From Nymphaea colorata (Eukaryota > Streptophyta > Magnoliopsida > Nymphaeales > Nymphaeaceae), in the NCBI RefSeq assembly GCF_008831285.2, contig NC_045139.1, forward strand, positions 19,858,892 to 19,922,891: a stretch of 64,000 bases of DNA, in the 5' to 3' direction. The position numbers and the translations under genes are program-made. Every line of letters begins with the position of its first letter. Position 1 is the first letter of the stretch. Positions 1 to 64,000 of the stretch are shown here, piece after piece. The notes under the pieces are model-generated. The model saw only the letters and a program-made list of their open reading frames with translations, was not told where the DNA came from and searched no databases.

Positions 1-1
1 G

Positions 2-343
2 GTGGATGCAGGACCTGGGACCCCCAGAATTTGTATGCAAGATGAGTCTACAGGAGTGCCAATCAACCGAGCCACCAGGTTTGAGAATAAGGTTGGATCC
101 CTGGATGTAGTGGCTGGTGAATCACTGATCAAAGAGCGGATTTTGGAGAGATTCTTCATCGATATAGTGGCCGGTGAATCACTAATCAAAGATCGAGCAG
201 CCGCCAAGTTGAATGAGTTGGTGGCCAGATACATTTCACTACTATTATCTTCAACTCTTTACTATATACTAACCTTGTCTATATGTATAACTTTTCCTTT
301 AGCTTTTTCTAATGTATTACATATAGACAAGGTTAGTATATAG
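2..343 (+). other. Open frame at window edge with duplicated motif, unassigned
   Basis: A frame of about 113 codons runs in from the window edge. It contains the motif VAGESLIK twice, encoded by two similar stretches of about 33 bp (near 108-140 and 164-196). I recognise no family. The last third overlaps an inverted repeat, and its final residues come from the right arm of that hairpin, so the end of the frame is unlikely to be real protein. It could be the edge of a longer element to the left. I see no promoter or splice evidence. Confidence 0.2.
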
Positions 344-344
344 T
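261..344. repeat. Perfect 27-bp inverted repeat (hairpin)
   Basis: Arms 261-287 and 318-344 are exact reverse complements, separated by a 30-nt T-rich loop. RNA from either strand would fold into a 27-bp perfect stem. It may be a small foldback element or the core of a young MITE. I see no target-site duplication. Confidence 0.8.
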
Positions 345-2329
345 AACATGTATAATCATGTGTGGATAACAAACATACACAACACTCATTAGTTTCAGGG
401 TCAGAATAGTTTGTATTACTACTACTACGAGTAGCAATAAAACCTTGATACATGAAGGCTCAGGTCCATCTCCCTCCAAACTATACAAAGAAATATATCA
501 AATTGAGTAGTTGATATATGTATAGATTAATATTATTCAACTAGAAATATAAACTCAAAATAATATTCAATTATAATTTACCTTCTTTGCTTTAAATCGT
601 GCAAAGCTCTATGTACCAGTGGTGTGTGGGTACATCAATTATGCATGGCTTTGAGTATTTTCTTCATTAACTTTCTGTAAATTATTATATCATATATGAT
701 ATTACATCGACTTATACTAAGATTTTTAGTACAAATTAATTCACATCGAATGTGTTGAATGTATACCTTTTTTTCCGTCTTCATCAAAATGTTTCATCAT
801 ATATTTCAATTGATCATATGGAATGTCATACTTGACAAGTTGGGCTTTATGAGCTTTAAAAGTTTGAAAATGTTTGTGTACTTTCCTTAATTCATGAGGT
901 ATGTGTATTCTTGTCATGTCCACTTGTGCATAAACAAATTATGTACATTAGGAATGTCAAAAGTTCTCTTATTTTGAACACATAGAACAAAGTATAAGTG
1001 TGAACAAATATTATGCAACATTCAATTATTAAATTTTAAGTAAAAGTTAATAGTCACATGCATATATTCAAAAATCTACTTTAAATTAATTGAGCAATTA
1101 CAATCACTTGTAGAAATCAATGGTCTGCATTATGGATCTCGTGCCAACATTCCAATATACATTGTCAAAAGTTGTCATTCTCTACCGATTGGCTATCCAA
1201 GGATTTTAGGTTTTTTGCCTAAGTAAGCATGGTGGTGACTTTGCAAGTGAAGAGCTACCATTAGGTTAGAACTCATGACCAGTTGTGTAATGGTCTTGGA
1301 GCATTGTCATAGAAAACTTGTCATGTTGGGGAAAAAATGTATGTTATATGTCAAAAATAAGTCACCTTAAAAACTCTTGTCTTTTTTTAAAATCATGAAA
1401 CTTTTAACATTTCCGTATTATACTGAGGAAACTATAGCCATTTAAAACCCATAAACAACATTTGTGACAATGTCTTTGAGGTTAAATAAGAAGAAGTTTT
1501 TGCTAGAGCTTGAATATAGAACATACAACAAACAAGAAAATGATATCTTATGATTAATTGCATTGGGGAGAGCTAAATAAAGTTGAGTCTAAGACTTGCT
1601 CCTGCTCGTGTGACAAGGCTAAAATCCTTTTAGCCTTTGAAACTGTATATACACTTGTAGGCATATAGAAGGATAACTATTGTTAGGTGTGGATATTTCT
1701 ACAAAAGATTACAAAGAATAAACTGCAATAAAAGACAAAGATGAACCTTAGCGAAATAGAACTTTGATGAAAATTTCGGCATGTAAAGAAGACTTTGAGA
1801 CCATTCCAACAAGTTATCACAGATAGAAAGCTTGGATTAGAATGGAATGCTATGAATTTTTAAGATTTGGTTTGAAACCCTAAAAACATAAGAGAAAAAA
1901 GCTTCATTTCTATAACATGAAAATGCTTACGATCAAACAAGCACTAATGCCCATTATTTTAGCGGACTATATGAGGGACCCTTTCTATAAAATAAGAAAG
2001 GTTAATCACCATGCCATGACTTACCAAATATATAATATACAGTAAGAAAAAAATAAAAAAGCATTGTTTATTTGATTATTTTCTTGTGGTACTTGAGTAA
2101 CCATATTCTTCTAATGGTTGTCATGAACAATATTGCATAAATCAATTTTAGGGAGAAGGAGGACTGGTTGAGATGGAGCTCATAGCTCAATCATCAAACA
2201 TTAACAACTGAATTCTATGAGGAAATAAGGAGGCATAATAGGAAGGAAAATTAGAAGATCCTGATCTAGAAAAGTAAATCACCAGCCAGAGTTTGCTGGC
2301 TTGGCATGTTAGAACAAGCTTTCTACCTT
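345..2329. other. AT-rich intergenic, nothing recognised
   Basis: Stop-dense on both strands. Short frames (for example minus 741-923) show no family motif I know. I see no RNA gene or element ends. Confidence 0.5.
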
Positions 2330-3280
2330 AGATTGCCTACAAAAACATAGCTTGTGCATTGTGAATAGATGCTATCTATGTGGATAGCAAGGAGTCCAAC
2401 TTCTATCTATTGATCCAATGTGAGCATGTTATGACCGTTTAGAGCAGAGTAGTGAGGTGTTTGGTAGAGACAAAATCCCATGATGACGGATCAGTGACAG
2501 GCTTCAATTCTAGGAGAAAGCTAAATTCAATCACAAGCAGCTTAGGCAGTGCTAGAATGTTACCTTTCACTTTGTGTTGAAAATTATGATAGAGCAGAAA
2601 CTAGATTGCCCACGACAACTAGAATCCAACAAAAGGTAAAGGTGCTTCTTCAAATTATTTGGCAAGAGAGCACAAACTCCCCCAGAGCACTGGATTGGAA
2701 AGAGAGAAAAAGAGAGGAAGTGAACTTGTGGATGACACAAGTACAATTCATAACAGCAATATAGGCCAATCATGTCCGAATGTCCTCTAAATCCTAGCAT
2801 ACAAAATGAAATCACATATTTTTACCCTTCACTACTATTATGATGATGGTATTCGAGAACCACTTTCAATCATCAAGGAGGGTGGAAATAACTTAGTTGA
2901 TATAGTGTTTGAGGTGTTGAATTAGGGATATACCATTAACACCGTCGAAGAGGTATGCTTTGTTGTGCAGCTCAATGGCAAAGAAAAGCAGCATCACTTG
3001 AGGGGAATCCTAGAAAATAGAAGGCCCTAGCTTAATAGATAGAAGCATTTGGCTAATGTTGCTTTCAAGTAGAGTAACTGAGAGGGTGGGGGGGTTTCGA
3101 TGTGTGTGGGTAGATTGATTAAGAAATGAGTGGAATGTTTAACTAAATACACAACAAGTTGGTTGTTGTCTTGTTTTTGTTTGTTTGATGCTCATCATCC
3201 CACCACCTCTTTGTATATCTTTCAGTTTTTATACATAAACATATTTTGGTAATAAAGGAAGAGAGCCTACCTCCTAACAA
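2330..3280 (+). mobile_element. LINE 3' relic (degraded)
   Basis: Around 2,350-2,450 the plus strand translates, with frame changes and stops, to a cysteine-pair motif (CYLCG) followed by HLL-like and 'IQCEHVMTV' text. This resembles the zinc-binding zf-RVT region at the C-terminus of plant L1-type LINE polymerases. The stretch ends at 3,250-3,280 with an AATAAAGG sequence followed by a G/C-rich 'GCCTACCTCC' tail. The same kind of tail ends the LINE copies near 47.3 and 48.3 kb. No intact frame remains. The 5' limit is uncertain; the shared 3' tail is the best evidence. Confidence 0.4.
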
Positions 3281-4010
3281 TCTTTTTCATTGGAAAAAAA
3301 AAATTGCTTATGACATCAAAATAAGATTTGAAAGACATGGTGATTTTTCATCATCCAACTCGAGCAATAACCAAAGGAATGAAATGGATTTATATAAAAT
3401 CCATATGTCATCCAAGAAACTATGTTCGTACAAATAAATGCTCAATACCGAAGTAGGCACATTGATCATGATCAAATGCTTTTCTGATTGTCTCATACCT
3501 TGTAATTGATGCACAATATTGTTTTTTAGAGTCTTCTTAAGTATAAAGGATTTACTTGGTACTAATAAAGTCTAGCCTCGATTCTTCCTTAGATCCCGTG
3601 TTTCACTCCACTAGTATCATAGATTGGGGTCGATGCATAGGAAATGCATGCATTCCCTACTATAAATTAAATAAGGCCACCAAATAAGAGAACACATGAT
3701 GTAGTCTTTCAGTGAGCAAAACATATAGCTTGGATGTTATAGACAATATTGAAGCATACAATGGGATTGAGAAGCGATGAAGGAGATGAAAACCACGAGC
3801 AAGAAAACCAAGAGGAGAATGGAATGGAATGGAATGGAATGAATTCAAAGACAAGAAAATGAAGAAGAGTAGAAGAAAGAATATAGACTAGTAGAAACAA
3901 AGGGAAATAAAGTGCCTTCATTTTGTGGGATGTGTGTTGCTCATGGTTCTTCATAACTCCTTTTTTAAGGAATGACTACGGCCAACTCACAAGCAAATAT
4001 AAAGCGTTTA
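3281..4010. other. Intergenic with short GGAAT repeat
   Basis: No gene seen. A short pentanucleotide run (four GGAAT units, 3,821-3,840) is the only structure. Both small frames crossing it lack a known motif. Confidence 0.5.
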
Positions 4011-4680
4011 GCACCACAAAAAATGAGATCATGGGTGCGAAATAAGAAAAACATTCACTAATGTTATAAGAAGCACCATCACTAAAATTGTATCATTATC
4101 GACATCAAGGTATATCATCAATAAAGCAAGCTATATCAACGAGAATGAAAACTCCATAACTCTACCTTGGATGAAAGACTGACATTACTAACATGGAAAT
4201 CTCATGTTAGTGAATCAAAACATACACTGACAAGAAAGACACAACGTTAGTGATAATCAAACAAATATTGATGACCATCTTAGGTCATCAATAAAAAGAA
4301 AATCTTTAATGATACACCCAAAATATGTCAGTAAAACTATGCCTAATGCTACTAAAGAAAATGACCTACATTACTAATGTGAATTTTTATGTGAGTGAAT
4401 CAAACATATAATAATGGGTCAGTTGTAATGGTAATGATAAATCAAATTAATACTAATAATGTTTCTAATGTCAGTAAAAATGTGTGCTCTTTACCGATGT
4501 CTCTATTAGGCAAGTCAGTAAACACAAAATGTTTCTGACAACTTTGTCCTGCAGTCAATAATAATGGTCTTTACTATCGCCACTGTGTTCTCATCAGTGA
4601 AATTCAAACTTTTACTGATGCATTTTCTTCTACCCATCAGTTAAGGCTGGGGTATTTTAGTGATGGAACATAATACGTAA
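4011..4680. mobile_element. CACTA-like non-autonomous element, probable
   Basis: Short motifs of the type TCAGTAAA and their complements (TTTACTGATG, TTACCGATG, CATCAGT) recur in both orientations between 4.2 and 4.65 kb. This pattern is typical of the subterminal repeats of plant CACTA (En/Spm) elements. The left limit reads CACCACAAAAAATGAG, close to the usual CACTACAAGAAA terminus. The right side reads TTTTAGTGATGGAA, which is also Spm-like, but I cannot find a clean matching terminal repeat or 3-bp duplication. No transposase is present. Confidence 0.4.
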
Positions 4681-7600
4681 GTTTTTTTACCTTGTCCTCA
4701 CTTTTTTTGACATAATTCTTCCTCCATAACAAGTGAATCTTCAAGCTCCACAAAAAATCTTGAGTAGATCAGCAGCTACTAATTATCACATTTAATTTCT
4801 CTTTGAATTTTATTTGTTTTTGTTTTTACCTAATTAATTATTTTATGCACATTTTCTAAACATGTCTTCCTTTAATTAGAAAAATATCTCATTACAATTT
4901 CTAGGTTGGATAAGATCCTAATCATACAATATCCTTTATCACATGCACCCATCTTATTACACCACTGTAAAGTAGCATTTTATATTGTTCTAGCAAGATG
5001 TATACGTAAAAGAATGTGAGCTCTTTAGTTGGGACATGCCACATGCTAATGTGAATATATTGCATTGTGATTAGACATTGATATTTGTAAAACTCTCAAG
5101 GAGCTTGAATAGTCTTGTTTTCCATCTATCTTTGACTCAAAGAGCACCAGTCTAACATACAGAAAATATGTTTTTTCCTAATTTTATTGTTAGACCATGT
5201 AGAGTGTCTTTCTGAGTCTTTCATGAAAGTCATCCTATGATGAACAAGAAACCTATTGAATACCCGCACCATCTAGCATTCAGCAAATTTGTTGTTTTGT
5301 TTTATTCTCATTTCATTGCCTTAAAATCATCAATAGTGATACAGGGATCATCAAAACATTGAAGCAATCTACTTGGCACACTCATCTACGTGAGCTCTTG
5401 AAATGGATCAAGAAAAAGGTAAATTTTGCCTCCACATATTAAATTCAACTTCCAAAAACATATATTGCCAAAGGAGTCTAGTAGACATCTATTGTGATAA
5501 ATCAAACATACACAGTGGATTGATTCCAACATCTGATCACTCTCTCCCTACATCTAACGATATATTTGTTGCCCATATATAGCTAATGTTAAGCGCTTAA
5601 TTTCTCTACAAAACCTTGAGAAAAAAACATTGAATCCAACACAAAAAGGCATTGCTTCCTCAATAGCAACTGAAAGTCTAAGTAACCTACATGCTTAAAT
5701 TGTTCATGAATTTTTTATACAATAACTTTTATAACATTGCAAAATTTCACAAATTAGACCTCTACGCAAATGTTGTGCTTGAGATATAAATGGAACCAAA
5801 AATCAATTCTCACACATTTTTTTCCCTCGTACTTCACCATGAACAAAGAGGACCTCACTATCATTACACATCATATCACGTAAAATATCCTTACTAATCA
5901 CAAGTGCATCCCTTGCTTTAAAAGCTATATGAAACATTAAGGTCTCAAGTCATGTTTTTGTTCGTGGACCTTCCTAGAATAGAACCTATCTTTTCCTTGT
6001 CCACCACCCCCTTATTGAGCTTGACACACGGGAAGGCGGTGGGGAGATTCAGACTGATTCCAATGAATGAAAGCTAATCAAATTTACAAATTGATTGAAG
6101 CCAAATTTTGTGCCGTCATCGATAACTTTAAGTTCTTTGTTTTTTTCATCTTGTCATTGAAAGTAGCGACCCTTGCTTCATTTGAAGTCAACCCTCACTA
6201 GATGGAGGTGACACCTCTTCAATCAGTCGATTGTGAAGACTCACCAAACAATCTAAAATATCTCTTATCCTACATAGGGCTAAGAACCGCTTCCAATAAC
6301 CAGACACAAAAGTGGTTATTTAACATAGGCAGAACCTTAGGCTTAAAAGAAATGAGATTTATTACCGTGCTAAACTTTCTTAGTATCTTAACCTTCTCCA
6401 CTTCTATTGACTAACCCTCACATTTGATATCCTCTATCTAAGGACCTCCCTGTGGGTGAAAGTTAGCTCCATAACTACAACTCCCAGGATAAAGCATAAA
6501 CTTCAATAGGGTGTCAAGACAACTTGTTCCATAGTTATTACAAAGCCCAAGCTCTGTTTGAGAGATCCACTTTCAGGAAGTAACCTTTGAGGAAGCTAAA
6601 ACTCCCTTAAAATTTGTGATTATTTCAGATAACATAATGAAGACAAGGCAAATACACCCATGGTGGGGTTTCACCTCCATGCAAATGAGAATGGCAAACT
6701 CAGTTTCCATCTACTAGTGATCAACACTTTTCATGCCACCAACCATGCACTTTTCTTCATAACTAGGTGAAGCTCCTCCTAACACGATATGGTTATGTAT
6801 GGGTAGGTCCCATCAAGTACCATGGATCCACCCATTGTATAAAATCTTTCTTAGATGAAAAAGTATTTTGGTACTCAATTGAATTATTGTATTCTCACCA
6901 CTAGGGAGCCTAAATCATCAACAACAAGTCATCCCCAATCATAAACTGCTCTTTTTGTTTCCCAGTCTAACCCCAAAAATGGAAGAGCAGGTCCATTACT
7001 CGAGCCAAGTGTATGTCTCGTATAGATTCATGAATCAAGTGGGTTACATTTACCATTTCATCAAGACATATGATATCGCTTGATACAAGGGAATTACCAG
7101 ACTATACTAGATCTTTTCATGTGCCAAGAGGGTGACCTCTTTAATATTGTTGAGGGTGACTAGAGTTACAAATGGATCTCTACCTCCAATTTCCCATTTT
7201 ACTAGTAATATGGGTCTGACTTTTATAGTCAAGGAGCCATGATCATTTTTCCCTTTGGTTGATGGAAGCTCAATGTGCATAGGAACCATGCCTACTGCGC
7301 ATTAAATCTAGGGGCATGATGATTATTTCACAACTACAAGTCGTTGTGTTGACGTTGATAATGTAAAATATGATGGTGATTGGTCTCCTAGGGTGGATTG
7401 TCTCCAGGCGTTGCTAAATTAAACTATATATCATAATTATAGTCATCTAGCTAGACCCTAATAAGAAATCTTGTTTATGTAGAGTACCTTAATTAATCTA
7501 ACCCAAATAATAAGACATATTCATGAAATGTTATAACATAGTATTCTATGAATCTGCCTATTCTTTAGGGTAGATTCATGGAACACACATACACATGAAC

Positions 7601-8740
7601 AAATATATGTATATATTTCAACTTGTATTTTTCAGTCATTGTATTTATGTCAGTCATAGCAATATGAGAGAGATCGCTGGTTGTAGTGGCCTAGTGGGCT
7701 TCCCTTCCCCTCCAATGTTAATCTTATTTGGTGTGCAGGTCCCAGCAAATACGATAGGGCCCAGAGTACTTTTGGAAGAGAAACATAAAAGGCCCTGACT
7801 CAAGTTCACAATTCGTGTACTTGAATATGAGTATTGACCTGTTACATCCACTGGGAAATTCTGTTCCCTTTTTGTGGGAACGCACGCGGAAGTGGTGCAT
7901 GATCATCCATGCTTTTGGACCGTGTCCGTGTGACATTATTGCGTGCACGCTCATTCCTTTCCAACTTCACATTCCCCTTGGACATGAATGTTACTGCTGA
8001 GTCATTCTACCTACATTCGGAAACAGCCGATTCCAGGTATGTAGAATATGTCAAGGAAAAAGTTAAATTATTGAAAACCCGAAAAGTTCAAATAACAAAT
8101 AAACGTCGTGTCAGCTTCTCCGGTGTTGATCCTATCTTCTTTCTTTCTTGATCGCTTTTGTGATGCGACATTTATACCAGCAGATCCACCAAGGATGGAT
8201 ATTCCCATAGATGATGGATCCCATGTAACAAGGAGAGGAACGTACTAATTTACTACAAGTCGCTAATTTCTAAGTACGCACGCTTAGCTTGCATGGAATC
8301 TGGAAAAGTTTATAGGGGACGTCGATCATTTTTTAATTAATTAACAAATATTCTCAAAAAAAGTATATTTTTTAATTAAAATAGTGCATTATTTGGTTAT
8401 GTTTTTGGAGAAAAAATATCATGAAGAAGCATGTCTTATAGCAACAGAGCCACAGCATCTGCCAACCTGTCCACCAGTCGCTGTACATGCATAGTTTGGA
8501 GTTAGAGCAGAACACGTGCTATCATATTGTTCAACTGGGCCATATATATAGGTTGGACACAAGAAAAGTTTAACAATCCAATAAAAGAGAGAGAGAAAAA
8601 ACTGTTTAATCTACATTGAACTATCTTTTCTATTTTTGGGTTCTTTCTTGTATTTCGATGCAAAGATGTCGAAAAGATATCTGAACGCATTCCCCTAAAG
8701 AAATAAAAATATATTTTTGTATAAAAAACTTGTATAACTG
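4681..8740. other. 4 kb of unassigned AT-rich DNA
   Basis: Several frames of 60-80 codons occur (6,202-6,414 plus; 7,107-7,289 minus; 7,595-8,151 plus/minus). None has a known motif, and overlapping frames on opposite strands point to chance. Parts of 6.0-7.3 kb read as if derived from decayed protein-coding transposon sequence, but I cannot name a domain. Confidence 0.4.

Positions 8741-8783
<43 letters not shown>
8741..8783. repeat. Compound microsatellite (AT)n(AG)n
   Basis: About 12 AT units run directly into about nine AG units. Confidence 0.95.
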
Positions 8784-8939
8784 TCTAGAGATCTGTAGAT
8801 TCTGTACTACTACTACGAAATAAAATGAGTTAACACGATCTAGCGTCTGAATTAGTGATCGGCTATACCTTGATTATTTTCTTATACAAGATACATAATA
8901 TGGGGAGAATATCAAAGTAGTAGACTGGACTGGACTGCG

Positions 8940-9290
8940 TAACACGAGGGTATAAATATAAACGCGGCCTGAAAATTAAGGCTGACAGAACGCGAACCAT
9001 GTGGTGGTGGTGTCCAGCTCCGACTGGCCGTCCACGGCACCGAGGCGAGGGTCTCTCTACCTCCCAAATGTGCGGGGGGCGTATATGGGGCCCACACGAT
9101 TGTGAGTTCCAGCCCATGCCCACCCGCCACGCCACTTGCCTTGCGCCATCCTCCTTACCACAAGGAGGTCTACGTGGGCCCCCCAACTTTGTCTGTCCGT
9201 TTCAAAATTTGATTCCCTTTCTTTTTCTTGCACCTCTTTCTCTTCCCAAGCGGACCCAAAAGAGACGCACATGTGGTGGGCACTGATATG
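8940..9290. other. GC-rich island with promoter-like motifs
   Basis: This stretch is clearly richer in G+C than its surroundings. It holds a TATAAATATA sequence near 8,950 and two GGGCCCAC/GTGGGCCC boxes (near 9,088 and 9,174), which resemble plant site-II/TCP-type promoter elements. Long frames are open on both strands, as expected from GC-rich non-coding DNA. No adjoining coding exon is visible, so promoter function is only inferred; a decayed gene or element is equally possible. Confidence 0.25.
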
Positions 9291-11891
9291 CTGACGTAGA
9301 TGAAGTCTATAGTCCTGTTGAAAAGGAAAGATATATCGGACAACAACAAGCCCCTCTTCCTTACAAGGTTCATCATTTGTTTTAGTTTGTCATGTTGATA
9401 ATGTATCTTTGGTTCAATTGTTATAGATGATGTTTGGTACAACAAACAATGGCATGTATGTGTTGTGTGATGGTTTATTATAAGACCATTCCCAGACCAG
9501 AGGGGCAGGCATGCGCATTAGTCGCTAAGTTTTATTTATATTTTTAATGAATGAAAAGGAAATTAACATGCAGAGCAGCTTATACCTTGGGGCCCCAGCT
9601 AACCAATTGTTTCGGTTGCCTCCTCTTCCACCATTCATTCCTGTTGCATGAATAAACGTCCGATAAGACAAACATATATAACATGTTTCGACATGGCTAC
9701 CGTCTGTCTACCTTCTCTGTGAACACTTTTTCCCTTGTCTCGGTACTTTTTTCAAACAACTTACAGGCCTAAGTTTTAGATAACTAAAAAAATAATGGCG
9801 CTTGGCTGGGAATTCAGGTAAATGTGGTATGAATGGGGAAACGTACAAAGCTTAGAGCCGAGTCCAAACAAATGGAGTTCCCTCGCAGACAAAGCTGAGT
9901 TTGGCAAGAAATTTCTGGCTTTGCCCTTGTCAAGAGAACCATATGGAGGGAACCCTGCCTGGACTTGTCTATACCCATCTAGGCAATTCACTTCAGGGCT
10001 GCTAAACCTAGCCACTCCTTGGGCTCGGCCACAGGACCTCTTGGCCCGAAGCAACTACTCTGCAAGTAACAGAAACAAAAGCAACGAGCGGAGTGGGAGA
10101 GTTAGAGTCGAGAACCAGATTGTTCCAAGTAATAGGTTCAACCCGCTGTAAGCTTCAAATCGTACGGCACCTCACGACCAACCGTGCCACAAATATTATC
10201 CACTCCTTTCTTTTTTGTTTTTCTCAGTACGTCTGTCGCTTTCGCCATCTTCCTGTAAAGTGCCACCGACTTCGCCTGCATCATATAGTGATCGAAACTT
10301 GTGTTTCCAACTTCTATGTTAGATTAAATCTATGGTTGCTTTTAAGCATCCTGCTCACTTCGTAAGGACAACTTGCACAAAGACCTGGGGAAATCTTTCG
10401 TTTTCCGGCTTAACTTTTTTGCCTTCAATTACAAAATGGGTCTAAAGTGAAGTTTCCATAATTTGAGAAAAAGCAATAATTTTTTAAACAAATATTGCTC
10501 GCTATCAGTAAATTAGATTCTTGTTCTTTTACTTTATGATTTTTGTTTCTGATTAGCACAAGTTTACTTCAGGAACTCTTTGATAAATTTTATGAAAAGT
10601 GCGGCCCTTATATGTTAAAAAGCTTATAAAAGATAGACCTTTTAAATCATAGGCAAAAGTAGGCCTGAAAATAATAATTTCCCAAAGATCTAGTAGAAGT
10701 TTGAAACCGATAATGACGATTCAGTGCTAGAGAAGAAGTTAAATACACATGTGCATCTCAAGAGGTGTACCGATCAAGGGCCTAAATACGTTTGCCGTTC
10801 CAAATCATTGCAACATCCAGTGGGAGTGGCCCTCGGTTATGTCCATCTAACATCTCACTATACAAATATGGATACCGTGCGACCTAAAAGCAATATTAAC
10901 CATGTATTGTTCATTTAAAAGCAATGAAACTAAGTATATTCGATGAGATCTCTTCCGTCATCATCTTTTTTTTCTCTTAGCCAGGTGCGAGACTTTTATT
11001 ATGTATATTTAGCATGTGTTTTATAATTATTCCCCCCCCCCCCCCTATTTTGAATGTGCAAATTATTCTTCTGGGACATGATTATTTTCTAACAATATGG
11101 CTGCATATTGCAGGAGAGAGAGTTTGGCTTCTCGGCTATATCCGCATCAACAGCATGCTCCAAGATTTTGTGGTTCATGAAATCAAGGTAAAAGCATAAA
11201 GTACCTCATGAAACCTGGGTTACCAAGTACATTTAAAACACCCTTTCTCCCGCAAATTAAAAAATTCAACACACAACTCAAAATGATGGATATATTTTCC
11301 TAACAAATTGCAATGTGCGCGAACTTCGAGGGGGAGGTGTTATACTAACGCAGAGAATAAGCTCCTTCAGAAGCCCTCAGTAAATCAGCTGTAGATCCCA
11401 CTAGCTCGGTTCTTAAGCTCTGGTTGTACTCAACTATTTGATCTGAATATCGAACTTCATACTTTTCCTTATTTGGAAGGCAAAACTTTCTTCACAACAC
11501 GTGTTACTTTACCCTCCTCTGGAAAGCAAAAACCTTTGGTCTTTTCTTAAAAACTAGTTTCTTTTTTTTTTTTTTGTAATGGCGTCCCTTTTCACTTTCA
11601 CTTTGAATGCAAAAGCTTTTCAAATCAAATATTCAGTATTTAATAACTTTTTACTGTTTCAGATTTGCTAAGTGTTTGTAGCAATGTAAAAAACTCAGGA
11701 CTGGCACATCTTTAACTCGGAAATAGGCCTGTGAGTTGCTGTTACAGCACTTGACAGCCTATGCCAGCTTTTGGGTACACGTTATGGCTGCTTCACATGG
11801 TAAAAATCTGATGGCCTGTTTAAATTAGCCATGTAAGAAATAGTTTGAAGGCCATTTCTGTGAATTGCTTTACTCACGAGGATTGACACGT
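9291..11891. other. Intergenic; GC-richer block at 9.78-10.18 kb; poly-C tract
   Basis: No gene identified. From about 9,780 to 10,180 base composition is more balanced and both strands stay open for about 300 bp (minus 9,776-10,054; plus 9,822-10,151), unlike the flanks. I do not recognise the product. A run of 14 C lies at 11,032-11,045, and a T-rich tract near 11,560. Confidence 0.4.
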
Positions 11892-12121
11892 TGAGGGAGA
11901 ACAAGAAATAAACATTATCAATGGAAAGATTTTTTTTTATTCTTTACTAAAACTCAAAAAAATATATACAGCAATTTTACAACGGTAAGGAGTGAGCCCT
12001 CCTTCACGTGACAAAGTTTTCTAAAATAATTTTGATATTTGAAGCAAATTGAGATGATCGTTGAAATGGGCATTGGATGAATAGCTGTTGAGGTGTGGCC
12101 GTTGAGGTGTTTACTTTAACA
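11892..12121 (-). repeat. 3' LTR of copia relic 1
   Basis: On the minus strand the end of the RNase H frame is followed by a purine tract (GAAGGGAGAG) and then TGTTAAAG, the expected start of an LTR. The other limit, at TTGAGGGAGAAC on the plus strand, supplies a CA terminus about 230 bp away. No second LTR survives for comparison, so the outer boundary is a best guess. Confidence 0.55.
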
Positions 12122-12129
12122 CTCTCCCT

Positions 12130-12721
12130 TCAAGCAGGTGTGTAAAGATTGACGACACCATGTTTGAACAATAAATGATAAAAACCTTCTTTTCCTAATG
12201 TTTTACTTAATAAGTCTGCTAGTTGGTCTTTGCTTCGAATGTAGCATGTGTGTATCGTCCCCTGAAGATACGGGAACTGGCTCAAGAAATACGTAATAAC
12301 CAATGACAGATCGTTGCGTTTGACGACAGGTAGCCCAATTTGAATCACAAAATGCACTTAACTGCATATTATTCTCTTTACTCATTAAAATGCCTTGGCC
12401 TGAATTCTTCTTGAGATATCGAATCACTCGCAATGCCGCTTGTAGGTGAGGTATGCGTGGTTGTTGCATAAACTTGCTTAGGACGTGCACAGTGTATTGT
12501 ATATCTGGGCGTGTAATGCTGAGATAGATTAGTCTTCCAATAAGCTGCTGATATTGTGTTGGGTCCTTGATGTAGTCTCCATGATCTTCATCCAACCCAT
12601 GCTTTTGTTCCATTGGCGTTTCTACTGGTTTTGCTCTCAAGGGACTTGTTTCATGAATAATATCTAGAGCATATTTTTTGTTGTGAGAGATATATACCTT
12701 TTGAAGAATGAGCAATTTCAA
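12130..12721 (-). pseudogene. copia relic 1: RT C-terminus and RNase H
   Basis: Frames at 12,203-12,721 and 12,130-12,357 together cover the RT thumb ('TRPDIQYTVHVLSKFM'), the RNase H start ('AFCDSNWATC', where the family usually has SDADWA) and the tail 'SKDQLADLLSKTLG', which is the standard copia C-terminus. A frameshift separates the two pieces, and the usual EAEYRA segment between them is scrambled. The product would be inactive. It sits immediately upstream (in element orientation) of the purine tract and 3' LTR. Confidence 0.8.
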
Positions 12722-13400
12722 TTCCCAAAAAAATATTTAGGTTTGCCTAAATACTTCATGTGAAACTTTTTACATAGAAATGATTTGAAGTTATCAATTT
12801 CGTCCTTTACATTTCCTATAATTATCAAGTCATCAACGTGTACCAGAATGACAAGAAAGATTTTATCATGCTTAAATGTGAATAAAGAGTGATCAACTTT
12901 AGATTGCATAAATCTATAATCTTTGGGAGCAGTTGAAAGCTTATAAAACCAATTTTCTTGAAGATTGTTTTAAACCGTAAAGAGATTTATGTAATTTACA
13001 TACATGATTCTCCTCTTGTTTGACATACCCTTGAGGTATTTGAATGTAGACATCCTCATGCAGGTCGCCATGTAGAAAAGCATTATTGACATCCATTTGG
13101 CACATGATCCAAATTTGATTAGCTGCTATAGTAAAAAGAGTATGTACCGTGACCATTTTTGCGATAGAAGCAAATGTTTCATTATAGTCCAATCCCTCTT
13201 GTTCAGTGTATCCTTTGGCCACCAGCCTAGCTTTGTAACATTCTATGGATCCATCTTATTTTAATTTAATCTTATAAACTCATTTGCACCTGATTGGCTT
13301 CGCCTCTATTGGAAGTGATGTAATAGTCCAAGTCTTGTTTTCTTGTAAGGCACGAATCTCGCTATCCATGGCGTCTATCCATTCTTTATGTTGGGCTGCT
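12718..13400 (-). pseudogene. copia relic 1: reverse transcriptase (RVT_2)
   Basis: The minus strand encodes the RVT_2 start ('EWIDAMDSEIRALQENKTW', near 13,390), then '[17 protein letters not shown]', '[17 protein letters not shown]' and 'KSLYGLKQS'. The catalytic box reads HVDD instead of YVDD ('LVHVDDLIIIGN'). Stops and shifts near 12,915-12,970 and 13,250-13,280 break the frame. It copied element RNA to DNA in its intact ancestor; this copy cannot. Confidence 0.85.
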
Positions 13401-13573
13401 TTTTCAAAGGTTTTCGGCACAGACTTGAAAACGAGAGATGGGAGAAAAGCAAAATGATTACTAGAGAAGTGATGAAAGGAAATAAAATCTCTTATAAGAT
13501 ACCTCGTTCCTTTTTGCTGATTTAGAGATGTGGTTGGTTGAGGGTGAGGTAAGAAGTGAACATTGGAAATCTT

Positions 13574-13882
13574 TTAACATACCGTAGGTTTTCTTACATG
13601 AGTAGATCTTCTAAGTGGATCTGGATCTAGATCTGGATCAAACAAGGATAGGTTGGGTTCATTTGTATCTAAGCGCTCCTCATCTGTTTGATCGACTTGT
13701 ACATGTCGTTCTTGTGTGGAAGGAGAAATATTGGTTCCTAGGTCAATATGTTCTAGATTTATGTAGGTAGTAAGAGATCTTTCATTCTTCATACCTTGTG
13801 TGGGATAAATATCTAGATCATACGAAATGGGTAAAACAATACCTTTTTCATTTTTTATTTTGAAAAGAAAAAATACTTTCAT
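13574..13882 (-). pseudogene. copia relic 1: integrase-RT linker
   Basis: An open stretch of 102 codons on the minus strand, acidic and proline/aspartate-rich, ends in 'RRSTHVRKPTV'. This is the typical R-R-S-x-R-x-R-K-P motif that precedes the reverse transcriptase domain in plant copia polyproteins. Its position between the integrase and RT pieces fits. No enzymatic domain is expected. Confidence 0.7.
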
Positions 13883-13888
13883 GAAAGA

Positions 13889-14899
13889 TTACATCGCGAC
13901 TAACAAGCACCTTATATCTCTCAAGATCATACAATTTATAGGCTTTTTGTCCTTCAGGGTATCCAATAAAAATGCACTTAGTCGCTCTAGAATCAAATTT
14001 GTCTTTATTTTGGCATGTGTTTGTGGCATAACATCATGATTCAAAAACTCTAAGATGTTTGATGTTTGGCTTTTTTCCAAATAATATTTCAAAAGGGGAC
14101 TTTTCATTAAGTTTTGATGATGGTATGTGATTTATTAGATAGGAGGCTGTCAAAACGTATTCACCCAAAAAATGCAAAGGTAAATTAGATTCAAAACGTA
14201 AGGCCCTTACAACTTCAAGAAGATGGCAGTGTTTACATTCCACTATGCCATTTTGTTGTGGAGTAGCCACACAACTATGTTGATGAGTGGTACCTTATTT
14301 TTGTAAAAAAAATTTTCATTTCATATGAAAAAAATTCAGTCCCATTATCCGTTTGCAAAGATTTAATTTGACAATTAAATTGTGTTTTAATCAAAGCAAA
14401 AAAAAAATTGATAAGATGTAATGTTTCATATTTATGCCGCATTAAGAAAATCCAAGTAGCACGAGAGTAAGCATCTACAACGCTAAGAAAATAATGTGCA
14501 CCAGAAATAATGGATTGAGCATAAAGACCCCAAATATCACAATAATTAAATCAAAAGGATGCACAGTAGATATTTCACTTAAACCAAACTTAAGTCGAGT
14601 TTGTTTTGCTCGATGGCAAGCATCATAAACATAATCATCATTAAAGTCAAAGTTTAAATTTAAATAATTGTTCATTAGCTTTAAGCGAGAATGCGAAAGG
14701 TGACCTAATCTTTTATGCCAAAGTTCATGAGTAGAAACGGCATGACAAGGTTGAACACATGGTGGTCTTTGTTGAAGAACATATAGTCTGCCTTTCATCT
14801 CACCCTACTCAATCGTCATCTTTGATTCCAGGTCCTGAATAATACAACGATCAGGTAAAAAGGTTATGGAACAATTTAAATTTTTAGTTAGTTCGCTAA
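13889..14899 (-). pseudogene. copia relic 1: pre-integrase zinc motif and integrase
   Basis: Minus-strand pieces at 14,475-14,798 (pre-integrase: 'LWHKRLGHLSHSRLKLM'), 14,034-14,270 (integrase core around 'TPQQNGIVE', which supplies the last acidic residue of DDE) and 13,889-14,107 (C-terminal part, shifted) cover the domain. The middle of the core, including the second Asp, is broken by stops around 14,290-14,470. The pre-integrase frame continues up to the MITE at 14,900 ('LTKNLNCSITFLPDRC') and joins in frame with 'PTPSLLSVS' on its other side. Confidence 0.8.
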
Positions 14900-15136
14900 G
14901 GGCCCGTTTGATGGGCAGGAAATTTACTGTAGCAAAGGGAATTTATTTCAAATTTTTAAAAATTTTTCCAATTCATCAAACATGGAAAAAAATTTTGGAC
15001 CGTTGGAGGTGATTCTGGAAATATATTTCCAGAAAAATTTTTCCAGCCAGAGGGGTGGAAAATTTTTTCCAGAAATTCTTTTTTTTACCGTTGGAGGAAG
15101 GAGGAAGAATAGACGGGGAGGAAGAAGAAGGGAAGA

Positions 15137-15751
15137 ATGGAAGGAGAAGAACGGAGGAAGGGAAGGGGGAGGAGGAAGAAGGGAAGGAAGGAGAAGGGAA
15201 AGAGGGTAGAGGAAGAAGGGAAGGGAGGCGGAGGAAGAGGGAGGAGAAAGGGAAAGGAGGCGGAGGAAGAGGAAGAGGGAGGAGGAAGGGAAAGGAGGCG
15301 GAGGAAGAAGGGAAGGGAGGGCGGAGGAAGAGGGAGGAGGAAGAAGGGAAGGGAGGGGGAGAGGAAGGAAGCCGAGCCACCGACGGTCCTGGACAAGAAG
15401 GAGGGCTCAGCGACCGGCGAGACACTAGCCGGCGTCCTGGAGGAGATCCGCATGATCAAGTGGCCGGATTTCGGGAAGGTCCTCGGCAAAACGGGGGTTG
15501 TCCTGTCGGTCATCGCCGGGTCCTCCGTCGTTCTCCTCACCGTCAACGCCGTCTTTGCTGAGCTTTCCAGTGACTTCCTCCCCCCTCCTTCCCTTCCTCC
15601 TCCTCACTCCCTTCCCTTCCCTTCTTCCTCCTCCTCCCTTCCCTTCCCTTCCCTTCCCTTCCCTTCTTCCTCCTCCTCATTCCCTTCCCTTCCCTTCTTC
15701 CATTTCCACCAAACAACAAAATTTCGTTCCAGAAAAATATTTCCAACTTAA
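15137..15751 (+). CDS. Chimeric open frame around the SecE fragment
   Basis: One uninterrupted frame of 204 codons starts with ATG in the purine-rich arm. It gives about 80 residues dominated by Glu, Lys, Arg and Gly, crosses the whole SecE-derived segment in its correct frame (residues about 81-145), and ends in about 60 residues rich in Ser, Pro, Leu and Phe from the pyrimidine arm. Low-complexity arms of this kind easily stay open by chance, so the frame alone does not prove expression. That the captured exon is undamaged and in the sense frame is notable. I see no promoter. Expression is unknown. Confidence 0.35.
   Translation: MEGEERRKGRGRRKKGRKEKGKRVEEEGKGGGGRGRRKGKEAEEEEEGGGRERRRRKKGREGGGRGRRKKGREGERKEAEPPTVLDKKEGSATGETLAGVLEEIRMIKWPDFGKVLGKTGVVLSVIAGSSVVLLTVNAVFAELSSDFLPPPSLPPPHSLPFPSSSSSLPFPSLPFPSSSSSFPSLPFFHFHQTTKFRSRKIFPT
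15377..15571 (+). pseudogene. SECE1: Captured fragment of plastid SecE (SECE1)
   Basis: About 65 codons match the core of plant SecE, the small subunit of the thylakoid Sec translocase (SCY1/SECE1). A short amphipathic stretch 'LEEIRMIKWPDFGKVLGKTG' is followed by the single membrane span 'VVLSVIAGSSVVLLTVNAVF' and then 'AELS'. In the family the protein continues for a short C-terminal tail (after 'AELSD'); here it runs straight into pyrimidine-rich MITE sequence, and the transit peptide end is replaced by the purine arm. No stop or frameshift lies inside the fragment. The G+C content is much higher than in the surrounding DNA. A complete SecE gene must exist elsewhere in the genome. Confidence 0.85.
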
Positions 15752-15866
15752 CAAACACAAACACAAGGTGGTTTTGGAATGTGGAATTTTATTTCCTATT
15801 CCTTAATTCCAAAAATATATTTCTGAAAATTTTTTTCAGTTTCCATATTTCCAACCATCAGGCCCC

Positions 15867-16312
15867 TAACTGAAAGTAAAGATGGTGTTGGGATATGGCG
15901 TTAAAGTACACTGCGTTGCCAGCGGCTAGCTATTTAAGATGGTGCTGGGATATGGCGTTAAAGATAGAACCGCATTATCAATTCTATCTGTAATGGAACA
16001 ATGCAGTTCTTGCAGTATTTAGGAAACGACCGGACACTTTTCAGCCATTTAGCATCCTGTTCTGATCATACCAGTGCCTAAATGCAAGGGCAGCCTTTTC
16101 CAGCACAAAATCATGCTTCATGTAGTGTTTCGGAAGGTTCAGTACATCGTTCATGATGCCAAATTTTGCCAACGATGACGTTCATTACAATGGCCTATGT
16201 ATGTAAGAGAAGTTTTTCCAAAAAAAAAAAAAAAAATTGTTAATGGTGAACGATTATGTGAAACAACAGTGTTAATAGTGGGAAGTATCTCAAACTCACT
16301 ACCTATACCGAG
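15867..16312. other. Copia relic 1 remnant and unassigned DNA with a direct repeat
   Basis: 15,867-15,906 still belongs to copia relic 1. A 28-bp segment (15,879-15,906) recurs with one change at 15,936-15,963. Beyond this I recognise nothing up to the next LTR. Confidence 0.5.
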
Positions 16313-16625
16313 TGATAATGGAAAGCAGCTCATGCAGATAATGCAAGATAAAAATTCAGTATCTTATGCAGCACAAAATCAGGCAACAATAGGGCAAGGA
16401 GCGATAATAAATGAAACAGATCTGGCGCAAGGATGCACGCAACAAGAAATCAAGAAAGAAAATTATTCTGATAAGGTTGAAAAGAATTTGAATTTTAAAT
16501 CTCGTAACTGACCTATAAAATCTGATATCATGAGAGGAAACTCATCATTGTTTTGATGAATGAGCACCGTGGATGTAGCATACATTCCAAACCACGTTAA
16601 CATTTTTTGTTTCGTCTTCTTTTCA
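16313..16625 (+). repeat. 5' LTR of copia element 2
   Basis: Begins TGATAATGGAAAGCAGCTC and ends TTTTCA. It aligns along its whole length with 18,399-18,704, with several dozen substitutions and small indels by eye, so this is an old insertion. It is followed directly by a primer-binding site. Confidence 0.9.
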
Positions 16626-16636
16626 TGGTATGAGAG
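16626..16636 (+). promoter_or_regulatory. Primer-binding site, initiator tRNA-Met 3' end type
   Basis: TGGTATGAGAG directly follows the LTR. It differs at one position from the start of the standard plant copia site TGGTATCAGAGC, which pairs with the 3' end of initiator tRNA-Met. Confidence 0.8.
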
Positions 16637-16680
16637 TGTTGAAAAATCTTTCGGGACTTCTCTATCGTCGAATCTACGTC

Positions 16681-17340
16681 ATGGCAACTTCTTCGTCGCT
16701 TCAGCCAGCTAAGCACTCATACCCTTTGTCAGTCAATGTTGCGAACTTTGTTTCAATGGGCAAGAATTATTTATTTGGCAAACACAAATCCTTGGCCTCA
16801 TGGAAAGCCTAGACCGTCTTGGATTTATTGATGGCTCAACTCCTTTGCCAAGCTCTACCATTGACTCTCAAGAAAATGGTGAGCAGGTTAACTCCTATGC
16901 TCTACCATCGAATCTCAAGAAAATGGTGAGAAGGTTAGTCGTCCTAATCTTGTTACCATGCGTGGAAGAAATCTCATGGGTTATTACGTGGATGGCCTAC
17001 GGGGTCCTTGTCCCATGAAGTTCTCGAACTGGCGGTCAGACATAAGACTTCAGCTGAGGGTGGAACACCTTTGCACATGAATCCAAAGAAAGGCATTTTT
17101 TGCTGAATAGAAAATTGCAAACGTATCGCAAGCAGGACAAATCCGTAACTGAATACACCACTGTGTGTGATGAGCTAGCTGCTGCAAGCCTGTAAACGAT
17201 GAAGATAAAGGCTTTTAGTTGGTCAATGGGCTAGGATCAGGGTATGAAGCCTTTGGCCTCCAAAATGAAGCCTCCCACTCCTTCGTATCTCGATGCCGTC
17301 TCTCTACTTCAAGGACATGAAACCATGAAAGGTTGTAGGA
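16681..17340 (+). pseudogene. copia element 2: gag remnant
   Basis: An ATG at 16,681 opens 'MATSSSLQPAKHSYPLSV'. After a shift near 16,790 the next frame gives 'MESLDRLGFIDGSTPLP', the typical gag text of this copia group. Further shifted pieces ('LQTYRKQDKSVTEYTTVCDE') follow up to about 17,340. At least two frameshifts and one stop make it non-coding. Its ancestor made the particle protein. Confidence 0.75.
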
Positions 17341-17541
17341 AATAACAAGATTAATATCCCTAGTTGCGTTTCTTACACAGCGGACTGGAAATCAGAACAA
17401 TAAAGGATGCTACAACAATTATAATAGGCACACAACAATAATCGCTTCAACTGTAGGGGGAGGCATTTTACTCCTGCCACTTAGCTTCGGGAGAATCAAG
17501 GCGAATCAAATGGAGCTGCAACAAATAAAACTAAGGTACCG

Positions 17542-17862
17542 TGCCAAATATGTGGTTTGAGTAACTATATTGCCCTCAAATGCTATCACTGGTTTGATCA
17601 GTCATATCAACCACGGGATATTCCACAAGCCTTTGCTACTCTCAAGGTTTCCAATCCAACGGATCAAGAGTGGTACTCCGATACCGATGCAACATCACAT
17701 GTCACCGACAGCCCAGGTAATCTTCGAAACTGCATTGAATATAAAGGATCTAACAAAATCATGGTGGGTAACGGTGATAAGTTGACCATTACTCATGTTG
17801 GAACAGCTGATATAAATGTTGGATCTAAGACTCTTTCTGCAGACAACATATTAGTTATTTCC
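17542..17862 (+). pseudogene. copia element 2: zinc knuckle and protease
   Basis: One frame encodes a CCHC-type knuckle whose histidine is replaced ('CQICGLSNYIALKC') and a protease start 'WYSDTDATSHVTD'. The aspartic protease box is normally D-T/S-G-A; here Gly is replaced by Asp. The text then stops abruptly at 'LSADNILVIS' and continues as the end of reverse transcriptase, marking the internal deletion. Confidence 0.8.
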
Positions 17863-18390
17863 ATGGAACAACTCATTATGGCATGTTTTATTCAAAAAGT
17901 CAACTATGCATCGGGCTCATTCTGATGCTTGGGCTGGCTGCCCAGACACTCGATGGTACACATCCGGTTATTGCATCTTCCTTGGACTAAACTATTTCTT
18001 GGAGTGCCAAGAAACAGCCTACAGTGGCTCGTTCATTCTGCGAGGCTGAATATCGTGCACTTGTTTGCTGCCACAGCTGCGCTAACCTAGGTCACTTTTA
18101 TATTTAAAGATAATGAGACTTTTCTACCTAGACCACCAATTCTTCTTTGTGACAATATTTCAGCATTGCAAACATCTAATAAGCCAACTCAAGGATGAAA
18201 CACCTAGAGTTGGATTATCACTTTGTGCGTGAAAAGGTGGCACTTGGCTAGTTGGCTCTCTTGAGACTCGATACATTTCCATTTTCCACTTAGGACCAGC
18301 TGGCAGACTTGTTAACCAACTCTCTTTTCCATGGACGTCTTACATATCTTCTGGGCAAGCTTGGGCTTCGCTCACTCCCAGCCAGTGATT
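17863..18390 (+). pseudogene. copia element 2: RT end and RNase H
   Basis: Right after the deletion junction the frame reads 'GTTHYGMF', the end of the RT region. With frame changes it continues to 'AHSDAWAGCPDTRW', 'SAKKQPTVARSFCEAEYRAL' and 'LLCDNISAL', all standard copia RNase H segments. The first catalytic acid lies in 'SDAWAG' (usually SDADWAG). Several stops occur. Confidence 0.8.
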
Positions 18391-18398
18391 GAGGGGGA
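18391..18398 (+). other. Polypurine tract of copia element 2
   Basis: GAGGGGGA lies immediately before the TG of the 3' LTR, as in intact copia elements; it primes plus-strand synthesis. Confidence 0.8.
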
Positions 18399-18704
18399 TG
18401 ATAATGGAAAGCAGCTCTTGCAAATAATGCAAGGTAAAGATTCAATATCTTATGCAGCAGAAAATCTCGCAATAGTAAATCAAGGAACGTTAATAAAGGA
18501 AAGGATACACGCAGCAAGAACTCAGGAAGGAAAATTATTCTAATAAGGCTGAAAAGCATTTGAATTTTAAATCTTGTAACTGACAGACCATGTATACAAA
18601 ATCTGATTTCATGAGAGGAAACTCACCATCGTTTTGATGAATGAGCACCATGGATGTAGGACACATTCCAAACCACGTTAAACTTTTTTCTCATTTTCTT
18701 TTCA
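18399..18704 (+). repeat. 3' LTR of copia element 2
   Basis: Begins TGATAATGG after the polypurine tract and ends TTTTCA. It aligns with 16,313-16,625 but has its own small insertion near 18,590 and a deletion near 18,508. Confidence 0.9.
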
Positions 18705-20454
18705 CTGGAAACCCAAAGACGGAGGAAAAAACATAATAGTTCAAGCATAAGGAAGAACCCAACGTCCACTACATCCCCAAACAAAATCCCAGTGTAGAAA
18801 ATTGTTTAGAAGAACCAAGTTAACCTACAGCTGGACTTTGCACCTTATGTCAACTATGTAACCAAGAGATATTGCTTTCTTTTTTTTTTCCTTTTAAAAC
18901 TTGTAAATTTGCATCACATTACTAATTAATTCTAGTTGTATTACATGCATTCAGAGTTTGCAAGAGATTTGGAATGGTAAAAGAAATAAAGGTCTCCTTC
19001 AGTTAACAAAAAGATCATAAAGGTGTTACTCCATTGTCCCTAATTCTGACCGTCAGACTTCCCGAGGAAAGAGCGATTGATCTAAAGCACAATCTGAGGG
19101 TCGGGTGGTTCACACTTCACCCTCATCCATCGACACAATTAGAAGTGGTTTAGGATGGCCACTGAACATTGTACATTCACTAACTGTTTTGGCCATTTTT
19201 AACTTGCCAAGCATGTAGAAATAGGTGCAGCTTTAGCAGGTTAGAGTTAGTGTTTGAATGGCTATGTTGGTAGCTTCTTATTAGTACGTAAATGAGACCT
19301 TTAAAAAGCAAGCCTTGTCATGTTTGCCAGGCAGACATACATGAACACAAGGGATGCCGAGGCAGGAACACGTATAAAGCCAAGATGGCCATCGGTGCCA
19401 TTTCAAGTAGGTTCCAGTCGTTTGACTACAAGCAGACGATTGAACGCCAGACATCAAACTACAAGCACTTCTGATGCTGACCAGGTTTTGCATCAAAGAT
19501 GAAACACCTAGTAAGTGCATTTGTTGGTTAACTTGTAACCAATTTCTGCCGTATAAGAAACACAAATAGGTAGGCACCATACGCCTACAAGCATGTTAAT
19601 CGGATTTTGGCTTCACAATGGATGAATGGCCGAGGATTGGGCAAAAAGGGGGAGGTTGGTGGCGGTCTTTGCTACTAAGCATGGCAGTCATGAGGAGTTT
19701 TCTGCACACATATATTGATTCAGGGCGATGATTCTAAACCTGGTTTTGAGATGTTAGACGAAGTCGTATGTCCTCCTTCCATTGACAAAAACTGACATGA
19801 ACGTCTTTTTGGATTGGTTGGCTGCGTAGAATTTTGGAAGAGCGTGCCGTTTGTCATCCCAGATTGTGTAATCTGTGGGCAGTATGTGGTAGAATTTCCT
19901 TCCTCCTAATCAATCCCAGTCTTAACATTACTGATATGCTCTCTTCTTTGTAAAGGCCTGATAGTTGAAGCCGGTGTGAGTTTTTCCTTTGCTTAGCAAT
20001 TTTTGTATCTCATATTCTTATCAATAAAGCGGTCGGAGACGTATCCTCCAGCAGAGTTGATTCAGAATCAGAAGAAAACAGAACAGATTAGAACTATTTT
20101 CAAGGATGCGGTTAGAAAGAATGCTTGTAGTCACAATTTTTATTTTTTTTTTTAAACTCAACGAGACGTCGGGAGATATTGCGCTGACACCTATAATTAC
20201 GGTACAACTTGTGTATATATCTTTACATTCTATAACTGTTTTAGACTTCTTCCCTGCAAGAAGGGAAAAAGGCAAGGAAAAGAAACTAAATGCAACATAG
20301 AGAAACCACAATTCCCTTCAGAAGGACCTGAAAAAATGCGTGCATTACGTCTGAACCCACTGGCCAGATTCGTAAAACTTGAGTTCCCATGGCAATGATC
20401 TACCTAAGAAAATTGTTCGAGGGATGGACCCGCTGGATCATTAACCATTCTCTT
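18705..20454. other. Intergenic, includes 3' UTR of the PBS1-type gene
   Basis: No gene seen from 18,705 to about 20,100. The part next to the kinase stop codon should be its 3' UTR. A TTTATT (AATAAA on the minus strand) near 20,138-20,143, about 310 nt past the stop, is a possible poly(A) signal. Confidence 0.4.
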
Positions 20455-20934
20455 TTATACATTTGTTGTATTTACATATGCATCCGTTTTCTTCTTGTCC
20501 CTCCAATTTTCTCCCCATATTTTAGCCTCAGCAACTGCTCTCTCTCTATCCAAATCCCTGTTGTGGTTTATGGCATCCTTGGGGGAATAATCTTTATCTG
20601 ATTCGTTCAAGTCCCATGTAATAGCCGAGCCTCCACCTTCTTCCTTGTACATAGTCTGTCCTCCTTTGTCCTCATCAGCACCAACCCTTCGGCTCTTTCT
20701 GTCCTCCTTGACTGCTCTGATGCCTTGAGCTGCATTGGGATCATAATTTTGATTTGCCAAAAAGGACAGAGCCGTCACTACATCTCCAATCATTGGGCGT
20801 GTGGCTGCCTGTTCTTGAAGACACATTGCAGCCACTGCAAGTGCTTGATACAAGCCTCGCATTGGAAACTGGCCCTGTAATAGTGGATCAGCCATTTTTG
20901 GAAACTTCTTACGGTCACCAAAAAGTGGGCGAGC
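20455..20934 (-). CDS. PBS1: PBS1-type kinase exon 5 (C-lobe end and PBS1 tail)
   Basis: Starts after TTTACAG with '[11 protein letters not shown]', completes the kinase fold ('[17 protein letters not shown]'), then gives a charged tail with '[18 protein letters not shown]' and '[18 protein letters not shown]'. Stop TAA at 20,455-20,457. Confidence 0.92.
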
Positions 20935-23900
20935 CTGTAAAGGCAAAATGTAGTACACAAATAGCTATCAAAATTGAGAAAAAATGGAGACATTTGCAAC
21001 TACTTTCACATAAGATGTAACGAAGATATATTTTTTCAACAATTCCTCGAGCTTGAGACCATATGCTAAAGTCAAACAGGAATTATTATCAAAAATTGGA
21101 AAAGGTAGTTGCTATCTTGAGTTCAAAAAGAATGAACTAGAGAATTGGTTTTAAAATATAGGAACACCAACAAAAGTAATACGCATATTTGCATATGCAG
21201 ATGTCTAAGAGTGGAACACAGAATGAAGTTACCAAAAAGAAGAGTTAGGATTTCCATAGTTCAATCATTAGACTATCCCAGATATTCTATACTTAATTTT
21301 ATTGCAGAATAGGTACATAAGCAACTAAACAGCAAAAAGTTACTTCCAGTGATTATGCTTGTATTCAGCTGATTAATGAGAACAAGAACAAATTCACAAA
21401 AGAACAGGAAGCGTGAAGTTCTAACAACTATATATGAACTAATAGACCACATTAACAAGTAAACCTCCCTTAATATAGGATAATGCAAACTGAAACAACA
21501 CTCAGTAATATGTCAGTTCCAACTAAGAAGTGCACGCGGCGACTGCAGTTAATGAAGATGCAGCGCAAAAGTGAATAGGCATTTTCTAATAGCAGTTAAG
21601 TAATATCGTTAGGGCAGATTGGTACCCACACCATGTCGACACGGTAACACAGGTATGGGACACATCATGGTAGGTTTTGCATTGGATCTGGATCAGACAT
21701 GATCCAAGGCGCATTAAACCCTTTCCTTTTTAACAAAATCCATGAATTTTTGTTGGATTTTGTACATTATATATATATTGTCATATTCCTGTACCCACAT
21801 TTTCTAAAATTGATGTACCTGTGCATACATCACTGTATCTGCACCCATACCCATGTGACTTAGAATAGCATGTTTAATAGGAAATCCTTCAACCAAATTC
21901 TGACAAGGGCTTGTATCATGGTGCAATGCAAGCAGAACTAGAACAAATGACAGGTGCCATCAAAACTGCCAAAACATCACAGTGTTGAGAAAGGAAGTTG
22001 ACTCAGTGTTGGTTCCTTATAGACGAAAGACTAATAACAATAGAAAAACAAAACCTTCATGGTGACTATCTTAGCATATTTTCAGGTTTTCTACTTACTT
22101 ACAATTGTTCATATAATCATTGTGCATGAGGCAAACCAGCAATGAGAGGCATTTCAATAAGTATCAAAGAGAAAGTAAATGTCATAGTTATGATCAAGAA
22201 AAGATATAATAAGAAAGGACACCAGGTGAAGTCATTACCCACTGAACAAGGTTCTGTTCAGGTTGCGGTCTTGTAGAATCAATTGCCTTTCTTCCTGTAA
22301 TGAGCTCCAGAAAAACCACACCAAAACTGTAGACATCAGATTTGACTGTAAGCTGTCCAGTCATGGCATATTCAGGAGCACAGTAACCATATGTTCCCAT
22401 CACCCTAGTGGAGACATGAGACTTGTCCCCAGTTGGACCAAGTTTTGCAAGACCAAAATCAGAGAGCTTTGGGTGGAAACCTTCACCCAGTAGTATGTTG
22501 GATGATTTAAAGTCTCTATATATGACAGGAGGATTTGCTTTGTCATGCAGGTACTCCAATCCTTTGGCTGCACCAGCAGCAATTTTCATTCTTGTGTTCC
22601 AGTCCAGTGGTTCTTTGTCAGGAGGGAGGTCTACATTAGAACAAGAAAACAAGTCGTTTGTGAATAAAAGACAACCATCGGCTGCTTGAAATTTTGAATA
22701 CTGCTAAAATCCAGCAAGAACCAGATGACAATAGCAAAAAATATTTTAATGCTTCAAGATTTACTTACCTACAGCTAAATTGACATAGCAGAAAGTATTT
22801 AGTAAACTAGATCATGAACCAAAACAATGAGATAAGAAAAATATTTGCAATCATCAGTACAATTGTGGAGATATTTGCTGTACAGAGAGCATAAGCCATA
22901 ATTATAAAACCTCAACCAAGAAATAATGTTATCAATTATCAAACAAATGCACTTCAAACACAAAGGCCTTCATGTGTGATACACAGAATCAGCAATGTAG
23001 ACATGGTTACAATAGCTTCATGCAAGTAAAATGTATAAAGAAAGTCCTACTTTTTCACCATTTCTCATGGTTTGGCTGTAAGTTTCATGAACTGCATGAT
23101 AGACAGAGAGGAGCCAATGCTGACTTCAACCAGCATCATCAGAAGATACATTCATTCTGCCTAACATGTTTTCTTCTTCGATATCACCACAGAAGTGTGA
23201 ACCACATGAATTTCAGCAATATTTTCATGGGAAGTAAAAACTGCAATTAGGAGTGAACTTCATTAAGGCTAGCTCAATATGCATACCTATTACCACAAAG
23301 AACATTTGCATTGTTATTTCCATTTCACAGATGCAACAAAACTTAAGAACTGTCAGCACTCTCCATTAGATCTCATCTTTTATCAAGTCTGATTACATGA
23401 TAAGAGATTAAAGATGAGCCATTCTTTGCAGTTTGGCACAATAAAGAGAGAACATTTTATGTCAAAAAGGCGACGTTTCACAAGTGAAAAGCAAAATCCA
23501 TGTATTCATGATTCCAAAAAATGCATCTCAATAGATCTTCTTCGACAGTTTCAGCCTTTCAGGTATGGTAATGGAATTGTGGTGCCCATTCTATAATTTA
23601 GAGGATTCAGGAATCAAGAAGCAATCAGGATACTCTAAGAAACCCTACAGGAAGAAAATTCTACATCAGCATAAGAACCAGAATTTCTAAAAGAGCACAG
23701 ATGCTTGGAAAAAACCATGATCCCTAGGCATATGAAGCAAGATAAGTAAGGAAACTGAGATTTTCAAATTTGGGAATCAGGATAGTAAATCTTGGGAGGT
23801 CCTAAGCGAATGGAGATTTGAAATATTTGATTCAGGATTTCTGCACTTGCATAGGAATTGGGATTTCTCTTCTCATGGAAACCGTGATTCCTACTGGTCG

Positions 23901-26194
23901 GAATTTGGAAGCCAGGATGGGAAATCGAGATTCCCATGTTTCAAGATAGCTTTATAATGGATTGCAACTGTATGTGATTAGGTATTTCAATCTGTGTTCC
24001 TTTGTAGCATATATATACTCTGGGATTCTACTACTATGTTCCTTGACCTTTGATAATAGCATTAGTAAATGAGGCAACAATCTGAAAGTGCAACACCCAG
24101 TACACTACATAAATAACCCAAGACGGCAGAATTACAAAAAAAGTTAATTATACTGAAATTGCAATGAAAGTCCAAATATGCAGTTTATAGGACCAATGCA
24201 ACTTAATGTACCAAAGAAAGAAAGGGAGGAAGCAAAGGAAGAATGTGATTTTCTAGTCCAAAGTGATCCATGTTCCAGTCTAACCATATTCCAGGAAATT
24301 TGTGGGCTCCATGGACAGAGGAAAAGAAAAACAACAAATCCATTGTATCCAGAAGCACACCATGTATACAGACACCTTCTCAGAATTAATAACCAAAATT
24401 AGGTGTATCCATATAATCCTGCAACTTGACACCGTCAACTGCAGAAACCAACATTCATTGCATTTCTTATGCATGATCACAGAGCATATGATGAAAACTT
24501 CATGTGTAACTGAACTGCTGAAAATGATAAAAACCTACCACCTTTTCCCTAGATACTATAAATAGTCGGATAGAAAAACTTCCAGATACATGTGAGAACA
24601 GCGGCCACCACCAGACCTCAATTCATGAAAGAAAGCTTTTGAGTTGGCAAGTCTAACTCAAAAGGTTTTAGATGCTAAATACAGAAATGACACTTTTGTT
24701 AAGATACAAGGGGCAGACAAGACATGAACCTTATTATAAGTAATATCATTAAGACAAAAAGGACCATCTATTACAGGATAGAAGTTAGAAATCTCATCAC
24801 CCTTGAGGCTTCGTCAACCCAAAAAGAAGTCCAAAAAGAGCTTCCAGTATAAAAAAAGCCTTATGGACGAGCACGGAAAACAAACAAAGCTCCTCAGTTA
24901 TGCAACCATTTCCTTTCCATCACATGTGGGAATATTAACAAACAAAATTAAAAACCTAATTGTTATGAGAAGCCAAATCCAAACAATGAAGTACCAAACC
25001 AATGCATTGATAAAGGCTTATAAACATAGTTACAGTCATACCATGCAAATGATCTTCCAAGGACCCCAACGGCATGAATTCATACACAAGAAGGCGTTGG
25101 TCCCCCTCGGCACAATATCCGATCAAATTCACAAGATTAGGATGATGTAAAAGGCTAAGCATGAGAACCTCCACTAGGAATTCCCTGTTCCCCTGTAGTC
25201 CATTTCTGTCCAGTTGTTTTACAGCAACAATCTGATATCACAGACAAGCCAAAATAAACACAAAATAGCGTTAGAATAATGACCACTTTTCCATCAGATC
25301 TAAAGCACCACCATATATGACCACTTTTCCATCAGATCTAAAGCACCACCATATCTAAAATCAACAATGAAAGGTTAAATTCATCAAGAACACGTCATAA
25401 AATTGCCAATTATGTTCGACCGCTACCTGCCCTGTACTTTCGAGTCGACCTTTATAAACCCGTCCAAATCCACCTTCCCCCAGAAGACAATCCTGTCTGA
25501 AGTTATTCGTCACCCCAGCGAGCTCGCGAAATGTGAACGTCGTCGCTGCAATTTTATTCACTTCAGGCCGTTCGTTGGGACCTGGAATTCCCCTCGTCGG
25601 GGCAGAGAGTGGCCTCGGGTATAACTTCTCTGTTCCTTCGATTGACAAACAAAAACAAAGTAAGCAACACAATTTCACGCTCATGAAGAAACGAGTTTCA
25701 ATATCATTACTCGCTTCCCACGTGACACCATCAAAACCAAACCTTCCGAGAAAACCAAAAAAAAAAAAATGAAGAAGAAGAAGAAGAAGAAGAAGAATTC
25801 AGTGTGAACACCTCGTATCTTTAAAAACAAAGTCTCCTTATAATTCGATCCCACAAAACTACCAAAATCCTTTACGATCAAGCCACAAACAAAATTCAAC
25901 AAAAAGGAAAAAAGAATCGTTCAGGAAACGTGAAATCAACCAAAGACACCAACTCCAATCGATAATGATCCGACCAACGAAAACGAAGTGCCACCTAAAA
26001 GCACGAAATTCTCCTCTGAAATCCCGAAACCAAGAGATACCAAGCACATTTTTTTTCCGGCGCAAAGAACAGCACCCACCTGCAGAAATCCTCGAAGCAT
26101 AAGCCGACACGGATGGAGGTCCCTCCTTCTTGACCTCCTCGACGTTCTTAACATGAAAATCCTCCTGGGAGTCAAAGCAAGGGAAACAGCCCAT
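20455..26194 (-). CDS. PBS1: PBS1-type receptor-like cytoplasmic kinase (RLCK VII), five exons
   Basis: Joining 26,194-26,080, 25,635-25,427, 25,231-25,042, 22,630-22,239 and 20,934-20,455 (minus strand, all GT..AG) gives 1,386 nt and 461 residues, about the size of Arabidopsis PBS1. The start MGCFPCF carries a Gly2 for myristoylation and nearby Cys for palmitoylation, so the protein should sit at the plasma membrane. Kinase landmarks are intact: glycine loop G91-G96, K113, E129, catalytic Y-R-D211, D229-F-G and A256-P-E. The GDKSHVS loop (239-245) is the segment cut by the Pseudomonas protease AvrPphB in PBS1. The C-terminal tail ('[13 protein letters not shown]') matches PBS1 and not other PBL kinases I know. 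Known PBS1 is a guarded immune kinase monitored by the NLR RPS5; that role here is inference. Confidence 0.88.
20935..22238 (-). other. Intron 4 of the PBS1-type gene (1.3 kb)
   Basis: GT..AG intron. At about 21,620-21,860 it holds a block with repeated 'GGTACCCAC', 'GTCGACACGG' and 'ACCCATACCCATG' text, which looks like a small MITE; I cannot define its ends. No other gene. Confidence 0.6.
22239..22630 (-). CDS. PBS1: PBS1-type kinase exon 4 (catalytic core, GDK loop)
   Basis: Starts after AATGTAG and covers residues 172-302. It holds the catalytic loop '[13 protein letters not shown]', DFG, the GDKSHVS activation segment, '[10 protein letters not shown]' and '[19 protein letters not shown]'. 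Where Arabidopsis PBS1 has SEMPH, this protein has STRPQ (290-294). It ends at VQW before GTAATG. Confidence 0.92.
22631..25041 (-). other. Intron 3 of the PBS1-type gene (2.4 kb)
   Basis: Long AT-rich GT..AG intron. Around 23,570-23,950 the pattern 'GATTC..GGAAT' recurs several times, suggesting an old small insertion. Open frames inside show no known domain. Confidence 0.6.
25042..25231 (-). CDS. PBS1: PBS1-type kinase exon 3 (ATP lysine, helix C)
   Basis: Starts after ATATCAG with '[14 protein letters not shown]', supplying K113, then 'NREFLVEV' (E129) and '[18 protein letters not shown]'. It ends at 'LEDHLH' plus one base before GTATGA. Confidence 0.9.
25279..25354. repeat. 38-bp tandem duplication in intron 2
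   Basis: 25,279-25,316 and 25,317-25,354 are identical 38-bp units lying inside the 195-bp intron 2 of the kinase gene. Confidence 0.9.
25427..25635 (-). CDS. PBS1: PBS1-type kinase exon 2 (N-lobe, glycine loop)
   Basis: Encodes residues 39-108: a proline-rich linker, the '[13 protein letters not shown]' entry motif of RLCK VII kinases, and the glycine loop '[13 protein letters not shown]'. It ends at STGQ before GTAGCG. The acceptor is CGAAG. Confidence 0.88.
25757..25797. repeat. Poly-A then (GAA)n microsatellite in intron 1
   Basis: A run of about 13 A is followed by about nine GAA units (plus strand) within intron 1 of the kinase gene. Confidence 0.9.
26080..26194 (-). CDS. PBS1: PBS1-type kinase exon 1 (membrane anchor)
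   Basis: Encodes residues 1-38, [10 protein letters not shown] followed by a Lys/Glu-rich segment and '[13 protein letters not shown]'. It ends in GCAG before GTGGGT, phase 1. The start was chosen for the acylation signal; an in-frame ATG 23 codons upstream (26,263) has no stop in between. Confidence 0.85.
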
Positions 26195-26710
26195 CATGCG
26201 ACCGTCTTCTCCCAATGCAGAATGTAGCAATCCTGATAGCCACGAATGGGACGACTGCACCATCTATCCTCCCATCGCCTGCAAGTCCGCCGGAGACTCA
26301 ACCTTGCCTTCAAATCGACGCATCACCAATTAAATACTCCGCGCGGAGTGAAGGCACATCACAACCAAATCAAAGCAAACATGTCAAAGCATCTTCCTCC
26401 TCACCACCACTGTTCACTCCCTCTGAATTTAAGAGAAATATTTACTCCCTCTCTCTCTCTTTTGAAAGAAGGAAGTCAACCGGTCGAGTTGAGTGACCTG
26501 TATCAAGATGGCCTGTTCTTGTGCCCCCTCTTTCTCCCCTCTCCTCTCTCTCTCTTCCTAACAAGGAAGTCGCTCAGGAGGATGAGCGGGGCAGTTCGGA
26601 GGATTGCTTTTTTTTCCTTGATATCCGTTACTAGATCTCCTTCTAGAGTTCGATACAGTGGGTCGATTTGTCAGGTTTGGCGTCGGGGTTTAGCTTAATA
26701 GTGAAAGCGA
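26195..26710 (-). promoter_or_regulatory. 5' leader and proximal promoter of the PBS1-type gene
   Basis: Upstream of the start codon the sequence holds a CT run (plus 26,445-26,466, GA-rich on the coding strand) and a possible TATA-like GTATTTAAT (minus, near 26,330-26,340, about 140 nt before the ATG). Long plus-strand frames here (26,215-26,698) are compositional shadows. Motif calls are by eye only. Confidence 0.3.
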
Positions 26711-28381
26711 CCAACTAATTTTCCAGCGGCAAAACAAAAATGTCAATCGCTTGAGTCTTCAAAATATCGGTTTATTTTGTTTTCTATTTTTGGTTTCTGA
26801 AAATTTTGAGTAATCTTCTGTCCTTTTCTTCTCCAAAAGTCCGAACAAGATTTTCGACGCCCGCCGCACTAAAGAATAAAACGAACTGGAACTTCTTCTA
26901 CAGTGAAAAAAAATAATAAAGCAGTCACATTTTTATGAAAATCACTCGATTTTATTTTTAGATCTTCGATTTCCAATATCGAGATTAACGAGCCTTTTGT
27001 TTATAAAAAGAACCTGCAAAAATATCCGCTTCTTGTGGTGTTAGTCATATGATTTTTCAAAATCAAGCCTTTTGTTTTTCCATACTATTGATATTACTTT
27101 TCCATATTTTCTTATGTTTTGATTCACCAATAATTTCCTGCAGTTTCCTTTTTTTTTATATATATAAAGACCGATTTTAAAGCAGGACAATATATTTTTA
27201 TTAATTTTTATGTACAGAAAATGTACATTTTCTCAGTAGCATTATAAACAATTCAAGGAATCTATTTACTTCGAACAAAAATCACAAAAAAATCGACAGG
27301 TCGCTGTCTTTCCTGTCGTTCTAATAATGTAATAAAAACACCACTTACTCTTTTGCTACAGAAATGTTTATGCATCACGAGACTGACTAGGGGTCGACCC
27401 GAAGTCGAAGTCGAACTATGGTAGGATGAACGATTTGGATCAACCGGCCAACCAATAGGAGCCTTCTTGTTTTCCGGTAAAAATTACGACAATAAGTTGG
27501 TCGGACCAGAAGACGGATCCTCCCAGACTCGAATCTGGATCCAATCCTGAACGAAATTATTGCCTTGGAACTTTATGTTTTGGCTTCTTTCTATCAAGTT
27601 TAATATACCCTTGAAGTTATATGGTAGATTTCGTAAAGATCCATGAAATATGTTTATGTTCTTGTGCAGGAAACGTTTCTTAGATCATTAAAAAAAAAAA
27701 AAATCAGAACTTTCTCGGAACTATTGAGTTCTTAGATACTACAAGAAATAATTTATACAATTTGATACTTCTGTAGCTCAAAACTCTCATACTTAAATAT
27801 GAATTTCTTTTTTACTTTTACCGCGGATGAAAAATTATGTCGTCAAGACTAATAGTCTACCGGATGCCAACTCACCCACATGTATCCGATCGCTCTCAGC
27901 ACGTCCTCCTTCGATCCAGCCGATCTACTTATTGGTGTTGTCCTGAATCGGACAATAGCATGGGGCATTCCCGTATCGGCCGAATCAGCCAACTGTATCA
28001 GTTTTAATTTGCGAGCAAGACATCGATAAAAACTTATTTTTTAAGTTAAAAAAAAAAAAAAAACAAAGGTTCATTTCTGAAAATGCAATTTGGAACGGCT
28101 CGCACCCGATTCCGATATTCACAAAGTAGGGGCCCATTCGCTTTCATGCGTCCAGCTCACAAACGGTTGTCGGTTCACGAGAACCCCATTTTCATTCTTC
28201 ATAGAAAGAGACGAGACCCATCAAGATTTCACAGGAAAGGGTCTGATTTTGCATGTGAATCCTTTGATTCAATCATCATGAGAAGACAGTGCCCGCTGGA
28301 TCTTACTTTCTCGCATTCATTTTATTTTAAGGCGAATTCTCTGAATTTGCAACCTCTTGTAGTTTTTGCATGATTTTTTAA
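26711..28381. other. Intergenic, nothing recognised
   Basis: AT-rich with A and T runs. One plus frame (28,083-28,373, 96 codons) has no known motif. Confidence 0.5.
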
Positions 28382-28664
28382 GGGGGTGTTTGGATGACAC
28401 TTCAAAACCAGGTTTTTTGTATGCAAAACTTGGTTTTACCTACAAAACCAGGTTTGTGAAGTGTTTGGGCGCCATCCAATCTGGATAATTTCTCAGTTGT
28501 AACAAAACCTGGTTTTATAAATGAGTTATTTGAAAAACCAGGTTTTCGATGTATCACCCAAACAAAAAAACTAACTTCTTAAAACTCATTAAAAAATTTG
28601 TTTTTCATAAAACCTAGTTTTGGCAAAACTGAGTTAGAGAGGATGGTGTCATCCAAACGGCCCC
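28382..28664. mobile_element. Tourist-like MITE with repeated palindromes
   Basis: Ends GGGGGTGTTTGGATGACAC and, inverted, GGGGCCGTTTGGATGACAC: 19-bp inverted repeats with two mismatches. Flanks TAA and TCA may be a mutated 3-bp duplication. The inside holds five variants of the palindrome AAAACC(A/T)GGTTTT. The length of 283 bp and the GGGG..GTTTGG termini fit a Tourist/PIF-Harbinger MITE; an hAT relative is less likely given the flanks. Confidence 0.75.
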
Positions 28665-30762
28665 TCAATATTTATTGTTGTGAAAGTTAAGGCATGAACT
28701 ATATACTAAGGTCCTTCCAAGCTACATATTGAGAAATTTTACCAAAGCTTCCATTCTTCTACTTGTGAACCTTTTGAATCAATGAACAAAATAACTGAGT
28801 TCCTTTGCAAAGCATCAAGTTTGAAAAAAGAAAGAAAACCCTGCTTTGATGCTAAATAATTCTTTTTTTTTTTTTTCATATATCCACAATAACTCCAAGA
28901 ACTACATCTACAGACTACCACTCTAATAGAAAACGGTATGCCGGCACTATCGACTAATGAATGATCCGAAACAGTTAGCCTTCGTATAATGTTAGCTGGT
29001 GTCAATCCTGTATCAACCGACATGGTCCTTTATTTGATAAGGTGATAAAGAAAATGTATGTTGTATTTTGTCACTCAACTGTATGGCCAATGCATAGGAG
29101 CCAATACAAAAGTCTCTCTCAGGTTTCTTATTTAGAATTAATCGGTAATATAGACAACACGCAACTTGCGACGGAGCTCATTTCTGGTAGGGTGGTAAGG
29201 GGAGGGCTGTATAACGTAATTGGTCAGATTAAAAGGCTTTAAAATGGCAAGTTCTAGTTCGATTCTCATAATATTTTTAAGTCTTAATAGGTAGAGTGTG
29301 ATATCTAAGTTGAAGGATGCATGCATCGATGATATTGATGCAGCTTAAGATTAACCCCGAAAGAAGCAACGTATGTAAAGTAAGTTAAATAAAGGTGATC
29401 GATCTTTGTACTTTGAAAAATAAAAAAATAAAGAAAGGGAAAAGTGTCAACATTAGAAGTTAAAAGGTCAAATATTACAACTAATCTAACGAAATTCTTC
29501 GAAGCCTGTCAAGCTACCCCTGTTTTGAGGTACACGACAAATTTGGGAATTTAAATTTTCTTCCATTTGACTAAGAATTCGAATACATGCTTTTATTCTA
29601 GAGAAACATGGACATTTAGGAAACCGACTTGCTTTGGATGCATGGTTAATATGGGACAATCGACCTTTTAAACTAAGTCAAATGCGAAAATGTCTTGTGG
29701 TGTTGGAGAGTGAGAAAAAAAAGCGGTATTTTATCATTGATTTCTTGTATATAAAGCAAGTAAATAAGACAATGTATAATGTTCACATTGATCTACAATG
29801 CATGCGACAAGAAATCCCTATCAATCATGCTTCGAAATTAGTTACCATAGGTGCAAAATCCATAATATTGCGATAACTTGGAAAATCCCAAATATCATAA
29901 TTTCCCAGCGTCCTAGATAAACAGAGACTAGCAGTGCTCTCAAGGGAGTTAGGGCTTGAATTATCCCTTTGAGAAAGAAAGAAATAAAAAAAAAAAAAGG
30001 AAACGAAGAATTCAATTGCAGTCATCATCCTAATCCCACATACTCTGTTGGTTAGCTAGAGATATTAAACAACCTGGCTATCAACTTTTTTATAAAGAGT
30101 GAACCCAAATTTCCTCAAATTTGTGCTTTCCCAAAAAGCAAGCACTAGAACTTGTGGAGTCTAAAACAAGCTACGCTTGGGCCCATGTTAATTTGGATGA
30201 ATTTGAAGCACGACCAAGTTCAGGAACTCTTTACAATTCCTAGAGGACTAAAGTGCTGGAACAATACCTAACAAAATTTTGCCGTCAATCACTTGGCCCG
30301 TAAGGCTGCAACTTTTAAATTGTCAGAACATGCGTTGATCCAACTCCCCTATGGGACCAAACCCTAATAATCACCTCAACCATGCATTCAAACGCACATT
30401 CCACCGACACACCCTGCAGACATAATTAGTTTTAATTAAAAAAAAAAAGTAAAGTGAGTTTAAATCAGTAGCGGAGTCAGAAAAATTTTCTGGAAAGACA
30501 CTCTTCATAGATTTTCATATCGAAAGGAAAGGAGCATTCTTATGCATAACAGCGCAAATAATTAAAAATATTCTTTCGCCAAATTTTAGATTCTCGGTTA
30601 CATAATATTTTAAGAAAGTAAGCTAACAGGTTATGTAGTTCAATCTGTTGGGTGTGACACAAGTGGGTAGTGACCTAATCTCAATCTTAGGTAGAAATGC
30701 AAGAGCAACATTAAGAGAAAATATCTACTATTATTACTACTTTAGCTCTAATCCACAATTGG

Positions 30763-30816
<54 letters not shown>

Positions 30817-31556
30817 ACTAGCTCTGCCTTGTGGTTGCACAAAGGTAGGTCAAAAGCTGGTCCATGAACGCGGCGGGGTTTGGTCTTCAACCGACGGTGT
30901 AAGTTCAGATCTAAGGATGATTTAAAATTCTTTTTTCTTTAATGTAAGCACTACCATGTGAAAAAGTGGATTTGAGAGATTCAATTTATGGCCAAAACCT
31001 TATATGTTTGAGGTTGGATGGAAGGAAGCTCGATATTAAATTGTTGGATTTGTGATTCCTAACTAATCTCAAATCACCTTGAATCACATATTTCGAGACC
31101 ATCAAACATCTCCTAAAGTGCACCAGATTTATTAAATCTGCACTACAATGCAAACATCAACTTGCATGCTTAATGACTAAGTTGCCCCTGATGCTGAATA
31201 CCATAATTTTAATGTGGAATGTGGGAAACTCGATCGATGAAACAACCAATGGATATGGGGCAAAATTGTAAATACAAGGGGTGGGAGGGAGGCAACCGTT
31301 TGCAGGAAGTTGTTCAGCACACGTGGGACCGGAGACGCAGTTTTGCTCCTTCGAGTCCACGCGGTTCAGAGAAGAACCGAGCAATGCATGACGTTCTCAC
31401 CACTAAGGAGGGGTGCCGCAGTGCAACTAATGACAGCAAGCAGCAAGAGTTGGCCCTTCAGGGTCATGGTTCTTGGACAGCGACAAGGGCTTCAAACAAT
31501 AGACCTCAAATTTTGGATCCCAAAACCCGCGTAGTAGTAAGTGCCTCCATGCTACG
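28665..31556. other. Intergenic with AT microsatellite
   Basis: No gene recognised. Includes an (AT)n run at 30,767-30,814. Short frames (28,739-29,023 minus; 29,634-29,876 plus; 31,219-31,572 plus) have no known motif. Confidence 0.5.
30767..30814. repeat. (AT)n microsatellite
   Basis: About 24 uninterrupted AT units. Confidence 0.95.
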
Positions 31557-31994
31557 TAGGGCTGCACACTAGCCAGCCGAGCTTGGCCAGTTTGAGTCAC
31601 TCAAAAGACTTGAACCTCGAGTTTGGCTCGAATTCGAGTCGAGCTCTTTACAGCAAGCTCGAGCTCAATCAGACTACACAAAATCGAGTTCAAACTTACT
31701 CGTTTAACCTATTTAACTTGTTTAGGCATTAACTTGTGTAAGTATTAACTAGTTTACCTTGTGTAACTCGTAAAAAATTTTTTACCCTAAAAGTTTAAAA
31801 CCGTGATTCGGTGAACTGGTTTTGGCAATATTATATAGAGTATTGGTCTGAGAGTCGAGTCGAGGTCGAGTATAAAGGACTCGAGTTCCTGAAGTTCGAA
31901 CTCAACTCATTTATCGCTTCGAGTATTTTTGTAAGTCGAGCACGAGCCGAGTTTTAGTCGATCCTAAGTTGGCTCGGCTTATTGTGCAGCCCTA
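31557..31994. mobile_element. hAT-type MITE (438 bp)
   Basis: Terminal inverted repeats TAGGGCTGCACA at both ends, flanked by 8-mers ATGCTACG (31,549-31,556) and ATGCTAGT (31,995-32,002) that match at six of eight positions. An 8-bp duplication is the hAT signature. The subterminal regions are full of CTCGAG and GAGTCGAG words in both orientations, as in the well-known hAT MITEs of many plants. No coding capacity. Confidence 0.85.
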
Positions 31995-34900
31995 ATGCTA
32001 GTTCTTTCTTATTATTACATAGTTTTTCATATATGGTTTGAAGTGCTTAGACCCAACCTGGAAGTTTCTTTCTGTATTCACGTGGTGTTGGCCCCCCTGA
32101 AAAACTAAAACTCAAGTAAACTAGAAATTCCTGGACGTCGATAAGCAGCTTTTGTACAGACAAAATACAAAACGGCGGACTTGTATGGAGGCATCCAAAG
32201 TATGGTTTGGAGGGCATTTGAATAAGCCTGCTTTAATTAAATTTGGTCTTGGAACATCTGTCCGCGATGTGTGCTTTTGTCAAGGCGGTGCCAACCCTTC
32301 CTTCTTCTGAGCCGACGAGTGGGAATCTTATGCGGCCCAGCCTTGACGGCTTTACCATGCATCACCATCTCCAGTCCATTCCCATTGAGACTAGCAAGAA
32401 AAAAACAAATTAATGCTAAACTTGAAACTTGCTTAAGTCTTAATTTCGGCCAAAATAACTTTGATTGCTAAAGAAAAATTTGCAGTCAAACCTGATTCCT
32501 TGTCACCCTTGACAATCATGATTTCTTGACACTGATCAGATGGAGGACCAAATGGAACATTATATGTCAACTTCAACATTGTTTTCATTCCTCAAGAAAT
32601 TTTCCTCTCTCTCTCTCTCTCACACACACACAAGTATTTTCAGAGGATGCATCTTTACACAATAGTGACCATACATATTTCAAAAAATAAATGACATGTA
32701 TAATACCTTTACAAAGCCGAAAACAACTTCAAAAAGTAAGCATACCCTTGCAGAAGTGGCACACCTACATGTATGTTAGTGTGGCCAGTTGCCCACATCA
32801 GCCCCACAAAATACCTTCATTTTTGCATTTCTGCTTTCGAACATTTGATTAATGATATATATTGATGCCCCTTCAAGCACGGAATTTTTGGATTAGTGCT
32901 CCTTCAAGCAAAGTTTCTTGCTCCGGCACTATCTGGCAACAACATGTGGATCCATTTATCACCGTGTAAAAGTGACAATGTAAATTTTAAGAGAAAATTA
33001 TTCACATTCTACATGATAAAATAGATGTGCTGGAATTCGGAAATCTAGAATTTTTGTATTTTATGCCCAATTCCCTTATACTGCGTCAAACTCTTGTCAC
33101 TTTTGTGTTATTTCCATGTCTAATTGTTCTTTTCCACCTACTCAATCCATTTCCTTTCACACAAGACAATGACCAAAAAAAAAAAAAATGTCTTCCAATA
33201 ATGATCCACCAATCCATTGGCATGCAATGAATTTCTTGGGAAGAATTTATTGATTCCCACTATAACCTGCTAAAATCACCAAACACTAAAACCACAGCAA
33301 GCGAGGGAAGAAGATCAATTTGAGTGGTTGGTTTGATTGTAAATGATCCTCTACCTTGCTAGCTGAAAGTCCTCTACCTCTCTCAATGCCTAACCCACAG
33401 CAACCTGCAAAAATCAACACTAAACCCATGCCAAGCAAAGACAAAAAGAGTTTGCGGGGTTTGATCATCAATTATCTATGACCGACCACCTTGCTGGCTG
33501 AAACTCTCTTGTCTTTCTCACAGGACATGTAGATCAGGAACCGTAGCTTTTATTAGGTAAGAAAGGAAGTATTACATATGGAAGATCTAACCTTACTGAT
33601 AATCTTGTTAGAATTTGGTTTATTTTAATTCATTGAGCTGTTCCAAAATGCTTTGAGTTGATCTCCTTATAGCTTTACCACGTTCTTTGATCTTGTTTCT
33701 AACTTTATCAGCTTGGATTTGTTTTCTGAATTGCAACCGCCTTAAAGATGAACATGGATTCTTCTGTGTTTAGCTTGCTTCTATTTCAATTAAATGCATT
33801 TGAACTCAGCAGTTTCTTAAGTCGATGGGCATGTTAGTCTTTGCAAGGCATGGAAAGAACAATGGTAGATTGTTGCGTGACTTTGTTTTTTCACAAAATC
33901 TAAATCCACTCAAATACATATTTACGTCGACTATGGAATGTTGGGCTTGCTGCCAAAGGGTTGGAGGGCTTTTAATTGTTAATATTCCACATTCCTTAAG
34001 TAGTAAGAACTGTAAGCAAGATGCTTCAGTTATGCATTAGCAACAACATGGTATTTGGCCTTCTTGATTAGATGGAGAGACGACTCCAAGCAACAAAGTT
34101 TGGTCCAAAATAAGTTTCAGGCCAAACGTTGATAGTCAATTATTTGAGCATCCTGCCCAACAAACATGACTATGAAATGAGCATCTCTATAATTTGTGAA
34201 TTGGAACCCTAGTCTAAATTGAATTGTTGACCTTAAAAATCCAATATTCGGTTGACTACGGCCCATTGAGTTTTTGTTGGACTATGTGAAAACTAAGAAA
34301 CTCGACCAACACTAAAAGAAATATTAGGTTAAGTTAGAATCACATTCTGTAAACCAACCACTACATTATATGGTAATGTGCTTGAATTTGGAATTGTCTT
34401 CCATAAATAGTTTTGTCAACATGGCCATAGGAGTTATCATGGATTTAGTTTCAAGTATTTACACACACAAGCATGTACATATACACATACACATATTTTC
34501 TCAGACAAAATCAGTCCTCCTTTGAAGTGAACAGCTTTGAGGCTCAAGAAATGGTGAATATCTCAAAGATCTTTGAGAAGACTTAACTTGGATCCAACTG
34601 CTGCCATTATTTCTTGAAGTTTATGTACTAAACTCTCAATGATCAACATGAACTAATAGATAAACGATCTCATGTTCGTTGTAGATAATGAATAGTGATG
34701 GATCTATTTTGGGATTTTTAAATTCAAAAGAATAAAAAAAGTTGTTTGACTCTTAGAACCAAGCTTGAGATGCTTGGGATCATAGAGAATCTTTTGAGCT
34801 TCGACACATGATGTGGAAAATTTCAATTCTCAAAACCAGTTGGCTAGACCATCAAACCATTTTCACCTTATGTTCTATTGAGAATCATTATTTACATCCA

Positions 34901-35255
34901 GTTGTCGTACCCTCCACCTATCATTCACAACTAGATAAAGAACAAAAAATATAATTGTTTGATTAACTATAGGATCGAAAATTTCAAGAAGTCTGCTCTT
35001 CTTTCTTGTATGTGCCTTTTAATATGCTAAATTGATAAAACCACTATACTTCTTGATTTTTAGAACTAGTTAAATTTGACTACATTATGAGAAAAGGCCA
35101 GGAACAAAATCCTATTATTATTTCTAATGAGAGCTTTGCATTCTTCGTCAATTACTTTTCTCTATTGAGGATATTGCATTGCATTATAAAAAGATAGGTT
35201 TTGGTGGGGATGTGTAGAGAGAGAAGGGGGTAGTAGAGAGTCCAAGAGTTGCCAC
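31995..35255. other. Intergenic; CT/CA microsatellite; small tandem duplication
   Basis: A (CT)n(CA)n run lies at 32,605-32,632. Between about 33,262 and 33,510 two diverged copies of a unit of about 130 bp lie in tandem. The end (35,150-35,255) may belong to the LINE that continues after 42,027. No gene recognised. Confidence 0.45.
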
Positions 35256-35504
35256 TGTTGGAACTTTGGAATGAATCAAGATAGCGACCAAACGAAAATT
35301 CTGAAAAAGCTTGATGTGTCTCACACCATAGCAGCCCAGTGATGGGGACAGGCAATTCACGTATAGCTAAGGGGATCGATTACCCAGACGGTAAAAGCTT
35401 GATGTGTCTCACACCATCATAAGACACGAGTATTTATACTTAGGGTTCGAAACGAATATGGACCCGTATTGACGCAGGACTATCCAGATGGAGAAATCCC
35501 AACA
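35256..35504 (-). repeat. 3' LTR of copia element 3 (249 bp, rearranged)
   Basis: Aligns at both ends with 41,627-42,026 (TGTTGGAACTTTGG start; AATCCCAACA end in plus view). About 150-170 bp of the middle is replaced by an extra copy of a 22-bp segment (35,308-35,329, identical to 35,396-35,417). The purine tract AGTGGGAGAT (minus) adjoins it at 35,505-35,514. Confidence 0.9.
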
Positions 35505-35519
35505 ATCTCCCACTAGTCT

Positions 35520-36245
35520 AAGTCGATATCAAGGGTAAACAAAATGAATGGATTAGCCTTAAAATCCATTCCAAGGTCCCAACTTTGTTGTCTTACAAAA
35601 CTTCTCAACAAACAAAATGAGAATACAAAACAAATAGACAACAAACTTAATGAGAATCAACAAACTGTATGTGATCACATTCATAAATGTTTGCATAATA
35701 GTGTGTTTACATTGAACTACACAAATTCATCCTCTTAACATGTTCAAAAAACATACCAGATGCTAACGCTTTAGTAAGAGGATATGCAACCATATCTGTA
35801 GTCCCAATGTGTTGAATACACACTAGTTGGTTCTCTGTCCTTTCCTTAACAACAAAATACTTAATTTCATATGCTCACAAGAAGTAGTACTTTTGTTGTT
35901 GTTGGAAAAAGACACTGCAGCTTCATTATCATAGTGAACCTTAACTGGTCTATCAATAGATTCCACTATCTTGAGCTGTGAAATGAAATCCTTTATCCAA
36001 ATTGTCTGTGATGTAGTCTCATATAATGCAATGAATTCTGCTTCCATGGTGTGAGCAGCAGTCACAGTTTGCTTTTTGCTCCCCCATGAGATGGCACCTC
36101 CTGAGAGAAGAAAAACAAAACCAGTAGTAGACTTTCTACTATCGATACATCCTCCAAGATCGGCATCAGAATAGCCAATCACTTCTAAATGGTCCACCTT
36201 GCGATATGTCAACATATAATCTTTTGTCCCTTGCAAGTACCGCAT
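35520..36245 (-). pseudogene. copia element 3: RNase H
   Basis: Frame 35,823-36,245 reads 'GYSDADLGGCIDSRKSTTG', 'TAAHTMEAEFIALYE' and 'VHYDNEAAVSFSNN', holding the expected RNase H acidic residues (SDAD, MEAE, YDN). A stop near 35,823 and shifts separate the last segment (about 35,520-35,820), which ends the polyprotein before the purine tract. Confidence 0.85.
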
Positions 36246-37145
36246 GACTCTTTACGGCCTTCCAATGTGCAATGCCTGGATTAAATTGAAATCTACCAAG
36301 CATCCCAACAGCAAAGAAAATGTCAGGCCTAGTGCAAATCTGCGCATACTGCAAGCTGCCAACTGCTGATGCATATGGAATGTTGATCATTTGTGCCTTT
36401 TCAAATTCGTCCTTTGGACAATCATTTAGGCTCAATTTATCCCCTTTAGCTATGGGTACCGAAATAGGAGAACAATTCTTCATCTCATATCTCTTAAGAA
36501 CTTTATTGATGTATGCTCATTGGGAGATACTTAAAACACATTTAGATCTGTCTCGATGAATCTCAATGCCGAGAACAAATGAAGCCTCACCCATGTCCTT
36601 CATCTCAAAATGAGATGCGAGAAAATGTTTGGTTTCAGTTAGCAATTGAATATCATTAGAAGCAAGTAAAATGTCATCCATATAAAGTCAAAATTATGAA
36701 CTTACTCCCACATGTCTTAAGATACACACATCGATCAATGATGTTTTCTGTAAACCCAAAAATCGTAATGACTTCGGAAAACTTAATGTACCATTGACGT
36801 GAGGCATGTTTAAGTCCATAAATCGCTTTATTAGGCTTGCAAACCAAATGATCTTTACCACTCTCAGAAAACCCTTGAGGTTGATCCCTATATATCTCTT
36901 CATCCAAATCACCATTCAAGAAAACCGTTTTCACATCCATCTGATGTAGCTCTAAGTCAAAATGAGCTACAAGTGCAAGGACAATCCTCATTGACTCTTT
37001 AGTAGAGACAAGTGAATATGTGTCATTATAGTCAATGCCCTCCATTTGTGTGAATCCTTTAGCAACCAATCTTGCCTTGTATCTCTCTATGTTGCCTTTA
37101 GAGTCCCTCTTGGTTTTAAAGACCCATTTACACCCTACAGGTTTT
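36166..37145 (-). pseudogene. copia element 3: reverse transcriptase
   Basis: Frame 36,674-37,069 begins 'MVAKGFTQMEGIDYNDTYS' and includes 'MDVKTVFLNGDLDEEIY' and 'KAIYGLKHASRQWY'. It then shifts by one base just before the catalytic YMDD box (near 36,676-36,690), which is legible only in the neighbouring frame. The C-terminal RT text ('ASAVGSLQYAQICTRPDI') follows at 36,166-36,483. The shift inactivates the enzyme. Confidence 0.88.
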
Positions 37146-37147
37146 AC

Positions 37148-37744
37148 TCATTTAAGCAACAACACAAGGCTCCATGTCTGGTTTTTAACCATAGAGTCAA
37201 GCTCTTCTTTCATGGCATTAATCCAGAATCTGTATTGTTTGCTTTCAATGGCTTCATTGAATGTGAAAGGATCATCATCAACATCTATGAAATCATTAGG
37301 CTCTTGTAGGTATACCACATAGTCTGATGATATGGCAGATCTCCTGGCTCTTGCAGATCTACGAACAGGTAATTGATCATTTTCAATTTGTATGTCTACA
37401 TCCTGTTCGTGTTCATCAGTATGATCTACATTTAATTCATCTGGATTTGATGCATTACCTGTATGATCTGCATTCATGTCATCATGAGAGACAACATAAT
37501 CATACACACTTGCATTCTTTTTAGTAGGTCTACTTTCAGTATCCTGTATTTCCTCAAAAATGAGGTTTTGTAATGCATCTAATCCAAATGAGCCATCTTC
37601 CAGGAACTTAGTCTTATCTGTTTCCATAATATGCGGTGTATGAGATGGAAAATAAAACCTATAGCCTTTCGATCTTTCTGGATAACCAATAAAGAAACCA
37701 CTGGTTGTTCTAGGATCAAAGGCTTTTATGTAAGGGTTGTACAA
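37148..37744 (-). pseudogene. copia element 3: integrase C-terminus, linker and RT start
   Basis: Open for 198 codons. It starts in the integrase tail ('DPRTTSGFFIGYPERSKGY'), runs through an acidic linker, reaches 'LPVRRSARARRS', and enters the RT domain at 'AMKEELDSMVKNQTW'. A stop after 'LVLLLK' and an interruption at 37,745-37,893 split it from its neighbours. Confidence 0.85.
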
Positions 37745-37893
37745 CTTAGCTTCAACAGGACATCCTCATATGTGCATATAAGAGAGAGAAGGTTTCCTAC
37801 CTGTCCACAATTCGTAAGGAGTTATGGGAACAAATTTAGTAGGAACCCTATTTTGGATATGCACTACTGTCCTGAGAGCTTCACCCCACAAGG

Positions 37894-39054
37894 TTAGAGA
37901 GAGAGAGTAGAATAATTTAACATAGCTCGAACTATTTCCTTAAGCGTCCGATTTCTCCTTTCAGCCACACCATTTTGGTAGGCACTGCTTGGCATGATGT
38001 ATTGAGGCACAATGTCTTCTTCCTTTAGAAATCGCGCTAATGGTCCCTCCCTTTGTCCCATCTCAGTAAACCTACTATAATATTCACCACCTCTATCTGA
38101 TCTGACTATTTTGATAACCTCATCGGTTTGTTTCTCTACTTCTTTCTTATAGTCTTTGAAAACTTGACACACATCGGATTTTTCAAAGATTAAGTAGAGA
38201 TACAAATACCGAGAATAGTCATCTATAAAGGTGACAAAATACTTTTCGCAAGTGTAACAAGGAGGGAAAGGTCCACAAACATCTGTATGAACAATTCCTA
38301 ACTTTTCAGTACATCGCTCGGCACCTTCTTTATATATGTTAGTTTGCTTTGCCTTTATGCAATCTACACATATGTCTTTATCCGTAAAATCAAGAGATCG
38401 TAAAATCCCTTCATTTAAGAGTCTCCTTATTCTCTTTTCAGAGATATGACCCAAACGACGGTGCCATAGCATGTACGAATCATCCTTTATGGTACTACGC
38501 TTATTGCCACTTATACAATGACTAGAAACCAACAATTCATGAGATTGCATCTTCACATTCAACTTGTATAAATCATCACACAAAATAGCAGAAGCAATTT
38601 CAACAAGATCTTTATAAATCAACATTTTTGAATTTTCAAACTTTAAACAGAAATCAAATTTGTCCAGTCTTGATACAGAAATTAGGTTTCTACTATATGA
38701 TGGAACAAAGAAAACATCATGAAGATCCAAAACAAAGCCAGTATCAAGCCTAATATGGCATTCTCCTACAGCTTTCACATGTGAGCGCATTTTGTTTTCT
38801 GAGAAAATGTTCATCTCACGTAGCGTTGGTTCCCTTTTGCTTAGAAAGTCCTGTAAAGAATTGGCAATATGCAAAGTAGCACCAGAGTCAATCCACCAGC
38901 TATTAATAGGAACATGTAACATATTACTTTCAAGTGAAACAAATGACATGTTACCTTTCTTCTCTAACCAATTCTTGTACTTGATGTAGTCTGACTTCTT
39001 ATATCCATTTTTCTTGCAAAAGAAACACTTTATAGGAGCTAAGTTAGTTTGCAT
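37894..39054 (-). pseudogene. copia element 3: zinc knuckle, protease and integrase
   Basis: A 386-codon open stretch. The knuckle keeps its first two cysteines (CFFC), but the His and last Cys positions are Tyr. Protease box 'WWIDSGATLHIA' is intact. The pre-integrase 'MLWHRRLGHISEKR' supplies zinc ligands with 'CVDCIKAKQ'. The integrase core keeps all three acidic residues: 'VHTDVCGP', 'RSDRGGEYY' and '[14 protein letters not shown]'. It is among the best preserved parts of the element. It normally forms one polyprotein with gag, from which one stop at about 39,072 now separates it. Confidence 0.9.
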
Positions 39055-39069
39055 AATTTGAGAAGCAGT

Positions 39070-39807
39070 TTAACCTGTTGACTTATTTTTGGCGCTCCTT
39101 TTCATTAAATTTTTCTTTATGCCAACTTTACCAGCCCCAGAGTGAGAAACCATATGTGCACTTTGCAACTTCTCACCCTTTATCCTTTCCTTCTCTTCAA
39201 CACACTTAGACATCAATTCATTGAATATCCATTCAGTATTATGTGTGTTGTAACTGATCTTAAAATGAGTGTATTCAGCTGGTAAAGAGGTCAAAATAAA
39301 GAATACCAAGAATGATTTAGAAATAGTCAACTTTATGTCATTCAATTGAGAAGCAATGTTCCTCATTTCTAACAGATGCTGGCGAATGTTACCCCCTCTT
39401 TGATATTTCATAAATATTAATTTTGACATTAAGGTATTAGCTCTAGCTTTATGAGAGCTGACAAACTGAGCCTCAACTGCATCCAAGAACTCTCTCACCG
39501 TTCTACAAGGTGGGATAGCACCACGTATGTTCTTAGCGACCCTTGATTGTAAAAGCAACAAGCTTAGTCGGTTAGAACGCTCCCACTTGTCAAAATATAC
39601 TGTTTCATTATGTGTACTTTGTGGTGTAAGAGGAGGTGGCTCAGGTCGCCTCAAAGCCATATCCAGATTCATATACCCCAATGTAAACACAACATTTTCT
39701 TTCCATTCAACATAATTCGAATCATCAAGTAAATGGATAGAATTTGAGTCATTAAAATAAATAAAACCAGGCACTGCAGATGACAAAAGACATCGATAAG
39801 TTGACAT
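39070..39807 (-). pseudogene. copia element 3: gag (UBN2 family)
   Basis: Begins with ATG at 39,807 and runs 245 codons. It contains 'LLDDSNYVEWKENVVFTLG', 'FDKWERSNRLSLLLL' and 'LMSKLIFMKYQRGGNIRQH', the usual gag/UBN2 text. It ends 'KSAKNKSTG'-like just before the zinc knuckle, at a TAA where intact relatives read through. The frame itself is uninterrupted, so a gag-like protein could still be made. Confidence 0.85.
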
Positions 39808-40479
39808 GCATCATATGAGACAAATCATATGGAACAGTAAACTAAATAAAAGGCTCTTTATGTCTACTATTTCCTAGAGAAATACCCGGGGTCATTAGGA
39901 TACTACTTTGGTAATATACCTAATATGCATATGTATTCCGTCTTAACTTTATCTAGTAAAACTAAGAAATGTAAATCCAAACTATAGTTAAACATAACAC
40001 CTTTGGGTGTAAAATGACAGAACTATGTAAGGATCTATTTTCCTATTTTACTCTACTCATTCTCTTGAACATAACACACTACCTTTGGGTAATTATGTTA
40101 CTTCAAATGAGAATAAATACAACATGAAACACTAATGTGCCTTTCAATCATGCGTAGTTACTTTGGTGAGGTATGACATGATTTAACTAATCATAGGCTC
40201 TTTACATTAGCGTTATCGTACAAACTTTATTATCATACAATAAAACTAACTTTAGCATAATCCTAAACAAAACATGATACAAGAATATGTTATAATAACA
40301 TATATAAAATGAAATACATGAATCACATGAATCATTTTTGCATAATCAACTTAATGCTATCTAAATTGTTCATTAAAGCTCCATAAAACATAATGAATCG
40401 GTCTCGTATCGATCTAAAATGATCGAACCAATCCATTAAATACCTTAAATGGACATACAACCACATATACCAGCTCCCT

Positions 40480-40760
40480 CTAGCTTAGAACCGGTCCCGT
40501 ATCAGTCCTAAATGGAGTGAACTGGTGAAAAACTAGATGAACCGGTCCGAAAAGGGAAAGAACCGGTCTCCAACAACTCTGAATCAGTTTGAAAAAGCTC
40601 GAATCGGTTCTGAAACTGAATGAACCGATCTGAAAATCAACTGAACCGGTCCAGAAATGGTTCGAATCAGCCCCAAAATGCCCGAACCGGTCCCCAAAAG
40701 CCTGAACCGGTCTTAAAAGATCTGAATCGGTTCTGAAACGGACCGAATCGGTTCTGTTTT
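40480..40760. repeat. Degenerate GAACCGGTC minisatellite
   Basis: The word GAACCGGTC/GAATCGGTT recurs a dozen or so times, spaced roughly 18-25 bp apart, each usually followed by an A-rich spacer. The array lies wholly within the leader of copia element 3. Confidence 0.75.
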
Positions 40761-41609
40761 AAAAATCAGTCGGACTCGACCCGATCCAGAAAAACAAAAC
40801 GCGGGCAGAAGAATGGGCGGGAACAAGATTTTTTTTTTTTTTTAAATCTTTATGGATCCGGGTCGGGTCAGCATGACCCGACCCGGGTCCGACCCACCCG
40901 CTCGACCGCGCGAGCGGTTTCGGGGAAGGCCGAAATGCCTCCCACCGCCGCTGTCCTAGCCAAATGGCAGAGGCGATGGGGCGGCTGGATGCGTTTCAGC
41001 CGGCCCTCCCATCGGCCATGGGACGTTTCCGGAAGTCGCCTGGCACCGTCCGACACCCGGGCGACACCACCGGCCACTCCCAGTGGCTGGTGGGCAAGGA
41101 TGCCCCACCCCCGTTCTTCTTTGAAGCTATAAACAGAAACGGGAGGGGCGTCGGGCGATCTTCATTTCCGCCGCCTGAAGAAGGCGGCCAGACGATAAAG
41201 AACTCCGAGCGGTCCTCACTTCCGACTCCCGCCGCCTGTGGATGGTGGCCGGACGTCGTAGGGCTCTGAGCGGTCCACGCCTGAATGCCCATCCCTCTTC
41301 CCGTTTCCTCTTTTTCCCTCTTTCGTGGCTGCGATGCCTGCGACATACGCAAGGGCCACCAGCGGGACCGGGTCATGCCAGGATGGCTGGAAACCATCCG
41401 ACTTTCCGACGACAAACACCTGCCCAAAACCGACCGTCCCTATCCCTGTTCCTTTCTCTGCGGCTGCAACGGAAGCCTAACGGCTTCCATCACCCATTCT
41501 GCAACAGAGGAAGAAACAGGCACCCGGTGGCCTCTTCTTCCACGTTTCTACCCTATTCCCATTGCGTGAAAACAGAATGCAAAGGGGAAACGCGCAGAGG
41601 AATCGTGGT

Positions 41610-41625
41610 GTGGGCCCATAACCCA
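41610..41625 (-). promoter_or_regulatory. Primer-binding site matching the anticodon arm of initiator tRNA-Met
   Basis: On the minus strand, one base after the 5' LTR, comes TGGGTTATGGGCCCAC. This is the exact complement of the anticodon stem-loop of plant initiator tRNA-Met (GUGGGCCCAUAACCCA). The usual plant copia site TGGTATCAGAGC is absent. This arrangement matches the half-tRNA priming known for Drosophila copia and yeast Ty5. Confidence 0.75.
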
Positions 41626-41626
41626 T

Positions 41627-42026
41627 TGTTGTAGCTTTGGGATGAATAAAGATAGCGACCAAACGAAAATGCATAAATTGAAATTACATTCATGATTCAC
41701 GTGTGTTTCATATAGGACGGAAGAAGAACCTGTAGAGGCGACCGCCGACTGAATGTCGGCAGCTGTTGGAAGAATGGCTACAGTCCCCATAGAGTCGTTT
41801 CCCAACGGAAGTAGCGGCGGCGGCGGTGGCAGTGGGTTTCTCTCCTGAGCCATAGCAGCCCATTGATGGGGACAGACAATTCACGTATGGCTAAGGGGAC
41901 CAATTACCCAGACGGTAAAAGCTTGATGTGTCTCACACCATCACAAGACATGAGTATTTATACTTAGGTTCGAAACGGATATAGACCTGTATCGACGCAG
42001 GACATCCAGATAAAGAAATCCCAACC
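41627..42026 (-). repeat. 5' LTR of copia element 3 (400 bp)
   Basis: Starts TGTTGTAGCTTTGGG and ends ATCCCAAC in plus view, matching the outer parts of the 3' LTR. The final base of the expected terminus is changed (minus GGTTGGG where the 3' copy has TGTTGGG). The middle, including a GGC-repeat stretch near 41,813-41,830, is missing from the 3' LTR. Confidence 0.88.
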
Positions 42027-42458
42027 CCCACTGGCTGGGGTTTCGAATGGAGGAGAGGACACTGGTTCTCCCCCTCTCCTCAGCAGAGCTTCATTGATGG
42101 TGTGAGAGGGGTGAAAGTGACAACGGACACCTTCGATATGGACTCACGGAAAGGGCATGTTCAGATGAGACAGATTTGGGCCAGTTCCCAGCCTGCAGCA
42201 AGCGATGAAAGGATGGAGTAAGAAGATAACTGCCCAAAAGGTCACTGGGGTCAGCAGAGCTGTGGCCTGGCTAGAGAAAAGAAATCTGCAGAGGGTGAGG
42301 AACACATTGCAAACACGAAACAGAAAAGCCCTAGAGGAGTGGATTTGATTAATCAAAGCCCCAATCGCTCCAGGTCATCGATAGTGCAAGGAGAAGCTGC
42401 TCAAATGCAAAGCGCTTTGCTATCGTTAGAAACCAGATAGATTGATGAAAAGAAAACA

Positions 42459-43353
42459 GTGTACAACTCAAATTATTTCCTTCAAGGCGATGTCGAAACC
42501 TTTCAAATACACAGCTATTACTGCTCTTGTAGGCGGAAAAGGAAACAGATGGATTATCCTTTTATTTTTGAAGCTCTTCGTAAGCAGTGGCCGCGTATTC
42601 CAATAGTGAAGTTCACTACAGTTAGGAAGGGGAACTTCTTAGTTAGAACAGATTCAGAGGCAGGTGTTCAAAAAGTTCTCAAACTTGGTGATTGGAAAGT
42701 TGTTGGTAGGCTCCTCCTAGCAAATAGATGGCTTCCGGGTCAAGAGTTAAAAGTTGCTGCTTCAACTAAGGTACGAATATGGAATTCAACTCCCTTAGTG
42801 TCTATTTGAGTTGTGGATCGAGAAAGCTTTCGAGGAAATTGTAGTTGTTATGGATGCTCGATATGTTGGCATGGATCAGTGCATTAAAAAGGTTGATAAA
42901 GGGGGATTCGCTAGAATCCTTATAGAGGCCCAGTTGGGTGTCATTCCCATGGCCCATGTGCTAATGAGGTACGAGTATGGAAAAAGCATCATGCAGCAAG
43001 TCGAATATGAGAACAGAGTAAAGTTCTACGATCAGTCTGGTTCTATAACATATTTCACCAGTGTGTGTGGATTCAAACAAACAGAAACAGGGAATAAAAG
43101 GGAGGACAAGGGTGGATGGTCGTCAGTGAAGATGGTGAAAAGGTACAACCGTAAAGGGCTGGCAGACGAAGGTCCATCTCTCAGTGAGGGTAGTAGGTAT
43201 AAGATTTTAGAAGCTAAGCCTGAAGAAAATAAAAAGGATGAATCCATAAAAACGTTGGCTACCCCATTACACAATCTGATCTATTCCAAGGTGAATGACA
43301 GGACTGGATATAACCAAGAGAAGAACATGACAAGACCAAGGGAAGAGCCATAG
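42459..43353 (+). pseudogene. LINE ORF1 (DUF4283 / nucleic-acid-binding)
   Basis: Two open pieces: 42,459-42,809 ('KGNFLVRTDSEAGVQKVL', then a segment rich in W and R) and 42,811-43,353 ('MWIEKAFEEIVVVMDARYVG'). Together they match the DUF4283 region and its downstream half in plant LINE ORF1 proteins. A stop after 'TPLVSI' joins them, where relatives read 'PLxxWxxE'. The lysine-rich end is typical. It normally binds LINE RNA. Confidence 0.75.
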
Positions 43354-43682
43354 GAAAAAGCTACAGCTCAAGCGTCGTCTGAACTTGTTACGGTTACTAG
43401 TGCCAGAGACATATTCCCCTCACCACCTCCCGGTTTTGCCATTTCAGAAGGAAGAAGGGAAGGAAATGCTCAAGATGATCCATCCGGATTCACATGCATT
43501 TAACAGAGTAAAAGAACCAAAAGGAAAAGGGGTGGAAATTCAAAAAAATGAAACTTAAGACAAGTTGACTTTAATTTGTCTAAAAGAAAGGCTCAGATAT
43601 AAGATGGAGAGATGCAAGATCAGGAGATGATGGTCAAACATCTGTCAATAGATCACACTCTCCTGCTAATGCACCCTACCAT

Positions 43683-43904
43683 GTGTTCTCTAACTTCATC
43701 AATCACTGTAAGTTGACAGAAATTTATAGTTCCACGATTCCTATACTTGGAGCAATAACAGGTCGAGTGAGGGGAATATTATGTGCAGGATCGATCAGTG
43801 CATGGTTTCGGCTACGTGGATTGAAATACCTGTTTGATTTAAATGAGCTTCTTATTCTTCCCCAAACTTGCTCGGATCATAATCCAATTTTGCACAGTGC
43901 TTAG
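43683..43904 (+). pseudogene. LINE ORF2: C-terminal end of APE endonuclease
   Basis: 'MFSNFINHCKLTEI' corresponds to the FxxFIxxCxLxDL segment of plant L1 endonucleases. 'LILPQTCSDHNPI' is the conserved SDH motif with the catalytic His. Everything N-terminal of this is missing. Confidence 0.75.
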
Positions 43905-44085
43905 AAGGGCCAAAGTTGGTCACATGGTAAGGGTTGTTTCAGGTTCTATAATTATTGGTTAGAGGAACAAGAATGCAAAGACATTATTGTTGTGTGCTGG
44001 CAAGAGGAAGTTGATGGCTGTCCTTTGATTCACATATTAAAAAAAACTTGAAAGAATCAAAGACAAAATCGGTGGATGGGCCAAA

Positions 44086-45900
44086 ATGTTCTCCCAGGGT
44101 TTTGGCAAACAGATTGAAGATTGTCACAGACAACTCTTCGAATATCAGATTGAAGCAGAAAGGGGCTGCCATACTGCTTTGATTAATGAAAAGAATTGCA
44201 AGGAAAGACTTGTGAACCTGTTAAACATGGAAGAGTCCTTTTGGCATCAAAAATCTCGAATAAAATGGTTAAAAGGTGATGATACCAGTACTAAATTCTT
44301 TCATGAATCAGTGAAAAGTAAAAAGAGGAGAAATTGGATAGTTGTGGTCACAATCAATGAACAGAAAATAGATAATGAGAAAGACATTCTGGAAGCGTTC
44401 ACACATTGCGTCCAAGATTTCTTGCAACAAGAAAGTGAAACAGGGATTCTAAATTCAGATATGATCAATGGCACCATCGTAAGGGTGGACGAAAATGAGA
44501 ATCTCATGGCACCCATACGGGATGAAGAGATTAAATGAGCAGTCCTAGAAGCAGACAAAGATTCAGCACTTGGGCCAGATGGATTTCCAAATAAGTTTTT
44601 CCAAGACAACTGGCTGATTCTCATGGAGGCCCTCTCCGCTTACATGTGAAATTTCTTTGCTAAAGGCAAACTAGTTAACAAAGCTAATAGAATACATTTT
44701 TCTTTGATCCCCAAAATTCCAGGTGAAACTACTATTCAAAATTTCAGGCCCATATCTCTCTGCAATAGCATCACCAATCTCTCTGCAATAGCATCACCAA
44801 GTTCTTGAGCCGTATCATGGTAAAAAGAATGAGACCTATACTTTTCCAGATCATTGCTAGCAACCAAAGCACATTCCTTCCTGGCCGTTGCGTCCAAGAC
44901 TGCATTCTTCTAGGCCAGAAAGTTGTTCACTCCATGGCTATCAGGAAAAGAAGGTCTCTATATGCCTTAAAATTGATTTGAGCAAAGCATATGACAGTCT
45001 CTTGGACATTCTTGGAGAACTCATTGAGACAATTGGGGTTCAAGGAAGGTTGGATTCAAAGGATTATGATCCTTGTATCTTCAATATCTATGGCCATCAT
45101 ATTAAATGGTAAGAAGGGTGCCTGGTTCTAGCCGCAAAGGAGGGTTACGCCAAGATGATCATCTCTCACTTACTTGTTTCTCATAGTTGCAGAGATATTT
45201 GGTAAAAGTCTCAAAGAACCCATTGGCTCGAGCAGGATTAAGCTTCCATGCCTTGGAACATAGAGAAGACATAGAATCTCTTGTTTATGCAGATGACTTA
45301 ATGTTGTTCATTGACTTTAATCATATGGTAAACACCACAAGGCTAATTGAAGCCTTTGAAGAGGGCTCGGGTCTAACAGTTAATAATGAAAAGAGTGTGA
45401 TTGTTGGATTCAACACTACAGATGCAGACACTGCCGAGGCAAAGAGGTTGTTTCGAAGTACTTGGGAGTGCCTCTTCAAAATAAACGTCTTCTTGACCGT
45501 GAATGCTCTGGCCCACTCATGAGAATTGAGCAAAGACTTAGCCTATGGAAACAAAAATTACTCTCGTCTGCAAGTGGACTCTACTTGATAAAGTACGTGT
45601 TGTCTACCATCCCATAGTATTGGAGTATGCTCTTCTGCCTTCCATCCAAATTCATGATTAAAGTTGATAGATTGTGCTCATTTCCTATGGGGTGATGACG
45701 GGATCATGCGCAGAGCACACTTAATCAAATGGCCGAAGAATTGTCTCCCTATTAAAGAAGGCGGCACTGGCATCAGGAAAATACATGAAGTAAATCAAGC
45801 TTGTCTAGCTTTCCTAGTTTGTTGTGCTATAAGTTCTAATGATATCTGTGCCAACTACGTCAAAGTCAAATACACAAAGAAAACAAAGTATGTAGAGTAA
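44086..45900 (+). pseudogene. LINE ORF2: reverse transcriptase
   Basis: The linker 'EESFWHQKSRIKWLKGDDTS' (44,086-44,538) precedes RT text 'GPDGFPNKFFQDNW' and 'LIPKIPG..NFRPISLCN'. After several stops comes the catalytic box 'SLVYADDLMLF' (in frame 45,187-45,522), 'GLTVNNEKSVIV', and 'HFLWGDDGIMRRAHLIKW' (45,664-45,900). At least eight interruptions make it non-functional. Near 44,755-44,800 a 20-bp word (CTCTCTGCAATAGCATCACC) is tandemly duplicated. Confidence 0.9.
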
Positions 45901-46305
45901 TTTCACTTTCTTTTAAGTGTTCTTATGTGTGGAAAACAATCTGGACAGCCTAGAAGACCATAAGGAATGAGGTTTCTTGGCAAGTGCATTATGAGACATC
46001 AACTAAAGTCTGGTATGACGGATGGAAGGGTGCCCCTTTAGTGGAGGACATAGATATGTCTAACCCGCTATATGTAAATCTAAACAAAGAAACTACGGTG
46101 GAGAAGGTAGTGCGTCAAAAGGACAGAAATATATTTAGCCTCTTGAGTAGCCTCCGACTTGATGCTAGAGGGCTGACCTTAGATATGTCCCAGCTTGATA
46201 AGTTGAACTTCCACCAAAACACAGAATGCTGAAATTCAAAGAAAGATCATTTGGGAGCACATCAAAAGAAAATAGCCAGAAGATAAGTGTAGAAGCAGTC
46301 TTTGG

Positions 46306-46515
46306 GTGAACCATGGGCTCCCTAGAGCAGGTTGGACAGTATACATTGCTTGTGAAGGTAGACTAATGACAGATTCTAGGCTGAAGCGTTTTGAGATCCA
46401 GTTAGCATCTCGGTGTGAACTCTGTCATAAAGCTATAGAAGATGAAGATCACTTATTCTTTAAATGGCCATTTATTCAACATTGCTGGAGTTTGATAGCA
46501 GATAAGTTTACTTAG
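46306..46515 (+). pseudogene. LINE ORF2: zf-RVT zinc-binding segment
   Basis: Reads 'CELCHKAIEDEDHLFFKW', the conserved CxxC..H motif that follows plant LINE reverse transcriptases. It is in frame for 69 codons. Confidence 0.85.
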
Positions 46516-46839
46516 TCCCCTCCCAAAGGTAACAATGTTAAACAAGGCCTGAGATGGTGGTGCAGGTGCAAACTGAAGAGGAAAATATGAGCAGTTTTGT
46601 GAAAGCTTACTTACCATTTGCATCTGGTTTGTATGGTGCACTAGAAATGAAAGAAAGTATGCAACTGAGGATATGAGATATTGTAGTCCCAATGGGCTGT
46701 GGTAGCTCTGCAAGGAGCAGAACCAAAAAAATGGTCTAGATTGGTTGAGCAAAAAGAAAGTTAGAAGCTTGGATTCACCTTGGATTCTTCCCAGTAGAGT
46801 GGCATTTCTGAGATAGTACAGTTTATAGTGTCAACATTG

Positions 46840-47135
46840 TCTCTTGGACTAACGGTTGGAGGAGGGGATTTGCTGGTTTGGTGAAGAGGAAAACTAGGAA
46901 ATTCATCTATGGAATCTGCTGCTGGGCTGGAGATGGTTACCTATTTTTTGAGAGCTGGGTTTTTAACCTGTGTTTGACCAAGATTGGGCTAGGTCAAGAT
47001 AAAATTGTGGTCCATGCCAACAATAGGCGCTGGAAAAATTGGATGCACAAAGTGATGGAGAGAGTAGTCCTAGCGGCGGATCGGTTTATGCACATCAAAA
47101 TGGAAGCTGATCGTGTTCAGCTAGCTAATGCTTAA
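46840..47135 (+). pseudogene. LINE ORF2: RNase H remnant
   Basis: 'GFAGLVKRKTRKFIYGICCW' corresponds to the G-G-x-x-R-D..G-K-F start of LINE RNase H domains, with the Asp lost. 'FMHIKMEADRVQLANA' corresponds to the final H-x-x-R-E-x-N-x-x-A-D motif. Ends in a stop at 47,135. Confidence 0.6.
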
Positions 47136-47335
47136 CCTATAGTGGAAAGCTGTCACACGGTTTTGTGCTGCGCCGGTGGTTCTGGTTTTAAAGAAGGAAG
47201 GGTAGGGGATGATGACTGGGACCCAAGTCATTTCATGTACTAGAAATGATGGTATCCTTTTGACGGTTTGAAATTTTTTTGTTGTAATTAATCCTTTTTT
47301 GGCGATAAAGGTTGAGGGCCTATCCCTCCACAGGT

Positions 47336-48345
47336 TTTCACCGGAAGATTTCCTATCTTCATTGTAAGAGGCAACAATAGCCATTGGAAGGTCGCCTCCC
47401 ACTTGACAGTAGAATGCAGAAGCTTGGATTCAATATGGCATCGAGATGCTCTATCCGTTTCTAGGAGCACATCTCACCATTTCTTTAACTGCAGCAGAGT
47501 TAAAAGGGTGTAAAAGAAGACTTTTACCCATTTTAGTCACAAGAATCTTCAAGCCATTAATGTTTTTAAGGGACTTAAGTGGTGGAAAAATTGTAGATTT
47601 AAAAATAAAATGATAGACAAATGCTAGAAGAGCCATTATCATATAATAGTTTGGTGTATATGAAAGATGAAGAGTAGTGCTAAGCATTCCTATAAAAATC
47701 TAGTCTAGAGGGTACCTGAGAGGGCTTGGAACTTTTTTGAGTAACTAGTTAACAGACATTGGTCTGCTATGAAAGGCAAGAAGATCGAAAATTGGTTGGA
47801 GAATAAAATTATGTGGGGAAAAGATGCAGCATTATAGTGATGCTCGGTTCAGCATTCATGTGGTTAGTGTTATAAAGAAGTCTAAGCAAGATACTGCTGC
47901 GCTTATTTGCGAACGTGGTGGAGATCAAATTTGTGGTGTCAAGCGAGGATAGGAGAAGGGGAGTAAGGGACGAGTTTTGGGTTTGTAAGCTCTTGCTGGA
48001 CTAAGTGGACACATTTCAATGGTTGTCGACAGTGCTAATTGGAAAGAGGATATACAAGCCCTACTTAAGTAATAGCAATCTCTTGAATAGATGCACAAAA
48101 ACTGGTCATCACTATTGGAAGCAGCTAAAAATTATCAAAAGTTGGCCGGTTGCAGAAACTGGTCAGCTGTGTTCAATTCCGAAGCTCAAGAAGGTTGACT
48201 TTCTTTTGTGCCAGCCTTCTATAGGCTGGAATTTTTTTTTTAGAACCAGATGTTATGGGAAAGAGAGCCTTTTGTGGCTTCATTTTTTGTTGTATATACT
48301 TGTTTCTATCTTTTGAGTAATAAAGGTAGGGGGCCTAAGCCCCAA
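47336..48345 (+). mobile_element. Second LINE 3' remnant
   Basis: Ends at 48,305-48,345 with GAGTAATAAAGGTAGGGGGC then CTAAGCCCC, a close relative of the LINE tail at 47,300. Preceding sequence has LINE-like fragments ('NWLENKIMWGKDAAL' near 47,800), but no domain I can name with confidence. It may be a separate, heavily degraded insertion. Confidence 0.4.
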
Positions 48346-51300
48346 CAGTCGTTCTCTAGAACAATAGCCATTAGAAACACATATTTAAGATGGGGTCTAA
48401 ATATAATAAGGGCATTGATGAGTAATTGGATTTGTTAATGACATAGTTTAAGGTACGATACTTTTAAGCTCTGGAAATTGATTGATTTGGTCCTCCACAA
48501 CTCCAAGTTCAACTTCTTTAGGTTGCTCTCTAGGTTTGATTTGGATTCCATTGGATTGAAAGACATATCCAATTGAACATTAAGGTTCAATGCAAAGTGG
48601 ATACTCTTGGTATTCAACACGAGTGATGGCTTTCCCCTTTAATGATGATAGAAACTTTTGTTCATCAAAAGCAATAGCCCTAAAAATAATGGTCTTGTGA
48701 GTCATTTGATTTAGATAGTCATTATGATTTGGACTATATCTTAGAAAAATATACACCTGAAACCGAAATTCAAGCTTGGTTTCTCTACAGGTTCTCATGT
48801 TTAGAAAGCAAGTACGTCAAAATTTGGGCTTATTTTTTGAGGAAAAATTCAAATGGGTTCTACCAGAATGATATAAGTTTGTGTGTTTATAAGACAAAAT
48901 ATCACCATAAAAGCATAATTCCAAATTATTTGTAGTTGGTTCCTAATTATGCATGAAATGCGCTAGTTTAGATTATTGTAACGTCTAGTTTATTTTTCAC
49001 TGTCTAATAGTGGTTGGAGGATAGGTTTTGATTGTTCAATTGCATGTTTATGTGTAGAAAAATCTCTTAGCTACCATTGGTGTGGGATTATTTTGGCTAG
49101 TCATTTTTTTTTTTTTAAAATTGACTCCTTTTCTTTTTTGTTCCTTCAAACTTTTTTGGCTACGTTTATGTTGCAGTGTGTTAGAAATCATTCGAGGTTA
49201 TTGTATATATGTAAAAACAAGAGCAAAAGTCAAATTTTGATGTGCTTTTAGGGATTAGTTTCTACATGTGCTGCCAGCCACAGTGGGCTTGATGGTTCTT
49301 CTTTTGTTTTAATCGTTCATATTTCTTTGATTTTCAATCAATTTGATCTTTGACTTTTCATTGTAAATCATTCTCAAAAGTGTAAATCCCAGATTCTATG
49401 CTTAGTGTCATTATATTCACATGCAAAAACACGTCATTTAGAATGAAACTGTTTGGGTGTGGTCCACCGGTTTAGGCTAGTTCAAAGGTTTGTGAGTCTC
49501 CTTGGTTTCTTTGATTGGAATAAGTTTGTTTGTCTAAATCTGTATTCTTTAGTCACCCCGTATGTGTTACTTTTGAAATCCTTGATTTAGGTGTTGTTTC
49601 ATGCATTCCATCATTGAATTGCATTATTAGTACAAAGTTAAGATAGTTCCTAGGGTTCCATATACATGTTTGCATTCACCAGCATTCTCGCCAGATTCTA
49701 GTGAGTGGCCACGGATTCTTTTCATGTAGCTTCTCCTCCATTGCTGGACAGTTATAAGACAATGATCACAAATGTGGCATTAAGTTACACTTGCATGGCA
49801 GTTTAGGAAGCAAAGTTATACTTAAAGCTAGGTTGTTTGGGAAAATACTGTAATACTAAGATTTTACTTCTATTAGATTGTACTATTAAAGGTTAAGCTT
49901 TATTAAACTTCCCTCCTAAGAGGCGTGTCACATGAAACCTTTCTTCAATGCATTTTTGTTAGGATTATTTCATTCATATGTGTTTAGCTAGGTTAAATAT
50001 ATAGCATGCTTTTTTTACGGTTTGCATCAGGTTCTAGGATTATATATGTGTGGAGTCCATGCTAAGTTGGCACATTCTAGAGAGCTAGAGGATGATCTAA
50101 TGTGGTATGGATTCAAAAATTTTAAGGTAAAACTGTTGTAGAAAATCCAATTGGGTTAGAGGTTAACTTTAGCATAAAAAGGAAGGTCTAGCAAAAGCCA
50201 ACTGAGTTGACCAAAGAAGATAGGAAGGCCACCTCATCTAAAGAGAAAAACTAAGGCAGGTCATCTACAGGATTTTCCTGGAGATCGAATTATATTGAAT
50301 ATACGTCATATAAAAAGATAAATAGAAGTAATTAATTGGTTAATTTAATATTTACTTAAGATAATTACAGTAGTAAATTAAGGCTTAAATTTGCATTTTC
50401 ACATAAATAAACCCAAGGTAGGTTGATGTTGGTGATTGGGCCCCTGACATGTCCGAATATCGGACAGCCCTAGGATTTGCCCAATCCTAGATGGTCTCAT
50501 AATCTAAAATCCTATTCATCTTGCCCTGACTGTAGATGAATTTCCTACTGAAGAGGCACGATAATTTATAGAAGAAACTGGTAGTTCCTGCCATTCTTGT
50601 ATCTCATTTGCGAACACTACACGATAGTTTTTAGTGTTCCTGGATTTCAATCAAGATAATAGTTGCCTAGAAATGTGAGGAAAACACTAACGTTAGCAAG
50701 TTGCTGAAGGGGTATATATGTCCGTTGTAGGTCTGGAATCTTGCCTTTGGACGTATGCTACATGTGTCTCTTGCATACCTGCATTTGCATGTACGCATCA
50801 TGTCGATCATATGGTCATAGCTATGCTAGAAACATTCCACCTACATTGGAAAGTGTACATTATAACCTTATCAGTAGACCCAACATTTACCATATTGTAG
50901 CAAATAGTAAAGTATAGTAAATGTGCAATATATTTATTTGCTAATATCCAAAACTTAAAATAAATAACATTGAGAAGATTGAGAAAAAAAAAGAGTTATC
51001 CATTAAAACATATTACACAAAAATACACGTTTATGGCAATGCGTTAATTTAGCCAAACATAATCATAATGTCACAAGTAATAACATATGCAAAAATAAAT
51101 TTAAAATCTTATACATTAGACAATGAAATTGGTCAATGCAACAATCAATCATTTTCATCTCCCTTGTACACTATTGTCATACCTTCCCGAAACAACAAAA
51201 ATCTATGGTAAGCTTCAAAAAGCAATAGAAATCTATGGTGAAATTGAATAGAAACCGCTTTTTCTTCAACTGCAATTCGATCTCCTACGCATATATTTTA

Positions 51301-54300
51301 CTCAAAGTAATATTTTTTTTCTCTCAGACCAACAAAAACTCCCCTTCACTCAACTCATGAGAGATGTTCATCTGATAGTCGTCAATAAATAGGATAGAGA
51401 GAACACGAGTAGTTAAATGGAAAAAATCCTCTTTTCTTTAAAATTTCATTAAAGTGGCATTTGATAGTCTTAAATCCAAAAGAAGCTGCATATAAAGTTG
51501 TGTTTTTAAAATCCTCAGTTTAAACAAATTGAAGTATGCTACATATTAAAAACCATAAAGTTAAGACCAGATGGAAAGGTGGTCTGAGTGAAACAAACAC
51601 AACCTTAGGTGTTTGAAACTTAAAAAAATAGGTAAAAGGCATTTTGATACACCCATTTGTCCTTTAATTCCTGTCAAGAACATTAGTAGAGGCAGTCCTT
51701 TGTGAATTATTTTGTTAGCCAAGCAACGATCTGTTATCTGTTAAAGGTGAAGTAGCGTTTCATAAAATGTTGAAACATTGAGCAGTAATTTGCAATTTGT
51801 TCTAATTAATGTGGGAACGTTGGTTTAGATGAAGACAGGTGAAGAGACCAACATGACAGCAAATCGTACATAAACTGTCGTTCTTTTGAGATATTGCATG
51901 ACAAGCTATCCAGAACTTAAAAACTCAAGGAAACTCCCAAAAACACTGTGCCTTCTCAAACTTCTTTGGGGTGACCCATCAGGAGCTGACCCATTCTCGC
52001 CATGGCAGATTTCTCACAAAATTAAACGTTTAATTTTTTGCTTTGGCATTGAGAAATCAAGTCCGGCATGAGCTGTGCAACTCCACGTTTCGTTCTAGCA
52101 GTTAAAGAACTCAGCCCCCAGCCCCCACTGTCGACTATTCCCACCGAAAGAAGCCTAAGCATTGTCAAATGCTCTGGATGATCGAGATCAATAGCCATGC
52201 GTCTGTTGATTAAACTGTGAACCAAGACAAAGCTTCTAACTATAAATTATTCAAAGGCAACTTCCCACATCCACAACCCATAATCCCCCTGTTCCGCAAA
52301 CAACAAAAGTGAAAATTTTGGTAAGCTCACCTTTGCTCTATATAAGACATTATCGTAAATTGACCAAAAGTAAGGTATAATATGAAGTCATGAACACAAG
52401 CATTATGCTCCATGCCATTCGACTCCCAAATAATATGAGCGTAAATATGCCACTAGGTTTACAATGCTTAAGAATGCATAAGACAAGTAATTATTCTTCC
52501 TTCTCGTTTGTATTCTAAAGAATTGTTATGCATAAATTGAAATGAAATAAAACAAGCAACTTGCAGTCTGATCTGTTATTTCTCCATTCTGTACTCAACT
52601 ACCATCGGTGTATCTTTTCTAATCATGAAGGGCTTCAGCAATGACGTTATCAAAGAATTGCCCAGAGGTCTGATCCCAGAAAGCATAATAATTTATAGGT
52701 TTACAAGAGCTCGAATCCCCCACAAAGGGACTTTCACTGGCACAAAGCAGTGGCAGAGCCAAAAAAATTTGGCTGAGCAGCACTAAATACAGTAAATTAA
52801 AAAAAGAACTTGCCAAACATTTCTTTTAAGAGCTCAAATTGAAATATCCATGCCTAGACATTCAAAATAAAATATCAATACAAACGTAAAAGCCTGTCTC
52901 AAATAGACCAGAACCAGAATAGCATGTCTATATGACAGGTAAGCAGCATGGACTTTGGAGATACGTTTGCATTGGAAAGGGTAACGGAAGATAATGAAGG
53001 TACTAAATTTGTTCAATTCTGACTACTAGTTTTCATACGTGAAATAATCTGTCCTACTCACATTTGCCCAAATACATAAAATGAAGAAGGCTTCTATATG
53101 GTGTCTAAGTTATTCGCCAATTTACAATTACTATATCATGATAATATATGTATGGTGATATTTCTAGAATAGCATATTTTTCTTTTTTCAAAAAACTTCA
53201 GCTATCGTGAGCAAGACATTATATCCATCATATTGGTCATTTCCTATTGAACATTATCTGCTGCTTTTGGGCAGTACTTGTAATAGAAGCATAAGACATG
53301 ATGAAAATTGAAATAGACAGGGCATGGCATAAGCTATGATGAAATATATAAGTTTTACATTAACCTTGATGAAATAGTAAGGAGGAAGGAGGCTGACAGA
53401 ATATCAGAGAAAACTAATTACTGATGCTTAAGTTGAGATAATAGACAAAAAGGAATTTATTTAATTTATATTTGTGAAAACAGGGAAAAAATTTATCAAC
53501 GTCAGCTTGCAAAATCTATTATGGTTCTTAACTACGAAAATTTTCAGATTTAATTGTATAATAAATTTAAGAGAGTGTCTTACTTGCCATGCTACTATGT
53601 TAGGAGGATTAAAGTATTTCTTCCATACATATAATTTTTAATAAAATGAACCATCGGTTGCCACCACAACTATGTTTAAAAAAATGTTAGAAATACAAGT
53701 GAATTTTTAAGCTCCTATATTTAACACACTTAATATCTCTTGAAAATAGATTAAAAGTTGTATTGAGTAATACCAATAACAAATCAGTAACCAGCCTCCT
53801 ACAATCAACATATTTAAGCAAGTTTGGTACAAACTACAACGACATGCAACATATTCAGGTGATACAGTAGTCAGTATCCTTTACCCATTAAAACTACAAT
53901 AGTCAGCTAATTATTTAAGCAAGTTTGTTACAAAGTTAAACAATAACCATATTTAGACACTTGATTCTACTATCTAGATAATTGAACGTCAAATTTTTTT
54001 AAATCCACACACCAAATCTCTACCAGCTTCAGTGGAAGGACGTCATACACGAAGGAAAGCATAACAAGACCAAACTTGCTAGTCATCTATGGTACCCAAA
54101 TATTCAACTCCAGAATGGGCACAGAGCTAGTGGGAATTGGGTGAAGTTGTGAACCTACTAAAGTAGAGGAAATTCAGAACCCCCAAATGTAAATGCCCAA
54201 AACAAAATCCCCAAATCAAAATCAAAATGCACAAATCAAAACACCCAAACACAATAGCAAAACAGGCAAACCAACACGCAATCACAAGGAGGAGAGAGAG
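48346..54300. other. 6 kb without recognised genes
   Basis: Frames in this stretch are short and lack known domains. Parts of 48.44-48.95 kb give overlapping frames of 60-70 codons on both strands. A minus frame at 52,619-52,816 looks like a secreted peptide but starts only with TTG. No element ends are recognised. Confidence 0.4.
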
Positions 54301-54690
54301 AGGGTTACCATTTTTTAACAACCATGGCCAATGGCTATTGAAACTGGCGATGGTGACCAAAAAGCACAAACGCTGGAAAAGGAACAAAACTGAAGACTGA
54401 AGAAGAAAAAGAAGACGAAGAGAGAGAGGGACTCACGCAGCAGGCGGCCGGTGGACAGTGAGACTCTCGGCAGATATGGGATGCTGGGAAGGCCCAGTCA
54501 GCGTGGCATTGCTTTCTGTAGGGAAGCACCACGAACGGCAGCAGCAGTAACATGAGGAGAGTTCATCATTCACCAGGATGAGACTCCAATCACATTCGCT
54601 GTATGAGACTATGGGGGCATTTTTACAGCCTACAATGCGCAGGCCAGGGTATAGTGAGGACATCCCATGCAAGTAGACCCTGGTACAGCT
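54301..54690 (-). other. Possible first exon of an unassigned transcript
   Basis: A more GC-balanced island. On the minus strand it holds a donor-like CTGC/GTGAGTCC at about 54,436 and another AATG/GTAACC at about 54,309. The layout resembles the 5' end of a gene transcribed leftward. I find no convincing downstream coding exon, so this may be a UTR, a non-coding RNA or chance. Confidence 0.2.
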
Positions 54691-55427
54691 TCATATGTAA
54701 AAGGATTTGAGCGCCCACACAAGCACACACATGGTTCTGCTCCTGGCACAAAGTGCATTTTACTATCAGCATGAACAATATAAGACGAGTGTTAACTGAA
54801 AGGACACCTTTTCTTGAACCACTAAAGCCAATACAAGTATCCTGGTAAGCAATCTTGCACTGAAGAAGGAAGTGGTCAGGCCTAGTTCCAATAAGGAATA
54901 ACTTTTTCCAATAAGGATGGCCAGGCTCGGCTACACCCTATATTCTCAATGTCCGCCCTCTTCTCTTTTATTGCACATATAATATAGAGTGGTCCATGGC
55001 CCTGATAATATATCAGATGCTCAGCATTGACCTGGTTTTAATTAAAAGATGATTTTCAGACCGTTTGAAATTCAAGGATCAAAATAATTGACCTTAGGGA
55101 TGAATTGGTCAATCATGAAATAAACACTTTTAAGCCACATCTGAGAGAAGTAGTATAAGATGTGAAAGCAGGGAAACAAGTATGAGAAAATGCTATGAAA
55201 TGGGAAGCAAGTTATGCTCATAAAAGGCTACATAAGCGAAAAAAACATAAACGAAGAATGACCAAAATCAGAGACAAGATGAAAAAAATTATGAAGCAAG
55301 ATAGTACCATCACGCATGCAAGTGCAACATTGATTCTGTATACATATATATGTGTGTGCTTGTGTGTCAGTGTGTCCATGCATGTGTTTTATATGTGTGT
55401 GTTTGAGGGTGATAGAGAGAGAGAGAG

Positions 55428-55486
<59 letters not shown>

Positions 55487-56307
55487 ACTAAGGAAATAAA
55501 ACATACAAACCAATGAGAAAAATAAAATAACTGAAAATTGAATCAATTGAGAAGTGGTTTGTCATTACATAGAAAACCGGATTCTCAGAAATGTCTAAAA
55601 GCTTCTCCCAAACTTCCACCTCTTTGATGGGGGCATCAAATTTCCTGCTTCTAGAGTATTCTTTCTGAACAGATAGCTTCCACCTTAGATAGAGGGTTCT
55701 TGTAAGTGTGCTTTAAGATAAACCTATCCACTTAAAACTCATTTCACGACAAAAGAATCATACTCATACGAAATTTCTATTACATTGAACAATTCCTTTC
55801 CTCATACAACAGATACATTGAACAATTTCCTTTCCTTATACAACAGAAACTAAGTACCAGCTCTATAGAGAAGTATAACACAAGTAAGCTGCAGTAGTTT
55901 ATGTCATCTATAGAGTCAATCATGTATAATGAAATAATTTGTAAGAACAGCAACATTCACTTTTTCTTTTTACCTGCAGATAGCACGAAAATGGGGCATA
56001 TAAAGAATAATGTACACCTGCTGCAGAAATCTGACACTTGGGACATTCATTCTCTGCTAACACTGATGTTGTACTATATTCCAACTTAAGGATTCCTTTT
56101 CCTCCTATGTACATCTGAGCTCTTTTTTTTTTTTCTTTTGCGGGTCTTTGACCAGCATTAATTGATTCAGGAGACTTCTCCTTTGGTTGTGGTTGGATAT
56201 GACAAACACAATAAGGAAGAATTAACCATATCAAAATGGTAAGCTAGTCCGCTTCTCTGTAAGCATTTATATCATACACAAAAGTACCTCAGCTTTTGGT
56301 TTCATGT
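54691..56307. other. Intergenic with long (GA)n tract
   Basis: A (GA)n microsatellite at 55,414-55,482 makes the plus frame 55,195-55,491 look coding. The part just left of 56,308 should be the 3' UTR of the PPR gene. Nothing else recognised. Confidence 0.5.
55414..55482. repeat. (GA)n microsatellite
   Basis: About 32 GA units with a single CAA interruption. Confidence 0.95.
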
Positions 56308-57678
56308 TCAGTATTTTACAAATTTTGCCTTGCGAATAGCCGCTCTAAGCTTCCTTCTTTCTTTCCATAAGCCTGTAATATGAAGTCCAAGCAGAACAGC
56401 ACGATGAGTGGCACTAAGGACCTTTATGCCGTTCTTTAAACATATTAGCAAGAGCTTGTATGCACTGCGATAGTTTTTTGCTTTGCAAAGACCATGCAGT
56501 AAAGATGTATATGTGAACGGATCTTTAATCTCCATCTCATTGAAAAGATTGGTAGCAATATCTACACGACCAGCATTGCAAAAACCAAGAACCAAAGAAT
56601 TTCTAGCTACCAAGCTTGAGTGGAATCCCTTCATTTCCATGTAGTGGAAGTGTTTACTGGCAGCTTCTACATTCCCTGCCTTGCATAGGCCATCAATCAA
56701 TATGCTGTGAGTGTATTCATCAGTTTTTAGACCCCTTTCTTCCATTTCATTCAACAACTGGAATGCAATATCTAAGTTTCCTTCTCTACAATAATTATTA
56801 ATGATAGCATTATATGAAACAACATCCATTGCAATTCCCTTGCTCATCATCTGCTCAATGAAAGCATTAGCCTCTGCTGTCTTCCCCAGTCTAGATAATG
56901 CACTTATCACGGTGGTATACACAAAGATATCAGTTGAATAGCCTTTGGATTTTATTTCGGAGAAAAGTTGCAGACCTTGTTCGATTTTCCCTGATTTAAA
57001 ACAGCAGTTCATGACGGTAGTGTATGTTATGGCATTGGGAATATAACCCGATTGCCCAAGCTCCTTCAGGAGCTTCCTTGCTTCAGCCAATCTCCCTGCC
57101 TTACAGAGACCATCGATTAATATGTTATAAGTAACTATCTCTGAAAAGCCAAGCCCCTCCAATTTCCTGAATAGTTTAACAGCACTACCAGTATTGCCAG
57201 TCTTGCAGAGGCCATTGATGATAATATTGTATGTAGTTGAGGAAGGACAGAGTTGCCTGCTGGCCATATCAAGGAATATACTGTATGCTGTCTCTGGCTT
57301 TCCAGTTCTGAAGAAACAGTGGATCAAGTTATTATAAGTCCAATTATCTGGTGAGATCCCAGCTTGCAACATTTCTTCAAATAGATCCAGAGATCGATTA
57401 AATGAGCCACCTCGAGAAGCACCAACAATTAAAGTATTGTAGGTAATAGTATCTGGCATTATTCCTGCTTCTTTCATTTTATTGAGTATAGGATATGCTG
57501 CATCCAGCCCAATGAGACGACAGTATGCAGATATCAAGGTGTTGTACGTAACCACATCTGGCAAATAACCAAGTTGTATCCCATCAATTAAAAGAGCCTC
57601 TGCTTTTTCCAGGTTTTTAGCTTTGCAGAAAGAGGCTATAGTGATATTCAGAAAGCGTGTGGACAAAATTGAAGCCAT
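56308..57678 (-). CDS. P-class PPR protein, At5g46680-like
   Basis: An intronless coding region of 456 residues made almost wholly of pentatricopeptide repeats. After 40 leading residues, 35-residue units follow in register at 41, 76, 111, 146, 180, 215, 250, 285, 320, 355 (short) and 386, with typical 'VTYNTLISAYCR' starts. The opening 'STRFLNITIASFCKAKNLEKAE' and 'LLIDGIQLGYLPDVVTYNT' match Arabidopsis At5g46680 closely, as does the length. P-class PPR proteins bind single-stranded RNA in mitochondria or plastids and affect processing, stability or translation. Here the organelle and target are unknown and no strong transit peptide is evident. The ATG at 57,678 is the first in frame; TGA precedes it at 57,697-57,699. 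A splice acceptor lies just upstream. Confidence 0.92.
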   Translation of the reverse strand: MASILSTRFLNITIASFCKAKNLEKAEALLIDGIQLGYLPDVVTYNTLISAYCRLIGLDAAYPILNKMKEAGIMPDTITYNTLIVGASRGGSFNRSLDLFEEMLQAGISPDNWTYNNLIHCFFRTGKPETAYSIFLDMASRQLCPSSTTYNIIINGLCKTGNTGSAVKLFRKLEGLGFSEIVTYNILIDGLCKAGRLAEARKLLKELGQSGYIPNAITYTTVMNCCFKSGKIEQGLQLFSEIKSKGYSTDIFVYTTVISALSRLGKTAEANAFIEQMMSKGIAMDVVSYNAIINNYCREGNLDIAFQLLNEMEERGLKTDEYTHSILIDGLCKAGNVEAASKHFHYMEMKGFHSSLVARNSLVLGFCNAGRVDIATNLFNEMEIKDPFTYTSLLHGLCKAKNYRSAYKLLLICLKNGIKVLSATHRAVLLGLHITGLWKERRKLRAAIRKAKFVKY

Positions 57679-57736
57679 TGTGTATGGCCAGACCAATCAA
57701 AATATGCAGGAAATCAGCAACTGAATAACAAGCAGC
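57679..57736 (-). other. 5' UTR exon piece and splice acceptor of the PPR gene
   Basis: On the minus strand TTTACTTTGCAG precedes GCTGCTTG at 57,736, a good acceptor 58 nt before the ATG. This suggests that the transcript starts in an upstream exon. Confidence 0.45.
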
Positions 57737-58985
57737 CTGCAAAGTAAACAAGTAACAAAGACCGCCATCAATGCCATTGAAGTTTATGTTCTTTAAAAAG
57801 GATTACGGGCATCTCTATGAAACGATGATTATGTATACAACAGACATGCATTCAAAATTGGAAAAAAAACTGAAATTGGTCTGAAGACTTTGAACATTGT
57901 GAAATAGTTAGCTATCAAGTTATATAACTATTTAGTTTATATAATTTCAAAGTTTCAAATCACATTGTTATTTGCTATTCAGAAAAGATTTTATTTTATT
58001 GGCACAATTGTGCTTTTTCCTTTCTCACATCATTTTCAAACTTCCCAAATTTACACCCAAGAAAGAAACAACAGAATAGAAGGCCACAAAAACTGGATCA
58101 ATATTAGTTGATAGTAGTGTCACAAATAGCATTCTCGGGTTTTTATTGGCGAGATTTTTCTAGGGTTTTTATCAGCAAATTTGTTTTTTTTTGGGAAAAA
58201 CTCAACAAAATTTAAAAAATAAAAAAATTAGGTGTAAATGAAATGGATGAGAAACTAATAGGAAAACATAAATAGAACTATGTAACAGTGATAATAGGAC
58301 TGTTTTAATGATAGTAAAAATAATTTATTTTAAGTTTATGTTTGAATCCATGATAATATCAATGCTGAAAAATAGAAAAATGAAAAAATCGTGAAAAAAT
58401 CGCGATAATATCGCAATAAATATTTTTCCCATTTTTTTAAAATAGCGCGATTTTTTCCTTTTTTGCGTCATTATTATTTTTTACGTTAATATCACAATAT
58501 TTTATAAAATATCACGATATCTGAGACACTGGTTGATAGATATCAGTATTTTAGATCATTAAATTTATCCTTAAACACCTCACATCACAATATAGGCTTG
58601 AATTACATATTTAACGTTCAAAATAAATTCTCTTAGGGCCAGTTTTGGTAGCAGATAAAGAAAGTTTGCTCCAAAACCTAATCAAAGAAACCTCAAAAAC
58701 TTAATTCAAAACCACCTCAGTGGGTGATAGCAAACAACCTAGCTCCAAACTTGGCTTTCCAACTCCTTTTCTGTTTACATAACAAATAAACCTAGTTTTG
58801 CACTAGCTTATACGAATTGTCTTTTAAAATGAGATAGAGGTAGCAAAGTAAGTAGGGCCTAGCCGTCTAGGAGTTGAACTAGTTAACTGTTATACTGTCG
58901 ATCATCAATCAAGCACACTTTAAGAACATTGAAATACTCAACAAGGACTTAGTACCAAAATTACTCTCTCTCTTTACATACACAA

Positions 58986-58986
58986 G

Positions 58987-59020
<34 letters not shown>
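58986..59020. repeat. (CA)n(TA)n microsatellite
   Basis: About 12 CA units followed by about five TA units. Confidence 0.95.
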
Positions 59021-60557
59021 CTACTAATGAGAGTTTTATACATATAAAACTTGTGAAGTTACCCACCTTTGTGTAGGAATTTTTATGCCTAATGGAGTGG
59101 GACCCAGTTGGACACTCAAGAATGTCATGAAGGGTACTTCTATTCATATTGCACAAACCTGCCCATCCAAAGATGGGAAACTTCAAAAAGTTTCACACAT
59201 ATAGAACCCTCATTAGTAGCATGTAATCAATAATTGATTGCCCAACATTTAGTCCACTTAATGATGTTAAAAGTTCTCTCAAAAACCTAACTACATAGTA
59301 CATAGACAGGATCACCAAAGATGTAGCAATAAAAGAACTCATGGTTTTTATATGTCTAGATTGGATTTTATGAGTTAAAGCTAAGATTGTTAATTTTGAA
59401 AGCCTACATAACATGAGATTTTCTTTTCCTTTTCTGTGAGTCCTATATTTGGAAACTCCACATCTACCTATACAATTGAATTTGTCAAAGATTGGCAACA
59501 GATCCATAGATGGCTGAATTGACGGATATTGTGTGTGTTTGTGAAACGTATGAAAATATATTAATATAAAAAAAATTATGAAAATCCAATATTTAGTTTG
59601 AATGTTATGAAGTTGAGAAACTTCTGTGTGTTGGTTTCACAAATGGACTCATACATCTGACTTTTGATGATATTATCTAATCCAATAAATTTCAACACTT
59701 TGCACCCATTTATATGGTTGAATTTGTGGAAAACAGCACATATAGTGCTTGTGGGTCATGAGATACAGAAGGAACATAAAAGTGGGACTCTGGGAGACAT
59801 GGTTAATTACCCTCTAGTGTGAGGTCCACCTTTTCCGGTTGCCTGAAATTATTTATGGCTTAGTTGTCGAAATTTCCATTAATCAGCTAACTATTAATTT
59901 GACTTGGCTATAGACTAACATGTCTCTGAAACCAACTACTAATTGATGAGACTAGTAATTAGCCAATTAATCAGCCTAGTTGTTGGTCAGGTGACTAATC
60001 CTGATGTATAAACATATATGTGTATCCTTTGTATAGATAATATATATTTCTATATTTATCTCCATGTAAGTGTATGTATTTGTTTATTAGTCAACGCCAG
60101 TCCTAGTTAGTCTTTTTAGGGTCACTAATAACCCATATCTGACTTCCCATTTTGACAACTTAGGCTTCGGGTGAATCCAATCATATGGATAAGCTCAAGG
60201 CATCCACAATTATAGGGTAGAAAAACAAAATGCAACGCCCAATTTATAAGTTAGATTTATAGAATAAATTTATACGATAATCTTAGATTTGTTCACTCAT
60301 AAAACCCCATCTAGCTATTGGATGTTTTTTTCTTTTTCTTTTCAATAATATAGACCTTTTCTTTTCAATAATATAATTTTGGACATTTTGAAGACATACT
60401 CTTAGATTCATCGAAAACAACATCAACTGCATTCCGTCGCTAAAAATTCGTGGCCAAGCAATTAGCCATCGCAAATGTTCTTTTTGTGACAGTTTTTAGC
60501 AACACAAAATAAAAATAACCATCTGGCCATGGAGATAGCTGGTGATTTTAATTCGTC

Positions 60558-60561
<4 letters not shown>

Positions 60562-60600
<39 letters not shown>
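60562..60600. repeat. (GT)n microsatellite
   Basis: About 19 GT units. Confidence 0.95.
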
Positions 60601-60602
<2 letters not shown>

Positions 60603-61311
60603 GGATATAAATACAGTTAAAATATTCTACACTGTTACAGTATAATAATTAAAGGCCCATTTGATCACCCTACAAGATTTATAATTCTGGAATAGCTGCA
60701 AGAAGAAAGCGCCAACTTCCAGATTGGGCATTTGTTTGGACGCCCAGAATGTTAATAAAAGGAATTGTTTTAAGCTTGCGGCAACAGAAAAAATAGTAAA
60801 TGGAATAGAAACCTTACCATTGATATGCAAACCGTTGGCACTGCCTTGTGTTCTTGCCTTCCAAACTCCCTGGCTTAGAAAATCCAATGGTTGATATTAC
60901 TATACAAGGTGGCCAGAACTCCATGTCAATAGAACATGGAAGCCAATGCCCATGTAGCCTGTTCATCAGCGTTAGGAACTTCACCAGGCTACAAAGGTCA
61001 GTTTAGATTCATAGTGAATACGACAAGAAATCCATGATATTTCATTCTTCCAGTCAACCATTTGGATCACAAGGGCTAGCGTAAAAGTTAAAACCAAGTT
61101 TAGTAGAATAAAAACAATCTGCTTGTAACTACATCAACCAAATTCACTAAGCTGCTCAATAAAGTTGATTGTAGATTAACAAGTTCGAAAGTTATCTGCC
61201 AACCTCATTGCAGAATATTCAATCACCAATGAAGCCATATGTCAGATTCAAGGTATGTCTAGCTATGAACTTGTTACTATGAGCATATTATGTAAGGACG
61301 TATTTACCACG

Positions 61312-61434
61312 GAGATCAAACTAGCTTGCAATTTGATGAATGCCAAAGGGAGAAATATTCATGAAATTACCATAGAGATGAAATTAGCTTGCAATTTGAT
61401 GCATGGAAAAGGGAGAAATATTCATATTTCAATA
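61312..61434 (+). repeat. 63-bp tandem repeat, in frame
   Basis: Two diverged units (61,312-61,374 and 61,375 to about 61,434) encode 'EIKLACNLMNAKGRNIH' and 'EMKLACNLMHGKGRNIH'. They lie in an open frame of 82 codons (61,255-61,503) of unknown identity. Confidence 0.8.
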
Positions 61435-62329
61435 CCTTCCATAGTATACGAAGGTAAAAGAGTTGCAATTCTATTGGATATTGACATCAAAACCAGTGGA
61501 TGATATAAACTAAAAATTGCAGTAACTAGGGCTCCCTTATTTCTTTGTCAGCAACTTACTTCATGTTCATTTGAAAATCAATTCAGTGTTGTCCATTTCA
61601 ATTCAGTTGTTATGCCTCAACATGTTATGAACATGGTTCATTTGAATTGACCATCACAGAAAAAACATATATATTTAGCATTATGTAAAATTCAAACTGT
61701 CGACTACCTATTTCATATTTTACATGACAAAAAACAGCCACAGATCAATACAAATTACAAACAAGCACTTCCAAGTTTGGTTTTTGTTCAAAATGATCAT
61801 ATTTCTACTCTTCAGTCGAAATTTCAGATGACCAGGAAAGCAAGTAGATAAAAGAACATCAAAAGATAAATTGATTTCAGCACGATTTGAAGGGAAGCAA
61901 CAGAGACCAGGTACAGAAGAGTTCCCGAAACACTAAAATCAGATTTTCTAGCTTCAGGCAACTCAATCTACATCAATAATTTGAACTCTGTATAACACAC
62001 ACAGACAAACAAGTAACAAAAACTAAAAAATCAATAACTTGAGTTATAAATAACACACATCTCCAAATAAGTAGCCAAGGTGAAAAAAAAAAAAGAGGCA
62101 GGGGAGCTGCCGAAGCAGCCCCCTCTCCCTCCACAGACACGGGCCGCTCAGGCAGCCCGTCTCTCGCTTTCAGTTCAGAGAGAGAGAGAGAGAGAGAGAT
62201 GACAAAAAAAAAAAAGATAAAGCATGGCTTCAGAGGCTGCAGGCCTCTGTACTGCGAAGGAAGAGTATAAGAGAGGGAGAGGGAGACAGAGAGAGATGAA
62301 TGGTAAATAATGAAAAAAAGAGAACGTAC

Positions 62330-62590
62330 CTATGTGTAAAACGGTACCGCTCCAGTGACGACGGCTCCAGCAATGGGGAGTTCACAGGAATGGATCTCCA
62401 GCAAGATGGCAAGCGCTGGCGGCTGTATGGGTTGAGTGTACGAGAAATGGGCGAGCGACTGGGTCGCTACCGCCGGCGAGTCGGGGAAATAGAGAGAAGG
62501 CGCAGAGCAGGGGGCAGGAAACTGTGACCGGCGAAGCCCTATGCGGGCAGAAAAAACTTCTGTCCTGGAAATAAAGTCGCACCTCATGGG
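62330..62590 (-). other. Candidate first (5' UTR) exon, possibly of the PPR gene
   Basis: A GC-rich block ends, on the minus strand, at CACATAG followed by GTACGTTC, a strong donor. Its position and strand suit a non-coding first exon spliced to the acceptor at 57,736. An 85-codon minus frame (62,330-62,587) stops exactly at that donor and shows no known domain. The link to the PPR gene is inferred; another leftward transcript is possible. Confidence 0.35.
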
Positions 62591-63866
62591 AGCCGACTCT
62601 TTTTCCGGAACGTGAGCCCGAAATCTTCGTTCTTTCTCCGGGGTCCCTTCGATGGCAAAGGGAAAATTTAATAATTTTTTTATGGGAATAATTTAGTGGA
62701 ATAGGGAGAAAGTGAATTGTCTTTTTCTTTTAAAATTCAGTTTGTATTCGATGGGCGGATGAATTTTTCCACATATTTTTTTTCTGCTGATTGATGGGTC
62801 TGCATAATAAACATGGAAAAATAAAACCACATTTGCCATTTCGAATTAGTGGAATTCTATTGTATTATTGGAATACTATTTCCACCATACACCAAAAAAA
62901 GAACTCCACGAGAACTCAGACTAGCGACGTTTTCGGTCGGTAGTGGTATAAATTATATTCTAAAATTAAACTCACACGTAAATATGTGTGACTTTTAATG
63001 CCGACGTTATCGTACATTATGTTCGCCCCTCTTCACACCTTCGGAATTATGCTATTGAGCAGCAGACTGATAGCCCTTGCCCCTTCTTTTTTTTTCTCCT
63101 TTATCAACTAAGTAGGCAACTAAACATTTCTCTCACAGCACAGGTACGAAAATCTCTCTTCCATGTCTCTCACACCCATCCACTATGTGACTTGAGTGCA
63201 GGGTGTGGGTGCCGGTGCTGGTGCCAGTGCGGGTGCCGGCATGACACATCTCAAAAAATTTAGGTGTGGCGGTACGACGACAGTATTTTATTATTATTAT
63301 TATTATTATTATATTATAATAATAATAATATGTATATAATATATATGACAAAAAATTGTCTATAAACCACAAAATTATTAAATAACAAGATCAAAATTGC
63401 AAATCCCAATTGGCTAATCATGATATCAGACGTGAAATGGAAGTTCACATCTAGCAATGAATGCCCATAAATAAGTTTAAAGAGTTATCCGCTATTCTAA
63501 AGTCAGGAACAATTGAACAAAAAAAAACAACCAACAGTTAACTTGCAGGCAGTAATATTAGTTTTTGTGTCCTGCCAACACTTGAGAAAACAACCAAGAT
63601 CAGATAACAAGCAGACTACCAGCCTGCAAAACGTACAAACAGAGACAAAGGTTCCTCTAGAAACTCAAATTATATTTGCCAGGGGCCTCCTTAACTGTAA
63701 GCATGTTGTCTTGATCCATCTCTAACTGATCCGCAAACGATAAACAATTCAGATAACAGTCAACATTCCAATAGTCAGTCCAAAATCGAGCCAAGCTCCC
63801 AACATATATCTTGCTGAATACCCCTTTTTGGCAGTAAAGAGGCCTTGCCAGACAAGAGACTGGTTT
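62591..63866. other. Intergenic with ATT/AAT foldback microsatellite
   Basis: (ATT)n followed by (AAT)n at 63,287-63,330 forms a foldback. Just before it (63,200-63,240) GGTGCCGGTGC-like words recur. No gene seen. Confidence 0.5.
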
Positions 63867-63998
63867 TTAATGGATTGGGTTAACCAGAAAAAGTTCTTGA
63901 GCAGGGACTAAATGCATTCTGCACTTAACTTCAGAATCTCCCCACAAGAACTTAATCATAATTTCTTCAAGCTTCTTGATTACAGAAATCAAGTACCT
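63867..63998 (-). pseudogene. Short LINE reverse transcriptase fragment
   Basis: The minus strand reads 'VIKKLEEIMIKFLWGDSEVK' and 'RMHLVPAQELFLV', then a stop. This resembles the segment after the RT core in plant LINE ORF2 (…FLWGG…E…K…HLV.W…). It runs off the window edge, so its real extent is unknown. Confidence 0.45.
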
Positions 63999-64000
63999 TA

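Follow-up and report, generated by a model that had tools for sequence, protein, structure and literature searches.

How transposons with terminal inverted repeats (TIRs) take up unlinked host genes is an unsettled question, and the review PMC13317346 allows that a mechanism yet to be discovered may remain. The question is raised here by positions 14900-15866 of a 64,000-nucleotide stretch of Nymphaea colorata DNA (C2:19858892-19922891, the window), which formed a 967-bp non-autonomous element of PIF/Harbinger type with TAA on either side, lay inside a decayed copia element and carried a piece of the host gene SECE1. It is very probably a Tourist-like PIF/Harbinger element of the Pack-TYPE class. 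Within one genome, its family displayed several captures whose donors are known, whose junctions can be read and whose arms are assignable to subfamilies, so that two-element and repair models of capture can be told apart. Features of the element and its surroundings are collected in Table 1.

Table 1. Features of the SECE1-bearing element and its insertion site (window coordinates)
Feature	Position	Strand	Basis
Decayed copia element interrupted by the insertion	12203..14896	-	GAG-pre-integrase E 3.7e-13; tblastn with the window's other copia
Left target-site copy, TAA	14897..14899	.	Sequence
Non-autonomous PIF/Harbinger-type element with SECE1 fragment, 967 bp	14900..15866	+	Flanking TAA, empty-site frame, termini common to relatives
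Left terminal repeat GGGCCCGTTTGATGG, identical in many relatives	14900..14914	+	Comparison with relatives
A+T-rich left arm, of the L020/L015/L016 subfamily	14900..15095	+	Mean identity 0.913 (15 rows) vs 0.771 (21 L051-subfamily rows); clade support 98/94
Polypurine tract	15096..15350	+	97% purine over 15096-15368; like tract in most two-ended first-batch copies
212-codon open stretch: tract, SECE1 piece, tract	15113..15751	+	ATG at 15137 would give a predicted 204 aa
Captured SECE1 coding fragment, 218 bp	15351..15568	+	Host coding sequence (519 bp), positions 257-474; 9 differences
Purine run native to the SECE1 gene, adjoining the element's purine tract	15351..15371	+	Donor comparison
K-W-P replacing E-W-P	15458..15466	+	Host gene GAG, element AAG
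Polypyrimidine tract, 4.5% purine	15569..15700	+	About 5 bases (AGTGA) at the junction without assignment
A+T-rich right arm, of the L051 subfamily	15701..15866	+	Mean identity 0.880 (21 L051-type rows) vs 0.825 (15 other-subfamily rows); clade support 98/80
Right terminal repeat CCATCAGGCCCC; family's usual form CCATCAAACGGCCCC, hence 3 bp gone	15855..15866	-	Comparison with relatives
Right target-site copy, TAA	15867..15869	.	Sequence

A sequence-only reading of this DNA had held the ends to be defined to the base by a copia frame resuming across the TAA duplication. The boundaries were right, but the frame evidence is thin by itself, since right of the insertion a stop ended the copia frame after just 10 codons, and the other copia proteins of the window, used as tblastn queries, matched no copia there. 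With the element and one TAA removed, the minus-strand frame reads PTPSLLSVSELTKNLNCSITFLPD; so restored, the frame PTPSLLSVSELTKNLNC agreed with VPSYSRNLISVSRLDKF from the second copia of the window, a comparison not significant alone (E 1.4). The stronger proof of the ends, and their main support, lies in the family, whose common termini coincide with 14900-15866. Nesting in a copia element, as that reading proposed, was borne out by the left flank, which was firmly copia on the minus strand according to its GAG-pre-integrase domain in a profile search.

For the SECE1-bearing copy, a duplication of four bps (CTAA, element of 966 bp) fitted equally well, and its relatives point to a length of three bps. 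Its terminal repeat was weak: 115 out of 20000 random 31-mer pairs from the window scored as well and, under another scoring, 1271 out of 2000 shuffles of its first 45 bases were equally good. This weakness is explained by the 3-bp loss at the right end that comparison with relatives uncovered. The preferred target motif of PIF elements is CWCTTAGWG. The insertion site matched it at seven of nine positions, and at least seven were matched at four of 13 TTA/TAA sites of the family, compared with 8.7% of 231 background sites, so that a preference of the family for this motif is only suggestive.

The surroundings displayed further repeats. Directly beside the insertion, a 28-bp sequence occurred twice, 62 bp apart, at 15876-15965. 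Direct repeats at 16313-16608 and 18399-18689 (85-91% identical, ~2.08 kb apart) surrounded a plus-strand copia-like piece at 17485-17922, whose Pol_BBD match was below cut-off; together they probably represent a truncated copia along with its terminal repeats. The minus strand also carried a second and longer copia element at 35823-39810. A search of viral contigs with a copia peptide gave no match. A second MITE-like element at 28382-28664 displayed a 19-bp terminal repeat (GGGGGTGTTTGGATGACAC / GGGGCCGTTTGGATGACAC, 17 out of 19 identical) and differing 3-bp flanks, TAA and TCA.

The element belongs to a dispersed family with common termini. The genome searched comprised 407,766,735 bases in 783 contigs; with the element as query the best 40 of 603 candidates were scored and with the right arm the best 40 of 234, so that counts are lower bounds in both cases. 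Examined loci comprised 38 from the element search (the first batch) and 35 from the right-arm search, plus others picked for their cores. Two first-batch loci dropped out, L039 for want of a right arm and L032 because its right arm was on the wrong strand; among the 36 placed copies, L047 was skipped and six more failed the right-terminus score, which left 29 two-ended copies. In six further loci (L073, L074, L077, L078, L085 and L107) the stretch examined contained no left arm. Termini were thus shared by several copies, as the sequence-only reading had predicted, and not confined to the window; copies without SecE were likewise found, and genome-wide the SecE text occurred in just one copy, besides one gene.

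The usual ends of the family were GGGCCCGTTTGATGG and CCATCAAACGGCCCC, and the 15-base ends matched each other at nine to 14 positions in 28 out of 29 two-ended copies. Identical 3-bp flanks were encountered in 22 of these 29 (seven TTA, six TAA, two CAA, two TCA and five others once each), that is TTA or TAA in 13, and were missing from the other seven; L034/L035 and L028/L033 were pairs with the same flanks, giving an independent count of 21 out of 27. Two-ended first-batch copies were 694 to 1516 bp long, and most displayed the same layout: A+T-rich arm, purine tract, core, pyrimidine tract and A+T-rich arm. L015 and L017 had no clear pyrimidine tract; in L049 purines passed straight into pyrimidines, and nearly so in L040. 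Other copies contained common short cores of ~19-43 bp and some had long cores. A 314-bp core common to the L027/L028/L029/L033/L036 group was present at eight genomic places, L028:581-894 being one of them; no right arm was found in L108 and L109, looked at for this core. The subfamily with this core (L028:581-894 and the seven other places) displayed altered left ends, GGGGGCGTTTGG. L075, L076, L082 and L083 of the second batch had another interior, devoid of tracts. Together with L116-L120 they displayed arms of the family and no purine or pyrimidine tracts inside, and five of these nine contained a 206-bp HemK piece. On the small contig C279, the four copies L081, L093, L102 and L103 displayed the same flanks ~10 kb apart, which makes them a tandem duplication of a larger unit including the element.

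The captured fragment matched one other genomic place, the SECE1 gene on C13 (209 of 218 bases identical), and whole-genome DNA and protein searches located SecE text at exactly these two places. The C13 locus was an uninterrupted open frame of 172 codons (start codon chosen by us) with the tail AELSDRVFAGKGVQDFFG; Arabidopsis SECE1 also has no introns, according to PMC6857650. In that description SECE1 has a 15-residue signature whose last residues, E-W-P, are stated to be invariant, besides a membrane span and a tail of 18 residues containing R-V-F, or T-V-F in Zea. The captured stretch started at 15351, ahead of recognisable SecE residues, and spanned the signature, the membrane span and the first tail residues; the transit peptide and the bulk of the tail were missing. 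The published Arabidopsis SECE1 span matched the piece at 19 of 24 residues (none out of 2000 shuffles as good) and the SECE2 span did not (178 out of 2000 as good), which identifies the thylakoid form. The earlier assignment to SecE of the thylakoid translocase was thereby confirmed, the parent gene being now located as well; the fragment is no part of a complete local gene; its parent lies on another chromosome-sized contig with different flanks.

That reading had also called the piece undamaged and in sense frame. It was in sense and its frame was open, but three residues were replaced. Among 72 whole codons compared with the donor, five changes were silent and three were replacements (E122K, E125D and T132K), one of which turned the E of the E-W-P motif into K. 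Four of the nine differing bases altered the protein, which fits a neutral copy (P 0.31), strong constraint being also compatible in what is a weak test (P 0.11). SecE peptide searches gave no match in viral contigs and two loci, in Clostridia bins, among prokaryote genomes. No SecE capture by a transposon was found in the open-licence literature.

Three other host genes were encountered in the family. L016 contained an antisense histone H4 piece (E 2.1e-47 to a solved H4) with its donor at C4:27163057-27163291 (97%). H4 was present at four element places, one with 89 bp only; all four left flanks were different, and the piece can have spread by transposition, with four insertions. L034 contained an antisense NF-YB piece (E 1.4e-11; donor C8:7350523-7351119) composed of two donor pieces that skip 279 bp of the gene and overlap by 6 bases, CTGCAC. 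The four NF-YB places shared one left flank (96.6-100% over 118-140 bp), which makes them one insertion duplicated in the genome or the assembly; nothing observed thus indicates a spread of NF-YB by transposition. The right ends of L030 and L032 lay beyond the examined stretch. Beside part of H4, L023 contained at 658-980 a second captured segment matching C2:23306913-23307303, again in two pieces with a 6-base overlap. A HemK/PrmC-family piece was found in L079 and seven others, that is at eight places, or seven by flank since L079 and L121 share theirs; its donor was C11:8682011-8682317. The fragment had no match in Pfam, and its name rests on the donor frame (TIGR00536, E 2.5e-22, below the model cut-off, partial protein). 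The donor stretch displayed no family arm, and the seven carriers besides L079 matched both arms.

The SECE1, H4 and NF-YB pieces were located between the purine and the pyrimidine tract. Five of the eight HemK carriers (L116-L120) had no purine tract and L115 had no pyrimidine tract, so that the HemK capture is not tied to the tract apex. SECE1 alone of the four captures ran in the left-to-right sense of the element, H4, NF-YB and HemK being antisense. Among 73 loci examined regardless of core, eight carried one of the four fragments (7/38 and 1/35); these represented five distinct insertions, the window copy being extra.

As to the route of capture, the arms of the SECE1-bearing copy were informative. 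Their likeness to each other was no better than chance (86 out of 1000 shuffles as good), with a same-strand score above the reverse-complement score, a difference expected if this copy is a hybrid. Arm trees contained 54 rows each, several of them duplicated loci; L019, whose first 30 bases are missing, was excluded from these and the earlier trees, and L075, L082, L083, L094, L100 and L106 were excluded from both these trees and from an earlier left-arm tree. The left arm fell within the L020/L015/L016 group (15 copies) and the right arm within the L051 group (21 copies; supports in Table 1). Left-arm data rejected grouping with L051 (p-AU 0.00015) and right-arm data rejected grouping with L020/L015/L016 (p-AU 2e-7), both values being weakened by our having named the groups with earlier trees already in view. 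In an earlier right-arm tree, the SECE1-bearing copy was by path about as near L085 as L090. The trees indicate that its arms come from two different subfamilies. Such differing arms fit the two-element hybrid model of Pack-TYPE capture, without proving it. By tree inspection, hybrid arms were also present in copies with no identified capture, such as L014, so that hybridity is not specific to capture.

We tentatively favour, at just short of an even chance, capture of SECE1 by such a hybrid route. A non-autonomous transposon very probably acquired 218 bp of host SECE1 coding sequence and inserted into the decayed copia element, duplicating TAA. On the favoured route, two elements of different subfamilies would have been joined on either side of donor DNA, the breakpoints presumably falling within short runs of purines and pyrimidines, and the product would have been moved by a PIF/Harbinger transposase made elsewhere.

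The best-surviving alternative, aberrant gap repair or template switching, is a serious one, held at a little less confidence: a break in an existing element would have been filled by synthesis that copied SECE1 from C13 and left the donor intact. Intact the donor is, and within ~12 kb on each side no family copy was detected, barring a 34-bp arm match (L060:3748-3781, 88%, E 7.5e-7), nor was one detected within ~10 kb on each side of the NF-YB donor. For both SECE1 and H4, the left donor-side breakpoint fell in a purine run and the right one in a short pyrimidine run, each beside a tract of matching composition; junctions between two donor pieces, in NF-YB and within the C2 segment of L023, displayed 6-base overlaps. 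However, the NF-YB donor displayed no such run at either breakpoint, and repair within one element leaves arms from different subfamilies unexplained. Hybrid formation was ranked slightly above repair synthesis, and both can act together.

A broader proposal makes the purine/pyrimidine apex a standing capture site, at which breaks or fusions between subfamilies would be joined through the runs and host coding DNA taken up repeatedly. We consider it unlikely, its standing being lowered because most HemK carriers were devoid of tracts and the NF-YB copies represented one duplicated insertion. On this view, DNA captured at the apex (SECE1, H4, NF-YB) could afterwards spread by transposition, as with H4.

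Membership of another superfamily (hAT, Mutator, CACTA or Helitron) is very unlikely. The terminal repeat of the SECE1-bearing copy is degenerate, failing against shuffles when taken alone, and seven two-ended copies have no identical flank. Against this stand the 3-bp duplications, TTA or TAA in 13 out of 29 copies and TAA in the window, the short terminal inverted repeats common to the family and the ends GGGCC...GGCCCC. An assignment to hAT was rejected as no 8-bp duplication was present (TTCGCTAA before the element, TAACTGAA after), and one to CACTA as the ends are not CACTA; passages of PMC8903248 give duplications of eight nt for hAT and five nt for CACTA. Captured coding sequence in a TIR element with its donor elsewhere (SECE1 on C13, besides three other donors), in a family whose several elements share their ends, agrees with the Pack-TYPE designation. 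MITEs are commonly shorter than ~600-800 bp, non-coding and high in copy number. The element had been labelled a MITE; its family is dispersed in many copies, but copies of ~0.7-1.5 kb are long for a MITE and 'Pack-TYPE PIF element' is the better name.

Equally improbable is a function of the chimeric frame at 15137-15751, whether as a new gene or in the regulation of SECE1. The frame is open through the whole purine-SECE1-pyrimidine stretch, and SECE1 is the only one of the four captures in the sense direction. Pure purine and pyrimidine tracts seldom carry stop codons, however, so that an open frame around the piece means little, and one minus-strand frame was likewise open across it. The strong predicted fold of the element (z -12.7, 20 shuffles) was set aside as RNA evidence because the tracts are complementary (none out of 500 shuffles as complementary), which explains it. 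As E-W-P is changed to K-W-P, the targeting part and most of the tail are missing and the piece exists in a single copy in the genome, the SECE1 fragment is most likely a neutral passenger; at most, it could give rise to small RNA that targets SECE1. For annotation, captured frames of this kind may stay open and be called genes.

That the SecE-like text reflects chance or contamination, for which one could cite profile scores below curated cut-offs (PF00584 E 0.0015, TIGR00964 E 2.2e-5; the full host gene also scores below both), is refuted by the donor gene, which the same assembly places on a chromosome-sized contig; the shuffles of the published span also speak against it.

The window element adds to the known Pack-TYPE PIF kind, and three host genes at one purine/pyrimidine apex are a variant worth describing; a search of the open-licence literature for polypurine tracts together with MITE capture gave nothing relevant. 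Tourist-like MITEs display GGGCC... ends, a TWA duplication and many copies. The Nymphaea colorata family resembles them in all three respects and differs in being longer than most and in its tracts and captured coding DNA. Pack-TYPE PIF/Harbinger elements are known in rice and maize, where, according to passages of PMC8903248, they likewise display terminal repeats, 3-bp duplications that are mostly TTA or TAA, captured coding DNA and several copies. The host differs, and capture at a purine-pyrimidine apex, as for SECE1, H4 and NF-YB, is a feature not mentioned in those passages. PIF elements with transduplicated genes are also known in grapevine, where PMC2528002 describes Pifvine-3 as sharing the superfamily, pieces of host genes in several copies and a 3-bp duplication; Pifvine-3 is 5.8-6.7 kb long with transposase genes, in contrast to the ~0.7-1.5 kb of the copies described here. 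In the Pack-CACTA hybrid model, as set out in portions of PMC13317346 and discussed in PMC8903248, two related elements give one end each. Pack-CACTA hybrids belong to another superfamily, and no neighbouring element pair was seen at the SECE1 or NF-YB donor; the SECE1-bearing copy likewise combines the arms of two subfamilies.
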